From assembly GCF_020042665.1 (NCBI RefSeq), contig NZ_CP083376.1:718001-782000 (forward strand): 64,000 nucleotides of DNA. The letters run 5' to 3'. Each line of letters begins with the position of its first letter. Positions within the stretch are counted from its first letter, which is position 1. Made by a program: the position numbers and the translations under genes. Source of the DNA: Pseudoxanthomonas sp. X-1. Lineage in GTDB: Bacteria > Pseudomonadota > Gammaproteobacteria > Xanthomonadales > Xanthomonadaceae. Shown here piece by piece: positions 1-64,000 of this stretch. Under the pieces are notes generated by a model. The model did no database searches. It worked only from the letters and a program-made list of their open reading frames with translations, and was not told the origin of the DNA.

Positions 1-232
1 GGTTGTTCAACACCGACTTTTCCTGCATGTAGATCGCGTAGCCGGGCTGACCCTCCTTCTCCAGCGCGACGTAGTTGCGGATCTTGCGCTTGAGCGCCAC
101 GTCGGTGACCAGACCGCGATTGGTTTCCGGATCCAGGCGCGGCAGGTTGCCGGCGTCGGGATCGCCGTTGGGATTGCCGTTGGTGACGTCGAACAGGTAG
201 ACGAACTCGTAGCGGTTGGCGATGGCGCTCAT
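1..232 (-). CDS. cas7: Cas7c (Csd2), type I-C Cascade backbone, N-terminal part
   Basis: This is the first 77 residues of a Cas7 family protein of type I-C; the rest lies beyond the left edge. The start reads [20 protein letters not shown], followed by [16 protein letters not shown] and [17 protein letters not shown], the conserved beginning of Csd2 proteins. Cas7 polymerises along the crRNA spacer and forms the backbone of Cascade in the cytoplasm. The start codon overlaps the stop of csd1 (ATGA), so the two are translationally coupled. Position after cas5 and csd1 is the normal I-C order, and cas4, cas1, cas2 and the array would be expected further left. I am sure of the family; only length and C-terminus are unknown. 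Confidence 0.95.
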
Positions 233-2070
233 GCGGTCTCTCCTTCGGAAGCGGGGTCGGTGGCGTCCTGGCCGTCATTGCTGGCGAAGCGCGCCTGATT
301 CTGGTGGTAGTAGCCGATCGCGAAGCGGCCTTGTTCCTGGATTGGCAGGCTGCGCGGGAAGTTGGGAGCTAGGGCATCGACGATCTGGCCGATCTCCTTC
401 TCCAGGTTGACTGCTAGTCCCGCCTTTTCCTTGCGCAGCTTCCCGAAATGGTTCTGCGCGCTGCGCAGCAGCACCGGGAAGATGCTGGCCGGTGTCGCGG
501 ATGCGGCACCGTAGTAACGATCGCGGATGGTGGCGTTGATGCGGTCGCCGAGCGCGGCGCGTTGCAGGTTTTCCAGCGACGCGAACAGGCGCCCCAGTAG
601 GTAGCCTGGATCGGTATTGCCTGTGTCGAGACTCATGGGTGGTTCCTTGTGGTCGGTGGACAGTCCTTGTTGCCTGCGCAAGCGCGCGTCGCGTGCCAGG
701 ACAGCCCGGCACAGCGCGATGCGTAATGGGGTGAGTTGTCCGTCGGCGCGGAAGCGCATGACGATGCTGCCGAGCAGGCTTTGGGGGTAGCGCGTCCCGG
801 CAAGGATCGCCCGGATCAGTTCGCCAACCAGTATCGGCGAGACATCCTCGGACTTGGGCTTGCTGTGCTCGTTGTAGATGGGGGCGGTCTGCAGCGCTAG
901 GTAGGCGGGCGTGGGCGGGCGTTTCCACGCCGGCGGCTCCAATGTGAGGTCGTTGTAGTGCTCGGCCAGGCGCTTGGCGAATCCGGCCAGCGTTTGCGTC
1001 TCCCAGAAGCGGATGGACAGGCGCGAGGCATTAGGCGCCAGTCCTAGCACGAAGATGCGCGCGTCGTCGTCCAGCGAGTCATCCAAATCGCGCAACGGCC
1101 GCGCATGGCGGACCTGCTTGATGACCAGTTCCAGCCGCCGGGTGGCTTGACCGTCGGCGATTGCGGGGTCGTCGGCGTCGCGGCTGCGCATGAAATCAGC
1201 AAAAATGTCTTCGGCATTCTGCGCCCGCGCTACGGTACTGGCCTGCGCCCAGAACACCACGGTGGTGTCGCCGATCTGCACGCGCTGGCGGTTGTGTGAG
1301 TCGCGGCGCAGTAGATGGTTGAGGGCGGTGGTGTAGGCGAATGCCGCTTGTTCGGAAACGGGAGCGTTCTCGCCTTGCTGCTTGCCGTAGGAGGTAAAGG
1401 CATCGAGGTTGAAGGAGACGATGGAGGCGCCGGAACTCTGCGCGCCGTTCACGCCCTTGATCGCCGGATGCAACCGCGCCAGCGGTGCCATCGTGCCGCT
1501 GACCAGACACAGGCCGCGGACGCCATCGACACCTAGGCCCTGTTGCCGGTCCCAGGCCGCGCGTGCAGCGGGACGCTCGTGCAGAGGTCCCTGGTCGCTC
1601 TCCAGCCTGAAGGCCAGATTGGTATCCAGCAGTGCTTCGCCATGCGGGGCGAACGCAGGATGAGCGGCGTATTGCTCAGGCGACCATGCCGCAAGGAACG
1701 CCAGCAGCGCCAGCAGCCCGGGATCGTCGCTGCCGACCAGGGCCTGCTGGTGCAACGTCTTGAACGCGGCATGTTCCTGCTCGCTGCGCTTGCTGCTGGC
1801 GCTGACGCCCAGGGCGTAGCTGGTCTTGTCCCAAAGGAAGTTGGACTTGATGCCAGCGGTGCGCTTTTCCGGCTGTGGGACGCGCATGGCCTTGGCGAGA
1901 CGCTTCTTACCCTCGACGCGATGCTCGTCGTGGACGGAAACGACGCTGCCGTCGGCGGCCAGCACCACGGTGTAGCCGATGTTCTGCTGGCTGTAGCCGG
2001 GCGCAGCGATGCCGGATTCAGGGTCGTCCAGTAATCGCTGGTAGTAGTCGGCGAGGGCGGACAGGATCAT
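229..2070 (-). CDS. cas8c: Cas8c (Csd1), type I-C Cascade large subunit
   Basis: The product is 613 aa, a normal length for Csd1. The reading frame is open upstream to 2301, but the ATG at 2070 gives [20 protein letters not shown], the typical Csd1 beginning, and overlaps the cas5 stop codon as ATGA, so I place the start there. Csd1/Cas8c is the large Cascade subunit that recognises the PAM and opens the target DNA. In I-C systems the small subunit Cas11 is translated from an internal start near the 3' end of this gene; an internal initiation in the last third is therefore plausible here, but I cannot pick the codon with confidence. Neighbours cas5 and cas7 overlap it on both sides, showing one operon. 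Confidence 0.93.
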
Positions 2071-2741
2071 GCGCGCACCCCGCGGTCCTGCGGCGGTGGC
2101 ACCGCGACTAGCCCATCGACCATCCGCGCGCGAAAGAAGCGCGGGGTCATGCCGTCGGCGAAGTCGATGTCGTGCAGCATCCAGCCCAGGTCGCGTTCGC
2201 CGGACAAGGCCGGGTCGCTGGCTGGTGGCGTGTCGTCGTCGCCGAGCAAGGCGAAGCTGGCGGGAAACTCGCGGGTGCCAAGGCATGGCGCCTGGAAGCA
2301 CTGCCCGCGCCGTGCGCGGCGGTTGAAGATGTCCAAGTGCTTGCCGACGTTGTCGTCGGGGCCTGCCTTGTCGCTCATCTCGAAGTGCGCGGCGATAATG
2401 TAACCGACGTCGCGCAGCACGGTGGCGGCTCGCTGTTGCCGATCCTCCTCAACGTAACTGACCAGTTCGTCGGTACGCCCGGCCTTGATCGCCTTGCCGA
2501 CACTGGCGGCAGACAGCTTGCTGCCAACCTCGTTGCGGCGGATCGACTCGAACCGGATCGGTTTGAGCACCTGGACGCTGTCCACCACCCAGCGGATCGC
2601 CGGCTTCCAGTGGATCGCTTCGAGAATCCCGCGCGCGGCCGATGGCGTGATGATGTCGTAAGACACCCGCTCCACCTTCATTTCCGGACGCGTGAACAGC
2701 GCCCGCTCGCCCCAAACATGAAGTCTGACTCCGTAACTCAT
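2067..2741 (-). CDS. cas5: Cas5c (Cas5d), pre-crRNA endoribonuclease of type I-C
   Basis: The 224-aa product begins MSYGVRLHVWGERALFTRPE, and continues with VERVSYDIITPSAARGILEA, typical of the Cas5d family. In type I-C, which has no Cas6, Cas5 cuts the CRISPR repeat at the 3' base of its hairpin, leaves an 11-nt 5' handle and stays as the cap of Cascade. The family length is about 220-240 aa, so this is full length. The start at 2741 has a GGGAG/AAGG region just upstream. The gene is separated from cas3 by about 390 bp, unusual for an otherwise overlapping operon; that gap holds the crRNA-like element described below. Its enzyme activity would be needed to process that element. Confidence 0.93.
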   Translation of the reverse strand: MSYGVRLHVWGERALFTRPEMKVERVSYDIITPSAARGILEAIHWKPAIRWVVDSVQVLKPIRFESIRRNEVGSKLSAASVGKAIKAGRTDELVSYVEEDRQQRAATVLRDVGYIIAAHFEMSDKAGPDDNVGKHLDIFNRRARRGQCFQAPCLGTREFPASFALLGDDDTPPASDPALSGERDLGWMLHDIDFADGMTPRFFRARMVDGLVAVPPPQDRGVRA

Positions 2742-2752
2742 CCTTGTTCTCC

Positions 2753-2781
2753 CGCCCGTCGGGGCGTGTCTTCACGGAAGA
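2753..2781 (-). other. Two tandem small hairpins in the cas5 leader
   Basis: Two short inverted repeats lie between the crRNA-like element and the cas5 start. One has arms CGCCC (2753-2757) and GGGCG (2762-2766); the other has arms TCTTC (2769-2773) and GAAGA (2777-2781). With the stronger hairpin at 2782-2802 they form three consecutive stem-loops within 50 bp. No U-tract follows, so they do not look like a finished terminator. They could protect the 3' end of the small RNA or tune readthrough into cas5. What is seen is the symmetry only; any function is inferred. Confidence 0.5.
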
Positions 2782-2855
2782 CCCCTCTCCTTCGGAGAGG
2801 GGCATGTGTTACTTCAGTCGCACCACACAAGTTTCAATCCACGTTCTCTCAGAAC
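2782..2855 (-). ncRNA. crRNA-like RNA (CreA/CreR-like) with degenerate I-C repeat
   Basis: Read on the minus strand, the element has three parts. First, a repeat-like unit: a 5-bp hairpin with arms GTTCT/AGAAC and loop GAG (2855-2843), followed directly by CGTGGATTGAAAC (2843-2831), which is the invariant 3' end of type I-C repeats. Second, a 28-nt guide beginning TTGTGTGGTGCGACTGAA (from 2830). Third, a strong hairpin with 9-bp arms CCCCTCTCC and GGAGAGGGG (2802-2782) where the next repeat hairpin would be. This is the layout of a mature crRNA: 5' handle, guide, 3' stem-loop. The repeat is single and its stem differs from a usual I-C stem, so it is not an array. The layout fits known CreA antitoxin RNAs and CreR regulators that sit among cas genes. 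Expression is not shown, and I see no clear private promoter. Confidence 0.72.
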
Positions 2856-2862
2856 ATCTGTC

Positions 2863-3018
2863 TTACGAGTCCTCCAATCCATGGGCTGCTGACCGCCAAG
2901 GCAAAGAGAACGACAAGCACCCGGGCCACGCAGACGGCTTTTCCCGACTTTTGATGTCTAGTCTCAGGCTGATGCTTGAGTAGTTGGAGTCCTTCTCTTC
3001 CTTCTCTTGCTGAGACAT
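2863..3018 (-). CDS. 51-aa ORF between cas3 and cas5 (creT-like candidate)
   Basis: An open frame of 52 codons starts with ATG at 3018, begins MSQQEKEEKDSNYSS and stops with TAA eight bases before the degenerate repeat hairpin. A Shine-Dalgarno sequence AGGTGG (3031-3026) sits 7 nt ahead, and a promoter with 17-bp spacing lies just upstream. G+C by my count is about 53 percent, well below the neighbouring cas genes. It uses codons that should be rare in this genome (TCA, AGA, CTA, AAA, AGT), several of them close together near codons 14-24. No domain is recognised. In described CreTA modules the toxin is a short RNA or mini-ORF that acts through rare codons, so this could be the toxin part; it could also be a simple leader peptide of the cas5 transcript. 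The protein itself may not matter. Confidence 0.5.
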   Translation of the reverse strand: MSQQEKEEKDSNYSSISLRLDIKSREKPSAWPGCLSFSLPWRSAAHGLEDS

Positions 3019-3051
3019 AACCTAGCCACCTGACGGGCGTTGGTTGGCTGT

Positions 3052-3080
3052 AATTTATTGAATGTTCTTATGAGTTGTAA
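3052..3080 (-). promoter_or_regulatory. Sigma-70-like promoter in front of the small ORF
   Basis: On the minus strand a -35 box TTACAA (3080-3075) and a -10 box TAAATT (3057-3052) are separated by exactly 17 bp, inside a locally A+T-rich stretch of an otherwise G+C-rich region. Transcription would start near 3045 and run through the 51-codon ORF, the crRNA-like element and cas5. The promoter could thus serve a toxin RNA, the Cascade genes, or both. Confidence 0.6.
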
Positions 3081-3099
3081 CTGGAAAATTTTTGAGAGA
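3065..3099 (+). promoter_or_regulatory. Partial protospacer with TTC PAM over the promoter
   Basis: The plus strand reads TTC (3065-3067), the known I-C PAM, followed by TTATGAGTTGTAACTGGA. Aligned with the guide TTGTGTGGTGCGACTGAA of the crRNA-like element, 12 of the first 18 positions are identical (1, 2, 4, 5, 7, 9, 10, 13-16, 18). Two more (3 and 12) would be G-T wobbles, and position 6 is one that Cascade flips out of the duplex. The site covers the -35 box and most of the -35/-10 spacer. Beyond position 18 the match fades. Such a PAM plus partial seed match would allow Cascade binding and promoter block without complete R-loop formation. The end coordinate assumes a guide-length footprint. 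Confidence 0.62.
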
Positions 3100-3110
3100 A
3101 CGGCCGTTCT
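3097..3110. repeat. 14-bp perfect palindrome downstream of cas3
   Basis: AGAACGGCCGTTCT is a perfect palindrome 16 bp upstream of the -35 box and 21 bp after the cas3 stop. On the minus strand it is followed by CTCAAAAATTTT, so it might act as a weak terminator of cas3 or as an operator. It shares GAGAGAAC with the stem of the degenerate repeat at 2843-2855. Confidence 0.4.
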
Positions 3111-3131
3111 GGATCTGGCGGCTTCTGCTCC

Positions 3132-5423
3132 TCACCACACATTGCATTGAGCCTCCAGGAACTGCGGTTCTTGCCAATGCAGCCCGAACCGCGCGTCGTA
3201 GAGCCTCGAATTGCGCAAAGAGACGAACTGCTCGCCATAGCGCTCCGGTGCCACAGGGGCAATCGCGGATGCTTGCCACAGCGACTTGTAGGTCTGCTCG
3301 GGTACCTGCACTAGCCACGGTTGCAGGCGGCGGGCGGCACCGGCTACGCCGATCCGATCGGCGTGTTCCAGTTGGCGCAGCACTTCGTTCACTTCTGCCA
3401 ATTCGCGCTCCGCGACATTTCGGTCGGTCGCATAGGGCGCATACGGCACGATCAGCGGGCGCATGCTCGTCTGGATCATCCGGAACTTCTGAGCCAGGGT
3501 GTCGAATGGCAGGTCGTCCAGATCGGCGGTGCGCAGTTGCGTCAGGATCGCTTCGTCGTCCAGCCGGTTGTCGCCCAAGCGCCGGTACAGCCCCCGGAAG
3601 TAGGCGTGGATGGCCTCCATCGCCAGCAGGTCGTCGCCGTGCGTGCGCTCGACCTCGCGGAAGACTTCAGTGAAGACTTTCAGTTCTTGTGGCGGCTGCC
3701 AGTTCACGGGGGCGAACACCTGCACCTCGCTGGCATCTATCTGGCGCCGGCCCTCGCGATTGCAACGCCCTGCCGCTTGTGCCACCGAATCCAGACCGGC
3801 TTCCGCTCGCAGGACGGTCGGGAAGTCCACGTCCACGCCGGCTTCGATCAAGCTGGTTGCAACCAGTCGGCATGGCCTGCCCGCTTTTAGGTCTTCGCGT
3901 ATCTGCGTCAACGCCGCGCTGCGATGCCGTGCATGCATCAAGGTGGTCAGGTGGCGCGCGCCGGGCTGGTCGGCGATGGCGTCGAACAGAGCGCGTGCGT
4001 GGCGGCGATTATTGACGATGCACAGCACTTGCGCGCGCTGCCGCAATTCCTCGGCCAGCACGTCGTCTTCCAGTGCGCCGACATGGCGCACCCGGACGCG
4101 ACGCAGCTGTGCATACAGCGCATCCGGCTCCGTCATCAGTTCCTCGACGTGTTCGAGGCCTCCCGGGAAGCCCTGGTCCTGGCGCAGCGCAGGCTGGGTG
4201 GCTGTACACAGCACCGGACTGACCCGGTAGTTGCGCGCCAGTTCGTCCAGTAGCGCGACGCAGGGGCGCAGCAGCGTCTGCGGCAGGGTCTGCGCCTCGT
4301 CCAGGATCACCACGCTGCCTGCGATGTTGTGCAGCTTGCGGCAGCGCGACGGGCGGTCGGCGAACAGGCTCTCGAAGAACTGTACCGAGGTGGTGACGAC
4401 GATTGGCGCATCCCAGCTTTCCATCGCCAGCTTGCGCTTGTCGATCGACTGCGGCGCCTTGGCCGGATCGTCGAAGAACGCGCTGTGGTGTTCCAGCACG
4501 ACGTCGTCGCGGTCCTGAATGCGGAGAGCGTGGCGGAACACTGCGGCGGTCTGATCGACGATGCTGGTGAACGGGATCACGTAGATCACCCTGCGCAAGC
4601 CATGCGCGATGGCATGGTCCAGCGCGAACGCCAGCGAGGCCAGGGTCTTGCCACCGCCGGTAGGCACGGTGAGCGAGAACAGGCCGGTACGCGCGTGCGC
4701 CTTGGCCCGCGCTTGGCGCAGGATGGTCGCGCGGATCGGATTGATGCCGCCCTCGGTGGGAAAGGTGGCCAGGTGCCGATCAAGTCGTTCGCGCAGTTCT
4801 TCCAGCGTCGGCCGTGTGCCGACCTCTTCCGCGCGCGTCTTGCGCGCTTCCACACGCCGGTAGAAATCGTCGGTATCGACGAAATCGGCATCGACCAGGC
4901 AGGAGAACAGCATGCGCGCCAGGACCATCATCTGGAAGGCCCGGCGCTCGGTGCGCGGGTGGCCGCTGAATCCCGGTGGCAGTTGCAGCTTGGCGGGCAG
5001 CACGATTTCCCGTTCCCAGGCCGGCAGCAAGGGCGGCAGCTCGCGCGCGCGGTAGTCTTCCGACAGCCGCTCCCGCAACGAGGAGCGAGACGTCAGGTCA
5101 TCGCGGCGTCCGTCGGCCAGCCCCGCGTGGTGCCCGGCGATGCCATAAGCGAGCAGCGTTCCGCCACTGCCATACAGTTCGCAGGCTTTCCGCGCACCCC
5201 AGGTCGCATGGTCCACCCTGGCCGGGTCGCCACCCAAGCGCGCCTGGAACTTCTCGGTGTACTTGCCCAGGTCATGCAACTGTCCGGCCACGCGTGCCAT
5301 CACGTGGCCGCCGAATGCCTCGGCGTAACCCGCCGCCAACTCGCCGACATCGTTCAGGTGCTCGGCCAAGCGCTGCCAGTTGCTCTGGTCTCGACGTTCG
5401 GTTGAATGCGCAAAGAAGTCCAT
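3132..5423 (-). CDS. cas3: Cas3, HD nuclease-helicase of type I-C
   Basis: The 763-aa protein has an N-terminal HD nuclease domain (LHDLGK with H50-D51; GHHAG near residues 97-101) fused to a superfamily 2 helicase. Helicase motifs are the Walker A loop VPTGGGKT (K259), the DEAQ box in VVILDEAQTLPQ (residues 375-378), and the motif V-VI stretch with SLIEAGVDVDFP and AAGRCNREGR. Cas3 is recruited by target-bound Cascade and degrades DNA while unwinding it. Length and order (HD first) fit type I-C. It is the first gene of the operon and diverges from the PLP enzyme gene across about 150 bp, where its promoter should lie. The C-terminus ends in a Trp-stop followed by the unusual gap before cas5. 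Confidence 0.96.
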   Translation of the reverse strand: MDFFAHSTERRDQSNWQRLAEHLNDVGELAAGYAEAFGGHVMARVAGQLHDLGKYTEKFQARLGGDPARVDHATWGARKACELYGSGGTLLAYGIAGHHAGLADGRRDDLTSRSSLRERLSEDYRARELPPLLPAWEREIVLPAKLQLPPGFSGHPRTERRAFQMMVLARMLFSCLVDADFVDTDDFYRRVEARKTRAEEVGTRPTLEELRERLDRHLATFPTEGGINPIRATILRQARAKAHARTGLFSLTVPTGGGKTLASLAFALDHAIAHGLRRVIYVIPFTSIVDQTAAVFRHALRIQDRDDVVLEHHSAFFDDPAKAPQSIDKRKLAMESWDAPIVVTTSVQFFESLFADRPSRCRKLHNIAGSVVILDEAQTLPQTLLRPCVALLDELARNYRVSPVLCTATQPALRQDQGFPGGLEHVEELMTEPDALYAQLRRVRVRHVGALEDDVLAEELRQRAQVLCIVNNRRHARALFDAIADQPGARHLTTLMHARHRSAALTQIREDLKAGRPCRLVATSLIEAGVDVDFPTVLRAEAGLDSVAQAAGRCNREGRRQIDASEVQVFAPVNWQPPQELKVFTEVFREVERTHGDDLLAMEAIHAYFRGLYRRLGDNRLDDEAILTQLRTADLDDLPFDTLAQKFRMIQTSMRPLIVPYAPYATDRNVAERELAEVNEVLRQLEHADRIGVAGAARRLQPWLVQVPEQTYKSLWQASAIAPVAPERYGEQFVSLRNSRLYDARFGLHWQEPQFLEAQCNVW

Positions 5424-5580
5424 TTCCCCATCTCCCTAAGCCGTGCCATACCAGCCAGCTGCAGGTCGTCCCGAGAAAGAGTAGCTCTTCTGGATCGCAC
5501 CGAGTGAGACTCGCAACGGGCGCGGCGGAGGTAGGTGAGGGCGATACAATGGCGCGTCCCTCCCGTCGATGTTTCATCCC

Positions 5581-6681
5581 ATGTCGCAGCGTGACTGGGT
5601 GGCCGCCGCCATCCACAAGATCGAGGCCGACTTCAACCGCTCGGCCGACACCCACCTGATCCCGCTCGAGCTGCCCGGCTATCCGGGCATCGACCTGTAC
5701 CTGAAGGACGAGTCCAGCCATCCCACCGGCAGCCTCAAGCACCGGCTGGCGCGCTCGCTGTTCCTGTACGCGCTGGCCAACGGCTGGCTGCGCGAGGGCG
5801 CGCCGGTGATCGAGGCGTCCAGCGGTTCGACCGCGGTGTCCGAGGCCTACTTCGCGCGCCTGCTGGGCCTGCCCTTCATCGCGGTGATGCCGGCCAGCAC
5901 CTCGCCGGAGAAGATCGCCGCGATCACCTTCTACGGCGGGCAGTGCCATCTGGTCGAGCAGGCCGGGGCGATCAACGCCGAGTCCGAGCGCCTGGCGCGC
6001 GAGCACGGCGGCCACTTCATGGACCAGTTCACCTACGCCGAGCGCGCGACCGACTGGCGGGCGAACAACAACATCGCCGAGTCGATCTTCAAGCAGATGG
6101 CGGCCGAGCCGCATCCGATCCCGGAATGGATCGTGTGCAGCCCCGGCACCGGCGGCACCGGCGCCACGCTGGGCCGCTACGTGCGCTACCGGCGCCACGC
6201 CACGCGCATCCTGTGTGTCGATCCGGAGCATTCGGTGTTCTTCGACTACTACCGCGACGCGCTGGACGGCGCCTGCGATCCGGCGCGCCTGCACCACTGC
6301 GGTTCGCGCATCGAAGGGATCGGCCGGCCGCGGGTGGAGCCGAGCTTCGTGCCGGCCTGCATCGACGCGATGGTCAAGGTGCCCGATGCCCTGAGCCTGG
6401 CGGCGATGCGCTGGGCCAGCGCGACCCTGGGCAGGCGCGTGGGTGGCTCCACCGGTACCAACCTGGTCGGCGTGCTGCATGCCGCCCACGCGATGTGCCG
6501 GGCCGGGCGCCGCGGCTCCATCGTCACCATCCTGTGCGATGCCGGCGATCGCTACGCGCACAGCTATTACGACCCGGCTTGGTACACGCGCTGCGGCATC
6601 GACACCGCCGACAGCGACGCGGCCATCGCCGCGGCCGTGGCCGGCGGCGCCTTGCCCGCACTGGCCACAGCCGCAGGCTGA
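5581..6681 (+). CDS. PLP-dependent enzyme of the cysteine synthase family
   Basis: The product is 366 aa from the ATG at 5581, with an alternative in-frame ATG at 5569. It belongs to fold-type II PLP enzymes: the segment [18 protein letters not shown] carries the Schiff-base lysine (SLKHR), and [19 protein letters not shown] is the substrate/PLP-binding loop. A glycine-rich phosphate-binding loop is visible in [16 protein letters not shown]. These enzymes catalyse beta-replacement reactions on O-acetylserine-type substrates or beta-elimination; the exact substrate cannot be told from sequence. It diverges from cas3 and stands alone ahead of the malonate operon. A TACAAT hexamer at 5545-5550, close to the start, could be a -10 box and would give a very short leader; no good Shine-Dalgarno sequence is visible. 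Confidence 0.85.
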
Positions 6682-6822
6682 GCGGGCGGATCGACGCCAC
6701 CAGGGGCGCGCGGCGAGCCGGTCCGGCCCCAGGCAATCAATTGAAATAAAAGGACTTTCAGCGGCGCCTGCCGAAACTTCGGCCAGCTGCTGCGGCGCCG
6801 CATGCGGGTCGGGCGCAGAATG

Positions 6823-6846
6823 ATTACTCTGTAATTACAGAGTAAT
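6823..6846. promoter_or_regulatory. 24-bp perfect palindrome, probable operator of mdc operon
   Basis: ATTACTCTGTAA is followed immediately by its exact reverse complement TTACAGAGTAAT. The site ends 13 bp before the mdcA start, so bound protein would block transcription or initiation. The TGTAATTACA centre is the kind of symmetric site used by GntR/FadR-type dimers, and a GntR regulator gene (14347-15066) flanks the operon. A further short inverted repeat, GCCGAA-AC-TTCGGC, lies at 6770-6783. The assignment to that regulator is an inference. Confidence 0.7.
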
Positions 6847-6859
6847 TCCTGGTGACGCG

Positions 6860-8500
6860 ATGGCGGATTGGAACACCTTGAGCACCGACCGGAACCTGCG
6901 CCTGCAGGCCGCGGCCAAGCTGGCCAAGGGCCGCCTGGTGCGCAGCCAGGACGTGGTGCCCCTGCTGGAGGCCGTGCTGCGGCCCGGCGACCGGGTCTGC
7001 CTGGAAGGCAACAACCAGAAGCAGGCCGACTTCCTGGCCGAGTGCCTGACCCGGGTCGATCCGGCGCGGGTGCACGACCTGCACATGGTGCAGTCGGTGC
7101 TGTCGCTGCCCTCGCACCTGGACGTGTTCGAGAAGGGCATCGCCAGGAAGCTGGACTTCTCCTTCTCCGGCCCGCAGTCGGTGCGCCTGGCGCGGCTGCT
7201 GGGCGAGGGGCGGTTGGAACTCGGCGCGATCCACACCTACCTGGAGCTGTTCGGTCGCTACTTCATCGACCTGACCCCGCGCGTGGCGCTGATCGCCGCG
7301 CATGCGGCCGATCGCCACGGCAACCTCTACACCGGCCCGAACACCGAGGACACCCCGGCGATCGTGGAGGCCACCGCCTTCGGTGGCGGCATCGTCATCG
7401 CCCAGGTCAACCAGATCCTCGACACGCTGCCGCGCGTGGACATCCCGGCCGACTGGGTGAACTTCGTCACCCATGCGCCCCGGCCGAACTACATCGAGCC
7501 GCTGTTCACCCGCGACCCGGCCCAGATCAGCGAGGTGCAGGTGCTGATGGCGATGATGGCCATCAAGGGCATCTACGCCGAGTACGGCGTCAATCGCCTC
7601 AACCACGGCATCGGCTTCGACACCGCGGCGATCGAACTGCTGCTGCCGACCTACGCCGAGTCGCTGGGGCTGAAGGGCAAGATCTGCCAGCACTGGGCGC
7701 TCAATCCGCATCCGGCGCTGATCCCGGCGATCGAGTCGGGCTTCGTCAGGTCGGTGCATTCCTTCGGCTCGGAACTGGGCATGGAGGACTACATCGCCGC
7801 GCGCCCGGACGTGTTCTTCGTCGGGGCGGACGGCGCGATGCGCTCCAATCGCGCGTTCTCGCAGACCGCCGGGCTGTATGCCTGCGACATGTTCATCGGC
7901 TCGACCCTGCAGATCGACCTGGCCGGCAACAGCTCGACCGCCACGCGCGACCGCATCGCCGGGTTCGGCGGCGCGCCCAACATGGGCTCGGATGCGCGCG
8001 GCCGGCGCCACGCCAGCCCGGCCTGGCTCAAGGCCGGGCGCGAGGCGGCCAGGCCCGGCGAGATGCCGCGCGGGCGCAAGCTGGTGGTGCAGATGGTGGA
8101 GACCTTCCGCGAGCACATGGCGCCGGCATTCGTCGACAGGCTCGACGCCTGGGAGCTGGCCGAGCGCGCGGGACTGGATCTGCCGCCGGTGATGATCTAC
8201 GGCGACGACGTCAGCCATGTGCTGACCGAGGAAGGCATCGCCAACCTGCTGCTGTGCCGCACGCCGGAGGAGCGCGAGCAGGCGATCCGCGGCGTGGCCG
8301 GCTACACCGCGGTCGGCCTGGGCCGCGACAAGCGCATGGTCGAGAACCTGCGCGATCGCGGCGTCATCAAACGTCCCGAGGACCTGGGCATCCGCTCGCG
8401 CGATGCCACGCGCGACCTGCTGGCCGCGCGCACGGTCAAGGACCTGGTGCGCTGGTCCGGCGGGCTGTACGACCCGCCCAAGCGCTTCCGCAACTGGTAA
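6860..8500 (+). CDS. mdcA: Malonate decarboxylase alpha subunit (ACP transferase)
   Basis: The 546-aa product matches MdcA over its whole length: CLEGNNQKQADFLAECL near the N-terminus, GAIHTYLELFGRYFIDLTP, and the C-terminal LVRWSGGLYDPPKRFRNW. MdcA moves malonate onto the thiol of the acyl carrier protein and releases acetate, the first step of biotin-independent malonate decarboxylation in the cytoplasm. The start at 6860 lies 13 bp after the palindromic operator and has only a weak GGTGA ahead of it. It is the first gene of an eight-gene operon in which most reading frames overlap. Malonate or its carrier-regulated repressor is expected to control expression. Confidence 0.95.
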   Translation: MADWNTLSTDRNLRLQAAAKLAKGRLVRSQDVVPLLEAVLRPGDRVCLEGNNQKQADFLAECLTRVDPARVHDLHMVQSVLSLPSHLDVFEKGIARKLDFSFSGPQSVRLARLLGEGRLELGAIHTYLELFGRYFIDLTPRVALIAAHAADRHGNLYTGPNTEDTPAIVEATAFGGGIVIAQVNQILDTLPRVDIPADWVNFVTHAPRPNYIEPLFTRDPAQISEVQVLMAMMAIKGIYAEYGVNRLNHGIGFDTAAIELLLPTYAESLGLKGKICQHWALNPHPALIPAIESGFVRSVHSFGSELGMEDYIAARPDVFFVGADGAMRSNRAFSQTAGLYACDMFIGSTLQIDLAGNSSTATRDRIAGFGGAPNMGSDARGRRHASPAWLKAGREAARPGEMPRGRKLVVQMVETFREHMAPAFVDRLDAWELAERAGLDLPPVMIYGDDVSHVLTEEGIANLLLCRTPEEREQAIRGVAGYTAVGLGRDKRMVENLRDRGVIKRPEDLGIRSRDATRDLLAARTVKDLVRWSGGLYDPPKRFRNW

Positions 8501-8511
8501 AGGGGCACGCC

Positions 8512-8829
8512 ATGGAAACCCTGCGCTACCGCTACGACGGACGCATCGCGCCCACCGGCACACTCGACCACGTGCTGGTCGGCGTGGTCGCCTCGGGCAA
8601 CCTGGAAGTCATGATCGAGCCGGCCGCGCTGGAGGGCGCGATGGAGATCGAGATCGTCACCGCCGCGCGCGGCTTCGGCCAGATCTGGCAGGCCGTGCTG
8701 GACGACTTCGCCGCGCGGCATCCGCTCAAGGATGTGCGTATCTGGATCAACGATGTCGGCGCGACGCCGGCGGTGGTCAGCCTGCGCCTGGACCAGGCGG
8801 TGGAAACGCTGCAGGAGCCGGCCGCATGA
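8512..8829 (+). CDS. mdcC: Malonate decarboxylase acyl carrier protein (delta)
   Basis: The 105-aa protein starts METLRYRYDGRIAPTGTLDH and carries VVASGNLEVMIEP. The serine in SGNLE (residue 28) is where the 2-(5''-triphosphoribosyl)-3'-dephospho-CoA prosthetic group should be attached in this family. The group is made by the mdcB product and loaded by the mdcG product, both encoded downstream. An AGGGG Shine-Dalgarno sequence precedes the ATG. The stop overlaps the mdcD start as ATGA. Confidence 0.94.
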   Translation: METLRYRYDGRIAPTGTLDHVLVGVVASGNLEVMIEPAALEGAMEIEIVTAARGFGQIWQAVLDDFAARHPLKDVRIWINDVGATPAVVSLRLDQAVETLQEPAA

Positions 8830-9734
8830 GCACCGCGCGCAGCTTCTACGAGGCCGATGCGCGCGAGCGCATCGCCGGCCTGCTGGATCCGGGCACGTTC
8901 GTCGAGTTCCTCGGCCCGCGCCGGCGCATCACCAGCCCCCACCTGGCGCAGCTGGACCAGCCGGGCGAGTTCGACGACGGCATCGTCGTCGGCGAGGGCA
9001 TGCTGCAGGGACGCCGGGTGCTGATCGCCGCGCAGCAGGGCCAGTTCATGGGCGGCGGCGTCGGCGAGGTACACGGCGCCAAGCTGGTCGGGCTGCTGGA
9101 GCGCGCGCAGCGGGTCGGGCCCGCGGCGGTGCTGCTGCTGCTCGATACCGGCGGCGTGCGCCTGCACGAGGCCAACGCCGGCCTGATCGCGATCTCGGAG
9201 ATCATGCGCGCCACGCTGGCCACCCGCGCGGCCGGCGTGCCGGTGCTGGCGCTGATCGGCAGCGGCAACGGCGCCTTCGGCGGCATGGGCATCGTCGCGC
9301 GCTGCTGCAGCGCCGTGCTGATGTCGGAGGAGGGGCGCCTGTCGCTGTCCGGTCCGGAGGTGATCGAGACGGTGCGCGGCGTCGAGGAATTCGATGCGCG
9401 CGACCGCGCCCTGGTGTGGCGGGTCACCGGCGGCAAGCATCGCGTGCTGCTGGGCGAGGCGGCGCAGCTGGTCGCCGACCGCATCGACGCGTTCGCGCAG
9501 GCCACGCTCGAGGTGCTGGATCGGCTGCGCCCGGCCGACGATGACGCGCAGCTGCTGCAGGCCCTGGAGGGCGAGCACGCGCGTCTGGCGCAGCGCATCG
9601 AGGCGTTCGGCGATTGCCGCGACGGGCTGCAGGTCTGGGAGGCGCTGGGCATCGCGCAGCCGCAGGCCTTGCCGCTGCTGGACACCGCCGCCTTCCTGGA
9701 GGCCACGCGCGGCCGGAGGATGCCATGGTACTGA
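8826..9734 (+). CDS. mdcD: Malonate decarboxylase beta subunit
   Basis: The 302-aa product is a carboxyltransferase-fold subunit of the decarboxylase. Visible features include DDGIVVGEGMLQGRRVLIAA, GGGVGEVHGAKLVGLLERA and IGSGNGAFGGMGIVARCC; the glycine-rich loops form the oxyanion and substrate pocket typical of this crotonase-related family. Together with MdcE it decarboxylates malonyl-S-ACP to acetyl-S-ACP. The gene overlaps mdcC by 4 nt and mdcE by 10 nt. Confidence 0.94.
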   Translation: MSTARSFYEADARERIAGLLDPGTFVEFLGPRRRITSPHLAQLDQPGEFDDGIVVGEGMLQGRRVLIAAQQGQFMGGGVGEVHGAKLVGLLERAQRVGPAAVLLLLDTGGVRLHEANAGLIAISEIMRATLATRAAGVPVLALIGSGNGAFGGMGIVARCCSAVLMSEEGRLSLSGPEVIETVRGVEEFDARDRALVWRVTGGKHRVLLGEAAQLVADRIDAFAQATLEVLDRLRPADDDAQLLQALEGEHARLAQRIEAFGDCRDGLQVWEALGIAQPQALPLLDTAAFLEATRGRRMPWY

Positions 9735-10429
9735 GCGAACTGCTGGACCGGCTGTTCCCGCTGGGACACCGCATCGATCAGCGCGACGACGTGCTGACCG
9801 GCACGGCGAGCACCGCGCTCGGCGAGGTCACCGTCATCGGCACCGCCAACAGGCTGGAGGTCGGCGTCGACCATGCGTTGGCCCTGGCCGCCACCGTCAT
9901 CGCCAGCACCAAGGCGCACCCGCAGCGGCCGATCGTGATGCTGGTCGACACCGCCGGCCAACGGCTCTCGCGCCGCGATGAGCTGCTGGGCATCAACGGC
10001 TACTTCGCCCACCTGGCCAAAGCGTTGGACCTGGCGCGCCGCCGCGGCGCGGCGCTGGTGTCGCTGGTCTATGGCGAGTCGGTGAGCGGGGGCTTTCTGT
10101 CCTTCGGCCTGATGGCCGATGCGGTCTACGCCCTGCCCGAGGCGCAGGTGCGGGTGATGGACCTGCGCGCGATGGCGCGCGTGACCAAACAGCCGCTGGA
10201 AAAGCTGCAGGCGCTCTCGCAAAGCTCGCCGGTGTTCGCGCCGGGCGTGGAGAACTACGTGGCGATGGGCGCGGTGTGCGCGATTTGGCGTGGCGACCTG
10301 GCCCAGGCCCTGGTAGATGCGCTGCGGGCACCGCGCGAGGGCGACACCCGGCGCGCACTGGGCGCGCAACGGGGCGGGCGCACGCTGGCGGCGGACGTGT
10401 CGGCGATGGTGGCCGCCGGCGATGCCTGA
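9725..10429 (+). CDS. mdcE: Malonate decarboxylase gamma subunit
   Basis: The 234-aa product begins MVLSELLDRLFPLGHRIDQR, which I take as the true start because it overlaps the end of mdcD in the usual way; the frame itself is open further upstream. The segments IVMLVDTAGQRLSRRDELLG and VYGESVSGGFLSFGLMADA are typical of MdcE, the partner of MdcD in the carboxyltransferase-like core. The stop overlaps the mdcG start by 8 nt. Confidence 0.93.
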   Translation: MVLSELLDRLFPLGHRIDQRDDVLTGTASTALGEVTVIGTANRLEVGVDHALALAATVIASTKAHPQRPIVMLVDTAGQRLSRRDELLGINGYFAHLAKALDLARRRGAALVSLVYGESVSGGFLSFGLMADAVYALPEAQVRVMDLRAMARVTKQPLEKLQALSQSSPVFAPGVENYVAMGAVCAIWRGDLAQALVDALRAPREGDTRRALGAQRGGRTLAADVSAMVAAGDA

Positions 10430-11072
10430 GCCCCTGCGCCGCCACACGCTGGTCTGGCTGCCGCCGCAGGCCGCGCACGCGGTCGCGCCGGCACAGGCCG
10501 CGCGCGTGTGCGCCTGGTTCGAACAAGGCCATCCGGCCATCGTCGCGCGGCGCCCGGCGGCGGCGCCGGCCGATCCGCTGCACCTGGGCGTGCCGCTGCC
10601 GCCGGCCGAAGGCAAGCAGCGGCTGGCGGTGCGCGCCGCGGCTGCGGAAATTCTCCGTGTCGCGCCCCCGCCCACGCTGGAGCAGGGCATCGCCAGCGCG
10701 CCGGCGGCATGGCGACCGGCCCTGGCGGCGCTGGCGCATCAGGCGCACGCCCTCGACCTGGTGCCGCGCGCCTTCGGCGCGTTCTGCTGGCAGGCGCTGA
10801 CCGGCTTGGCCTACGTGCACGAGGCGTCGGATCTGGACCTGCTGTGGGAGATCGAGACCGCCGCGCAGGCCGACGCCATCGTCGGCATGCTGGGCGTGTG
10901 GGAACGGCGCCATCGCCGTCGCGCCGATGGCGAGCTGCGCCTGCCCGACGGACGTGCGGTGAGCTGGCGCGAGTACGCCAGTGGCGCGACGCGGGTGCTG
11001 GTTAAGACCGAGGACGACGCGCGCCTGGTCGCGCGCGCGACCCTGTTCGAGGCGCAGCAGGTGGCCGCTTGA
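10422..11072 (+). CDS. mdcG: Phosphoribosyl-dephospho-CoA transferase (holo-MdcC synthase)
   Basis: The 216-aa product starts MPEPLRRHTLVWLPPQAAHA. The segment YVHEASDLDLLWEIETA contains the DxD-like nucleotidyltransferase motif expected for MdcG (SDLDLL). MdcG transfers the triphosphoribosyl-dephospho-CoA group to the serine of MdcC with loss of pyrophosphate. In-frame position between mdcE and mdcB, with short overlaps on both sides, supports the assignment. Confidence 0.92.
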   Translation: MPEPLRRHTLVWLPPQAAHAVAPAQAARVCAWFEQGHPAIVARRPAAAPADPLHLGVPLPPAEGKQRLAVRAAAAEILRVAPPPTLEQGIASAPAAWRPALAALAHQAHALDLVPRAFGAFCWQALTGLAYVHEASDLDLLWEIETAAQADAIVGMLGVWERRHRRRADGELRLPDGRAVSWREYASGATRVLVKTEDDARLVARATLFEAQQVAA

Positions 11073-11935
11073 GCGCGCACGAGCCTCAGCCTGCGTGCGT
11101 GCCACGGCCGCAGGACCGCGCCGAAGCGGCGCGCCTGGGCCGGCTCGCCATCGCCAGCCTGCACGCCGAACTGGCGCTGGCCCCAAAGCCGGGCCTGGTG
11201 ACCCCGCGCGATGCCGGCAGCCATGCCGACATGGATGCGCGCACCTTCTGGCGCAGCCTGGCCGCGCTGCGCGGTTACTTCGAGGCGGTCGCGCGGGCCG
11301 GAGGGGCGCAGGCGCCGTTCGATACGCTGCGCCGCCTGGGCCTGCAGGCCGAGGACGCGATGCTGCGCGCCACCGACGGCATCAACACCCATCGCGGCGC
11401 GATCTTCAGCCTGGGCCTGCTGACCGCCGCCGCGGCGCGGCTGCGGCGCATCGAACGCGGACCCGTTGCCGCCGAGGCGGTCTGCCACGCGGTCAGCGAC
11501 TGGCGTGCCGCACTGGAGACCGCACCGCTCGATCCGGACAGTCCCGGCCAGCGCATGCGGCGCGCCCACCGGGTCGAGGGAGTGCGCGAGCAGGCCGCGC
11601 AGGGCTTCCCGCTGCTGCGCCTGGCCGCGCTGCCGGCGCTGCGTGCCGCGCAGCAGGCCGGGCACGCGCCCACGGCCACGCACGCGCACGTGCTGATGAC
11701 GCTGATGGCGCAGGTCGACGACCTGAACCTGCTGCACCGCGGTGGTGCCGAAGGGCTGCGCTTCGCGCAGCGGCAGGCGCGCGCCTTCCTCGCCCGCGGC
11801 GGCGTCTGGCAACCCGACTGGCAGGCGCAGCTGGAGACGCTGGGCGAGGCCTTCGTCGCGCGCCGCCTGAGCCCCGGCGGCAGCGCCGACCTGCTCGCCT
11901 GCACCGTGTTCCTCGACCGGCAGGCGCGCGCATGA
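11069..11935 (+). CDS. mdcB: Triphosphoribosyl-dephospho-CoA synthase
   Basis: The 288-aa product shows ALAPKPGLVTPRDAGSHADM near the N-terminus, and GINTHRGAIFSLGLL, both hallmarks of the CitG/MdcB family that makes the prosthetic group precursor from ATP and dephospho-CoA. The start appears to be TTG at 11069, overlapping the mdcG stop as TTGA; no ATG or GTG gives a better N-terminus. The start is translation-coupled to mdcG and may be kept low, reasonable for an enzyme needed only in catalytic amounts. Confidence 0.92.
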   Translation: MSAHEPQPACVPRPQDRAEAARLGRLAIASLHAELALAPKPGLVTPRDAGSHADMDARTFWRSLAALRGYFEAVARAGGAQAPFDTLRRLGLQAEDAMLRATDGINTHRGAIFSLGLLTAAAARLRRIERGPVAAEAVCHAVSDWRAALETAPLDPDSPGQRMRRAHRVEGVREQAAQGFPLLRLAALPALRAAQQAGHAPTATHAHVLMTLMAQVDDLNLLHRGGAEGLRFAQRQARAFLARGGVWQPDWQAQLETLGEAFVARRLSPGGSADLLACTVFLDRQARA

Positions 11936-12858
11936 GCCTGGCGCTGCTGTGTCCGGGGCAGGGCGGCCAGCATCCGGCGATGTTCGCGCGGGTGCGGGGC
12001 GATGCGGCCGCCGAACCCATCCTCCGCTACGCGGCCGACGTATTGCAGGAAGCGCCCGAGGCGCTGGCCGCGAGCGAAGCGCGCTTCGACAACGCCATCG
12101 CCCAGCCGCTGGCGTGCGCGGCCACGCTGGCGACCTGGGCGGCGCTGCGTGTGCGCCTGCCCTCGCCGGGGCTGGTGCTCGGCTACAGCGTGGGCGAGCT
12201 GGCCGCCCATGGCGTGGCCGGCAGCATGACGCCGCAGGTCTGCCTGACCCTGTCGCGGGCGCGGGCGGCCTGCATGGACGCGGCCAGTCCTGCCGACGGC
12301 GGACTGCTGGCGGTGATCGGCCTGTCGCGCCGGAGCATCGAGCGCCTGTGCGAGGCGTGTGAGGTCGCGGTGGCGATCGTCAACGATGAGGACCACTTTG
12401 TGCTGGGCGGTCGTGCGGCCGGCCTGCAGGCCGCCCAGCGCGAGGCCGAAGCCCTTGGCGCGCGCACGCTGCGCCTGCCGGTGCACGTGCCCGCGCACAC
12501 GCCGTGGCTGGCGCAGGCGGCCGACGCGTTCGCCAGGACGCTGCAGGACGCCGCCGTGCGCGCGCCCGATCTGGCTGTGCTGGCCGGCATCGATGGTCAC
12601 CGCATCGCCTCGCGCGAGGACGTCGTCCGCAGCCTGTCGCGCCAGCTCGCCCAGCCCGTGGAGTGGCACAGCGTGATGACGCAGGCGATCGAGCGCGGCG
12701 CGCGCGTGCTGCTGGAGATCGGTCCGGGCAGCGCGCTGGCGCGGATGGCGCGCCAGACGCATCCGGACTGCGAGGCGCGCGCGGTGGAGGAGTTCCAGAC
12801 GCTGGAGGGCGTCGTGGACTGGGTCGTCAGCGCCCTGGAGCGCCAGGCGATGCACTGA
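11932..12858 (+). CDS. mdcH: Malonyl-CoA:ACP transacylase of malonate decarboxylase
   Basis: The 308-aa product has the acyltransferase signature CPGQGGQHPAMFARV at the N-terminus and the nucleophile elbow LGYSVGELAAHG (a GxSxG motif). The conserved His in VHVPAHTPWLA is the likely catalytic base. MdcH primes the carrier protein with malonyl from malonyl-CoA so that the cycle can start. It overlaps mdcB as ATGA and is followed after 68 bp by the carrier gene. Confidence 0.93.
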   Translation: MSLALLCPGQGGQHPAMFARVRGDAAAEPILRYAADVLQEAPEALAASEARFDNAIAQPLACAATLATWAALRVRLPSPGLVLGYSVGELAAHGVAGSMTPQVCLTLSRARAACMDAASPADGGLLAVIGLSRRSIERLCEACEVAVAIVNDEDHFVLGGRAAGLQAAQREAEALGARTLRLPVHVPAHTPWLAQAADAFARTLQDAAVRAPDLAVLAGIDGHRIASREDVVRSLSRQLAQPVEWHSVMTQAIERGARVLLEIGPGSALARMARQTHPDCEARAVEEFQTLEGVVDWVVSALERQAMH

Positions 12859-12926
12859 AGCAGGACCCCGGGGTGGCGGGCCGCCACTCGACGCAGTCGC
12901 GATATCACGTGTCTCAGGGAGGGCGC

Positions 12927-14276
12927 ATGAGTCCGCAAATCATCACGATCATCGGCTTGGTGATCATGTTCGTCGTGGCCACGGCGCTGCCCATCAACAT
13001 GGGGGCGGTGGCCTTCGCGCTGGCCTTCATCATCGGTGGAGTCTGGCTGGACATGGATGCCAAGGGGGTGCTGGGCGGTTTCCCCGGCGACCTGTTCCTG
13101 ACCCTGGTCGGCATCACCTATCTGTTCGCCATCGCGCAGAAGAACGGCACCATCGATCTGCTGATCCATTGGGCGGTCAAGGCGGTGCGCGGCAAGCTGG
13201 TGGCGATCCCGTGGGTGATGTTCCTGGTCACCGCGCTGCTGACCGCCTTCGGCGCGCTGGGCCCGGCGGCGGTGGCGATCATCGGCCCGGTCGCGCTGCG
13301 CTTCGCCAAGCAGTACCGGATCAATCCGCTGTTGATGGGCCTGCTGGTCATCCACGGCGCGCAGGCCGGCGGTTTCTCGCCGATCAGCGTCTATGGCGGC
13401 ATCACCAACAAGGTGGTGGAGAAGGCCGGCCTGCCGGTCAGCGAGATGTCGGTGTTCCTGACCAGCCTGGGCTTCAACCTGGCCATGGCGATCATCTGCT
13501 TCTTCGCGTTCGGCGGCCTGGCCTTGCTCAAGCGTCACGAGCCTTCCCAGGCCGAGTCCGAAGCCGTGCCGCTCAACGAGGCCTCGCCGCGCAGCTTCGC
13601 CATCGAGGGCCATGGTGCGCTGGTGACCCCGGGCGGTGGCACCCTGTCGACCAATCCGGCCGCGCTGGAGGCGGTGTCGATCAAGCGCGACCATCTGTTC
13701 ACGCTGGTCGGGCTGATCGGCCTGGGCGTGGCCTCGCTGATCTACAACCTTAACGTCGGCCTGGTGTCGATGACCGTGGCGGTGCTGCTGGCGCTGCTGT
13801 CGCCCAGCGCGCAGAAGGGTGCGGTGGAAAGCATCAGCTGGTCCACGGTGCTGCTGATCGCCGGCGTGGTCACCTACATCGAGGTGCTGCAGAAGGCGGG
13901 CGCGGTCGACTTCATCGGCAACGGCGTGTCGCACATCGGCATTCCGCTGCTGGGCGCGCTGCTGGTCTGCTATGTCGGTGGCATCGTGTCGGCGTTCGCC
14001 TCCTCGGCGGCGGTGCTGGGCGCGACCATTCCGCTGGCCGTGCCGTTCCTGCTGCAGGGGCACCTGACGCCGGCCGGTGTGATCTGCGCGCTGGCCGTGT
14101 CCTCGACCATCGTCGACGTCAGCCCGTTCTCGACCAACGGCGCGCTGGTGGTGGCCTCGGCCGCGCCGGACGAACGCGACAGGCTGTTCCGCCGCTTCCT
14201 GGTCTACAGCGGCCTGGTGGTCGCGCTGGGGCCGCTGGCCGCGTGGCTGGTGTTCGTGGTGCCGGGCTGGCTTTGA
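12927..14276 (+). CDS. MatC-type malonate/dicarboxylate carrier
   Basis: The 449-aa product is a polytopic inner-membrane protein with long hydrophobic stretches from the first residues (IITIIGLVIMFVVATALPIN) to the last (LAAWLVFVVPGWL). A MatC-type N-terminal half contains GGVWLDMDAKGVLGGFPGDL, and a second half after a polar loop (about residues 195-250) repeats the fold with ASSAAVLGATIPLAVPFL. The protein resembles the MatC carrier of rhizobial malonate operons rather than the two-subunit MdcLM. It has a strong AGGGAGGG ribosome site, and its place at the end of the mdc operon makes malonate uptake the likely role. The substrate is inferred from context. Confidence 0.85.
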   Translation: MSPQIITIIGLVIMFVVATALPINMGAVAFALAFIIGGVWLDMDAKGVLGGFPGDLFLTLVGITYLFAIAQKNGTIDLLIHWAVKAVRGKLVAIPWVMFLVTALLTAFGALGPAAVAIIGPVALRFAKQYRINPLLMGLLVIHGAQAGGFSPISVYGGITNKVVEKAGLPVSEMSVFLTSLGFNLAMAIICFFAFGGLALLKRHEPSQAESEAVPLNEASPRSFAIEGHGALVTPGGGTLSTNPAALEAVSIKRDHLFTLVGLIGLGVASLIYNLNVGLVSMTVAVLLALLSPSAQKGAVESISWSTVLLIAGVVTYIEVLQKAGAVDFIGNGVSHIGIPLLGALLVCYVGGIVSAFASSAAVLGATIPLAVPFLLQGHLTPAGVICALAVSSTIVDVSPFSTNGALVVASAAPDERDRLFRRFLVYSGLVVALGPLAAWLVFVVPGWL

Positions 14277-14346
14277 CCGGCGCCGTTCGCCGGACGCACC
14301 GAACAGCCGCCGTGGCGCGCCTGTTCGGCCCTGGGCACGCGGTGGA

Positions 14347-15066
14347 TCAGCGCGCGCCGGTCCGCGGCAGCGGTGCCGGCACGTTGAGCTTGCCGCCCGA
14401 GGCGACGTACCTGGCCAAGGCCTCGCCTTGGCTGAGCAGATGGCGGTGCATGGTGCGTTCGGCCTCGGCGGCATCGCCGTTGCGGAAGCAGGCCATCAGT
14501 TCGCGGTGTTCGCTCAGCGACATCGCCATGCGCCCCGGCGTGAGCAGCTGGCGGCCGCGATGCATCTTGAGGATGCGGTGCAGGTCGTGGGTGACGCGGA
14601 TCAGCCACGGGTTGCCGGCGTGGTCCTGCACGGCTTCGTGGATGAGGTAGTTGTTGCGGTAGAACTCGGCCATGTCGCCGCGCTCGGCGGCCGCCTCCAT
14701 CGCCGCGTGCAGCGATTCCAGCCGCGCCAGGCCGTCGGCGTCGATCTTGCGCACCGCCTCGTAGGCGCAGCGGCCCTCCAGCATCGCCATGATCGGGAAC
14801 AGCTCGTTGAGGTCTTCCAGCGTCAGCCGGGTCACGCGCGCGCCGCGGCCGGGCTCGATCTGCACCAGCCCCTCGGCGGCCAGCAGCTTGAGGCTCTCGC
14901 GCAGCGGGGTGCGGCTGATGCCCAGTTCCTGGGCCAGGGCGGGCTCGTCGATCCAGTCGCCCGGCGGCAGGACGTAGTCGTAGATCTTCTGCCGCAGCGT
15001 ATCGGCCACTTCCTCGTACATGGGCACGCGCCGTCGGGAGCTGGACTTGTCGGGCGTCAGGGTCAT
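14347..15066 (-). CDS. mdcY: GntR/FadR-family regulator of malonate genes
   Basis: The 239-aa product has an N-terminal winged helix of the GntR family (MYEEVADTLRQKIYDYVLPP, then LAQELGISRTPLRESLKLL; about residues 16-75) and a C-terminal FCD ligand-binding domain (about 85-215, with LHAAMEAAAERGDMAEFY and conserved His in RNNYLIHEA and LSEHRELM). FCD domains bind small carboxylates with a metal. The gene converges on the malonate carrier gene with about 70 bp between, the usual place of the malonate-responsive MdcY/MatR regulator. The 24-bp palindrome before mdcA is its probable binding site. The exact name is a choice by analogy. Confidence 0.8.
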   Translation of the reverse strand: MTLTPDKSSSRRRVPMYEEVADTLRQKIYDYVLPPGDWIDEPALAQELGISRTPLRESLKLLAAEGLVQIEPGRGARVTRLTLEDLNELFPIMAMLEGRCAYEAVRKIDADGLARLESLHAAMEAAAERGDMAEFYRNNYLIHEAVQDHAGNPWLIRVTHDLHRILKMHRGRQLLTPGRMAMSLSEHRELMACFRNGDAAEAERTMHRHLLSQGEALARYVASGGKLNVPAPLPRTGAR

Positions 15067-15242
15067 GGACGGGCGCGGCGCTTGGCACGGTGTGTCAGGC
15101 CTGCATCTTAATCCCAGCGCAGCGGCGACCGCGCAGGCGCCGGAGGTCGCGCTCGCGCCGTATCATCGCGTTCTCGCGCTTGCCCGAGGGCCGGTGCGCC
15201 CCAAGATCGTCCGCCCGCCCCACGTTTTCGGAGTGTTCCACC

Positions 15243-17264
15243 ATGAACCCGCTGCTCGACTTCTCCGGCCTGCCCAGGTTCGACGCCATCAAGCCCGAGC
15301 ATGTCGGCCCGGCCATCGACACGCTGCTCGAACAGGCCGAGGCCGCGGTGAAGCAGGCCGAGACGGTCAGCCCGGTGACCTGGGACAGCTTCGTGGTGCC
15401 GCTGGACGATGCGACCGAGCGGCTGTGGCGCGCCTGGGGCCTGGTCAACCACCTGCAGGGCGTGCTGAATTCGCCGGCGCTGCGCAAGGCCTACAACGAC
15501 AACCTGCCCAGGATCACGCGCTTCGGCAGCGCGCTGGGGCAGAACCTGGCCCTGTTCTCGCAGTATCGCGCCCTTGCCGATGCGACGGACCTGGCCAGCC
15601 TGGACGTCGCGCGCGCCAAGACCCTGGACAACGCGCTGCGCGACTTCCGCCTGGGCGGCGCCGAACTGCCGGACGAGGCCAAGGCGCGCTTCGCCGCGGT
15701 GCGCGAGGAGCTGGCCAGCCTGTCGGCCAGGTTCTCCGAGAACGTGCTCGATGCCACCGACGAGTGGGAGTTCTGGATCAAGGACAAGCAGCACCTGTCC
15801 GGGTTGCCGGCCGATGTGATCGCCGCCTGCCGCGCCGCGGCCAAGGCCGACGACGAACCGGGCTGGAAATTCACCCTGCAGATGCCGTGCTACCTGCCGG
15901 TGCAGACCTATGCCGACGACCGCGCGCTGCGCGAGACGCTGTACCGCGCGTACGCGGTGCGCGCCTCGGAGGCCGGCGAGGAGAAGCTGGACAACTCGCC
16001 GCTGATCGACCGCATCCTGGCCCTGCGCGCCGAGCTGGCGCAGCTGCTGGGTTTCGCCTCCTACGCCGAGTATTCGCTGGCGACCAAGATGGCGGGCAGC
16101 CCGGCCGAGGTGCTGAGCTTCCTGCGCGACCTGGGCGCCCGCGCGCTGCCGTATGCCAGGCAGGACCGCGCCGAACTGGAGGCCTTCGCCCGCGACGAGC
16201 TGGGCCTGGAGACGGTCGAGCCCTGGGACCTGGCCTACGTCAGCGAGAAGCTCAAGCAGGCGCGCTACAGCTTCTCGGCGCAGGAGGTGAAGCAGTACTT
16301 CACCGAGGACGCGGTGCTGGCCGGGCTGTTCGGCGTGATCAAGGCGCTGTACGGCGTGGACGTGCTGCCCGACACCGCGCCGGTGTGGCATCCGGACGTG
16401 CGCTTCTATCGCCTGCAGGGCGCCGATGGCGCGCTGGTCGGCCAGTTCTACCTGGACCTGTACGCGCGCGAGGGCAAGCGCGGCGGTGCGTGGATGGACG
16501 ACTGCCGCAACCGCCGCCATCGTGCCGACGGCGAGCAGACGCCGCTGGTCTATCTGGTGTGCAACTTCGGCAAGGGCGTGGATGGCGGGCCCGCCACCTT
16601 CACCCACAGCGATGTGATCACCCTGTTCCACGAGATGGGCCATGGCCTGCACCAGCTGCTGACCGAGGTCGGCGAGCTGTCGGTGGCTGGCATCAACGGC
16701 GTCGAGTGGGACGCGGTGGAGCTGCCCAGCCAGTTCATGGAGAACTTCTGCTGGGAGTGGTCGCGCGTGCAGGGCATGACCCGCCATGCGGAGACCGGCG
16801 AGCCGCTGCCGCGCGCGCTGTTCGACAAGATGGTGGCCGCGCGCAATTTCCAGAGCGGCATGCAGACCGTGCGCCAGCTGGAGTTCGCGCTGTTCGACAT
16901 GGAGCTGCACAGCGCCTTCGATCCGTCCCGGGAAGGCGTGATGGATCTGCTCGAGCGCATCCGTGACGAGGTGGCGGTCAACCGCGCGCCGAAGTGGGGC
17001 CGCTTCCCGCACGCCTTCAGCCACATCTTCGCCGGCGGCTATGGCGCGGGCTACTACAGCTACAAGTGGGCCGAGGTCCTCAGCGCCGACGCCTACGCGG
17101 CCTTCGAGGAAGCACCCGACCAGCTGGCGGCCACGGGCGCGCGCTTCCGCGCCGAGATCCTCTCGCGCGGCGGCAGCCGCAGCGCGCTGGAGAACTTCAC
17201 CGCCTTCCGCGGCCGCGAACCGCGCATCGACGCGCTGCTGCGGCATAGCGGGATGGCGGCGTGA
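15243..17264 (+). CDS. prlC: Oligopeptidase A, M3 family zinc peptidase
   Basis: The 673-aa protein is a full-length M3A oligopeptidase. The zinc motif HEMGHGLH has H463, E464 and H467, with the third ligand in the ELPSQFMENF region about 30 residues on. It starts MNPLLDFSGLPRFDAIKPEH, which is typical of PrlC, and ends shortly after LENFTAFRGREPRID. The enzyme degrades short peptides, including cleaved signal peptides, in the cytoplasm. It stands alone, diverging from the malonate regulator. Confidence 0.95.
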   Translation: MNPLLDFSGLPRFDAIKPEHVGPAIDTLLEQAEAAVKQAETVSPVTWDSFVVPLDDATERLWRAWGLVNHLQGVLNSPALRKAYNDNLPRITRFGSALGQNLALFSQYRALADATDLASLDVARAKTLDNALRDFRLGGAELPDEAKARFAAVREELASLSARFSENVLDATDEWEFWIKDKQHLSGLPADVIAACRAAAKADDEPGWKFTLQMPCYLPVQTYADDRALRETLYRAYAVRASEAGEEKLDNSPLIDRILALRAELAQLLGFASYAEYSLATKMAGSPAEVLSFLRDLGARALPYARQDRAELEAFARDELGLETVEPWDLAYVSEKLKQARYSFSAQEVKQYFTEDAVLAGLFGVIKALYGVDVLPDTAPVWHPDVRFYRLQGADGALVGQFYLDLYAREGKRGGAWMDDCRNRRHRADGEQTPLVYLVCNFGKGVDGGPATFTHSDVITLFHEMGHGLHQLLTEVGELSVAGINGVEWDAVELPSQFMENFCWEWSRVQGMTRHAETGEPLPRALFDKMVAARNFQSGMQTVRQLEFALFDMELHSAFDPSREGVMDLLERIRDEVAVNRAPKWGRFPHAFSHIFAGGYGAGYYSYKWAEVLSADAYAAFEEAPDQLAATGARFRAEILSRGGSRSALENFTAFRGREPRIDALLRHSGMAA

Positions 17265-17572
17265 GGGCAGGGCGGCAGTAGGTAGGGCGGGCGCAGTGGT
17301 CGGCATGGACGCCGCCGACCTGCACTCCGCGTCTTAGATCAACGAAGCGCGGCCAACGCCAAGCAAAAGCCAACCCCTCCCCCTCAGTCGCTAGCCGCGA
17401 CTTCGAGCTGCCCTTCGCTGCACGAAAGGGAGGGGCAGATTCTTCCGTGGGAGCCGCCATGGCGGCGATGGGGCTTTTGCGGCAAGGCCTACAACGCGCG
17501 AAAGGCCACCCCGCGGCTTGCCTCATCCGCATGCGCGTATCCTGTCGATCCCCACGTTGCATCGATCGGCCC
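17265..17572. other. Non-coding stretch between prlC and a hemolysin III gene
   Basis: About 300 bp without a supportable gene. The sequence contains short pyrimidine-rich stretches (AACCCCTCCCCCTC) and a scattered purine counterpart (AAAGGGAGGGG) that could pair, but no clear terminator with a U-tract, no repeat family and no tRNA were seen. Confidence 0.4.
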
Positions 17573-18232
17573 GTGTCCGTGTCTTCGTCTCCCGCACCGC
17601 ATTACCAGACCCCTGGCGCGCGTCGCGCCGACCTGATCGTCCATGTCGCCGGACTGGCGCTGGCCATCGGCGGCGGCGCGGCGCTGCTGTGGCGCGCGGC
17701 GGCCAACGAGGCGCTGCTGCTGGCTACCTGCGTCTACGCATTGGGGCTGCTGGTGATGTTCGCGTGCTCGGCCGCGTACAACTTCGCCGCGCCCGCGCGC
17801 CAGCCGGTGCTGCGCAAGCTCGATCACGCCGGCATCTTCGTGATGATCGCCGGCTCCTACACGCCGCTGCTGGTACTGGCGCTGTCCGGCGCGTGGCGCT
17901 GGTCGATGATCGGCGTGGTCTGGGGCGTGGCGCTGTTCGGGGTGTTCGCCAAGCTGTGCCTGCCGGGCCTGGGCAAGGGCTTCTGGGTGGCGATCTACCT
18001 GCTGCTGGGCTGGGTCGGCATGGTCGCGATCAAGCCGATGGTGGCCGGGCTGCCGACGGCGGTGCTGTGGCTGATCGCCGCCGGCGGGCTGATCTACACC
18101 ATCGGCGTGGGCTTCTACGTGCGCAAGTCGATGGTCTACAACCGCGCGCTGTGGCACGCCCATGTCCTGGGCGGTGCGCTGGCGCACTGGGCGGCGATCT
18201 GGCTGTGCCTGCGGCCGCTGCCGGCGGCCTGA
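17573..18232 (+). CDS. Hemolysin III/TrhA family membrane protein
   Basis: From GTG at 17573 (another GTG at 17579 and an in-frame ATG at 17531 are alternatives) the product is 219 aa with seven hydrophobic segments. Family signs are SAAYNFAAPARQPVLRKLDH, AGIFVMIAGSYTPLL and the C-terminal NRALWHAHVLGGALAHW; the conserved His residues form a metal site in this PAQR-like superfamily. The cellular role is not well settled (membrane homeostasis in some relatives). Neighbouring genes do not suggest a pathway. Confidence 0.8.
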   Translation: MSVSSSPAPHYQTPGARRADLIVHVAGLALAIGGGAALLWRAAANEALLLATCVYALGLLVMFACSAAYNFAAPARQPVLRKLDHAGIFVMIAGSYTPLLVLALSGAWRWSMIGVVWGVALFGVFAKLCLPGLGKGFWVAIYLLLGWVGMVAIKPMVAGLPTAVLWLIAAGGLIYTIGVGFYVRKSMVYNRALWHAHVLGGALAHWAAIWLCLRPLPAA

Positions 18233-18245
18233 AGGCACGCTTCGG

Positions 18246-19364
18246 TCAGCGGTTGCGGCGCGAGAGCAGGGCTTCCATCACGACCTTGCCGTCGGCGTTG
18301 CGCGCGCTGAGCAGGCCGCCGTGGGCGCGCACGAACTGGTCGGCGATGTACAGGCCCAGGCCCAGCCCGCTGCTGGCGCTGAAGCGGCCCTTGAACGGCT
18401 CGAACAGCCGCGGCAGCAGCTCGTCGGAGATCGCGCCGACGTTGCTCACCGTCAGCCGTACGTGCGCGTTCTCGCTGCCGTCCAGGGTGACCTCGACCGG
18501 CTCGCCGCCGCCGTGCTCGAGCGCGTTGCCGAGCAGGTTGGACAGGATCTGCGCATAGCGGTCGGCGTCGACGTCGGCCACCAGGTCGCCGCTGCAGGTC
18601 AGGCGCAGCACACTGCCGGGCTTGGCCTGGCGGAACTCCTCCACCGCGCCGGCGGTCAGCGGCTGCAGATCCTGCGCGGCGAAACTCATGCGCAGGCCGC
18701 GGGTGCGGATGCGCGAGAAGTCCAGCAGCTGTTCGACCATGCGCGCCATGCGCCGCCCGCTGCTCTCCAGGAATCCCAGCGTGCGCTGCGCCGCGGCGTC
18801 GGGCGGCAGTTCCACGCTCAGCTTCTCCGTGCACAGCAGCACCACCGACAGCGGCGTGCGCAGGTCGTGGGTGAGCACGGCGGTCATGGTCTCGTTGAGT
18901 TCCAGCGCGCGCTCCAGCTCGGCGTTGCGGCGGGCCAGCAGGCGGCGCTGTTCGTAGAGCTCGACGAAGATCTGCACCTTGCCCAGGATCACGTGGGTCT
19001 CGATCGGCTTGTGCAGGAAATCCACCGCCCCGGCCTCGTAGCCCTTGAACGCACGCAGCGGGTCGTTGGGCGAGGCGGTGAGGAAGATGATCGGCACCTG
19101 CCGGGTGCGCTGCGAGCCGCGCATCAGCTCGGCCAGGGCGAAGCCGTCCATCTCCGGCATGTGCACGTCCAGCAGCGCCAGGGCGACCTCGTGGGTCAGC
19201 AGCAGTTCCAGCGCCTGCGCGCCGGAGGACGCGCACAGGATGTTGAGATCCGGGCGGCGCAGCAGCGCCTCCATCGCGATCAGGTTCTCCTGGATGTCGT
19301 CGACGATCAGCAGGTTGATCGGCTCGCCGGTCGGCGCGTCCTGGGGCGTGAGGTTGAGATTCAT
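18246..19364 (-). CDS. Response regulator-histidine kinase fusion
   Basis: The 372-aa protein has an N-terminal receiver domain (residues about 16-130; LLIVDDIQENLIAMEALL, phospho-Asp in LALLDVHMPEMDG), a short coiled coil, a HisKA domain with the phospho-His in LTHDLRTPLSVVLL, and a C-terminal HATPase domain with the N-box NLLGNALEHG and GLGLGLYIADQF. It has no membrane segment, so it is cytoplasmic. It is the last gene of a four-gene unit and overlaps cheB by 4 nt. It probably takes a phosphate from, or competes with, the large hybrid kinase upstream. Confidence 0.9.
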   Translation of the reverse strand: MNLNLTPQDAPTGEPINLLIVDDIQENLIAMEALLRRPDLNILCASSGAQALELLLTHEVALALLDVHMPEMDGFALAELMRGSQRTRQVPIIFLTASPNDPLRAFKGYEAGAVDFLHKPIETHVILGKVQIFVELYEQRRLLARRNAELERALELNETMTAVLTHDLRTPLSVVLLCTEKLSVELPPDAAAQRTLGFLESSGRRMARMVEQLLDFSRIRTRGLRMSFAAQDLQPLTAGAVEEFRQAKPGSVLRLTCSGDLVADVDADRYAQILSNLLGNALEHGGGEPVEVTLDGSENAHVRLTVSNVGAISDELLPRLFEPFKGRFSASSGLGLGLYIADQFVRAHGGLLSARNADGKVVMEALLSRRNR

Positions 19365-19942
19365 CGAGAAAGGGCCGACAGGTGGTGGCAGAGTTCTGCC
19401 AGGGAAAGAACGGCGTCTGCACCGGCGCGGGCCAGGGCCGAGGCGGGCATCAGGGGGGAGGACGCATCGGCCGGCGTCTGGATCCAGGCGGTGCCGCCGG
19501 CGCGGCGCACCGCGGCCACCCCTTCGCTGCCGTCGCTGCTGGCGCCGGTGAGCAGGATCGCCAGCAGGCGCGGGCCGAAGACCTCGGCGGCGGTTTCGAA
19601 CAGCGGGTCGATCGCCGGCCGCGAGAACAGCACCGGTTCGTCCAGCGACAGCGCTACATGGCCGGCGTCCTCGACCAGCAGGTGGTAGTCGGGCGGGGCG
19701 ACCAGGACCTGGCCGGCGCGCAGCGGCTGTTTGTCCTGCGCCTCGGCCACCTCCAGCGCGCAGTGCGCGCCGACGATCTGCGCCACCTTGCTGGGCCGGT
19801 CGCGCGGCAGGTGCAGCACGATCAGCACCGGTTGGGCCAGCGTCGCCGGCAGGCTGGCCAGCAGCGTCTGCAGCGCCATCACCCCACCGGCCGAGGCGCC
19901 GATGACGATGGCATCCAGGTCGTGGCCGCTGGGCAGCTTCAT
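19361..19942 (-). CDS. CheB-type protein-glutamate methylesterase, catalytic domain only
   Basis: The 193-aa product starts MKLPSGHDLDAIVIGASAGG. The active-site Ser is in GASAGG, a catalytic His in LHLPRDRPSK and the Asp in LLTGASSDGSEG. It has no receiver domain, unlike chemotaxis CheB, so control must come from partners. The start overlaps the cheR stop as ATGA. The set with CheR and a hybrid kinase but no chemoreceptors in view suggests a signalling role other than swimming. The frame is open far upstream, but only this start gives a CheB N-terminus. Confidence 0.88.
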   Translation of the reverse strand: MKLPSGHDLDAIVIGASAGGVMALQTLLASLPATLAQPVLIVLHLPRDRPSKVAQIVGAHCALEVAEAQDKQPLRAGQVLVAPPDYHLLVEDAGHVALSLDEPVLFSRPAIDPLFETAAEVFGPRLLAILLTGASSDGSEGVAAVRRAGGTAWIQTPADASSPLMPASALARAGADAVLSLAELCHHLSALSR

Positions 19943-20763
19943 GCGGCCTTCCGGTACAGGCGCTGTTCGCGGCTGAGCACTTCGAACGCGTTGGCGTGCG
20001 GCCCGAACTGCAGCGACTCCTTGCTGCCCAGGCCGAGGAAGCCGCGATGCACCAGCGCCTCCTGGAACAGCCCGATCGCGCGGTCCTGCAGGGCGCGGTT
20101 GAAGTAGATCAGCACGTTGCGGCACGACACCAGGTGCACTTCGGAGAACACCGTGTCGGTGGCCAGGCTGTGGTCGGCGAAGACCACGTTGCGGCGCAGG
20201 CTGCGGTCGAACACCGCCCCGTCGTAGGCGGTGGTGTAGTAGTCGGCCAGCGAGCCGCTGCCGCCGGCGGCCAGGTAGTTGCGGCTGAACAAGGCCAGCC
20301 GCTCGATCGGGAAGATGCCGGCCTCGGCCTGGGCCAGCGCCTCGGTGTTGATGTCGGTGGCGTAGAGGATGGTGCGCTCCAGCAGGCCTTCCTCGCGCAG
20401 CAGGATCGACAGCGACCAGACCTCCTCGCCGGTGCTGCAGCCGGCCACCCACAGCTTGATCGAGGGATAGGTGCGCAGCACCGGCAGCACCTGGGTGCGC
20501 AGCGCGGCGAAGTAGTCCGGGTCGCGGAACATCTCCGAGACCTGCACGGTGAAGTACTGCAGCGACTGGGCGAACAGGGTCGGGTCGTGCAGCAGCCGGT
20601 GCTGCAGCTGCGCCACCGTGTCGCAGTCCAGGCGCGTCATCGCATGGCGCACGCGCCGGCGCAGCGAGGACATGGCGTACTGGCGGAAGTCGTAGTGATA
20701 GCGCCGGTAGATCGCCTCCAGCAGCAGCGACAGCTCCAGATCGAACAGCTCGGCCGCGTTCAC
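19939..20763 (-). CDS. CheR-type SAM-dependent protein methyltransferase
   Basis: The 274-aa product begins with GTG at 20763 (MNAAELFDLELSLLLEAIYR), overlapping the kinase stop as GTGA. The SAM-binding motif is LWVAGCSTGEEVWSL, and the N-terminal helical domain includes RRYHYDFRQYAMSSLRRRV. CheR enzymes methylate glutamates on receptors; here the probable substrate is a partner protein rather than a visible receptor. Motifs ATDINTEALAQAEAG and SCRNVLIYFN are also typical. Confidence 0.9.
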   Translation of the reverse strand: MNAAELFDLELSLLLEAIYRRYHYDFRQYAMSSLRRRVRHAMTRLDCDTVAQLQHRLLHDPTLFAQSLQYFTVQVSEMFRDPDYFAALRTQVLPVLRTYPSIKLWVAGCSTGEEVWSLSILLREEGLLERTILYATDINTEALAQAEAGIFPIERLALFSRNYLAAGGSGSLADYYTTAYDGAVFDRSLRRNVVFADHSLATDTVFSEVHLVSCRNVLIYFNRALQDRAIGLFQEALVHRGFLGLGSKESLQFGPHANAFEVLSREQRLYRKAA

Positions 20764-23700
20764 TGGCGCGAGCACCACACCCGGCACAGCGAGACCAGCT
20801 TGTCCACGTCGATGGGCTTGGCGATGTAGTCGTTGGCGCCGGCCTCCAGGCAGCGCTCGCGGTCGTCGGCCATGGCCTTGGCGGTGAGGGCGATGATCGG
20901 CAGGTTCTGGTGACGGCGCTGGGTGCGGATCTGGCGCATCGCGGTCAGCCCGTCCATCTCCGGCATCATGATGTCCATCAGCACCAGATCCACTTCCTGG
21001 TCCTGTGCCAGGCGCTCGACCGCCTCGCGGCCGTTGCGGGCGATCTCCAGCTTCACCCCGAGCGGTTCGAGCACGCTGGACAGGGCGAAGATGTTGCGCA
21101 CGTCGTCCTCGGCCAGCAGGATCGTGCGCCCGTCGAGCACCGCATCGCGCTTGCGCGCCTCGCGCAGCAGGCGCTGCTGGTCGCTGGGCAGCGAGGCCTC
21201 GACGCTGTGCAGGAACAGGGTCACCTCGTCCAGCAACCGCTCGGGCGAGCGCGCGCCCTTGATGATGATGCTCTTGGAGTACCGGCGCAGGCGCTGCTCC
21301 TCCTCGCGGGTCAGCGCGCGGCCGGTGTAGACGATCACCGGCGGGAACGCGCCGGACTCGCGCTCGCCCATGCGTTCGAGCAGGTCGTAGCCGCTGCCGT
21401 CGGGCAGCGCCAGGTCGGTGACCATGCAGTCGAAGGTCACCGCCGCCAGCTGCTCCATCGCCTCGGCGATGCTGCCCACCGCGGTGATGTCCAGGCCTTC
21501 GTGCGCGAGCAGGCGGCGCAGGTTCTCGCGCAGGTTGCGGTCGTCCTCGACGATCAGCAGGCGGCGCATGTTGCGCTCGCTGGTCCGCTCCAGCTGGCGG
21601 ATCGCCGCCACCAGGCGCTCGCGCGTGGCCGGCTTGAGCAGGAAGCCCACCGCGCCCAGCTCCAGCGAGACCTGCGCGCGCTCCTGCGCGGACATCACGT
21701 GCACCGGGATGTGGCGCGTGGCCGGGTCGCGCTTGAGCTGCTCCAGCACGCTCAGGCCGGAGACGTCGGGCAGGCCGACATCCAGCAGCACGCCGCTGGG
21801 CTGGATCCGCGGCGCCAGGTCGATGGCCTCCTGCGCCGAGCCGGCCACCACGCAGTCGAAGTCCATGTCGTGGGCCAGTTCGACCAGGGCCTGGGCGAAG
21901 GCGGCGTCGTCCTCCACCGCCAGGATCGCGCGGCCGGGGCGGGTGCGGCGATCGCGGTCGTCGAACGCCGAGGGGGCGAGCGCCGGCGTGGGCGGTGCGG
22001 CCGGGGCGGAGGCCGGCGTAGGCTGCGGCGCGGGGGCCGGGACCGGCGCCGGCGTGCGCGCGCTCACCGCCGCGGCGGCATCGCCCGCCGCTTCCGGCGC
22101 GCCATGCACCGGCAGCTCCAGGGTGAAGACGCTGCCGCGCCCGGGCTCGCTGTCCACGGTGATGGTGCCGCCCATGCGCTGGGCCAGGTCGCGCGAGATC
22201 GACAGCCCCAGGCCGGTGCCGCCGAAGCGACGCTGGGTGCTGCCGTCGGCCTGGCGGAAGGCCTCGAAGATCACCCCGGTCTGCGCCTTGGCGATGCCGA
22301 TGCCGGTGTCGCTGACCACGAAGCGCACGCGGTCGGCGCCATGCGCCTGCACCAGCAGGCCGACGTGGCCGTGCTCGGTGAACTTGACCGCGTTGGCCAG
22401 CAGGTTCTTCAGCACCTGCTGCAGGCGCTGCGCATCGATGGTCAGCCGCTCCGGCGCGCCGGGCTCGGCGCGGATGTCCAGCCCCAGCGCCTTCTGCGCG
22501 GCCAGCGGCTCGAAGGTCTCGCGCAGGCGCACCAGCAGCGGCGCCACGGCGATGTTGTCCTCGGACAGCTCGACCTGGCCGGCCTCGATCTTGGACAGGT
22601 CCAGGATGTCGTTGATCAGCGCCAGCAGGTCGTTGTTGGACGAGTGGATGGCCTGGGCGTACTTGATCTGCTCGGGGCTCAGCGTGCCCTCGCGGTTGTC
22701 GGCCAGCAGCTTGGCCAGGATCAGCGAGCTGTTCAGCGGCGTGCGCAGCTCGTGGGACATGTTGGCCAGGAACTCGGACTTGTACTGCGAGGCGGCCTCC
22801 AGCTCCTTGCCGCTGCGCACCAGCTCGTCCTGCGCGGTCAGCAGCGAGCGGCGCTGCTCCTCCAGCTCGTGGGTGCGCTCCTCCAGATGCACGTTGATCT
22901 GCTCCAGCTCGGCCTGCTGTTGCTCGAGGTTGGCCTGGGACTGCTGCAGGCTGCGGCTCTGCTCCTCCAGTTCCTCGTTGGCCACGCGCAGTTCCTCCTG
23001 CTGCGCCTGCAGTTCCTCGCTCTGGCGCTGGGTCTGCTCGAGCAGTTCCACCAGGTCGGCGCGCAGCTGCGCGGTGCGCAGGGCCACGCCGATGATCTCC
23101 ATGCAGCGCTCCAGCAGCGCCAGCGCGCGGCCGTCGCCCTGGGCCACGCCGACGCGGCCCAACTCGATCACGCCGATTACGCGGGCACCGGCGGTGACCG
23201 GCGCCAGCATCAGCTCGCCCGGCGCGCTGCGGCCCAGGCCGGTCTGGATCTGCACATGCGCCGCATCGATCGCGCGCAGCTGGAGGGTGTGCTTCGTGCG
23301 CACCACTTCGCCGAGCTGGCCCTCGCTTGCCGGAATCTCCTTGGCGATGCCCGACGGCAGCGCGATGCCGCCGCTGAGCACCAGGCGATCGCCGAGCAGC
23401 CGGTACAGCGCGCCGACCTGCGCACCGGTGGCCTGGCACAGCGCGCCCAGCGCGTTCTGGGCCAGGTCCTCCGGCGAAAGGTCGCCCTGCACCGCGGTGG
23501 CGACCGCAGTCTGGCGCTCCTGCAGCCACAGCGCGCGCTCGGCCGACATGCGCGCGCGGATGCCCTGCATGGTGACCAGGCCCATGCCCAGGAAACACAG
23601 GCCGCCGAAGGTGCGGTTCACGGCGGAGAACGACGAGTTGGCGCTGGCCGGCGCCACCTGGAAGCCGACCGCCACCAGCACGCAGGCCAGTACCGCTACC

Positions 23701-23873
23701 ACCAGCGGCACGCGCGGGCGCGACTGGAAGTTGGTGATCGCCACGGCGAAGAAATGGATCAGCCAGACCGCGTAGCCCAGCGGCGTCACCAGTTCGAGGC
23801 CCAGGGTGAGGATCAGCAGGCCGGCCGCGGCCGCCCAGATCCAGGCGTCCCGCGAGGTGTTGGTGATTTGCAT
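20760..23873 (-). CDS. Large hybrid histidine kinase with GAF and three receivers
   Basis: From ATG at 23873 the product is 1037 aa. Order: hydrophobic membrane segments (about residues 10-105), GAF domain (130-265), long Gln/Glu-rich coiled coil (270-360), HisKA with phospho-His H374 in ANMSHELRTPLN, HATPase (475-590, N-box NLLANAVKFTEHG), a Pro/Ala-rich linker, then three receiver domains, the last with LVLMDIMMPEMDG. Only start choice is uncertain, since the frame stays open to 24017. It opens the unit kinase-cheR-cheB-kinase. Such kinases pass signals to separate response regulators; the small one encoded divergently at 24098 is a candidate. The stimulus is unknown. Confidence 0.88.
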   Translation of the reverse strand: MQITNTSRDAWIWAAAAGLLILTLGLELVTPLGYAVWLIHFFAVAITNFQSRPRVPLVVAVLACVLVAVGFQVAPASANSSFSAVNRTFGGLCFLGMGLVTMQGIRARMSAERALWLQERQTAVATAVQGDLSPEDLAQNALGALCQATGAQVGALYRLLGDRLVLSGGIALPSGIAKEIPASEGQLGEVVRTKHTLQLRAIDAAHVQIQTGLGRSAPGELMLAPVTAGARVIGVIELGRVGVAQGDGRALALLERCMEIIGVALRTAQLRADLVELLEQTQRQSEELQAQQEELRVANEELEEQSRSLQQSQANLEQQQAELEQINVHLEERTHELEEQRRSLLTAQDELVRSGKELEAASQYKSEFLANMSHELRTPLNSSLILAKLLADNREGTLSPEQIKYAQAIHSSNNDLLALINDILDLSKIEAGQVELSEDNIAVAPLLVRLRETFEPLAAQKALGLDIRAEPGAPERLTIDAQRLQQVLKNLLANAVKFTEHGHVGLLVQAHGADRVRFVVSDTGIGIAKAQTGVIFEAFRQADGSTQRRFGGTGLGLSISRDLAQRMGGTITVDSEPGRGSVFTLELPVHGAPEAAGDAAAAVSARTPAPVPAPAPQPTPASAPAAPPTPALAPSAFDDRDRRTRPGRAILAVEDDAAFAQALVELAHDMDFDCVVAGSAQEAIDLAPRIQPSGVLLDVGLPDVSGLSVLEQLKRDPATRHIPVHVMSAQERAQVSLELGAVGFLLKPATRERLVAAIRQLERTSERNMRRLLIVEDDRNLRENLRRLLAHEGLDITAVGSIAEAMEQLAAVTFDCMVTDLALPDGSGYDLLERMGERESGAFPPVIVYTGRALTREEEQRLRRYSKSIIIKGARSPERLLDEVTLFLHSVEASLPSDQQRLLREARKRDAVLDGRTILLAEDDVRNIFALSSVLEPLGVKLEIARNGREAVERLAQDQEVDLVLMDIMMPEMDGLTAMRQIRTQRRHQNLPIIALTAKAMADDRERCLEAGANDYIAKPIDVDKLVSLCRVWCSRQ

Positions 23874-24097
23874 GGTGCGCGTGGGGCTGGGAAAAAGACC
23901 CCCGATGGTAGCCGACATGACGCGCAGGGCACGTGCAGCCGGCCCCGATCGCGGGCATCTCCACGCCGCCTTCACGTCGCGGCTTCGAACAATGCCTGGC
24001 CCCGTCGACATCGCCACCGCGCGTGCGTCGGGCGGCGCCGCGTCATGCTTCCGGGTCGTGTCGTGCCATTCCTCCCGCCACTTCCCGAGCCCCGCCC

Positions 24098-24475
24098 ATG
24101 TCCGAGCCGCTGCGCATCCTCTTCGTCGAAGACCAGGCCGACCTGCGCGAACTGATGTCCGATGTCTTCGTGCAGATGGGCATGGAGGTCAGCGCCCTGT
24201 CCGACGCCGCCGCCGCCCTGGAACTGCTGGCCGAGGGGACGCCGGTGGACGTGTTGTTCACCGACGTCTACATGCCGGGCCGGATGAGCGGCGCCGAGCT
24301 GAGCATGCGCGTGGCCCAGCGCTGGCCGCAGGTGCGCATCGTGCTGGCCTCGGGCCACGCCCGCCACCAGCTGCCCGACCTGCCGCCCGGCGTGCAGTTC
24401 ATCCAGAAGCCCTACAGCCTGCAGCAGGCCGCGCGCCTGATCCGCGGCGAGACGATCAGCCCCCAGGCCGCCTGA
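24098..24475 (+). CDS. Single-domain response regulator
   Basis: The 125-aa product is one receiver domain: acidic pocket in ILFVEDQADLRELM, phospho-Asp in VLFTDVYMPGRMSG, conserved Ser in VLASGHA and Lys in FIQKPY. It has no output domain, so it acts by protein contact or as a phosphate shuttle. It diverges from the hybrid kinase gene, which makes a functional pair likely but unproven. Confidence 0.88.
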   Translation: MSEPLRILFVEDQADLRELMSDVFVQMGMEVSALSDAAAALELLAEGTPVDVLFTDVYMPGRMSGAELSMRVAQRWPQVRIVLASGHARHQLPDLPPGVQFIQKPYSLQQAARLIRGETISPQAA

Positions 24476-24604
24476 GCCGGCGCCCCGCGCCGGGCGCAGG
24501 ACCTTCGGCAGGGGAGGGCGGACCGCCGGAACGGTACGATCACCGGTCCGTGCGTGGCCGGGCCTGGTGTCCGGCACGCTTCACCTGATTGCCTGGGGAT
24601 CCGC

Positions 24605-26926
24605 ATGCTCCTGAAATCCACCGCCCCGCGCCTGCTCGGCGCCCTGGCCCTGGCCGCGTGCTCGGCCGGCGCCTGGGCGCAGACGCCGACCGTGTCTGCC
24701 GCCGACTACGCCCGCGCCGGCACGCTGATGTTCGCCCAGCCGCTGGTCGACCACGCCGTCACCCGCGTGACCTGGCTGGACGACACGCACTTCGTCTACA
24801 CCGACCACGACGCCAGCGGCGACCGGCTGCTGCAGACCGACACCGCCACCGGCACCACCGCGCCGCTGTTCGACGCCAAGGCGCTGGCCGCCTCGCTCAA
24901 CACGCTGCTGGAGACCAAGGACAAGCCGATCAAGGCCGACAAGCTGGGCATCCGCGGCATCGCGCTGACCGCCGACGGCCGCTACCGCTTCGCCATGCGC
25001 GGCACCGAGGTGGTCTGCGACGCGCGCGCCAAGTGCGCCAAGCTGTACGCGAAGAAGGACGCCGAGCCGGGCGCCCTGTCGCCGGACAAGAAGTCCGAGG
25101 CCTTCATCCGCGACTGGAACCTGTGGGTACGCGACCTGGCCACCGGCAAGGAGACCCAGCTGACCACCGATGGCGTCAAGAACTACGGCTACGCCACCGA
25201 CAACGCCGGCTGGAAGCACACCGACAGCGCCATCGTCGAGTGGTCGCCGGATTCGCGCAGGATCGCCACCTTCCAGCAGGACCAGCGCAAGACCAGCGAC
25301 ATGTACCTGGTCAGCACCAAGGTCGGCGCGCCCAAGCTGGAGGCATGGAAGTACCCGCTGCCCGGCGACAAGGACGTGACCATGATCGAGCGGGTCATCA
25401 TCGACGTGCCCACCCGCCAGGTCACGCGCCTGAAGATGGAGCCCGACCAGCACCGCTCCACCCTGTGCGACGACATCAGCTGCGGCCCGGACGGCGGCTG
25501 GGACGACGTGAAGTGGGCGCCGGACAGCAAGACCGTGGCCTTCGTGTCGACCTCGCGCTTCCACAAGGACGCCTGGTTCCGCATCGCCGACGCGGCCACC
25601 GGCGCGGTGCGCACCGTGTTCTCCGAACACGTCAAGACGCAGTACGAGAGCGGCAACGGCACGGCCAACTGGGCCTACCTGCCGGCCAGCAACGAGGCGG
25701 TGTGGTTCTCCGAGCGCTCCGACTGGGGCCAGCTGTACCTGTACGACCTGACCACCGGCAAGCTCAAGCACGCCATCACCACCGGCGAGGGCAACGTCAC
25801 CGAGATGCTCAAGGTCGATCCGGCCACGCGCACGGTGTGGTTCCGCGGCGTCGGCCGCACCGCCGGCCTGAATCCCTACTACCAGCAGTTCTGGAAGGTC
25901 AGCCTGGACGGCGGCGCGCCGACCCTGCTCACGCCCGAACCGTCCGACCACACCGTGGCCCTGTCGCCCGACGGCAAGCTGTTCGTTGACGCGTACTCGA
26001 CCACCACCGTGCCGCCGGTGACCGTGCTGCGCAGCGCGGTCGACGGCAAGGACGTCGCGCCGATCGCCAAGGCCGACATCAGCCGCCTGAAGGCCGCCGG
26101 CTGGGTGCCACCGGAACCGTTCATGGTGAAGGCGCGCGACGGCAAGACCGATCTCTACGGGATCATGTTCAAGCCCTCCAACTTCGATGCGTCGAAGAAG
26201 TATCCGATCGTCAACTACATCTATCCCGGGCCGCAGACCGGCTCGGTGCGCGGACGCAGCTTCCTGGCCGCGCACGGCGACAACCAGTCGCTGGCCGAGC
26301 TGGGCTTCATCGTGGTGGCCATCGACGGCATGGGGACGCCGTGGCGCTCCAAGTCCTTCCACGACACCTGGTACGCCGACATGGCCGACAACACGCTGCC
26401 CGACCAGGTGGCCGGCATGAAGGAGCTGGCCGCGCGCTATCCGTGGATCGACCTGTCGCGCGCCGGCATCTGGGGCCATTCGGGCGGCGGCAACGCCTCC
26501 ACCGCGGCGATCCTGCGCTACCCGGACCTGTTCAAGGTGGCCTGGTCGGAGAGCGGCAACCACGACAACCGCGGCTACGAGGACGACTGGGCCGAGCGCT
26601 ATCAGGGCGAGCTGATCGTCGGCAAGGACGGCAAGAGCAACTACGACGCCCAGGCCAACCAGTCCCTGGCCGGCAACCTCAAGGGCCATCTGATGCTGGT
26701 GCACGGCACGCTGGACGACAACGTGCCGCCGTACCTGACCCTGCTGGTGGCCGACGCGCTGATGAAGGCCAACAAGGACTTCGACATGCTGATGATCCCC
26801 AATGCCCGCCACGGCTATGGGGCGATGACGGCCTATGTCGCGCGTCGCCGCTGGGATTACTTCGTGCGCTATCTGGCGGGCGGCACGCCGCCGGCGCAGT
26901 ACGACCTGCAGATGCCGAAGGACTGA
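24605..26926 (+). CDS. S9 family dipeptidyl peptidase (DPP IV-like), exported
   Basis: The 773-aa product has an N-terminal signal sequence (LLGALALAACSAGAWA), with either signal peptidase I cleavage after AWA or a lipobox-like LAAC. It then carries a beta-propeller domain and a C-terminal alpha/beta hydrolase domain. The catalytic triad is visible: Ser626 in GIWGHSGGG, Asp in HGTLDDNVP (704/705) and His736 in NARHGYG. Enzymes of this type remove dipeptides from peptide N-termini outside the cytoplasm and are numerous in xanthomonads. The gene stands alone and is followed by a clear terminator. Confidence 0.92.
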   Translation: MLLKSTAPRLLGALALAACSAGAWAQTPTVSAADYARAGTLMFAQPLVDHAVTRVTWLDDTHFVYTDHDASGDRLLQTDTATGTTAPLFDAKALAASLNTLLETKDKPIKADKLGIRGIALTADGRYRFAMRGTEVVCDARAKCAKLYAKKDAEPGALSPDKKSEAFIRDWNLWVRDLATGKETQLTTDGVKNYGYATDNAGWKHTDSAIVEWSPDSRRIATFQQDQRKTSDMYLVSTKVGAPKLEAWKYPLPGDKDVTMIERVIIDVPTRQVTRLKMEPDQHRSTLCDDISCGPDGGWDDVKWAPDSKTVAFVSTSRFHKDAWFRIADAATGAVRTVFSEHVKTQYESGNGTANWAYLPASNEAVWFSERSDWGQLYLYDLTTGKLKHAITTGEGNVTEMLKVDPATRTVWFRGVGRTAGLNPYYQQFWKVSLDGGAPTLLTPEPSDHTVALSPDGKLFVDAYSTTTVPPVTVLRSAVDGKDVAPIAKADISRLKAAGWVPPEPFMVKARDGKTDLYGIMFKPSNFDASKKYPIVNYIYPGPQTGSVRGRSFLAAHGDNQSLAELGFIVVAIDGMGTPWRSKSFHDTWYADMADNTLPDQVAGMKELAARYPWIDLSRAGIWGHSGGGNASTAAILRYPDLFKVAWSESGNHDNRGYEDDWAERYQGELIVGKDGKSNYDAQANQSLAGNLKGHLMLVHGTLDDNVPPYLTLLVADALMKANKDFDMLMIPNARHGYGAMTAYVARRRWDYFVRYLAGGTPPAQYDLQMPKD

Positions 26927-26968
26927 TCGCGAGGGATTGTCTTCGCTCCGCTGGTTGTGTTCGAGAGA

Positions 26969-27005
26969 GGCCGGGTCCCTTGAGGGATCCGGCCTTTTCT
27001 TTTTT
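26969..27005 (+). terminator. Rho-independent terminator of the S9 peptidase gene
   Basis: Arms GGCCGGGTCCC (26969-26979) and GGGATCCGGCC (26984-26994) pair over 11 bp with one G-U, closed by a TTGA loop and followed by a T-rich run (TTTTCTTTTTT). It lies 43 bp after the peptidase stop. Confidence 0.85.
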
Positions 27006-27010
27006 CAGAT

Positions 27011-27037
27011 CGTCATTCCCGCGAAAGCGGGAATCCA
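27011..27037. repeat. Dispersed hairpin repeat (copy 1)
   Basis: CGTCATTCCCGCG-AAA-GCGGGAATCCAG, a stem-loop with arms TTCCCGC and GCGGGAA. A near-identical unit occurs at 31638-31665. Units of this kind are scattered through intergenic regions of many Gram-negative genomes as REP-like or MITE-derived elements. Its place right after the terminator is typical. Confidence 0.65.
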
Positions 27038-27162
27038 GGGACGTTGCTTTCGGCGTTTGCTGATGCCTTGAGATCCCCCGCCAGTCACAGTGAGAGGCAG
27101 ACCCCCCAAAAGAAACGCCGGTGCAGGACCGGCGCTTCTCTTCCTCCCTTCCGTCGAAGGGA

Positions 27163-27465
27163 TCAGGTCTTCGACTCGAGCGGAAGCAGGCTCACCGGCC
27201 GGGTTTGCCCGATCAGGATCTCCTGCCCGTTCTGATCCTTGATGTGGAGCTGCGTGCGTTGCGCTTCGGCGGTCCCCGGCTGCCCTTCACATCGCTCCAT
27301 GCACATCTCGAGCTTGGTCTCGCATTGATCCTCGGGACTGCCGCTGGACAGGCACTGCCTGTATGCCATGTTGCAGACGCCGACACATGAAGCGTCCGCC
27401 TTTCCAGGGGTGAGTGAGAGGGCGGCGCCGACCGCCAACGCGGCTCCAACGATGAGTGCTTTCAT
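27163..27465 (-). CDS. Small secreted Cys-rich protein, unknown function
   Basis: The 100-aa product has a clear signal peptide (MKALIVGAALAVGAALSL) and a good AAGGAG ribosome site 8 nt before ATG. After the signal six cysteines follow in the pattern C-x3-C-x6-C-x9-C-x6-C-x3-C, that is, a CVGVC and a CMERC motif at the two ends of a helical-hairpin-like core. Twin Cx3C motifs suggest periplasmic disulfides or metal binding. The tail (GQPGTAEAQRTQ onward) is polar. I do not recognise the family; no operon partner is seen. Confidence 0.72.
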   Translation of the reverse strand: MKALIVGAALAVGAALSLTPGKADASCVGVCNMAYRQCLSSGSPEDQCETKLEMCMERCEGQPGTAEAQRTQLHIKDQNGQEILIGQTRPVSLLPLESKT

Positions 27466-27755
27466 CCGTCAATCTCCTTTTGGTGGGAATCATTCCCCCT
27501 GCAGTTCTAGCACTGCCGACCTGCCGCTGGCGCAACCGTCATCACGGTCTCGCCGCGATCCGCCTGCCCACCCGGCTTGGCCACCAGGAGCGGGCAGCCC
27601 CGGGCGTCTTCAATGGTCACGGTGGTCGATCGCGACGCGCCATCGATCCTGCCGGCGAATCGGCCCGCCCGACGACAGTCAAACCGACCAAGCGCGGCGC
27701 CACGGCAAGTGTCCGGTGGCCTGCCCGACCGGCCGCGCGCGATACTGCGCATCTC

Positions 27756-28856
27756 ATGCGCAAGATCCTCCACATCGACATGGATGCCTTCTACGCATCG
27801 GTCGAACAGCGCGACGACCCCTCGCTGCGCGGCAAGCCCGTGGTGGTGGCCTGGCGCGGCGCGCGCTCGGTGGTGTGCGCGGCCAGCTACGAGGCGCGCG
27901 TGTTCGGCGTGCGCTCGGCCATGCCGGCGGTGCGCGCCGAGCGGCTGTGTCCGGACGCGGTCTTCGTGCCGCCCGACTTCGCTCGCTACAAGGCCGTCTC
28001 GCGGCAGGTGCGCGAGATCTTCCTGGCCCATACCGACCTGGTCGAACCGCTGTCGCTGGACGAGGCCTACCTGGACGTGACCGAACCGAAGATCGCCTCG
28101 CCCAGCGCCACGGCCACCGCGCAGGCGATCCGCGCGCAGATCTTCGAGACCACGCAGCTGACCGCTTCGGCGGGCATCGCGCCCAACAAGTTCCTGGCCA
28201 AGATCGCCTCGGACTGGAACAAGCCCAACGGCCAGTACGTGATCAAGCCGGCGCAGGTCGAGGCCTTCCTGACGCCGCTGCACGTTGGACGCATCCCCGG
28301 CGTGGGCAAGGTCGCCGAGCAGAAGCTCGCCGAGCTGGGCATCACCACGGTCGGCGAACTGCGGGCGTTCTCGCTGGAGGAACTCACCCTGCGCTTCGGC
28401 CGCTTCGGCGCGGCGCTGCACCGGCGGGCGCGCGGCATCGACGAGCGTCCGGTGGAGCCGGACCAGCCGGTGCAGTCGATCTCGGCCGAGGACACCTTCG
28501 CGGTGGACGTGCCGCTGGAGGAGCTGGACGAACCGATCGTGCGCATGGCCGCCAAGGCGTGGGCGGCCACGCGCAAGACCCCACGCATCGGCCATACCGT
28601 GGTGCTCAAGCTCAAGACCGCGCAGTTCCGCATCCTCACCCGCAGCTTCACGCCCGAGGCGCCGCCGGCCTCGCTGGAGGCCTTCACCCGCATCGCGCTG
28701 GCGCTGCGCGAGCGCGTGGACCTGCCCGCCGACACGCGCTATCGCCTGGTCGGCGTGGGCCTGTCGGGGTTCCGCGAACGCGAGGAAGTGGCGGTGCAGG
28801 GCGCGCTGTTCGATCATGCGCCCGCGCCCGCCGGCGATGACAAACCGGCCATGTGA
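27756..28856 (+). CDS. dinB: DNA polymerase IV (Y family)
   Basis: The 366-aa product starts MRKILHIDMDAFYASVEQRD, with the catalytic Asp in HIDMD, and has PLSLDEAYLDV with the paired Asp-Glu of the active site. The helix-hairpin-helix IPGVGKVAEQKL and the little-finger domain complete a normal Pol IV. It copies past DNA lesions with low fidelity. The ATG at 27756 matches the family start although the frame is open upstream. The end FDHAPAPAGDDKPAM lacks an obvious clamp-binding motif except VQGALFDH, which may serve as one. Confidence 0.95.
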   Translation: MRKILHIDMDAFYASVEQRDDPSLRGKPVVVAWRGARSVVCAASYEARVFGVRSAMPAVRAERLCPDAVFVPPDFARYKAVSRQVREIFLAHTDLVEPLSLDEAYLDVTEPKIASPSATATAQAIRAQIFETTQLTASAGIAPNKFLAKIASDWNKPNGQYVIKPAQVEAFLTPLHVGRIPGVGKVAEQKLAELGITTVGELRAFSLEELTLRFGRFGAALHRRARGIDERPVEPDQPVQSISAEDTFAVDVPLEELDEPIVRMAAKAWAATRKTPRIGHTVVLKLKTAQFRILTRSFTPEAPPASLEAFTRIALALRERVDLPADTRYRLVGVGLSGFREREEVAVQGALFDHAPAPAGDDKPAM

Positions 28857-28894
28857 TTGTTTAACGCGCGGCGCGCGCACTAGCATCGGCGCCC

Positions 28895-29272
28895 ATGTCG
28901 CTGCGCCTCGTCCATCGCTGCCTGTCCTGGCTGCGCCTGCCGGCGCTGGCCATGTTGCTGCTGGCGGTGCTGGCCAATCCGGTGCTGGCGGCGGTGGGCG
29001 ACCTGCATGAGGCCACGCGCGGCAATGCCGCGCACCTGCACCAGGCCGACGAGCACGCGCTGGCCGCCGATGCGGACGCCGGCGACGATACGGGCGATCT
29101 GCTGCATGCGTTGATGCATGCGGCGCACTGCTGCGGCCACCTGACCGCCATCCCCTCGCAGTTCGCGCCGCCGCCGATGGCGCTGGCGCGCGCCGTTCTC
29201 CAGGCGCGCGTGATGTTGCCGGCGCGCTCCCACACGCCCAGCCTGGCCCTGCGCCCGCCGATCGCGGCCTGA
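28895..29272 (+). CDS. CzcI-like His-rich exported protein
   Basis: The 125-aa product has an N-terminal hydrophobic signal (LPALAMLLLAVLANPVLA) and then a His-rich segment: HEATRGNAAHLHQADEH and LLHALMHAAHCCGH. It directly precedes czcC, the place of czcI in czcICBA operons. CzcI proteins are small periplasmic proteins that influence expression or metal sensing of the pump. Assignment rests on position, size, export and histidines; sequence similarity cannot be tested here. Confidence 0.65.
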   Translation: MSLRLVHRCLSWLRLPALAMLLLAVLANPVLAAVGDLHEATRGNAAHLHQADEHALAADADAGDDTGDLLHALMHAAHCCGHLTAIPSQFAPPPMALARAVLQARVMLPARSHTPSLALRPPIAA

Positions 29273-29341
29273 CGCTCCCCTTCCCGCCGCGCCCGTGAAC
29301 GGGGCGCCGCGGGGACGTCATCGCCCTTTCGGAGATTCCCC

Positions 29342-30613
29342 ATGTGGTTGCGACTGGCGGCATTGGCCGCCTTCGCGGTCGTGCCCTGCGCGTTGGCGCA
29401 GGCGCGGCCGCCGGCTCCCCTGAGCCTGGACCAGGCGCTGCGGCGCGTGGCCGACACCCATCCCCAGCTGCGCCTGATCGACGGCGAGCGGCCCGTGCTG
29501 GAGGCGCGCCGCGATGCGGCCGTGCTGGCGCCCGCGATGAGCCTCGGCGTGGAACTGGAAAACGCGCTCGGCAGCGGCCGCGCGCGCGCGTTCGACAGCG
29601 CTGAGCTGACCGTCTCGCTGTCCGGCGTGCTCGAACGCGGCGGCAAGCTCGACGCGCGCCGCGCGCTGGCCCAGGCCAACCTGGACGCGCTGGCGCCGCG
29701 GCGCGAGGCCGCGCGTCTGGACGTGCTGGCGCAGGTCGCCCAGCGCTACCAGGCCATCGCCCTGGCGCAGCGCCAGCAGGCGATCGCGCAGCTGGACATC
29801 GACCAGCGCCAGCGCGCCGTGCAGGCGGCACGCGCGCGGCTGCAGGCTGGCGCCTCGCCCGAGTCGGTGCTGCTGACCGCGCAGGCGCAGCTGGCCCAGG
29901 CCGAACTGGACCGTGACCGCGCGCTGGCCGCAGGCCAGGCCGCGCGCCGCCAGCTGGCCACGCTGTGGGGCCAGCGCGAGGCCGACTTCGACGCGGTCAG
30001 TGGCGATCTGGAGGCCCTGCCCGAGCTGGCGTCCTTCGACGCCCTGGCCGACCTGCTCACGCGCACGCCGGAGTTGGCCATCGTCGCCGGCCAGGCGCGC
30101 GTGAGCGAGGCGCAGCTGCGCCTGGCCACCAGTGCGCGCAGTGCCGATGGCCAATGGCAGCTGGGGGTGCGCCGCCTGCAGGACGCGGGCGACACCGCGC
30201 TGGTGGCGGGCTTCAGCCTGCCGCTGGGCAGCGCGGGTCGCGCCGAGCCGGAGATCCGCGCGGCGCGGGCCGAACTGGCCGCCAGCGGCCTGCAGCGCGA
30301 CGCGCTGCTGCTGCAGCTGCACGCGACGCTGGCCGAAGCGCACGGCCGCTACCTGACCGCGCGCCTGGAGGCGCAGCGCCTGGCGCGCGAGGTGCTGCCG
30401 CGCCTGCAGCAGGCCGAGCGCGCCGCCGAACGCGCCTGGCGCGCCGGTGCCCTCAGCTACCTGGAATGGGCGCAGCTGCAGTCCCAGCGCGTGGACGCGC
30501 TGCGGCGCCAGCTCGATGCGGCCGCGCAGGCCCAGACCGCCCTCATCGAACTGCAGCGCCTGACCGGGCAACCGGTGGTGGCGACCCGCGCTGCGCAGGA
30601 GACCACGCCATGA
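29342..30613 (+). CDS. czcC: Outer membrane factor of heavy-metal RND pump
   Basis: The 423-aa product has a signal peptide (LAAFAVVPCALAQA) and two TolC-type repeats, rich in Ala, Gln, Arg and Leu, forming long helical hairpins (for example LSLDQALRRVADTHPQLRLI and LEWAQLQSQRVDALRRQL). It forms the outer membrane exit duct of a Czc/Cnr-type efflux complex. The stop overlaps the czcB start as ATGA. Confidence 0.9.
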   Translation: MWLRLAALAAFAVVPCALAQARPPAPLSLDQALRRVADTHPQLRLIDGERPVLEARRDAAVLAPAMSLGVELENALGSGRARAFDSAELTVSLSGVLERGGKLDARRALAQANLDALAPRREAARLDVLAQVAQRYQAIALAQRQQAIAQLDIDQRQRAVQAARARLQAGASPESVLLTAQAQLAQAELDRDRALAAGQAARRQLATLWGQREADFDAVSGDLEALPELASFDALADLLTRTPELAIVAGQARVSEAQLRLATSARSADGQWQLGVRRLQDAGDTALVAGFSLPLGSAGRAEPEIRAARAELAASGLQRDALLLQLHATLAEAHGRYLTARLEAQRLAREVLPRLQQAERAAERAWRAGALSYLEWAQLQSQRVDALRRQLDAAAQAQTALIELQRLTGQPVVATRAAQETTP

Positions 30614-31599
30614 ACACGCATTCTCACCTCCCGCGCTGTCTGTTGCTGCTGCTCGGCACGCTGCTGGCCGCCTGTGGCAAGGACGCGACGCCGGCCGTCG
30701 CGACGGACGATCACACCGGAACCACCGCCCGCGGCGAGCACGCCGATGCGCCGCAGGACGCGCACGAAGACGCCGAGGACGACAGCACGGTGATTCCCGC
30801 GGACATCGCGCGCGAAGCCGGCATCCGCGTCGCCCCGGCCGGGCCGGGCACCATTGCCGATGCGCACGAGGTGCAGGGCGTGCTGACGCCCGTCGATGGC
30901 CGTATCGCCCAGGCCACCGCGCGTTTCCCCGGCCCGGTGCGCAGCCTGCGCGCCAACGTCGGCGATCGCGTGCGCGCCGGGCAGGCGCTGGCCAGCATCG
31001 AGAGCAATCTCAGCCTGACCCCCTACACCGTCAGCGCGCCGATCGGCGGCGTGATCACCGCGCGCAGCGCGCAGCTGGGCGAAGTGGTGGGCGAGGGCGC
31101 CGCGCTGTTCGAGATCGCCGACCTGTCCACGCTGTGGGTGGACCTGCACGTCTTCGGCAGCGACACCCAGCACATCACCGCTGGCGTGCCGGTCACCGTG
31201 ACCCGGATGACCGACGGCGTCAGCGCCCGCACCACGCTCGAGCGCGTGCTGCCCGGCACGGCCACGGCCAGCCAGAGCACCGTGGCGCGCGCGCCGCTGC
31301 GCAACGACGACGGCCTGTGGCGCCCGGGCGCTGCGGTGAAGGCGCGCATCGTGGTGGCCACTACGCCGGCGGCGCTGGTGGTGCCGCTGGCCGCGCTGCA
31401 GACGCTGGAGGGGCGGCAGGTGGTGTTCGTGCGCGAGGGCCAGGACCGCTACCTCGCCCGCGCGGTGGAACTGGGCCAGCGCGACGCGACCCAGGTCGCG
31501 GTGGTCTCCGGGCTGAAGCCCGGCGAGCAGGTCGTGGTCGAACAGAGTTACGTGGTCAAGGCCGACATCGGCAAGGCGGGGGCCGGCCATGCGCATTGA
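30610..31599 (+). CDS. czcB: Periplasmic adaptor of heavy-metal RND pump
   Basis: The 329-aa product is a lipoprotein with lipobox LLAAC. A His/Asp-rich segment (DDHTGTTARGEHADAPQDAH) follows the lipid anchor and may collect metal. The biotinyl-lipoyl-like and barrel domains are seen in VDGRIAQATARFPGPVRSL and ATQVAVVSGLKPGEQVVVEQ. It links CzcA in the inner membrane to CzcC. A gap of 194 bp carrying a dispersed repeat separates it from czcA. Confidence 0.9.
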   Translation: MNTHSHLPRCLLLLLGTLLAACGKDATPAVATDDHTGTTARGEHADAPQDAHEDAEDDSTVIPADIAREAGIRVAPAGPGTIADAHEVQGVLTPVDGRIAQATARFPGPVRSLRANVGDRVRAGQALASIESNLSLTPYTVSAPIGGVITARSAQLGEVVGEGAALFEIADLSTLWVDLHVFGSDTQHITAGVPVTVTRMTDGVSARTTLERVLPGTATASQSTVARAPLRNDDGLWRPGAAVKARIVVATTPAALVVPLAALQTLEGRQVVFVREGQDRYLARAVELGQRDATQVAVVSGLKPGEQVVVEQSYVVKADIGKAGAGHAH

Positions 31600-31637
31600 C
31601 GTTGCCGTTCCCGCCGCGCCGGGCGCGCGGCCATCCC

Positions 31638-31665
31638 CGTCATTCCCGCGCACGCGGGAATCCAG
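31638..31665. repeat. Dispersed hairpin repeat (copy 2) between czcB and czcA
   Basis: CGTCATTCCCGCG-CAC-GCGGGAATCCAG (written in three parts) is nearly the same as the unit at 27011. About 65 bp further on, TTCCCCGCATGCGCAGGGA (near 31725) is another imperfect hairpin, so the two may be the ends of one small non-autonomous element lying inside the czc operon. Confidence 0.6.
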
Positions 31666-31754
31666 CGCCTTCGCGCTCGATGGACCGGAATCACCCGGCA
31701 GGGCGGAATCGCGCCGCCGCCGGTTCCCCGCATGCGCAGGGATGGCGCCGCTGA

Positions 31755-34979
<3,225 letters not shown>

Positions 34980-35152
34980 GGCGCGGCGTTGGGCTTGCAG
35001 GACGCGTGGCCCACGGCCGCCGCCGCCGTCCGCAAGGATGCGGCGGCAGGCGGTTGCCGGGGTCTGGCAGCGCCGACGTCGCGCCTGGCTTGAACGCCGC
35101 GCTACGCGTCGGCGGCTAACATGCCGCTCCCCTTCGTCGCGTGGAGCGCACC

Positions 35153-35803
35153 GTGTCCTTTCCCTACCCACTGGTGATCTTCGACCTGGACGGCACGCTG
35201 GTGGACAGCGCGCCGGACATCGCCGAGGCGGTCAACCGCACGCTGACCGACTGGAAGCTGCGGACCTTCGACCTGGCACAGATCACCAACTGGATCGGCG
35301 AGGGCTCGCGCCAGCTGATCACCTACGCGATGCGCGCGGCCGGCAGCGATGCCGACATCGACGCGGTGATGCCCGGCTTCCTCAAGCACTACGGCGATAC
35401 CGCGCTGGATGGTCAGCTCTATCCGGGCGTGGCCGACACGCTGGCGGCGCTGCACGGGCAGGGCGTGCGCCTGGCGGTGTGCACCAACAAGCCCGAGCAG
35501 TTCGTGCGCCCGCTGCTGGAGGCGCGCGGCGTGCTGGGCCTGTTCGACGGCATCGTCGGCGGCGACACGCTGCCCCAGCGCAAGCCGGCGCCCGAGCCGC
35601 TGTGGCACCTGGCCACGCAGTTCAGCGTGGAGCCCGGCAAGAGCCTGATGGTGGGCGATTCGGAAAGCGACGCGCTGGCCGCGCACAACGCCGGCGTGCC
35701 GCTGGTGCTGCTGCGCTACGGCTATCGCAAGCAGTACGACCTCGACGCCGCCGGCGCGGTCGCGGTGCTCGACACCTTCCCGGAACTGCTCGCGCTGCGC
35801 TGA
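35153..35803 (+). CDS. gph: Phosphoglycolate phosphatase (HAD family)
   Basis: From GTG at 35153 (GGAG 7 nt before it; another GTG at 35141) the product is 216 aa. HAD motifs: I FDLDGTLVDS, II VCTNKP, III the Lys in RKPAPEP, IV MVGDSESD. The cap domain sits after motif I, as in Gph. It removes 2-phosphoglycolate formed during oxidative DNA repair. Very close HAD phosphatases exist, so substrate is inferred from overall similarity. Confidence 0.85.
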   Translation: MSFPYPLVIFDLDGTLVDSAPDIAEAVNRTLTDWKLRTFDLAQITNWIGEGSRQLITYAMRAAGSDADIDAVMPGFLKHYGDTALDGQLYPGVADTLAALHGQGVRLAVCTNKPEQFVRPLLEARGVLGLFDGIVGGDTLPQRKPAPEPLWHLATQFSVEPGKSLMVGDSESDALAAHNAGVPLVLLRYGYRKQYDLDAAGAVAVLDTFPELLALR

Positions 35804-35807
35804 GGGT

Positions 35808-36161
35808 TCAGCGACGGCGCGGGCGCTGCGTTTTTCCGGCAGGCACGCAATAGGCCGCATGCAGCGCCTGCATCACGCCCAGCGCCGGGCTGTCGAGCAG
35901 GCGGTAGAAAATGGTCTGGGCCTCGCGTCGGGTGTCCACCAGCTCGGCCTGGCGCAGCACTGCCAGGTGCTGGCTCAGCGCCGACATCGACAGGGCGCTC
36001 TTGGCCTGCAGTTCACCCACCGAAGCCTCGCCCTCCACCAGCCGGCACAGCACGCGCAGCCGCGCCGGATGCGCCAGCGCCTTCAGCAGCGCGCTCGCGG
36101 CCTGGGCGTGGCGGGCCATCGCGGCGGCATCCAGCGCAGGCGAGGGCAGGCGGGCGGGCAT
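35808..36161 (-). CDS. ArsR-family repressor, BigR/SqrR-like
   Basis: The 117-aa product is a winged-helix repressor: LLKALAHPARLRVLCRLVEG and SALSMSALSQHLAVLRQAEL. Two cysteines are visible (VLCRL and AAYCVPAG), spaced as in sulfide/persulfide-sensing BigR and SqrR, where they form a tetrasulfide or disulfide link. It diverges from a persulfide-dioxygenase-like gene, with a symmetric A+T-rich operator between. Autoregulation and derepression by reactive sulfur are inferred. Confidence 0.85.
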   Translation of the reverse strand: MPARLPSPALDAAAMARHAQAASALLKALAHPARLRVLCRLVEGEASVGELQAKSALSMSALSQHLAVLRQAELVDTRREAQTIFYRLLDSPALGVMQALHAAYCVPAGKTQRPRRR

Positions 36162-36192
36162 GGGCTTGACCTTTCGTTTTCGATGCGTCTAA

Positions 36193-36208
36193 TTTAGATA
36201 AATCTAAA
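36193..36208. promoter_or_regulatory. ArsR/BigR operator inverted repeat
   Basis: TTTAGAT-AA-ATCTAAA is a 7-2-7 perfect inverted repeat in the intergenic region between the divergent repressor and hydrolase genes. A+T-rich sites of this form are bound by BigR-like repressors. It would overlap promoters in both directions. Confidence 0.72.
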
Positions 36209-36231
36209 ATATGACGCAACGGGAGTTTCGG

Positions 36232-37116
36232 ATGTCACCGGCATCGCCCTCGCCGCAGGTCCAACCCTTCCACGATCCGGCCACCGGCACGCTCACCTAT
36301 GTCGTGCGCGACCCGCACGGTCCGGCGGCAGTGGTGATCGATCCGCTGCTGGACTACGACGCCAACGCCGCGCGTACCTCCACCGCCTCCGCCGACGCGC
36401 TGCTGGCCTGGGTGCGCGAACAGGGGCTGGACGTGCTGTGGATCCTGGAAACCCACGCCCACGCCGACCATCTCAGCGCCGCTGGTTATCTGCGCGACGC
36501 GCTCGGCGCGGGGATCGCCATTGGCCGCGGCATCGTCGGCATCCAGGCGCGCTTCAAGGCACTGTTCGGCCTGGGCGATGAGTTCGTGGCGGACGGGCGC
36601 CAGTTCGACCGCCTGCTCGACGACGGCGACGCATTGCAGGTGGGCGCGCTGACGGTGCGCGTGCTGGCCACGCCGGGACATACCGAGGACGGCCTGAGCT
36701 ATGTGATCGGCGATGCGGCCTTCATCGGCGACACGCTGTTCGCGCCGGCCTCGGGCACGGCGCGCACCGATTTCCCAGGCGGCGATGCGGCGCAGCTGTA
36801 CGCCTCGATCCAGCGCCTGCTGGCGTTGCCGGAGGACACGCGGCTGTTTTTGTGCCACGACTATCCGGCGCAGGGCGCCGGGCCGAAGATCGAGGTCAGT
36901 GTCGCCGAGCAGCGCGCGCACAACCTGCATGTCGGCCAGGGCGCGAGCGAGGCCGACTTCGTCGCCCGCCGCCGCGCACGCGATGCGGGCTTGCCCGTAC
37001 CGCGCCTGCTGCTGCCCGCGCTGCAGGTGAACATCCGCGGCGGTCGTCTGCCGCCTGTCGAGGCGGACGGCGTGGCCTATCTGCGCCTTCCGCTCAATCG
37101 GCTGGGCCCGCAATGA
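36232..37116 (+). CDS. Metallo-beta-lactamase-fold persulfide dioxygenase (Blh-like)
   Basis: From ATG at 36232 (GGGAG 6 nt ahead; the frame also has ATG at 36211) the product is 294 aa. Metal ligands are in ETHAHADHLSAAG, ATPGHTEDGLSYV and IGDTLF, with a final His in FLCHDY. The sequence fits ETHE1/Blh enzymes that oxidise glutathione persulfide to sulfite in sulfide detoxification. The place beside a BigR-like repressor and YeeE/YedE genes supports this. A rhodanese domain is not fused. Confidence 0.86.
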   Translation: MSPASPSPQVQPFHDPATGTLTYVVRDPHGPAAVVIDPLLDYDANAARTSTASADALLAWVREQGLDVLWILETHAHADHLSAAGYLRDALGAGIAIGRGIVGIQARFKALFGLGDEFVADGRQFDRLLDDGDALQVGALTVRVLATPGHTEDGLSYVIGDAAFIGDTLFAPASGTARTDFPGGDAAQLYASIQRLLALPEDTRLFLCHDYPAQGAGPKIEVSVAEQRAHNLHVGQGASEADFVARRRARDAGLPVPRLLLPALQVNIRGGRLPPVEADGVAYLRLPLNRLGPQ

Positions 37117-37538
37117 GCCTGGACTGGATCGGCGCACTGGCCGGCGGCGTGCTGATCGGCCTGTCGGCCAGCGCGCTGCTGTGGCTGACCGGGCGCATCG
37201 CCGGCGTCAGCGGCATCGCCGGGCGCGCGCTGCTGGCACCCGGCGAGGGCCTGGCCTGGCGGCTGGCCTTCCTGGCGGGGCTGATCTGCGTCGGCGGTCT
37301 GGCGCTGCATGCGCTGCCATCCGCACAGCCCGCGCGCGCCGGCTTTTCCCCGTGGCTGCTGGTCGTGGCCGGCCTGCTGGTCGGGGTCGGCACACGCATG
37401 GGCAATGGGTGCACCAGCGGTCACGGCGTCTGCGGGCTGGCGCTGCATTCGCGTCGCTCGCTGGCCGCCGTGGCGGTGTTCATGGCCGTGGCGATGGCGG
37501 TGACCTTCCTGGTGCGGCATGTATGGCGTGGGTCATGA
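37113..37538 (+). CDS. YeeE/YedE (DUF395) half-transporter 1
   Basis: The 141-aa membrane protein contains the family signature GNGCTSGHGVCGLALHSRRS, with the conserved Cys that handles sulfur compounds. Relatives import thiosulfate or move sulfur species. The start overlaps the hydrolase stop as ATGA. The second half is encoded by the next gene; the two short proteins together match one full-length YeeE protein. Confidence 0.85.
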   Translation: MSLDWIGALAGGVLIGLSASALLWLTGRIAGVSGIAGRALLAPGEGLAWRLAFLAGLICVGGLALHALPSAQPARAGFSPWLLVVAGLLVGVGTRMGNGCTSGHGVCGLALHSRRSLAAVAVFMAVAMAVTFLVRHVWRGS

Positions 37539-37951
37539 ATCGCCAGGCCTGGGCCGCGTCGGCCTGTGGCGCGCTGTTCGGCGTCGGCCTGGTGGTCTCG
37601 GGCATGACCGACCCGCAGCGCGTGCTGGGCTTCCTCGATGTCGCCGGGCGCTGGGATCCGCGTCTGCTGTTCGTCTTGGGCGGCGCGGTGCTGACCAGCG
37701 GCGCGCTGTTTCCGCTGATCCGGCGACGTCGGGCACCGGTGTGTGCGCCGTCGTTCTCGCTGCCGGCCGTCCGCGCGATCGATCGTCCGCTGTTGCTGGG
37801 GGCCGCGCTGTTCGGCGCCGGCTGGGGCCTGGCCGGCTATTGCCCTGGCCCGGCCTTGGTCGGCCTGGGGGCGGGCGGCGCCGAGGCGCTGTGGTTCGTG
37901 CCGGCCATGCTGGCGGGCATGGCGTTGCACCGGTTGCTGGCGCGCGCATGA
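37535..37951 (+). CDS. YeeE/YedE (DUF395) half-transporter 2
   Basis: The 138-aa product (ATG at 37535 overlaps the previous stop; ATG at 37523 is an alternative) has several hydrophobic segments, with VSGMTDPQRVLGFLDVAG and the conserved Cys in GLAGYCPGPALVGLG. It pairs with the preceding half. Its stop codon lies inside the octamer at which the ICE begins, so its last codons form the element boundary; the gene looks intact all the same. Confidence 0.84.
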   Translation: MNRQAWAASACGALFGVGLVVSGMTDPQRVLGFLDVAGRWDPRLLFVLGGAVLTSGALFPLIRRRRAPVCAPSFSLPAVRAIDRPLLLGAALFGAGWGLAGYCPGPALVGLGAGGAEALWFVPAMLAGMALHRLLARA

Positions 37952-37955
37952 AAAA
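37948..37955 (-). other. ICE attachment site (Tn4371-type octamer)
   Basis: The plus strand reads ATGAAAAA, which is TTTTTCAT on the minus strand, the core sequence reported for integration of Tn4371-family ICEs. It overlaps the yeeE stop and lies 282 bp from the last gene of the trb cluster (DUF2274), the usual distance and order at the trb end of such elements. The matching copy at the integrase end would be outside the window. Confidence 0.7.
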
Positions 37956-38160
37956 TGTCCGCTGTCAAGTTCTTTGTGGAACCACGCAGCGGCGTGAAAG
38001 GTCTTGCGGGGCAAAAGGTTAGGCCAGATTCCGGCCTCTGTGTGCGGTTGCCGCTTTTCGAGCTAGGTGCCGCATAGGCGCTTCGCGGTGGAAAGCATAG
38101 GAGCGTCGCAGCGGGCAAGGTCGTATTGCCATCATAGCCCTGACCTGCCACAAGACGCCC

Positions 38161-38197
38161 TCAAAAGCGAAAGCGCAGCCCATAGGCTGCGCTTTCG
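38161..38197 (-). terminator. Terminator of the trb operon
   Basis: A 13-bp perfect stem with arms CGAAAGCGCAGCC (38168-38180) and GGCTGCGCTTTCG (38185-38197) around the loop CATA. On the minus strand it is followed by CTTTTGA, a short U-run. It lies 34 bp after the DUF2274 stop. The rest of the 37956-38230 stretch shows no gene. Confidence 0.75.
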
Positions 38198-38230
38198 TCG
38201 TGGGCGGTGGTAGTGGCAGCGCCTGCATCG

Positions 38231-38476
38231 TCAATTTGGCTTCGCGGGCGCTGCCTTGCCCGCGCCTCCCTTCCTGAACCCCCGATCCCCAGCCATGAAC
38301 GCCTCCAGCATATGTGGAATCAGCGTGGCCGCATCGACCGCCTCGCCATACGCCTGCGCGTGCAGCGCGGCGTAGCGGTCGAGGTCGGCTTTCAGGCTGG
38401 CTGGGCAAGCAAAGGTCAGCTTCGTGGATTCCGTTTTCGGCAGCGGCCCGAGCCGCAGCTTCTTGGTCGTGCTCAT
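38231..38476 (-). CDS. DUF2274 protein of ICE
   Basis: The 81-aa product starts MSTTKKLRLGPLPKTESTKL and continues with TFACPASLKADLDRYAALHA, a ribbon-helix-helix-like beginning. DUF2274 proteins regularly follow TrbI at the end of Tn4371-type trb operons; the role is unknown. The start overlaps the trbI stop as ATGA. Confidence 0.85.
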   Translation of the reverse strand: MSTTKKLRLGPLPKTESTKLTFACPASLKADLDRYAALHAQAYGEAVDAATLIPHMLEAFMAGDRGFRKGGAGKAAPAKPN

Positions 38477-39741
38477 CGTGAAGTCCCCCGGTTGAAGAAC
38501 AAGGGCTGGTACGGCCGCAGCACCAGATCGCGGTTGACGATGATGCGAACCGGCAAGCCGGGGCGCTCGGTCAGCGTCGGCTGGATGTTCATGTTGCGCC
38601 GGGTCATCTCCTGGCCGACCTGATTGATGCTGTCCTGCGCGCTGTCGCGGCCGGCGATGATGATGCGATCACCGTCTTGCCGGTTCTCCGGCGCGGCTAG
38701 TTCGGCACCGACACCCAGCAGCGTGGTCAGCGCCGCACCGGCGAAGATACGGCCCCAGTGGTAGTCCACGTCATCCTCCAGTCCGGCATAACCGGCCGGG
38801 TCGGTGCCGGCCAGGTTGTCGAGCGTCAGCGAAGACGTGTCGGGCAGGATGATCCGGTTCCACACCACTTGCACCCGGCTCTGCCCGTAGGCGACCTGGC
38901 TGTTGTAGCGGCCGAGGATGCGCGAACCCTGCGGGATCAGCAGGAACTTGCCGGTAGCCGTGTCATAGACCGGCTCCGTCACCGTAGCGATCACGTCGCC
39001 GGGCAAGTCCGACTTGATGCCCGTCACCAGCGCCCCGGCGACCACCGTTCCGGCCATGACCTGATACGGCGAAGCTGGCAGGGCCAGATTGCCGGAATTA
39101 CGGGTTTCCGTGGTTCCGGCTTTCTGAAACGCCTCTTTCTGGTCTTGCCGGTTCTGCATGGCGGTCGGGTCGGCAGGCTGGGCCGCCGTCGAGGCCGGGC
39201 CAGCCGCCGCCGGGTCGAACGCCGCATTGGCGGCGAAGCCCGGCGTGGCGGCGGTCTGCGATTGCGCTACCGGTGCGGCTTTCGGTGAACCGGAACGGAA
39301 GAACACCGAAGAACCCGCCGCGGCTTCGGCCTCCTTGCGCAGTCCGTCATTCGGGTCGTGGCCGGGTGCCGCGTAGGCGGCCACGGCGGGCTGCTGCGAC
39401 TTCACGATGGCCGGGCCGAGATCGCCCGGCAGCGGTGGCCCCAGCTCGGGCACCTTGGGCGGCAGCTTCGAGTAATCCGATGGCAGGCCATCCAGCCCTT
39501 CGGACTTGGAAACGCGATCCACGTTGTAAAGCTCGGCCTGCTCGCTGGCGCTACGCCGCTGCGGTTGCAGCGACCACATCAGCGCGCCGAGCACGGCGAC
39601 CGACAGGCCGCCGGCGAGGATGGCCAGCGTGCGCCGGTTCAAGCGCGTGACCGGGCGCGGCTGGGCGCGCAGCGCCACCGCCTCGGGGGCTACCTTGCCC
39701 GCCTGCGGCGCGGCAAGATCAGGGGTGTCGTCCTGGCTCAT
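38473..39741 (-). CDS. trbI: TrbI, VirB10-like conjugation core protein
   Basis: The 422-aa product has one membrane segment near the N-terminus (TLAILAGGLSVAVLGALMWS), a Pro/Ala-rich periplasmic region and a C-terminal VirB10 domain with ALVTGIKSDLPGDVIATVTE and LLIPQGSRILGRYNSQVAYG. It spans inner and outer membranes in the mating channel. Start at 39741, two bases after the trbG stop. Confidence 0.93.
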   Translation of the reverse strand: MSQDDTPDLAAPQAGKVAPEAVALRAQPRPVTRLNRRTLAILAGGLSVAVLGALMWSLQPQRRSASEQAELYNVDRVSKSEGLDGLPSDYSKLPPKVPELGPPLPGDLGPAIVKSQQPAVAAYAAPGHDPNDGLRKEAEAAAGSSVFFRSGSPKAAPVAQSQTAATPGFAANAAFDPAAAGPASTAAQPADPTAMQNRQDQKEAFQKAGTTETRNSGNLALPASPYQVMAGTVVAGALVTGIKSDLPGDVIATVTEPVYDTATGKFLLIPQGSRILGRYNSQVAYGQSRVQVVWNRIILPDTSSLTLDNLAGTDPAGYAGLEDDVDYHWGRIFAGAALTTLLGVGAELAAPENRQDGDRIIIAGRDSAQDSINQVGQEMTRRNMNIQPTLTERPGLPVRIIVNRDLVLRPYQPLFFNRGTSR

Positions 39742-39743
39742 GG

Positions 39744-40736
39744 TCAGTTCCTCCGCGCCACGCCATCCGTGCGCTCAATCCGCACCACGTCGCCACCATC
39801 GCCGCCCAAGCGCAGTTCGGCCGCGCCGAACAGCCGATCCACGATGTAGTACGGCGGGCGGAAACGGTAGTTCACCAGTTGCCCGTCGCCCTGCGCGCCG
39901 ATGACGAACAGCGGCGGCAGTTCGCCTTGGGCGATGCCTGGCGGGAACTGGATATAGACCTTCTCGCCGTCATCGAAGGCGCGCAGCGGCTTCCACGGCG
40001 GATTGCTGCCGCTGACCGCGTAGCGGAAGCGGATTTTCTCCAGCGACAAGCCGGTATCGACCGGCGCGGCGGCGTTGGCCGCTTGCGCCTGGCGCTGCAA
40101 GGCCAGCATCCGGTCTTTCGGGTAGTCCCAGGACACCGAGGCCATCCATGCACGTTCGGTCGAGGTCAGCTCCAGCAGGTACGTCCGGCGGCTGGTGGTG
40201 ATGACAAGATTGGTTTTCAGGCCCGAGCGGATGGGCTTCACCAGCACGTTCACGCGCAGCGCGTCGCCGCTGCCGCTGGACGTGTCGCCCACGATCCAGC
40301 GCACGGTATCGCCTGCGGCGACCATCACGAGTTCCTCGCCGGGCTGGAGCGAAACCACGGTGACGCGCCCCGGCGCGGCATAGACCTGATAGAGCGCGCC
40401 ATCGGTGAAGGGCCACACCTGAATCGCGTTGACGTAGCCCTCGCGGGTCGGCGCAATGCGCGCCTCGGCGTTGGCCTTGGACACGCGCACGGTTTCGTCG
40501 GCCGGCTCCGGCACGGGCTTGGCTCCGTCCGTCCCCGGCAGCGGTTTCAACTGATCCGGCAGCGCCAAGGGTTCGGGAACGGTGATGACCTCCACCGGCT
40601 TGGGCGGCTCCGGCAGCGGCTGGGCCTGCACTGGCTCATCGAGCGAGATGGACGGCGGCGGCTTGCCCTGCGAGGCGCAGCCCGCGAGAGCCAGCAGGAT
40701 CAACGGCAAAACGGATTTACGGAAAAGTGCATTCAT
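39744..40736 (-). CDS. trbG: TrbG, VirB9-like outer membrane core protein
   Basis: The 330-aa lipoprotein starts MNALFRKSVLPLILLALAGC (lipobox LAGC). A Pro-rich spacer leads to the VirB9/CagX domain with VWPFTDGALYQVYAAPGRVT and YRFRPPYYIVDRLFGAAELR. It forms part of the outer membrane core complex with TrbI. The frame is open upstream to 40916, but only this start gives a signal and a 4-nt overlap with trbF. Confidence 0.92.
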   Translation of the reverse strand: MNALFRKSVLPLILLALAGCASQGKPPPSISLDEPVQAQPLPEPPKPVEVITVPEPLALPDQLKPLPGTDGAKPVPEPADETVRVSKANAEARIAPTREGYVNAIQVWPFTDGALYQVYAAPGRVTVVSLQPGEELVMVAAGDTVRWIVGDTSSGSGDALRVNVLVKPIRSGLKTNLVITTSRRTYLLELTSTERAWMASVSWDYPKDRMLALQRQAQAANAAAPVDTGLSLEKIRFRYAVSGSNPPWKPLRAFDDGEKVYIQFPPGIAQGELPPLFVIGAQGDGQLVNYRFRPPYYIVDRLFGAAELRLGGDGGDVVRIERTDGVARRN

Positions 40737-41437
40737 GGCTTGGCTCCTTCGGACGAATCCAGTTCGCGGCTCCACGACAGGCCGTTGACGTAGATACCCA
40801 GCGGGTTCTTGCGCAGGCGCTGTTCGGTGCGCGGGGTTTGCAGGACGGTGGAAAGCACGGCGTTCCAGCGTTCGGTGCCAGCGGGCGCACCATTGACGAA
40901 CCGCTGCTCCGTCCAACGCACGTTGAAAGACGTGTCGCTGGCGCGGGTCACGCTGGTGATCTGCACAGTCACCGACTCCTTGCCGACGCGAGCGAACGGG
41001 TCGTTCTTGCTGGCGTAGTCGTTGAGCACGGCCGCGCCCTTGTCGGTGGTGTAGTCGTAGGCATCGAGCCAGTTCTGCCGCACCACGATCGGGTCGATGG
41101 AGAGCGAGCGAACCAGCATGATGAAGTGCGCCAGGTGATAGGCGATCTGCGCGTCAGCCGGCTTGTACGGCGTGGCTGCTTCGCCGACCGCACGCACCTG
41201 GCCGCTCTTGTCCACCTCGATGACGTAGGGCGTGACGATGGACTGCGCCGAACGCCACACCAGGCCGCCGGCCATCAGCAAGGCCAGCAGCAGGCAGCCG
41301 AAGGCCATGAATCGCCAGTTCTTCGCCTGCACGCGGGCCGAGCCGATACGCTCGTCCCACACCTGGGCGGCGGCTTGATACGGGGTGGCAGGCTGCGGCG
41401 TATCGGCGTAGCGCACCTGCGGTCGCTTGAATCGCAT
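40733..41437 (-). CDS. trbF: TrbF, VirB8-like inner membrane protein
   Basis: The 234-aa product starts MRFKRPQVRYADTPQPATPY, has one membrane segment (FMAFGCLLLALLMAGGLVW) and a periplasmic VirB8 domain with VVRQNWLDAYDYTTDKGAAV. It connects the ATPases to the core of the channel. The start is the ATG at 41437, preceded by AGGAGAA. Confidence 0.92.
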   Translation of the reverse strand: MRFKRPQVRYADTPQPATPYQAAAQVWDERIGSARVQAKNWRFMAFGCLLLALLMAGGLVWRSAQSIVTPYVIEVDKSGQVRAVGEAATPYKPADAQIAYHLAHFIMLVRSLSIDPIVVRQNWLDAYDYTTDKGAAVLNDYASKNDPFARVGKESVTVQITSVTRASDTSFNVRWTEQRFVNGAPAGTERWNAVLSTVLQTPRTEQRLRKNPLGIYVNGLSWSRELDSSEGAKP

Positions 41438-41454
41438 AGGGTTCTCCTTGGGGG

Positions 41455-42831
41455 TCAGGTATCGGAATCGCGCAGGCTCGGGCCTTGCCCGGAGCCGCCG
41501 CCGTCGCCACCGCGCAGCGTGTGGGCGGCGGTGGTTGCGGCATGGGTGATCTGCTGGCGGCGGTGCATCCGCTTGGCCCAGGCGGGTTGTTCCTGCTTCT
41601 GCGAGCTGGCGGCGTTGTCGGCGGCTTCGCCTGTGCTGGCCTGCCCGGAGCCGGAAGCGCCGGCCTCTGCACCGTTCCATCCGGCACGGAAGGAATCGGC
41701 CACCTTCTGCCCGGCAGCGGCAGCACCCGATGCGGCACGGCGACCTGCCGCCTGCGCGCCGGTCTTGGCGACGTTGCCGAGGCCAGCGGCTGCGCCCTTG
41801 GCCCCGCCGCCCGCTGCGGCGGAGCCGGCCTGGAATGCCGACTTGGCGCTGCCCGCCGCCGATGTGGCTGCACGCGCGCCAGCGCCGGCCAGCTTCGCGG
41901 CGGCGGGTGCCATGCGCGCCCCGGCGGCGACGGCACCGCCTACGCCGGTCGCGGCGGCACCGATGGCAACGCCTGTGCCGACTGCGCCGACCGCAGCACC
42001 TGCCATCGCGCCCGCGCCCAGTTGGGGCGCACCGGACACAAGGCCCGTAGCGATACCTGGCCCGTAGATGCCGAGCGCCAGCAAGGCGAGCGAGGCCAGC
42101 ATCACGACAAGCGCGTGGTCGATGGACGGTTCATCGGGATGAACCTGGAACTGCGAGAACAGGCCCGAGCCGATGCCGACGATGACGGCCAGTACCAAGA
42201 CCTTGATGCCCGACGACACCACGTTGCCGAGCACTTTTTCCGCCAGGAAGCTCGTCTTGTTCCAAAGCGCGAACGGCACCAGCACGAAGCCGGCAAGCGT
42301 GGTCAGCTTGAACTCGATCAGCGTGATGAAAAGCTGTACCGCCAGCACGAAGAAGCAGAGGATCACCACCAGCCAGGCGAGGAACAGCACCAAGATGGCA
42401 TCGAGGTTGGCGAACACCTCGGGGAAACCCATCATGTCGTCGAGTTGAAGGAAGATCGGCCCGGCCGCATCGAGGCCGGTTTTCGCCAGCCGTCCCGGTT
42501 GCAGGAAATGCTCCATGCTCAAGGTAGAGTCGCCTGCCATCAGGCCCAGCCCGGCAAACGAACGGAACACGATGCCGGCCAGCCAGTTGAAGTTGCCGAT
42601 GATGTAGGCGAAGGCACCGACATAGAGCACCTTGCGCAGCAGCTTGGCGATCACGTCCTCGCCCTGGCCGGTGGCGTGGCTCATGGCCCAATACAGGCCG
42701 GCGATGGTCATGTCGATGACGATGAGCGTGGCGGTCAGGAACGCCACTTCGCCATGCAGCAAGCCAAAGCCCGAGTCGATGTAGCGCGAGAACGTATCGA
42801 GGAATTGGTCGATGATGGTCACGTCGTTCAT
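41455..42831 (-). CDS. trbL: TrbL, VirB6-like polytopic channel protein
   Basis: The 458-aa product has six or more membrane segments in its first 280 residues (for example ILVLFLAWLVVILCFFVLAV), and a long Gly/Ala-rich C-terminal region ending in a polar tail (QEQPAWAKRMHRRQQITHA). It forms the inner membrane path for DNA. The start overlaps the stop of the small lipoprotein gene as ATGA. Confidence 0.92.
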   Translation of the reverse strand: MNDVTIIDQFLDTFSRYIDSGFGLLHGEVAFLTATLIVIDMTIAGLYWAMSHATGQGEDVIAKLLRKVLYVGAFAYIIGNFNWLAGIVFRSFAGLGLMAGDSTLSMEHFLQPGRLAKTGLDAAGPIFLQLDDMMGFPEVFANLDAILVLFLAWLVVILCFFVLAVQLFITLIEFKLTTLAGFVLVPFALWNKTSFLAEKVLGNVVSSGIKVLVLAVIVGIGSGLFSQFQVHPDEPSIDHALVVMLASLALLALGIYGPGIATGLVSGAPQLGAGAMAGAAVGAVGTGVAIGAAATGVGGAVAAGARMAPAAAKLAGAGARAATSAAGSAKSAFQAGSAAAGGGAKGAAAGLGNVAKTGAQAAGRRAASGAAAAGQKVADSFRAGWNGAEAGASGSGQASTGEAADNAASSQKQEQPAWAKRMHRRQQITHAATTAAHTLRGGDGGGSGQGPSLRDSDT

Positions 42832-43118
42832 GGCGTGTCCTCCCCGGTGGGTTCATCGAAGCTGGCTGGAATCGGCGGCAGCTCGGCCAGCGAGTTGTAT
42901 TCGTCCGGCCCGGTGTGGCCGGCGAAGAAACGCCGCCGGAAGGCATCGGCGGCGGCGCGGCAAGCGTCTTCGCCCACGGCCCGCCGGTCGGCCGCGCATT
43001 GCGCGCGCAGCGCCTTGAGCCGCACGGGGTCGGCGGCCAAGGCGTCGGCCAGGTTCTCGGCCGGCTGCTGGCCGCAAGCGGTCAGCAGCACGGCCAGCAG
43101 GACGGAAGCGCATCGCAT
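42828..43118 (-). CDS. TrbK/EexN-like small lipoprotein of ICE
   Basis: The 96-aa product starts MRCASVLLAVLLTACGQQPA with lipobox LLTAC, then ADPVRLKALRAQCAADRRAV and CRAAADAFRRRFF. It resembles the lipoprotein encoded at 50707-50985. In Tn4371 ICEs this place between trbJ and trbL is that of trbK; relatives act in entry exclusion, which blocks uptake of a second copy of the same element. The exact role is inferred. Confidence 0.78.
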   Translation of the reverse strand: MRCASVLLAVLLTACGQQPAENLADALAADPVRLKALRAQCAADRRAVGEDACRAAADAFRRRFFAGHTGPDEYNSLAELPPIPASFDEPTGEDTP

Positions 43119-43129
43119 GGCCGCCTCCG

Positions 43130-43870
43130 TCAGTTGTTGTTGTAGAAATTGACGGTCTGCGGCGTGTACGGCGTGCCGGTGCCGAGGAAGCGCCGCCGCA
43201 CTTCGCGGGCGCGCTCGGTCGCTGCCGCCTGCCGCGCCAGTTCCAGCGAGGCCGCCCGGTCTTGCGTGATCTGGAGCTGCTGCGCCTGGATGGACTGCTT
43301 GGCCTGCAAGGCGAGAAGCTGGTTCGTCGCCTGCATCGCTTGCAGCGCGCCGGTGGCCGACTGGCTCTGGCTCACGAGGTCGGCCAGCGCGCTTTCGTCT
43401 TGGGTCAGGTTCTGCGATACCTGCGCCTGCATCTGCATCGCGGTGTGCAGGCCGTTCAAGGTGTTCTGCCAGCGTTCGCGGGCGTCCTGCGCCATGCGGT
43501 CGCCGCTGATGGTGGCGGCGTACTGCTCCGGGTACAGGCGCGAGAACGTGGCATCCATGCTCTGCACGTCGTAGGCCAGCCCCTGCGCCTCGGCGATCAG
43601 GCGTTCGGTGGTGGCAAGCGTGGAGCGCAGGCGGTTGACGATGTTGAAGTCCAGCGTCGCCAGATTGCGCGCCTGGTTCATCAGCATCTGCGCCTCGTTC
43701 TGGAGCTGGTTGATCTGGTTGTTGATCTGCTCCAGCGTGCGAACGGCGGTCAGCGTGTTCTGCACGAAGTTCGACGGGTCGAACACGGTGATGGCCGCCG
43801 CCGGTTGGGCGAGCATCAGCGAGCCGGACAGCACGATGGCGAGCGAAGCGGAAAGCACACGGGTCTTCAT
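43130..43870 (-). CDS. trbJ: TrbJ, VirB5-like conjugation protein
   Basis: From ATG at 43870 the product is 246 aa with a signal peptide (LSASLAIVLSGSLMLAQPAAA) and long Gln/Ala-rich helices (EQINNQINQLQNEAQMLMNQ). VirB5-type proteins sit at the pilus tip or assist pilus assembly. The start overlaps the trbE stop. Confidence 0.91.
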   Translation of the reverse strand: MKTRVLSASLAIVLSGSLMLAQPAAAITVFDPSNFVQNTLTAVRTLEQINNQINQLQNEAQMLMNQARNLATLDFNIVNRLRSTLATTERLIAEAQGLAYDVQSMDATFSRLYPEQYAATISGDRMAQDARERWQNTLNGLHTAMQMQAQVSQNLTQDESALADLVSQSQSATGALQAMQATNQLLALQAKQSIQAQQLQITQDRAASLELARQAAATERAREVRRRFLGTGTPYTPQTVNFYNNN

Positions 43871-46317
43871 GGCGAAACCTCCAGCGGTTGAGAAGCGAGG
43901 AAGGAAGCCGCCACCGGTGCGGACGGCAGCAGGTCGGCGGCCCAATCAAGGCCGCGATGGCGCAGCCACGCGCCGGCGAAGCCGGGAGCGCCGGCCTGCG
44001 TCAGCACGCGGTCGATGTCGCGTTGGTCTTGCGGTGTGGATGCGCCGGCGAAGGCGAGCGCCGCCGACCCCAGGTCGAGGTCAAACAGGCGATTGCCGAG
44101 GCGCGATTGGTAGTAGTAGTCGCGCTTGGGCTGCGCGGTGGCGACGATTTCGATTTGCCGGCTGTTGAGGCCGAAGCCCTCGTAGATCGTGCGAATCTGC
44201 GGCTCGGTGGCCTGCGGGTTCGGCAAGAAAATCCTGCTCGCGCAGCTTTCGATGATCGCGGGCGCGATGGTCGAATCCTTAATGTCCGCCAGCGATTGCG
44301 TGGCGAAGATCACCGACACGTTTTTCTTGCGCAGCGTTTTCAGCCACGCCCGGATGCGGGCGGCGAACGCCGGCTCATCAAGGAACAGCCACGCCTCATC
44401 GAGAATCAGCAGCGTGGGCGCACCGTCGAAACGCTCATCGAAGCGGGCGAACAGGTAGCGCAGCACCGCTTGCACGGCGGCCGGGCTGTGCATCAGTTCT
44501 TCCATCTCGAAGCCCTGCACGCCGGCCATGCCTAGCCGGTCGTGGTCGGCATCCAGCAGCTTGCCGTGCGCGCCGCCGAGCACATAGGGCGAAAGCGCCT
44601 GGCGCAGCGCGTTCGATTGCAGCAGCACGGAAAGCCCGGTCATCGTGCGCTGTTCCGGCGGCGCACCGGCGAGGCTGCCGAGCGCCGACCAGATAGCCGC
44701 CTTCTCGTCCGGGCCGATGGTCACGCCTTCATGCAGCAGGCGGCCTTCCACCCATTCGGCGGCCCAGGTGCGGTAGCCCTCGCCGTCGATGCGGGCGAGC
44801 GGCTGGAACGCGATACCGCCATCCGCGCCCAGGTCGTAGTGCTCGCCGCCCAAGCCGAGGATGGTGGCGCGCATCGAGCGGCCCATGTCGAAGGCGAAGA
44901 TGCGCGAGCCGAAGTAGCGCCGGAACTGCATTGCCAGGATGGCGAGCAGCACCGACTTACCCATGCCGGTCGGCCCGGCGACCAGCGTATGCCCCACGTC
45001 GCCGATGTGCGTCACCAGCCGGAACGGCGTCGCGCCATCGGTGCGGGTAACGATCAGCGGCGGGCCGTCGAGGTGGTCGTTCTTCTCCGGCCCGGCCCAC
45101 ACCGCCGACAGCGGCATCATGTGCGCCAGGTTCAGCGTCGAGACGATGGGCTGGCGCACGTTCGCGTAGGCGTTGCCAGGGATCGAGGACAGCCACGCAT
45201 CGACGGCGTTCAGCGTTTCGGGAATGGTGACGAACCCGCGCCCTTGGATGACGCGCTCCACCATGCGCAGCTTTTCGTCGGCAGCGGCGGCATCCGTGTC
45301 CATCACGGTCACAGTGGCCGTCAGGTAGCCGAAGGCGACTTGATCGCTCCCCAGCTCCTGCAAGGCCGCATCGGCATCGCTGGCCTTGTTGCTGGCGTCG
45401 GTATCGACCAGCGGGCTTTCCTGCTGGAAGATGGTTTCGCGCAGCAGCGCAACGACGTTCTTGCGCTTGGCGAACCACTGGCGGCGCAGGCGGCCGAGTT
45501 CCTTTTCCGCCTCGGCTTTGTCCATGCAGAGAAAGCGGGTTGACCAGCGATAGCCAAAGCCCAGGCGGTTGAGGTCGTCCAGCAAGCCCGGCCAAGTCGA
45601 GGTCGGGAAGCCCCGCACCGACACCACGCGCAGGTGCTGGTCGCCCAGCGTGGGCGCGAGGCCGCCGACCAGCGCGGAATCGGCCAGCAGCGCGTCCAGA
45701 TGGAAAGGCACCTCGGGAACGCCGATGCGGTAGCGTCGCGTCGAGACGGTGGCGTGCAGATAGGTCAGCGTCTGCGCGTCGTCGAGCCAAGCGATTTCCG
45801 GCATCACGCCGTCGAGCAGGTCGAATACGCGATCGGTTTCCGCCATGAACGCACTGAGGCGGCCGCGCCAGTCCACGCCGTCGCCGGGTGCGTTCTCGTA
45901 GAGCATCTTCGCGGCGCGAGCGCGGGATTCCTCCGGCGGCAGGTAGGCCAGCGTCAGGTGATAGCCGCTCTCGAAGTGGTTGCCCGATTCCTCGAAGGCG
46001 GCGCGGCGCTCCTCGTCCACAAGCCACGAAAGCGGCTCGGGGAAATCGGAGTGCGGGTAGTCCGCCGCCGACCGGCGCTCGGCTTCGATGAACAGCGCCC
46101 AGCCCGAACCCAGCCGGCGCAGCGCGTTGTTGAGCCGCGCCGACGCGGCGATCAGCTCGCCTTGCGTGGCGCTGTCCAAGTCGGGGCCGCGAAAGCGCGC
46201 CGTGCGCTGGAAACTGCCGTCCTTGTTCAAGACGACGCCCGGCGCGACCAGTCCGGCCCAGGGCAGCCAGTCGGCGAGCAGCGCGGGCCGCTGGCGGTAT
46301 TCGGCAAGGTTCAGCAT
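43867..46317 (-). CDS. trbE: TrbE, VirB4-like ATPase
   Basis: The 816-aa product starts MLNLAEYRQRPALLADWLPW. Walker A is VAGPTGMGKSVLLAILA, Walker B LLILDEAWLFLDEP, and the motif VSVIFATQSLADIKDS follows. TrbE powers assembly of the mating pair channel and pilus at the inner membrane. Full length for the family. Confidence 0.95.
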   Translation of the reverse strand: MLNLAEYRQRPALLADWLPWAGLVAPGVVLNKDGSFQRTARFRGPDLDSATQGELIAASARLNNALRRLGSGWALFIEAERRSAADYPHSDFPEPLSWLVDEERRAAFEESGNHFESGYHLTLAYLPPEESRARAAKMLYENAPGDGVDWRGRLSAFMAETDRVFDLLDGVMPEIAWLDDAQTLTYLHATVSTRRYRIGVPEVPFHLDALLADSALVGGLAPTLGDQHLRVVSVRGFPTSTWPGLLDDLNRLGFGYRWSTRFLCMDKAEAEKELGRLRRQWFAKRKNVVALLRETIFQQESPLVDTDASNKASDADAALQELGSDQVAFGYLTATVTVMDTDAAAADEKLRMVERVIQGRGFVTIPETLNAVDAWLSSIPGNAYANVRQPIVSTLNLAHMMPLSAVWAGPEKNDHLDGPPLIVTRTDGATPFRLVTHIGDVGHTLVAGPTGMGKSVLLAILAMQFRRYFGSRIFAFDMGRSMRATILGLGGEHYDLGADGGIAFQPLARIDGEGYRTWAAEWVEGRLLHEGVTIGPDEKAAIWSALGSLAGAPPEQRTMTGLSVLLQSNALRQALSPYVLGGAHGKLLDADHDRLGMAGVQGFEMEELMHSPAAVQAVLRYLFARFDERFDGAPTLLILDEAWLFLDEPAFAARIRAWLKTLRKKNVSVIFATQSLADIKDSTIAPAIIESCASRIFLPNPQATEPQIRTIYEGFGLNSRQIEIVATAQPKRDYYYQSRLGNRLFDLDLGSAALAFAGASTPQDQRDIDRVLTQAGAPGFAGAWLRHRGLDWAADLLPSAPVAASFLASQPLEVSP

Positions 46318-46329
46318 GGCGGCGCCTCC

Positions 46330-46599
46330 CTACACGTCCATCAGCGGCTTGTGCTTGATGTGCCGGGCAAAGACCTGCATGAACTGCGGATCGACGCGCG
46401 CACCCCACACCGCCAGCGAATGGCCGACGACCCAGAGCACCACACCGGGAATCCACAGTTGCAAGCCCAGGCCCATGGCGGCGGCCAGCGTGCCGTTAGC
46501 AATGGCGACGGTGCGCGGCGCACCGCCCATGAGGATCGGCTCGGTCAGCGAGCGGTGCAGCGGCACCTCGAAGCCCGGCAGGTCGTTGGCCGTGCTCAT
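46330..46599 (-). CDS. trbD: TrbD, VirB3-like membrane protein
   Basis: The 89-aa product starts MSTANDLPGFEVPLHRSLTE and has two membrane segments (NGTLAAAMGLGLQLWIPGVV and the next). VirB3-type proteins work with the VirB4 ATPase encoded next. The start overlaps the trbC stop. Confidence 0.9.
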   Translation of the reverse strand: MSTANDLPGFEVPLHRSLTEPILMGGAPRTVAIANGTLAAAMGLGLQLWIPGVVLWVVGHSLAVWGARVDPQFMQVFARHIKHKPLMDV

Positions 46600-46979
46600 A
46601 CGACGGCCCCACCGGAGAAGCTGAAGAACGACAGGAAGAACGAGGACGCGGCGAAGGCGATGGTCAGGCCGAACACGATCTGGATCAGCTTGCGAAAGCC
46701 GCCTGACGTGTCGCCGAAGGCCAGTGCCAGGCCCGTGGCGATGATGATGATGACGGCGACGATGCGCGCGACCGGCCCCTGGATGGAATCGAGGATGGAT
46801 TGCAGCGGGCCTTCCCACGGCATCGAGGAGCCGGCGGCCTTCGCGGTTCCGGCCGTCATCAGCATGGTGGCGGCCAGCAGCAGGCCGTGGTGTGCTGGCG
46901 CGGCCAGCCGCCGCAGGCGGGCGAAGGCCGAAGCCGGATTTACGGAAATACGCAAAGCATGGGCGTTCATCTGCGTCAT
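46596..46979 (-). CDS. trbC: TrbC, VirB2-like conjugative pilin
   Basis: The 127-aa prepilin has a long signal (HHGLLLAATMLMTAGTAKAA) and a mature part with two hydrophobic helices (ARIVAVIIIIATGLALAFGD and FGLTIAFAASSFFLSFFSF). It forms the shaft of the mating pilus. Four-base overlaps link it to trbB and trbD. Confidence 0.91.
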   Translation of the reverse strand: MTQMNAHALRISVNPASAFARLRRLAAPAHHGLLLAATMLMTAGTAKAAGSSMPWEGPLQSILDSIQGPVARIVAVIIIIATGLALAFGDTSGGFRKLIQIVFGLTIAFAASSFFLSFFSFSGGAVV

Positions 46980-48004
46980 GGCAGTTCTCCAGGTTGGTCA
47001 GGGGACGGGGAAGAAAGCGGCGGCAGCTCGGGAAACGGCGTTTCCAGCGCGTCCGCCAGGCGATAGCTCGCAGCGTCGAAGCCAACGACGCGGGCGATGG
47101 TTTCGACGTGGCGCTTGCGGCCACGCCCGGCGATGTGGATGACGACGTTGACCGCCTCGGCGATCAGCGCCCGAGGTGGGTTCACCGCCACTTCGAGAAT
47201 CAGTTGCTCCAGGCGCAGCAGCGCGCCCAACGCCGAACCGGCGTGGATGGTGGCGATGCCGCCGGGATGGCCGGTGCCCCACACCTTGATGAGATCCAGC
47301 GCCTCGCCGCCGCGTACTTCGCCAACGACGACGCGATCCGGGCGCAGGCGCATCGTGGCGCGCACCAGCTCCTGCATCGACACCACGCCGGTGCGCGTGC
47401 GCAGCGGCACATGGTCGCGGGCGGCGCATTGCAGCTCGATAGTGTCTTCGAGCACCAACACACGGTCGCCGGTGGCGGCGATCTCGGCGAGCAAGGCGTT
47501 GGCCAGCGTGGTCTTGCCGCTGCTGGTGCCACCGGCGATCAGGATGTTCTGCCGCGCGCGCACGGCGCGGCGCAGGAACTCGGCTTGTCCAGCGGTCAGG
47601 ATGCCGTCGGCCACATACTGATCCAGGCCGATGATGCTCACGGCACGCTTGCGCAGCGCGAACGCCGGGCCAGGCGCGGCCGGCGGCAAGATGCCCTCGA
47701 AGCGTTCGCCAGTCTCGGGCAGCTCGGCAGTCAGCAGCGGCTGGCCGCGATGCACTTCCGCGCCGACGTGGGCCGCCACCAGCCGGATGATGCGTTCGCC
47801 ATCGGCCTCGGGTAGTTCGACGCCCAGCGGCGTACGGCCCAACGACAACCGATCCACCCATAGGGTGCGATCAGGGTTAAGCATGATTTCCACCACGTCC
47901 GGGTCTTCCAGCGCGGCGGCGATCAGCGGCCCCATTGCCGTGCGCAGCATCTGGATGCGGCGATCCAGCGCGGTGGTTATGGATGACTTCGGAACGGCGC
48001 TCAT
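46976..48004 (-). CDS. trbB: TrbB, VirB11-like ATPase
   Basis: The 342-aa product is a hexameric secretion ATPase: Walker A GGTSSGKTTLANALLAE, the Asp box VLVLEDTIELQC, and His box GHPGGIATIHAGSA. It energises pilus assembly and substrate transfer in the cytoplasm beneath the channel. The start overlaps the copG stop. Confidence 0.95.
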   Translation of the reverse strand: MSAVPKSSITTALDRRIQMLRTAMGPLIAAALEDPDVVEIMLNPDRTLWVDRLSLGRTPLGVELPEADGERIIRLVAAHVGAEVHRGQPLLTAELPETGERFEGILPPAAPGPAFALRKRAVSIIGLDQYVADGILTAGQAEFLRRAVRARQNILIAGGTSSGKTTLANALLAEIAATGDRVLVLEDTIELQCAARDHVPLRTRTGVVSMQELVRATMRLRPDRVVVGEVRGGEALDLIKVWGTGHPGGIATIHAGSALGALLRLEQLILEVAVNPPRALIAEAVNVVIHIAGRGRKRHVETIARVVGFDAASYRLADALETPFPELPPLSSPSPDQPGELP

Positions 48005-48477
48005 GAGGCACGCTCCGTAGCGCGTTCATGGGCTTCCGCCTGTGTCGCCGCGTCATCCATCCGCATCGGGTCGGGATGCAGTTCTTCCACCACGTCCCGC
48101 ACCAGGCTCCGGCCGCGCAGCAGGTGGCGGCCGAGTTGTTCGACGAACTGCTCGAAGCGGGCCTTGCCTTGGGCGCGGGCTGCGTCTTGATGCGCCTCGG
48201 GAATGGGCGTGCTGACGGTCAGGAAGTAGCGGACGAACAGCGCCAGCGTCTCGATCTGGATGTTCTGGTCGCGCTCCAGGCGCTCGGCCTGCCGCGACAG
48301 GCGATCCAGCCGCTTGGCAATGGCGGCCTCGCGCTGGTCGCCGGCATCGGGCGATAGCCACGATGCGAGCGCCGCCGCGACTATGCTGGATTTCGACACA
48401 CCTTTCTTGGCGGCCAGTTCCTCCAGGCGCTTGGCGTGCTCGTGCTGGATGAACAGATTGAGGCGGTATTGGCTCAT
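48001..48477 (-). CDS. CopG-like ribbon-helix-helix protein of ICE
   Basis: The 158-aa product starts MSQYRLNLFIQHEHAKRLEE, with a ribbon-helix-helix fold (AAKKGVSKSSIVAAALASWL) and a helical C-terminal part. A CopG gene always lies between traG and trbB in Tn4371 ICEs; it may regulate the operon or act with the relaxosome. Overlaps both neighbours by 4 nt. Confidence 0.85.
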   Translation of the reverse strand: MSQYRLNLFIQHEHAKRLEELAAKKGVSKSSIVAAALASWLSPDAGDQREAAIAKRLDRLSRQAERLERDQNIQIETLALFVRYFLTVSTPIPEAHQDAARAQGKARFEQFVEQLGRHLLRGRSLVRDVVEELHPDPMRMDDAATQAEAHERATERAS

Positions 48478-50474
48478 AACTCGATTCCGTCGTGTTGGTC
48501 GAGGGAAGCCAGCCGGGCCGTGCGCTGCATGGCCGGGTCGAGCTGGCCGGGAAGCGGCAGCGGCAGGTCGTCGTCGTCATCGAGCAGCGCCAAGTCGTTG
48601 GCGAGAGCCGCTTGTTCGGGGTGGTACTCGGCAACCTCGGATAGCTCCGGCTGCCAGCGCGGGCCTCCGTCATCGGTGCCGCCCAGGTCATCGGCGGATG
48701 CCGTAGCCAGTGCGGCAGGGACGGCGGGAATCGCCAAGCCGCTCCAGTCGTCGGGGCGCGATGGCGGTGCGTCGGCGTACTGCCCGGACGCGAGCGCAGG
48801 CGGCGACAGGACACGCCGCTTGAAATTGGCATCGGTGTAGTAGCGCAGCTTCTTCGCCTTGATCGGCGGCAGGCTGGACACCATCACCACCGATTCGTCG
48901 GGCGGAAGCTGCATCACTTCGCCCGGTGTCAGCAGCGGTCGGGCCGTCTCTTGGCGCGACACCATGAGATGCCCGAGCCACGGCGCGAGCCGGTGGCCGG
49001 CGTAGTTGCGCTGCGCGCGCAGCTCGGTGGCGGTGCCGAGCGTTTCGGAGATCCGTTTGGCCGTGCGCTCGTCGTTGGTGGCGAACGTCACACGGACGTG
49101 GCAGTTGTCGAGGATGGAATGGTTCTGGCCGTAGGCTTTGTCGATCTGGTTGAGCGACTGCGCGATGAGGAAACTGCGGATGCCGTAGCCGGCCATGAAC
49201 GCCAGCGCCGTCTCGAAGAAGTCGAGCCGGCCCAGCGCCGGGAACTCATCGAGCATCAGCAGCAGCTTGTGGCGACGGGCGATGCCGTCGCTGCCGTCGA
49301 GCGATTCGGTCAACCGCCGTCCGAGCTGGTTGAGGATCAACCGGATCAGCGGCTTGGTGCGGCTAATGTCCGAAGGCGGCACCACGAGGTACAGCGATAC
49401 CGGGTGCTCGGCGGAAATCAGGTCGGCGATGCGCCAGTCGCAGCGCGATGTGACTTCGGCCACCGTGGGATCGCGGTACAGACCGAGGAACGACATGGCG
49501 GTGCTCAACACGCCGGAGCGTTCGTTGTCCGACTTGTTGAGCACTTCGCGCGCAGCGGACGCGACAACCGGGTGCGGTGCATCGCCCAGGTGCTTGGTCG
49601 TCATCATCCGGTGCAAGGTCAGCTCGAACGGGCACGCTGGATCGGACAGGAAATTCGCCACCCCACGCAAAGTTTTGTCGGTGCCCGCGTAGAGCACATG
49701 CAGGATGGCGCCGACCAGCAGCGCGTGCGAAGTCTTTTCCCAATGATTCCTGCGTTCGAGCGCCCCGTCTGGATCGACCAGAATGTCGGCCACGTTCTGC
49801 ACGTCGCGCACCTCATGCGCGCCGCGCCGCACTTCCAGCAGCGGGTTGTAGGCTGCCGACTTCGCATCCGTCGGGTTGAACAGCAGGCAATGCGAGAAGC
49901 GCGAGCGCCAGCCGGCGGTGAGCGTCCAGTTCTCGCCTTTAATGTCGTGGACGACGACGGACGCGGGCCAGCTCAATAAGGTCGGCACCACTAGGCCGAC
50001 ACCCTTGCCGGAGCGCGTCGGCGCGAAGGTCAGGACGTGTTCCGGGCCTTCGTGGCGCAGGTACTGGCCGCGATGCTGGCCGAGGAAGATGCCGGCGGGC
50101 TGTGTCAGCCCGGCCTTGCGAATGTCGGCAGCATCAGCCCAGCGTGCGGAGCCGTAGGTGGTGACGAGGCGCGATTGCCGCGAGCGCCACACCGACATGG
50201 CGATGGCGACGATCACGGCCACCAGGCCGCTGCCGCCCGCGATGGCCCCGCCTATGTCGAAGACGTGCGGCGCGTAGGCATCGAAGAGGAACCACCACTC
50301 GAACAGCCGCCAAGGGTGATAGACCGTCGTTCCGAAGAAATCAAACCAGGGCGAGCCAAGGCGTACTTGATAGGCCAGAGCGGCGGCTGTCCATTGCGTT
50401 GCACTCCATACGCCGGCGATCACGATGCCGAAGACGGCGGCGATCTGCCCGAATAGCACGCCCTGAGCTTGCAT
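48474..50474 (-). CDS. traG: TraG, VirD4-like coupling ATPase
   Basis: The 666-aa product has N-terminal membrane segments (VLFGQIAAVFGIVIAGVWSA and another), Walker A FAPTRSGKGVGLVVPTLL and Walker B LLLMLDEFPALGRLDFFE. It brings the relaxase-bound DNA to the mating channel. It is the first gene of the trb operon. A 232-bp leader separates it from the EexN-like gene and carries a hairpin CGGCAT-CAAT-ATGCCG (50581-50596). Confidence 0.94.
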   Translation of the reverse strand: MQAQGVLFGQIAAVFGIVIAGVWSATQWTAAALAYQVRLGSPWFDFFGTTVYHPWRLFEWWFLFDAYAPHVFDIGGAIAGGSGLVAVIVAIAMSVWRSRQSRLVTTYGSARWADAADIRKAGLTQPAGIFLGQHRGQYLRHEGPEHVLTFAPTRSGKGVGLVVPTLLSWPASVVVHDIKGENWTLTAGWRSRFSHCLLFNPTDAKSAAYNPLLEVRRGAHEVRDVQNVADILVDPDGALERRNHWEKTSHALLVGAILHVLYAGTDKTLRGVANFLSDPACPFELTLHRMMTTKHLGDAPHPVVASAAREVLNKSDNERSGVLSTAMSFLGLYRDPTVAEVTSRCDWRIADLISAEHPVSLYLVVPPSDISRTKPLIRLILNQLGRRLTESLDGSDGIARRHKLLLMLDEFPALGRLDFFETALAFMAGYGIRSFLIAQSLNQIDKAYGQNHSILDNCHVRVTFATNDERTAKRISETLGTATELRAQRNYAGHRLAPWLGHLMVSRQETARPLLTPGEVMQLPPDESVVMVSSLPPIKAKKLRYYTDANFKRRVLSPPALASGQYADAPPSRPDDWSGLAIPAVPAALATASADDLGGTDDGGPRWQPELSEVAEYHPEQAALANDLALLDDDDDLPLPLPGQLDPAMQRTARLASLDQHDGIEL

Positions 50475-50706
50475 GTCTGGCCTCCGATTTCTGCGCTTAT
50501 TCCTCGTTCACGCGCGGCACAAGGACGTGCCGCATAGCGCGAGGATCAGAGCCGATTCGGCACCGGTCAAAGACCGTTTTCGGCATCAATATGCCGGAAA
50601 AAACAATATCTCCAGTTGGGGAGCGATCAATAAAAACGCCGCGAATACTGGCTCATTGCGGCGTGTCGAGAAATAAATTGAAATTTTCGTGGCAGAGCCG
50701 CCACGG

Positions 50707-50985
50707 TCAGAAATTGGGTGGATTCTCCGGCGGCGTATAAGGCACCTTGCCATCGCCAATGAATCGTTTGCGCGTGGCTTCGGCCACGCGGTTGCACAAT
50801 ACATCGCCGAGGATGGAGCGATCGGTCTTGCATTGCTGACGCAGTTCTTTCAGCCGTTCGGGATTGGATGCCAGTTCTTCAACGGTCGGCACGTTGGTCT
50901 GCTTTGGCGTTTCGTACTTCGGTGTTTCGGATAGGCCGCAGGCCGACAGCATCACGGCCAACAAGAACCGGATGGTTTTCTTCAT
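50707..50985 (-). CDS. EexN-family lipoprotein of ICE
   Basis: The 92-aa product starts MKKTIRFLLAVMLSACGLSE with lipobox LSAC, then SNPERLKELRQQCKTDRSIL and VAEATRKRFIGDG. EexN proteins give entry exclusion. It is a clear relative of the lipoprotein between trbJ and trbL, but of lower G+C. It overlaps the LysR stop, forming a two-gene unit. Confidence 0.85.
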   Translation of the reverse strand: MKKTIRFLLAVMLSACGLSETPKYETPKQTNVPTVEELASNPERLKELRQQCKTDRSILGDVLCNRVAEATRKRFIGDGKVPYTPPENPPNF

Positions 50986-51926
50986 GGCTTGGGTTCCTCC
51001 GTGGGGTCGGGATCAATACGCGGCGCGGCTCGGCTGCTTTCCGGGGACTCAATGGCCTGCACGCGTTCAATGAACCGATCCAGCGTATCCGAAGGATCAC
51101 CTTCCGGGCGTAAAAGATAGGTCGTGAGCATTGGCGAGCGCCCAGCCAGCGGACGTGCGACAACGCCCTGTTCCCGACTGGCTGCGATGTGCGCATAGCC
51201 CGTCAGACCCAAGCCGAAGCCTGCAGATACCAATGCCATCATCAAATCGCACGAAACAACCCGTTCGGCAACGAGCGGTTCCATGCCCACACGACGCAGC
51301 ACCTTCTCGACCTGTCGGGCATGGCCTTCGCACATATGAGGATCAGCGAGAATCAGCGGAAATCGCATCACTTCTTCCAGTGGGATCCTTCGATACTTGA
51401 GCAAGTCATGCCGTGCTGGCACCGCCACCATCAATGGATCGTTCCAGGCTGGCATGGCTACTATTCCGTCTCCAACCTCATCGGAGCGGGCAAGTCCCAT
51501 GTCGTACAAATCGCAATGAATTCCCTTGATCTGCTGCGAAAGCGAAACCTCGAAGAAACGAATTTCAACTTCAGGCTCTTCCTGTCGGCAGAGTGCCAGC
51601 AAAGCCGGCAGGCGCGTCGGCGTGATACCGTCGGACAAGGCAATACGCAATTGGTGATGAAAGCCATTAGCTGCAGCTTTCACGCTATCACGCGCTTGCT
51701 GTATCGAAAGGAAGATACGTGGCACATGCTCCGCAAATAGCTTGCCAGCGCGGGTCAATTTGGTGCTACGGCTAGTTCGGATAAATAGCTGCGCACCGAG
51801 TTCTTCCTCCAGCTCTCTGATGGCCCGTGATAGTGGTGATTGCTCAATATGCAGCTTCTGCGCTGCACGGGCAAAATGAAGTTCCTCGTGAACAGCCCAA
51901 AAGCAGCGAAGGTGCCTTAGTTCCAT
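50982..51926 (-). CDS. LysR-family regulator of ICE (TraR-like)
   Basis: The 314-aa product has the LysR winged helix (MELRHLRCFWAVHEELHFAR, then LHIEQSPLSRAIRELEEELG) and a substrate-binding domain. A LysR gene next to traG is a fixed part of Tn4371 ICEs. The inducer is unknown. The C-terminal tail (SRAAPRIDPDPTEEPKP) is polar and likely unstructured. Confidence 0.88.
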   Translation of the reverse strand: MELRHLRCFWAVHEELHFARAAQKLHIEQSPLSRAIRELEEELGAQLFIRTSRSTKLTRAGKLFAEHVPRIFLSIQQARDSVKAAANGFHHQLRIALSDGITPTRLPALLALCRQEEPEVEIRFFEVSLSQQIKGIHCDLYDMGLARSDEVGDGIVAMPAWNDPLMVAVPARHDLLKYRRIPLEEVMRFPLILADPHMCEGHARQVEKVLRRVGMEPLVAERVVSCDLMMALVSAGFGLGLTGYAHIAASREQGVVARPLAGRSPMLTTYLLRPEGDPSDTLDRFIERVQAIESPESSRAAPRIDPDPTEEPKP

Positions 51927-52090
51927 TGGGCATCCATAGTCTCAATAATGTTTCTGTATAGATTGACGATCAGCTGTGAAGTACATAGCCATGATCAATT
52001 TTTATCGTGCTGGCTTGGTGATCCATTAGAAGCACCGATTCGCCAACGTATTGGAAGATAACGGACCGCAAAATCCAGCGTTCACAGTGC

Positions 52091-52435
52091 TCAACGCCTT
52101 ACCTTGTCCCGCTTCCACCCCCGATACTTGATGTCAAGGTGAAGGCTGTACATCGCCGTGAACGCCGGGAACAGGTTCTGCAGCACGCCCACCGAATCCT
52201 GCTTGGCCGAAAAAAGGAAGTAGCTCAGCGTCATCAGGCTGCCGAGCACGCTCATGTACCAGAACAGACGCGGGATCACCGGCTTGCCAGCGCGTTTGGA
52301 GGCGACGAACTGCACCAGCCAGCGGCCGCCAAACATCAGCGCGCCGAGGTAGCCGATCAGCTTCCAGCCGGTCACGTGTACACCGGTCCAGTACATCCAG
52401 GTTAGCGGCTGGTCAAGCCAGTGCAGGTCGTCCAT
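52091..52435 (-). CDS. LAB_N domain small membrane protein
   Basis: The 114-aa product has three hydrophobic segments (LIGYLGALMFGGRWLVQFVA and others) and matches the domain found at the N-terminus of some lipid-A-disaccharide synthases, here without the enzyme. Its start codon shares a base with the stop of the sugar transferase gene (TGATG), so the two work together. A role in lipid carrier or sugar-lipid handling, perhaps as a flippase partner, is inferred. Confidence 0.8.
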   Translation of the reverse strand: MDDLHWLDQPLTWMYWTGVHVTGWKLIGYLGALMFGGRWLVQFVASKRAGKPVIPRLFWYMSVLGSLMTLSYFLFSAKQDSVGVLQNLFPAFTAMYSLHLDIKYRGWKRDKVRR

Positions 52436-53157
52436 CAGACTTCCTCCACCACTGTGCGTTTGCTGCGCGCAATCAGCCAGACCATGCCGTACAAGTCACG
52501 GATGCCGACCAAGGCGCGACCAAGGTTACTGTACTTGGACACGCCGGAGGTGCGCGGCCGATGGTTGACGGGAACGCTCACAGTCTTCCAGCCAGCACGC
52601 TGCATCAATGCTGGCAGGAAGCGGTGCATGTGATCGAAGTACGGCAGATCCAAGAATGCGTCGCGCTCAAACAGCTTGATGCCGCAGCCGGTGTCGGGAG
52701 TGTCGTCGCGCAGCAAGCGTGCCCGGATCGCGTTAGCCCACTTGGATGCCCAGCGCTTGGAACTGGAATCATGGCGAGTAACCCGCCAGCCTGCGAAGAG
52801 CTTCACTTCCGGGACAGCGGCATCACGTGCGGCCAACAGCTTCGGAATGTCGGCCGGATCGTTTTGGCCATCGCCGTCGAGCGTAGCGATCCATGGCGCG
52901 CGCGCAGCCCTCACGCCATTGCGAACCGCTGTGCTCTGCCCGATCTGGCTAGCGTGGCGCAGTATCCTGAGCTCGGGCGTAGAGGATTTCAGCGACTTCA
53001 ACACTGCCAGCGTGTCGTCCCTGGAGTTGTCATCGGCATAAATGATCTCGAAGTTCAACCGCCCACGTAACGAAGAGATGACCTCATCGACCAGTGGCGC
53101 GATGTTATTGCGCTCGTTGAATACCGGAATGACGATTGAAAGTTGCATTTTTCTCAT
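52435..53157 (-). CDS. GT2 polyprenyl-phosphate sugar transferase (ArnC/RgtE/DPM1-like)
   Basis: The 240-aa product starts MRKMQLSIVIPVFNERNNIA. The nucleotide-sugar site is IIYADDNSRDDTLAVL and the metal-binding stretch TLDGDGQNDPADIPKL. There are no strong C-terminal membrane segments, so it resembles DPM1 more than ArnC. It would put a sugar from a UDP- or GDP-donor onto undecaprenyl phosphate. With the UDP-glucuronate epimerase upstream, galacturonic acid is the best guess for the sugar. Confidence 0.82.
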   Translation of the reverse strand: MRKMQLSIVIPVFNERNNIAPLVDEVISSLRGRLNFEIIYADDNSRDDTLAVLKSLKSSTPELRILRHASQIGQSTAVRNGVRAARAPWIATLDGDGQNDPADIPKLLAARDAAVPEVKLFAGWRVTRHDSSSKRWASKWANAIRARLLRDDTPDTGCGIKLFERDAFLDLPYFDHMHRFLPALMQRAGWKTVSVPVNHRPRTSGVSKYSNLGRALVGIRDLYGMVWLIARSKRTVVEEV

Positions 53158-53242
53158 GGATTCATGCTAGTAACTTGGATTGTCCAATAAGACAGATTTT
53201 CGGGATTACGAAGGGCTCGAAAAATAGCAGGGGCCTTCTGCG

Positions 53243-54241
53243 TCAGAGATGACGGAAGTCATCGTGCACGGCTTTATCACCAAAATATTCGCGGCACCAA
53301 TCCACTACTTGCTGCAACCCAAACTCGATCGGGATCGCAGGATCAAATCCGAATGCTGCCTGCGCACGCGAGGTGTCGGCCATCGTGGCGGGCATATCGC
53401 CAGGTTGCATTGGCTTGTAGATTTTCTTGGCTGCCCGTCCAGCGGCGTGCTCGATCACCGCGATGAAACGCTCCAGTTCTACCGGGGTGTGGTTGCCCAG
53501 ATTAAAAACCCGGTGGGGAACTGCTTCTTCCGAGGGATGCTCCAGCGCGCCAAGTACCCCGGCAACGATATCGTCGATGAAGGTGAAGTCGCGCTGCATC
53601 CGGCCATGATTGAACACCTCGATCGGCTGCCCTGTCAGTACCGCGCGGCTGAAAATCAGTGGCGCCATGTCCGGCCTTCCCCAAGGACCGTACACGGTAA
53701 AGAAGCGCAGGCCGGTGGCACGCAAGCCATACAGCTGCGCGTAGGCATACGCGATCAGTTCGTTGGCAGCCTTGGTCGCCGCGTACAACGAGCGCGGCTT
53801 GTCGATGCGCTGATCCTCGGAGAATGGCGGCAGCGCCGAGTCGCCGTACACGGAGCTACTAGAAGCGTAGACACAGTGCCCGACGCTGCGCTGACGGCAT
53901 AGTTCGAGCAGATTGACAAACCCTGCCAAATTGGAATCAACGTAGATATAGGGATTCCGCAGGGAGTAACGCACCCCCGCCTGCGCAGCGAGATGCACCA
54001 CGCGCGTGGGCTTCACCTCGTCGAACAGCGCAGCCAGGCCATCACGGTCGACAAGGTCGATCATGCGAATGTCGACCTTCGGACACAACGCCGCTACACG
54101 ATCTCGCTTGAGTTGTGGGTTGTAATAGTCGTTGTAATTGTCGATTCCGACCACGGCCTCGCCGCGTGAGGCCAATGCACGACAGGTATGAGCGCCTACA
54201 AATCCCGCTGCACCAGTGACAAGGGTGGTCATCGTATCCAT
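53243..54241 (-). CDS. UDP-glucuronate 4-epimerase-like SDR enzyme
   Basis: The 332-aa product has the NAD-binding motif TLVTGAAGFVGAHTCRAL, the catalytic YAATKAANEL (Y-x3-K) and SSSSVYGDSALPPFSED. Sequences such as NYNDYYNPQLKRDR and MQRDFTFIDDIV are typical of the CapI/GAE group, which makes UDP-galacturonate from UDP-glucuronate. It is followed by the polyprenyl-phosphate sugar transferase and LAB_N genes, as if one pathway. Confidence 0.85.
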   Translation of the reverse strand: MDTMTTLVTGAAGFVGAHTCRALASRGEAVVGIDNYNDYYNPQLKRDRVAALCPKVDIRMIDLVDRDGLAALFDEVKPTRVVHLAAQAGVRYSLRNPYIYVDSNLAGFVNLLELCRQRSVGHCVYASSSSVYGDSALPPFSEDQRIDKPRSLYAATKAANELIAYAYAQLYGLRATGLRFFTVYGPWGRPDMAPLIFSRAVLTGQPIEVFNHGRMQRDFTFIDDIVAGVLGALEHPSEEAVPHRVFNLGNHTPVELERFIAVIEHAAGRAAKKIYKPMQPGDMPATMADTSRAQAAFGFDPAIPIEFGLQQVVDWCREYFGDKAVHDDFRHL

Positions 54242-54328
54242 CTTGATGGTGATGCAGCGGTTTCACTGGTACGTGGGGACGCGTCAACCTTGATGGAAAC
54301 GGCGACAAACAGAGATACCGGTGTCATC

Positions 54329-56830
54329 TCACACATTGCTGCTCTCGCTATCGGCGCTGGAGAGTAGCCGTACACGGGATGGAGATGCCCCCTGATAGGC
54401 CAACAATCGCAAGGCATTGATGACCACCAGCAGCGTCGAGCCTTCGTGCATGGCCACGGCCGGGCCAATACCCAAACCGAAGATCGTGGCCGGCACCAGC
54501 AAGGCCACCACCCCAAGACTGACGAACAGGTTCTGCCGGATCACTGCCCGCGTGCGTCGGCTTAATCCCACGGCAAACGGCAGGTTGCGCAGGTCGTCAG
54601 CCATCAGCGCCACATCGGCGGTTTCCAATGCGACGTCTGAACCGGCTGCACCCATCGCAATGCCTACCGTGGCATTGGCCATCGCCGGTGCGTCGTTCAC
54701 GCCATCGCCCACCATCGCCACCTTGTCTTGCTCGCGCAGCTTGCGGATGGCCTCCACCTTGTCCTCGGGCATCAGGTCACCCCAGGCTTCGTCCAACCCG
54801 ACCTGTTCTGCCACGGCGTTGGCGACGTTGCGGTGATCCCCCGAGATCATGATCATGCGCTCGATGCCAAGCGTGCGCAGATGTTCCAAGGCTTCGCGTG
54901 CGTCGGCGCGCGGGGTGTCCATCAAGCCAATCGCTCCAAGATCGCGCTCACCCAAGCGCACGACCATGGTGGTACGCCCCTGTTCGCGCAGAGTCTCGAT
55001 TGCCGCAGCAACCGCCGGACTGAGCGGAGGCAAGCCGTCACTGCCGAACATTTCCGCCTTGCCAATCCACACTTGCGTGTCGCCGATACGGGCAGTGACA
55101 CCTTGACCAGTCAGGCTTTTCAGGTCGTTGGCCAGTGCGGGTTCACGCCCGTCTAGCCGTCCGCGACCATCACGAGCGATGGCGGCGGCCAGCGGATGGT
55201 CGCTGAGCGACTCTACCGCTACTGCGACATCCAATAGCTCGGCTTCATCAATACCTTCGGCAGGGACCACATCAGTGATGCGCGGCCGGCCCTCTGTCAG
55301 GGTGCCGGTTTTGTCGAAGGCCATTGCTCGCAATGACCCAAGATCCTCCAGCGGCGCACCGCCCTTCACCAATACGCCACCGCGTGCCGCACGGGCAATG
55401 CCGGACAGCACCGCACTGGGAGTGGCGATTGCCAACGCACAGGGGCTGGCCGCTACCAGCACCGCCATCGCCCGGTAAAAACTGTCGCGGAAGGGCTCAT
55501 CCACCACCACCCAAGCAAACAGCAGCACGAACGCCAGCGCCAGGACCGAGGGCACGAAGATCCGCTCGATCCGCTCGGTCAGCCGCTGGGTGGGCGATTG
55601 CCGGGTTTCCGCTTCGCTGACCAGTTGGACTACTCGTGCCAAGGCCGACTCTCCCGAACGCTTGGTGACTTCGACCTCAAGCGCGCCACTGCCATTGATC
55701 GTTCCAGCAAATACCCGCGAACTGGCGTCCACCGAGCCTGCTTTATTGCGTGCTGCAACGGGATCGCCGACCGGACGCTTGTCAACCGGAATGCTTTCTC
55801 CGGTCACTGGCGCCTGGTTGACGCTGGAGGTCCCTGCAACCACGAAACCGTCAGCGGGCAGACGTTCATTCGGTCGCACGGAAACCACGTTGCCAATGTC
55901 CAATTCGGAAACCGGGACTTCTACCCACTCGCCTTCTCGGCGTACCCGGGCCGTTTCCGGTGCCAGCTCCGCCAACGCCTCGATTGCGCGCTTGGCCCGC
56001 CCCATCGCGTAGTGCTCCAGGGCATGTCCCAAGCTGAAGAGAAACAGCAATAATGCCCCTTCTGCCCATGAACCCAGGGCCGCAGCGCCTGCAGCGGCCA
56101 CCAGCATCAGGGTGTCGATCTCGAAACGCTTGAGCCTCAGATTGTCGAAGGCCTCGCGCACCGTATAGAAGCCGCCAAACACGTAAGCGGCGATGTAGCA
56201 AACCAGCGGCAGCCATCCGGGAGCAGAGGTCAGCTTCTCGACGGCGAAGCCGATCGCCAGTGCCACGCCACAGGACAAGGCAAAGAACAGCTCGCTGTTC
56301 GGCCCAAGGATGCCGCCATGGTCATGGGCATGCTTCTTTTCACCATCATGACCGTGTTCTGGAGAACCCGATGGCTGTTCCTGATGTTTTGGCGTCACTC
56401 CAATGCGCGACAGGACAGCAAGCAGGGCCGACTCATCGACTTGATCGCGGTCGAACTCGATCTGCATGGTACCGGCAGCGCTGGCTTGGGCTTCCAGGAC
56501 GCCGCGCATTTTCCGCAGCGTCTCCGCTACGGTGCGGGCGCGTCGCTCGTGCTGGAGGCCCTCGACTTCCAGATGCATGTGTCCGAACTGCTGGCTGATG
56601 CGAGCGCCGGCCGCCTCAGCCAGTTCCCGGATACGCGCCAGTGGCTGAAGATTCGGGTCGTAGTGGATGCACAGCTGTGCTGAAGCGCCTTCGCCTGCGG
56701 GGCGTACGTGCACACGGTCGATACCTGATTTCCCCTGCAAATCATCGACCAAACGGGAGATGCAGGCGTCGGCCTCATCCAAGACATCTGGCAGTAGGAT
56801 GGGGATGTCCAGTTGTAGCTTCTTGATCAC
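54329..56830 (-). CDS. P1B-type heavy-metal translocating ATPase
   Basis: The 833-aa product has an unusual N-terminal region of about 150 residues followed by a His-rich segment (HGHDGEKKHAHDHGG), then the P-type core. The membrane metal site is AASPCALAIATPS (SPC, not CPC), which places it in the P1B-4-like group for Co, Zn or Cd. Phosphorylation motif MAFDKTGTLTEGRP, phosphatase motif APVTGESIPVDK and hinge MVGDGVNDAPAMANA are present. It pumps divalent metal out of the cytoplasm. Confidence 0.88.
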   Translation of the reverse strand: MIKKLQLDIPILLPDVLDEADACISRLVDDLQGKSGIDRVHVRPAGEGASAQLCIHYDPNLQPLARIRELAEAAGARISQQFGHMHLEVEGLQHERRARTVAETLRKMRGVLEAQASAAGTMQIEFDRDQVDESALLAVLSRIGVTPKHQEQPSGSPEHGHDGEKKHAHDHGGILGPNSELFFALSCGVALAIGFAVEKLTSAPGWLPLVCYIAAYVFGGFYTVREAFDNLRLKRFEIDTLMLVAAAGAAALGSWAEGALLLFLFSLGHALEHYAMGRAKRAIEALAELAPETARVRREGEWVEVPVSELDIGNVVSVRPNERLPADGFVVAGTSSVNQAPVTGESIPVDKRPVGDPVAARNKAGSVDASSRVFAGTINGSGALEVEVTKRSGESALARVVQLVSEAETRQSPTQRLTERIERIFVPSVLALAFVLLFAWVVVDEPFRDSFYRAMAVLVAASPCALAIATPSAVLSGIARAARGGVLVKGGAPLEDLGSLRAMAFDKTGTLTEGRPRITDVVPAEGIDEAELLDVAVAVESLSDHPLAAAIARDGRGRLDGREPALANDLKSLTGQGVTARIGDTQVWIGKAEMFGSDGLPPLSPAVAAAIETLREQGRTTMVVRLGERDLGAIGLMDTPRADAREALEHLRTLGIERMIMISGDHRNVANAVAEQVGLDEAWGDLMPEDKVEAIRKLREQDKVAMVGDGVNDAPAMANATVGIAMGAAGSDVALETADVALMADDLRNLPFAVGLSRRTRAVIRQNLFVSLGVVALLVPATIFGLGIGPAVAMHEGSTLLVVINALRLLAYQGASPSRVRLLSSADSESSNV

Positions 56831-57060
56831 CTCAGTGTCTCCTGTCGTGATGGGCCTTCAAAAGGGAAAGTCTGGTGAAGTTGTTTGTTCATGACGCTTG
56901 TACCTCGTGCATCCAAATTCACATGAGAGATGACAAGGGCGGTGTCTGCCCGTTGTTCAACCATGGGGGCGGGATCGACATGCGGAGATAGCTTCGCCCG
57001 ATGTCGCCGATCAAGGTGTGGAGGCATGTGCTATTCACGTGTACAGATCCCATAGCCAGG

Positions 57061-57432
57061 TCAGCCTGCCAGCACCAGCAGCCACGTGGCCGCGGTTCCG
57101 ATCATGGCGACGAATACCGCCGCCGATCCCATGTCCTTGGCTCGCCCAGCAAGCTCGTGATGCTCCGGACCATAGCGTTCGATTACCGCTTCGATGGCGG
57201 AGTTGAGCAACTCCATTGTCAGGACGAGCAAGACACTGGTGACTAGCAGGGCGCGTTCCGGCCCGCTTTCCCCCAACGTCACTCCCAGAGGAAGCAGAAG
57301 GACGGCCAGACAAACCTCGAGCCGGAACGAAGACTCGTAAAGCCAAGCGGCGCGCAATCCCTTCATCGACCACGTGAACGCGAGCCATAGGCGGCGTGGA
57401 TCGCGTGGGCTGTGCCCGTACTTATCTGCCAT
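57061..57432 (-). CDS. dgkA: Diacylglycerol kinase
   Basis: From ATG at 57432 the product is 123 aa, the usual DgkA length, with three membrane helices and the signature MELLNSAIEAVIERYG. DgkA recycles diacylglycerol, which arises when phosphoethanolamine is taken from phosphatidylethanolamine by EptA-type enzymes. Its place after an eptA-like gene fits this. The frame is open to 57495, but the shorter start matches the family. Confidence 0.9.
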   Translation of the reverse strand: MADKYGHSPRDPRRLWLAFTWSMKGLRAAWLYESSFRLEVCLAVLLLPLGVTLGESGPERALLVTSVLLVLTMELLNSAIEAVIERYGPEHHELAGRAKDMGSAAVFVAMIGTAATWLLVLAG

Positions 57433-57549
57433 GTGCGAAGTCCTCGTGGGTCCGTGTGGTGATGTGTGCCGAGCACGCGCATGCGTCCGTGCCATGCACG
57501 GATATCAACTTTTTCCTGCCGGCCTGGATTGCAAGTGCGAAGCCGAGCG

Positions 57550-59292
57550 TCATGGCATGTCCTCTTCGCTCTGGGCGGATCGAGCCACACTCGCAGGCTT
57601 ACCCGGCATGGTGTTGGAGCAGTGGCGCACCACCTCGGTACCGTCCAGCAATACCCAGGTGGTGCGATTGGCTTGTCCTGTCCACAGAGGGTGTGTCTGG
57701 CCGGAGCATTGCTCAGCCGCCACCTGCGAAACCAGCAGCAGACGTGTAGTGGGCGCCTGCGCTGCCCAATGCCAGGCCAGCTCCCATTGCTGGTTGATCG
57801 GCGCCTTGAATCCGAAGTCGGTCACCGAACGCCCGGCCTGCAAGTAGTTCTGCTCGCGCCAGTCCACCAGGCCCAACTGACCGTTGGGCCCGGCGACATC
57901 TCGCACGTGTTGCATGAGCCGGGATGCAGAAGCGAACGGGTCCAGTGCTGGCATCAGGCCGATTCCATAGACCAGCCAGAGCGTGCACGACGTCGCTACT
58001 GCAGCACGCCCGATGTGGCGGCGGCCCCAGCCGATAACGATCAGCACGAGGGCAATGCCAAGAACGAGCATCCAAATCGCGAGCGCGTGCTGGGAAGCGA
58101 AATCAACATCGCGACCAGCCAGCCGCGTTTGCACCCAGGGACCGTTCCGGAACAACGCTCCGCCCAGCAAGAGTGCAACCGTGCCGATGACATAGAGATA
58201 GCCACCCAGCAGTATCCGACTGCTGCGCAAACGCAGGATGGCAGGCAGCAACGGTGCGGCGGTCAAACACAATGCGGGGAGTATCGGAAAGATATAGACT
58301 TCGCGCTTGCCGGGACTGGCACTAAAGAACAGCAATACCAGCAGCGCCCAGCCGATCAGCAACAGGTAACGTGGGTTGCTGCGACGTAGTCGCTTCCACC
58401 AGGGTACAGCCAGCCATGGCAACAACAAGCATCCTGGTAGCCACAACGTGGCGATTACCTTCAGGTAGTACCAGGCGGGCTGCACATGGTGCCAGGCCGA
58501 GATATAGCGGGTCGTGGTCTGCTTGAAAAGCAGTTCGCGGGCGTAGCGTTGCAGGGCCATGTCGTCGCTACCGACAAGCGCCAGCCCTAGCGGTCCGAGC
58601 CAAACCGCGACACCGGCCACAAAGCTACCGAGTAGCCACAGCAGCTGCTTGCCTCCTAGTGGCACCACATCCTTGCGCTGGTACACCGCGAAGGCGTAGG
58701 GAACCAACAGAAGCAATGGTAGGAAGCCAACGCCCTTGGTGACGGTACCCAGTCCGGCGAAGAACCCTGCGATGACCAGGCCACGCGTATCCGGCCCTCG
58801 CAGCATGTGTCGCAACAATCCCCATAGCGAGGCGGTGGTCATCGTTACCAAGGCCATGTCGATCTGGCCGCGCTTGGCCATCAGGCCAAACTGCACCGTG
58901 GCGAACAGTGCCAATGCTGCATAACGTCCGACACGGGCATTCCAAAGCCGGCGCCCGATGTCATAGGTCAACCACAACGTCAGTAGTGCGCCGACCAGCG
59001 AAGGCAATAGAAAGGCGATGTCCCAGTTTCCGACGACGTGATAGGCCACCGCTTGCAGCCACATGAACACCGGCGGTTTCTCGGCGTACAACTCGATGCC
59101 CCGCCGGGGCAACAGCCATTGCCCGGTCTCCACCATAGTCCGTGCCGCCAGCACAAAGCGCGGCTCGTCCGGTGGCGAAGGCTGTCGCAGCCCGATCCCT
59201 GCTGCGAGACTGGCTGCGATGAGCAGCCAGACAATCCAGCCTGTCGATAGCCGGCCCCAAAGTGTCCGGATCCGAGAATTCAGTACGCTCAT
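57550..59292 (-). CDS. ArnT-like (GT83/GT39) lipid-linked sugar transferase
   Basis: From ATG at 59292 the product is 580 aa with about twelve membrane helices and a periplasmic C-terminal part. The first periplasmic loop has PSPPDEPRFVLAARTMVETG, with the acidic residues used by GT-C enzymes, and LPRRGIELYAEKPPVFMWL. ArnT relatives take sugar from undecaprenyl phosphate to lipid A or core in the periplasm. The start overlaps the eptA-like stop as ATGA. Acceptor and sugar are inferred. Confidence 0.85.
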   Translation of the reverse strand: MSVLNSRIRTLWGRLSTGWIVWLLIAASLAAGIGLRQPSPPDEPRFVLAARTMVETGQWLLPRRGIELYAEKPPVFMWLQAVAYHVVGNWDIAFLLPSLVGALLTLWLTYDIGRRLWNARVGRYAALALFATVQFGLMAKRGQIDMALVTMTTASLWGLLRHMLRGPDTRGLVIAGFFAGLGTVTKGVGFLPLLLLVPYAFAVYQRKDVVPLGGKQLLWLLGSFVAGVAVWLGPLGLALVGSDDMALQRYARELLFKQTTTRYISAWHHVQPAWYYLKVIATLWLPGCLLLPWLAVPWWKRLRRSNPRYLLLIGWALLVLLFFSASPGKREVYIFPILPALCLTAAPLLPAILRLRSSRILLGGYLYVIGTVALLLGGALFRNGPWVQTRLAGRDVDFASQHALAIWMLVLGIALVLIVIGWGRRHIGRAAVATSCTLWLVYGIGLMPALDPFASASRLMQHVRDVAGPNGQLGLVDWREQNYLQAGRSVTDFGFKAPINQQWELAWHWAAQAPTTRLLLVSQVAAEQCSGQTHPLWTGQANRTTWVLLDGTEVVRHCSNTMPGKPASVARSAQSEEDMP

Positions 59293-61022
59293 TGCACCGA
59301 CTCTCCGCGAGGCGCGGTAGCGCAAATTCCGAATACGTCCTTGCTCCGTTCGTAGGCGCGTGTGGATACCTCCATCAAGCCAAGTACCGAGTGGAAAAGA
59401 TTGTCGTGAGAGGCCGGACGTTTTGCCTGCTTCCTCACGCACTGCATGTCCAAGCCGCGCCAACGCGCCATCGATGGGGAAACCCAGGCCACCATGGGCA
59501 CCTTTATCTGCGTATTTGGGGCTATCGCATACGGCAGCCCATGCAGGTACAGATTGCTCTCGCCTAGCGACTCGCCATGGTCGGAGACGTACAGCAGGGC
59601 GGTGTCTCTGTCCTGCAATGAGTCCAGCAGGCTGATCAGTCGCGCCAACAGATCATCTGTGGCCAGAGTGGCGTTGTCGTAGGCGTTGACCACCTGCCCA
59701 CGTGCGCACTCACCCAGGTCGGCATTACGGCAATCCGGACGAAATCTGCGCAACGACTCGGGATAACGCAGGTAGTAGCTTGGACCATGATTGCCGAGTT
59801 GGTGTAGCACTACCACGGTATCGCCGGATGCGGCTTGCAAACGCGTCTTCAGCCCAGCCAGCAAGATGGCATCTTGGCAGCCCTGAGCAGTGCAGAGTTC
59901 GGGATCTTGTGACTGACGCACGGACTCGAATGGCAGGCCCTCACAAACGCCCTTGCATCCCCCTTGGTTGTCTCGCCACAAAACCTTCACCCCCGTGCGT
60001 GCAAGCACGTGCAGGAGCGATTCGGAGTTACGGATCTGACGTTCGTCGTAGCTGCTTCGCCCATGCACCGAGAACATGCAAGGCAGCGACACTTCCGTGC
60101 TCGAGCCACAGGCAGTGACGTCCGGATAGTTCACCACGTCCAATGCGGCCAGCTGTGGCGTGGTCTGCCGGGCATAGCCGTTGAGCCCCCAGTTCTGCGC
60201 GCGGACGGTTTCGCCAACGACGATCACCAACACGTGTGGGCGCGTCATGGTTGCGTGCCCATCCAGGCGCGCATCAGCTGCAATCACCTGACGCGGCCCG
60301 TCACTTCTACTTTTCCAGTCCTTGGCAGCGATACGAGCCAGAGATGCCAGGACGTTCGACGGTGCCACCAGATAGCGCAATTCGTGGTGATTGCGCATCA
60401 ATGCCGACACATCCTTGAAACCCAGCAACGCGCTGGCCACGACCAGAACCAATGCCAGTACAACCGAGCCAAGCATCCGTAACAGGGAGCGTGGTTTAGA
60501 TGGCCAGCGTAGTACGCAGCCCCAGATCAGGATCAGCGGCAAGGTTGCATAGAGCAGCACATGCCCCAACAGCGCGGCAGTGAGCAACTCGCGCGATTCG
60601 GCAGGATCGGTCGCGAGAATGTTACGCATCATCCCGACATCGAAATACACCGCATAGCGATCTGAAAAGAACGATGCGAAGACGGCAACCAGCAAGAAAA
60701 CACTCAATATCGGACGTGTCGTCCAACGTGTGCACAACGGGCGTATCAGCAACACGTTGAGCGCAACGATGATCAGGAACAGGCTGATCGCAGTCGTGAT
60801 GGATCCCTTGCCCGCGAAGGCGCCTGCCGCGTTAGCTGCACGCCAGAACGCCGTATTCAACAACGCCGCCATATAAACCGCTTCACCCCATACAAGCGTG
60901 TCTACGCACAGCCGCGGGCGCCATCCTGCCCAGCGTGACGACGAACGATCGCCAAAATGTATCGTTCCACGCATGCCGGTACTCTTCAAAATCGCTGGCG
61001 ATTTTTTTTCATCGACCATCAT
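59289..61022 (-). CDS. EptA/MCR-like phosphoethanolamine transferase
   Basis: The 577-aa product has five N-terminal membrane segments and a periplasmic alkaline-phosphatase-fold domain. Motifs: VIVVGETVRAQNWGLNGYAR (zinc-binding Glu), ACGSSTEVSLPCMFSVHG with the Thr nucleophile, WRDNQGGCKGVC, LHQLGNHGPSYYLRYP and LYVSDHGESLGESN. Several Cys pairs can form the usual disulfides. It moves phosphoethanolamine from phosphatidylethanolamine to lipid A and lowers its negative charge. It opens the eptA-arnT-like-dgkA unit. Confidence 0.92.
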   Translation of the reverse strand: MMVDEKKSPAILKSTGMRGTIHFGDRSSSRWAGWRPRLCVDTLVWGEAVYMAALLNTAFWRAANAAGAFAGKGSITTAISLFLIIVALNVLLIRPLCTRWTTRPILSVFLLVAVFASFFSDRYAVYFDVGMMRNILATDPAESRELLTAALLGHVLLYATLPLILIWGCVLRWPSKPRSLLRMLGSVVLALVLVVASALLGFKDVSALMRNHHELRYLVAPSNVLASLARIAAKDWKSRSDGPRQVIAADARLDGHATMTRPHVLVIVVGETVRAQNWGLNGYARQTTPQLAALDVVNYPDVTACGSSTEVSLPCMFSVHGRSSYDERQIRNSESLLHVLARTGVKVLWRDNQGGCKGVCEGLPFESVRQSQDPELCTAQGCQDAILLAGLKTRLQAASGDTVVVLHQLGNHGPSYYLRYPESLRRFRPDCRNADLGECARGQVVNAYDNATLATDDLLARLISLLDSLQDRDTALLYVSDHGESLGESNLYLHGLPYAIAPNTQIKVPMVAWVSPSMARWRGLDMQCVRKQAKRPASHDNLFHSVLGLMEVSTRAYERSKDVFGICATAPRGESVQ

Positions 61023-61037
61023 CGTGCATCCTCGACG

Positions 61038-61595
61038 TTATAAGTGTGCAAACAGAGCGTGGGTAGTCACAGTTCCGTCGCCGAGTTTTTCTCGCCGAAC
61101 TTCCTTCAACATGAACTCACTCCCCAGCACGACGGCAACGCCTTCTGGACTAGAAAATCTCCTAATGTTTTTTTCTGGTTTCTTTCCATCATTGATCGAC
61201 GCGCATCTAATAAGCGCATATCCGCCCTGCGAGACCGCATTTGCTGCTTGCTTGGCGTAGGCGCGCAGATGGGCTGGTGCGAACAATCTGTGTAATACGA
61301 TGCTGTCGTGCCAGTGCGTACAGCAGCCTTTTTCCAGCAATAGCTGGGTCATATCCACATCGATCCACTTGATTGGCGATCCGATGGGTGGAATCTCAGG
61401 CTTTGGCAGATACAGAGAACGAAAGTGGCAATTCCATATCCAAATATCCTTGACATCGCGTTCCAGCAACCAATCGATAAAGGGAAATATCCCACCCCCT
61501 ACGTCAAGTATTCGGCTTTCTGCTCGTACACCAGCCTTGACGAACAAGGCTTGCGCAGCGCTCGGCTGAGATTTATTTCGACGACATTCATTCAT
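61038..61595 (-). CDS. SAM-dependent methyltransferase-like protein
   Basis: From ATG at 61595 the product is 185 aa (the frame extends to 61670). Motif I is RILDVGGGIFPFIDWLLERD; the middle contains IDVDMTQLLLEKGC, and a later part reads AKQAANAVSQGGYALIRCAS, like motifs of class I methyltransferases. Codon use is more A+T-rich than in neighbours, a sign of separate origin. The substrate is unknown. It lies 15 bp before the eptA-like gene. Confidence 0.6.
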   Translation of the reverse strand: MNECRRNKSQPSAAQALFVKAGVRAESRILDVGGGIFPFIDWLLERDVKDIWIWNCHFRSLYLPKPEIPPIGSPIKWIDVDMTQLLLEKGCCTHWHDSIVLHRLFAPAHLRAYAKQAANAVSQGGYALIRCASINDGKKPEKNIRRFSSPEGVAVVLGSEFMLKEVRREKLGDGTVTTHALFAHL

Positions 61596-61726
61596 GGCAC
61601 AGGCCTTATCGGGGACTCTGCGGCGAACCCTGGACATAGCCATCGCGACGATGACGCGAGTGATGGACACTCATTCCAGAGTCCTCCTTGCTACGGGCAG
61701 GTGTTTAGTGTTCGCACCAGTAGACC

Positions 61727-61755
61727 GATCACCCGCCGAGAAACGGCGGGTGATC
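61727..61755 (-). terminator. Possible terminator after the ICE czcA
   Basis: Arms GATCACCCGCCG (61727-61738) and CGGCGGGTGATC (61744-61755) form a 12-bp perfect stem with an AGAAA loop, 13 bp beyond the czcA stop. No U-tract follows on the minus strand, so it may need a partner factor or serve to stabilise the mRNA end. Confidence 0.5.
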
Positions 61756-61767
61756 CGGGGCTTGGCG

Positions 61768-64000
<2,233 letters not shown>

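Follow-up and report, generated by a model that had tools for sequence, protein, structure and literature searches.

The CreTA, CrePA and CreR modules of CRISPR-Cas loci are already known (PMC12737573). In Haloarcula hubeiense, CreA represses its own creTA promoter, with seed positions 1-5 and 7-11 (PMC8501985), while a response to anti-CRISPRs has been proposed for CrePA (PMC12737573). For type I-C systems, Cas5 is responsible for crRNA processing (PMC10651486), and the Xanthomonas albilineans I-C Cascade without Cas3 brought about an approximately 700-fold repression in E. coli at a TTC-flanked promoter target, with a guide designed to match (PMC10810201).

The locus described here belongs to a type I-C operon on the minus strand, located at the start of the window, i.e., the whole 64,000-nucleotide stretch that was analysed (G000:C1:718001-782000, from the 4.5-Mb genome of Pseudoxanthomonas sp. 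X-1). Its cas3-cas5 gap (2742-3131, 390 bases) probably holds a CreTA/CrePA-like module, in which Cascade together with a crRNA-like RNA would repress a small-peptide gene. The gap is bordered by two genes:

3132..5423, minus strand: cas3 (I-C), the upstream neighbour of the gap
2067..2741, minus strand: cas5c/cas5d (type I-C), the downstream neighbour of the gap

The reading frames that come after cas5 are named cas8c and cas7 by their position. The real I-C array is located outside the window, 5.6 kb from the gap (G000:C1:712972-715183), and comprises 33 repeats ending in CGTGGATTGAAAC. Within the 64-kb window this repeat end occurs once, in the degenerate repeat of the cas3-cas5 gap; genome-wide, it is found in the 33 array repeats, in the gap copy and at 573889. 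The gap element is not an ordinary CRISPR array, as it carries a single handle and not two or more near-identical repeats with spacers. The third location corresponds to a 16-nt lone I-C repeat end, GCGCGTGGATTGAAAC, at G000:C1:573889-573901 (about position 7890 of L144); the ORF at whose 5' end it lies has a phage-integrase domain (PF00589). Carried by a mobile element, such a lone repeat might act as an RNA anti-CRISPR, or else be a relic or a product of chance.

The crRNA-like element of the gap consists of three parts, all of them placed and ordered as in the preliminary description of this DNA:

2831..2857, minus strand: degenerate repeat (psi-R1), its last 13 nt, CGTGGATTGAAAC, identical to the array repeat
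2803..2830, minus strand: guide (psi-spacer) of 28 nt, matching its own promoter at 12/18
2782..2802, minus strand: 9-bp hairpin without a clear U tract

In its 5' part, the degenerate repeat departs from the array repeat, but it retains a 7-bp stem of its own, which had been overlooked (stem-loop 2841-2857, core GTTCT-GAG-AGAAC, followed by GGATTGAAAC). This stem ends at most one base from where the stem of the array repeat ends. The hairpin 3' of the guide represents either a terminator-like end or the remnant of a second repeat hairpin (psi-R2). Its palindrome, CCCCTCTCC-loop-GGAGAGGGG, is present in 5 places in the genome, and a dispersed palindrome is a possible source of the 3' hairpin alone.

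The guide matches in part a PAM-flanked site in the same gap:

3065..3085, plus strand: TTC PAM (3065-3067) and 18-nt protospacer (3068-3085), guide match 12/18
3052..3080, minus strand: proposed promoter, TTACAA-17-TAAATT, weak, overlapped by the protospacer

A TTC with 12 of 18 matching positions, two further wobble positions and one flipped-out position had been reported before, and the pair indeed shows G/A (wobble-type) differences at positions 3 and 12 and a mismatch at position 6; the difference at position 3 places a mismatch in the seed. Among the 2070 TTC or TTT sites of the 64-kb window, only 3065-3085 reaches at least 12/18, and with TTC sites alone it is also the sole such match in the 12-kb cas locus. 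A target at the cas3 promoter was considered and rejected: within 2601-5600, the same site is the sole TTC site at 12 or more. Shuffled guides attain the level of the window match at a frequency of 0.002 to 0.010, so the earlier estimate of a chance match, below one percent, was about right. A whole-genome search for other targets of the guide (TTY plus the first 16 guide bases, at most 3 mismatches) returned the guide itself only; since the promoter site has 5 mismatches in 16, other genomic sites as good as this one could escape such a search. The hexamers of the previously claimed promoter are in place, but they agree with only 7/12 consensus letters (8 with an 18-bp spacer), below the scan threshold of 9. 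The protospacer site is a putative promoter; hexamers resembling -35 and -10 elements overlap the target in only part of the 12 loci checked.

The gap DNA was searched in 394 other genomes of the family, and 4 of them matched, all from one other genus. In G225, the guide TAATGTGATGCAACGGGAG stands against TTT-TAATGCGAAGCAACGGGAT, and in G271, TAATGTAGTGCGACTGGAG stands against TTC-TAATGAGTTGCAACTGGCG; guide and target thus change jointly between the two genomes. In G241, the guide has no match of at least 12/18 in its own gap. In G282 (L063 4811-7500), the module is split by a transposase-like ORF (IS5-like by eye) that is present twice in tandem inside the degenerate repeat; in the left flank of the module, a TTT-flanked site agrees with the guide at 15 of its first 20 positions. 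G011, a relative from the same genus, does not have the module.

Two sets of I-C loci were used for a wider comparison. Genome contigs were scanned for Cas5, and the best 80 of 570 confirmed loci (the named loci), together with G000, G011, G225, G241 and G271, constitute the first set of 85; three of the five added loci were chosen because the module is present. The handle pattern was located without looking at targets, and a guide was counted as matched if the best TTC/TTT protospacer in its own gap plus 80 bases reached at least 12/18, a threshold equal to the window's own value. After one widening of the handle pattern and the extension of the searched region by 80 bases into cas3, 20/24 guides were matched, as compared with 17/22 before. 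The second set, 47 loci in all (5 taken from a list of 12, L148-L168 with 21 and L177-L197 with 21), excluded weaker Cas5 matches and G000; 3 of its 47 gaps were unmeasurable, and 2 of its 9 loci with gaps of 200-500 nt duplicate loci of the first set and were removed. G282 was left uncounted because the insertion splits its module, as were the 15/18 matches of L083 and L158, which fall outside the fixed criteria.

In the first set (best 80 of 570 plus five), gaps are shorter than 200 nt in 46 loci, 200-500 nt long in 28 and longer than 500 nt in 8, the remaining 3 being unmeasurable. The mark of CreTA and CrePA, a degenerate repeat flanking a spacer-like element outside an array, is found in the window and, as a lone handle, in 24 of these 28 gaps of 200-500 nt, vs 1/46 short gaps, most of which are too short to hold one. 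Gaps above 500 nt contain a handle-like string in 6/8 cases, in L103 as an array. The degenerate repeats of G225, G241 and G271 have stems of 6 bp, and a stem of at least 5 bp is present in 15 of the 24 loci (from the best 80 of 570 plus five) vs 33% in shuffles, i.e., modestly above chance. A strong hairpin 3' of the guide folds in most of the 24 loci, with a recognisable second repeat in L111 and L091. The gaps of L067, L074, L127 and L179 have no guide module and encode another ORF of about 100 codons (...VYKIxYPNGKIYVGxDLTD...); the one in L067 has no Pfam match and is GIY-YIG-like by eye.

A spacer with a partial match to a PAM-flanked site, the second mark of CreTA and CrePA, is present in the window (12/18, TTC) and in other loci. 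The own-gap match reaches at least 12/18 in 20/24 loci of the first set (best 80 of 570 plus five) vs 11/552 cross-locus pairs (Fisher p about 2e-25, the cross pairs not being independent). Among the named loci alone (best 80 of 570), 20/80 have the repeat in a gap of 200-500 nt, and 17 of these 20 guides are matched. For chance-like handle strings at other places in the first set (85 loci, best 80 of 570 plus five), a match of 12 or more is present in 3/26 cases, with a larger search space. In the second set, none of 35 short gaps has a handle, while a lone handle is present in 5 of the 7 non-duplicate gaps of 200-500 nt (5 of 45 non-duplicate loci); the own match is attained by 4/5 vs 2/140 cross pairs, with L037 (6) as the exception. 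The promoter match in related loci had been named in advance as one of the points on which the proposal could fall, and it withstood the comparison. Judged from these sequences, the covariation of guide and target holds well beyond the genus of the window. A stray repeat or a chance match is ruled out by the shuffled guides, by the own-gap vs cross-locus counts and by the second set. Below the threshold in the first set are 4 of the 24 loci, L125 (11), L135 (11), L136 (8) and G241 (8). In G241 (L061) and L136, the guide fits the promoter only with one base bulged out (by eye), which reflects either a degenerate pair or a bulge that Cascade tolerates.

A period of six in the mismatches is the known imprint of the bases flipped out by Cascade. 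In the 20 matched loci, the mismatches per position from 1 to 18 amount to 0 1 2 0 0 16 4 4 3 0 2 13 3 2 5 2 6 11; positions 6, 12 and 18 account for 40/74 of them (p about 2e-13), while seed positions 1-5 show 3 mismatches in 100 cells. Such a pile-up at 6, 12 and 18 with a nearly clean seed is, in sequence terms, the flipped-out signature of Cascade. The window pair, at 12/18, is the lowest among the 20 matched loci, jointly with L079, L085 and L091. As for orientation, 22 of the 24 loci of the first set have the module on the strand of cas5 and upstream of it. L134, L141 and L159 have the complete module in the opposite orientation to the cas genes, with its promoter directed away from cas5.

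Between target and degenerate repeat, the gap contains a small ORF that had been overlooked. In the window it falls into two frames:

2863..3018, minus strand: 5' part of the small ORF, 51 aa in this frame, its N-terminal half homologous to the membrane-peptide family
2849..2944, minus strand: C-terminal part of the small ORF in another frame, hydrophobic (...VLVVLFALAVSSPWIGGLVRQMF), with its stop inside the psi-repeat; homologues compared by eye

The small gene of the window thus reads as frameshifted, with the N-terminal half in one frame and the hydrophobic C-terminal half in another; an assembly error is a possible cause. An ATG ORF of at least 45 aa with a strongly hydrophobic stretch is present in the same place in 12 of the 24 loci (best 80 of 570 plus five), where 0.93 would be expected from dinucleotide shuffles and the reverse strand gives 0. 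It is lacking in the other 12, among which L079, L088, L092 and L135 have no ORF that is convincing on inspection. Of the 12 hydrophobic-ORF loci, 8 have Shine-Dalgarno-like motifs ahead of the start. Nine of the peptides could be aligned (MxxxxKxxxxxxYSxxLxLxIxxRxKxSxWxWxxVxLxALVxGSPWLGxLxxxLx) with 21-46% identity to the first, two of them being only weakly alike; they originate from three Xanthomonas-group genomes, Sinimarinibacterium, Oleiagrimonas, Delftia, Candidimonas, Marinobacterium and a Desulfobulbaceae draft genome. Azotobacter vinelandii and Halomonas have peptides of other types in this position, and Ancylobacter and Paracoccus have peptides of 26-32 residues; the inverted modules of L134 and L141 have a short ORF behind the target. 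No family above cut-off was found in Pfam (10 peptides), PHROGs and NCBIfam (6 each) or PADLOC (3), with a few weak hits below it, and a word-based homologue search in 5.8 billion proteins yielded six with E of at most 0.01, of which two were identical to peptides of the query. When the small ORF of G271 is compared with that of G282, 4 codon differences are synonymous and 9 non-synonymous, which gives no sign of selection keeping the ORF, though the insertion breaks the G282 module. The gap ORF is predicted to encode a membrane peptide, which might be toxic.

In the favoured CreTA/CrePA-like module, a promoter just after cas3 would drive the small ORF and then the crRNA-like RNA (degenerate repeat, guide, hairpin) as a single transcript. 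Its repeat would be processed by Cas5, and the resulting RNA would load into Cascade (Cas5-Cas8c-Cas7). The guide, whose match is confined to the seed and short blocks and does not run the full length, may direct Cascade to the TTC-flanked site that overlaps the promoter; because the match is partial, it is proposed that Cascade represses the module without efficient cleavage. Repression of the gap promoter in this manner would parallel that described for the Xanthomonas I-C Cascade. If Cascade were lost or blocked by an anti-CRISPR, the promoter would open and the small peptide would be made, most likely arresting or killing the cell, which corresponds to a guarding of CRISPR of the CreTA/CrePA type. 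The preliminary description had suggested addiction of the cell through a toxin RNA: a CRISPR-controlled module is supported by the covariation, while its product is probably a small peptide and not an RNA toxin. Since the ORF is frameshifted here, addiction may no longer work in this genome.

The window copy itself looks partly decayed, given the frameshifted peptide gene and a guide match at the low end, and it is probably a decaying module of which perhaps only the regulatory RNA is left. For this copy alone, a functionless vestige, or a sequencing error hiding an intact gene, has an appreciable chance of being the better description, short of an even one. The frameshift, the seed mismatch at position 3, the joint lowest match of the 20 matched loci and the absence of the module in the same-genus relative would agree with it, whereas guide, handle, stem and PAM are all retained and a long random decay would blur the match further.

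Autoregulation of the CreR type would explain the module as a promoter that drives cas5-cas8c-cas7 by read-through past the hairpin, together with a crRNA-like RNA by which Cascade sets its own level, the small ORF being incidental. The prevailing position upstream of cas5 on the same strand, the lack of a clear U tract in the window hairpin and the lack of a clear ORF in L088 and L092 are compatible with this explanation, and with its ORF frameshifted the window may have no other function left. CreR targets the cas operon promoter; the window target lies upstream of cas5 but behind cas3, and the three inverted modules face away from cas5 altogether. Hydrophobic ORFs are found far above chance and can be aligned over several proteobacterial groups, and loci with short gaps manage without a module. 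Autoregulation of cas5, also suggested in the preliminary description, is therefore possible in the window and unlikely as a general function, in view of the inversions in L134 and L141; taken as a whole, this explanation appears rather doubtful.

It is less probable still that the membrane peptide is a Cascade-controlled accessory, e.g., a membrane sensor or an anti-phage effector, and not a toxin. The lack of above-cut-off matches in the four family collections searched leaves room for such a role, yet several unrelated peptide types share the same slot, and very small hydrophobic peptides under tight repression would seem to suit type I toxins better. A toxic transcript without a toxic peptide, as in the RNA toxins CreT of H. 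hispanica (PMC12737573) and of Acinetobacter I-F (PMC10097628), could account for L079, L088 and L092, which have no clear ORF, and is the least probable of these explanations in view of the alignable peptides in nine loci and of the Shine-Dalgarno-like motifs.

Since a similar module is present in the same gap of many other bacteria, often with an intact small gene, a working CRISPR machinery appears to hold the expression of a small and possibly toxic protein in check. The comparison leans, by a little, towards a broader statement: I-C systems across Proteobacteria may carry an unrecognised class of guarded modules in the cas3-cas5 gap. Each would be one self-repressed transcript containing a small, usually membrane-spanning toxin peptide and a crRNA-like antitoxin, with peptide types being swapped, each guide co-evolving with its own promoter and mismatches falling mainly on flipped-out bases; the window would then represent such a module in decay. 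If so, the loss or blocking of Cascade would come at an inherent cost in many I-C loci, which bears on the persistence of CRISPR loci, on answers to anti-CRISPR proteins and on possible toxicity upon deleting I-C cascade genes. The gap peptides would likewise be a new set of small membrane toxins, and the guide-promoter pairs constitute a natural data set on the mismatches that Cascade tolerates when binding without destroying its target.

Shmakov et al. 2023 reportedly predicted crRNA-like elements in type I systems in a systematic manner, as standalone repeats and mini-arrays, and that survey might list I-C cases. In the titles and abstract beginnings covered by a literature search, no such I-C module was found, nor any record of gap peptides or of a period-six guide-promoter covariation in I-C.

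Among the described systems, CreR resembles the present module in being a crRNA-like RNA with a repressed promoter inside the cas locus, as would be the case here; in contrast, it acts on the cas operon promoter and is generally uncoupled from a toxin gene (PMC12737573). CrePA is similar in that a protein product is under repression by a crRNA-like RNA and Cascade, which is the arrangement proposed here. CreP is typically a KilA-N-domain protein that blocks division (PMC12737573), whereas the gap peptides have about 26-72 residues and no known domain. CreTA of Haloarcula hubeiense and H. hispanica (I-B) combines a toxin gene with a degenerate mini-CRISPR inside the cas operon and a partial guide match to the promoter, and H. 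hubeiense creTA has the same self-repressed layout of promoter, toxin and antitoxin (PMC8501985). Its toxin is a tRNA-sequestering RNA and processing depends on Cas6, while the present type I-C module would involve Cas5 processing and a predicted membrane peptide. CreTA of Citrobacter rodentium is of type I-E, with a 96-bp ORF without homologues and an antitoxin on the opposite strand (PMC12055562). It is nevertheless comparable to the present module in lying beside cas3, within a 495-bp intergenic region, in its repeat-like and spacer-like elements and in its PAM-flanked target near the promoter (PMC12055562). Its short ORF needs to be translated for toxicity (PMC12055562), and the short ORF of the cas3-cas5 gap can be likened to it by layout.
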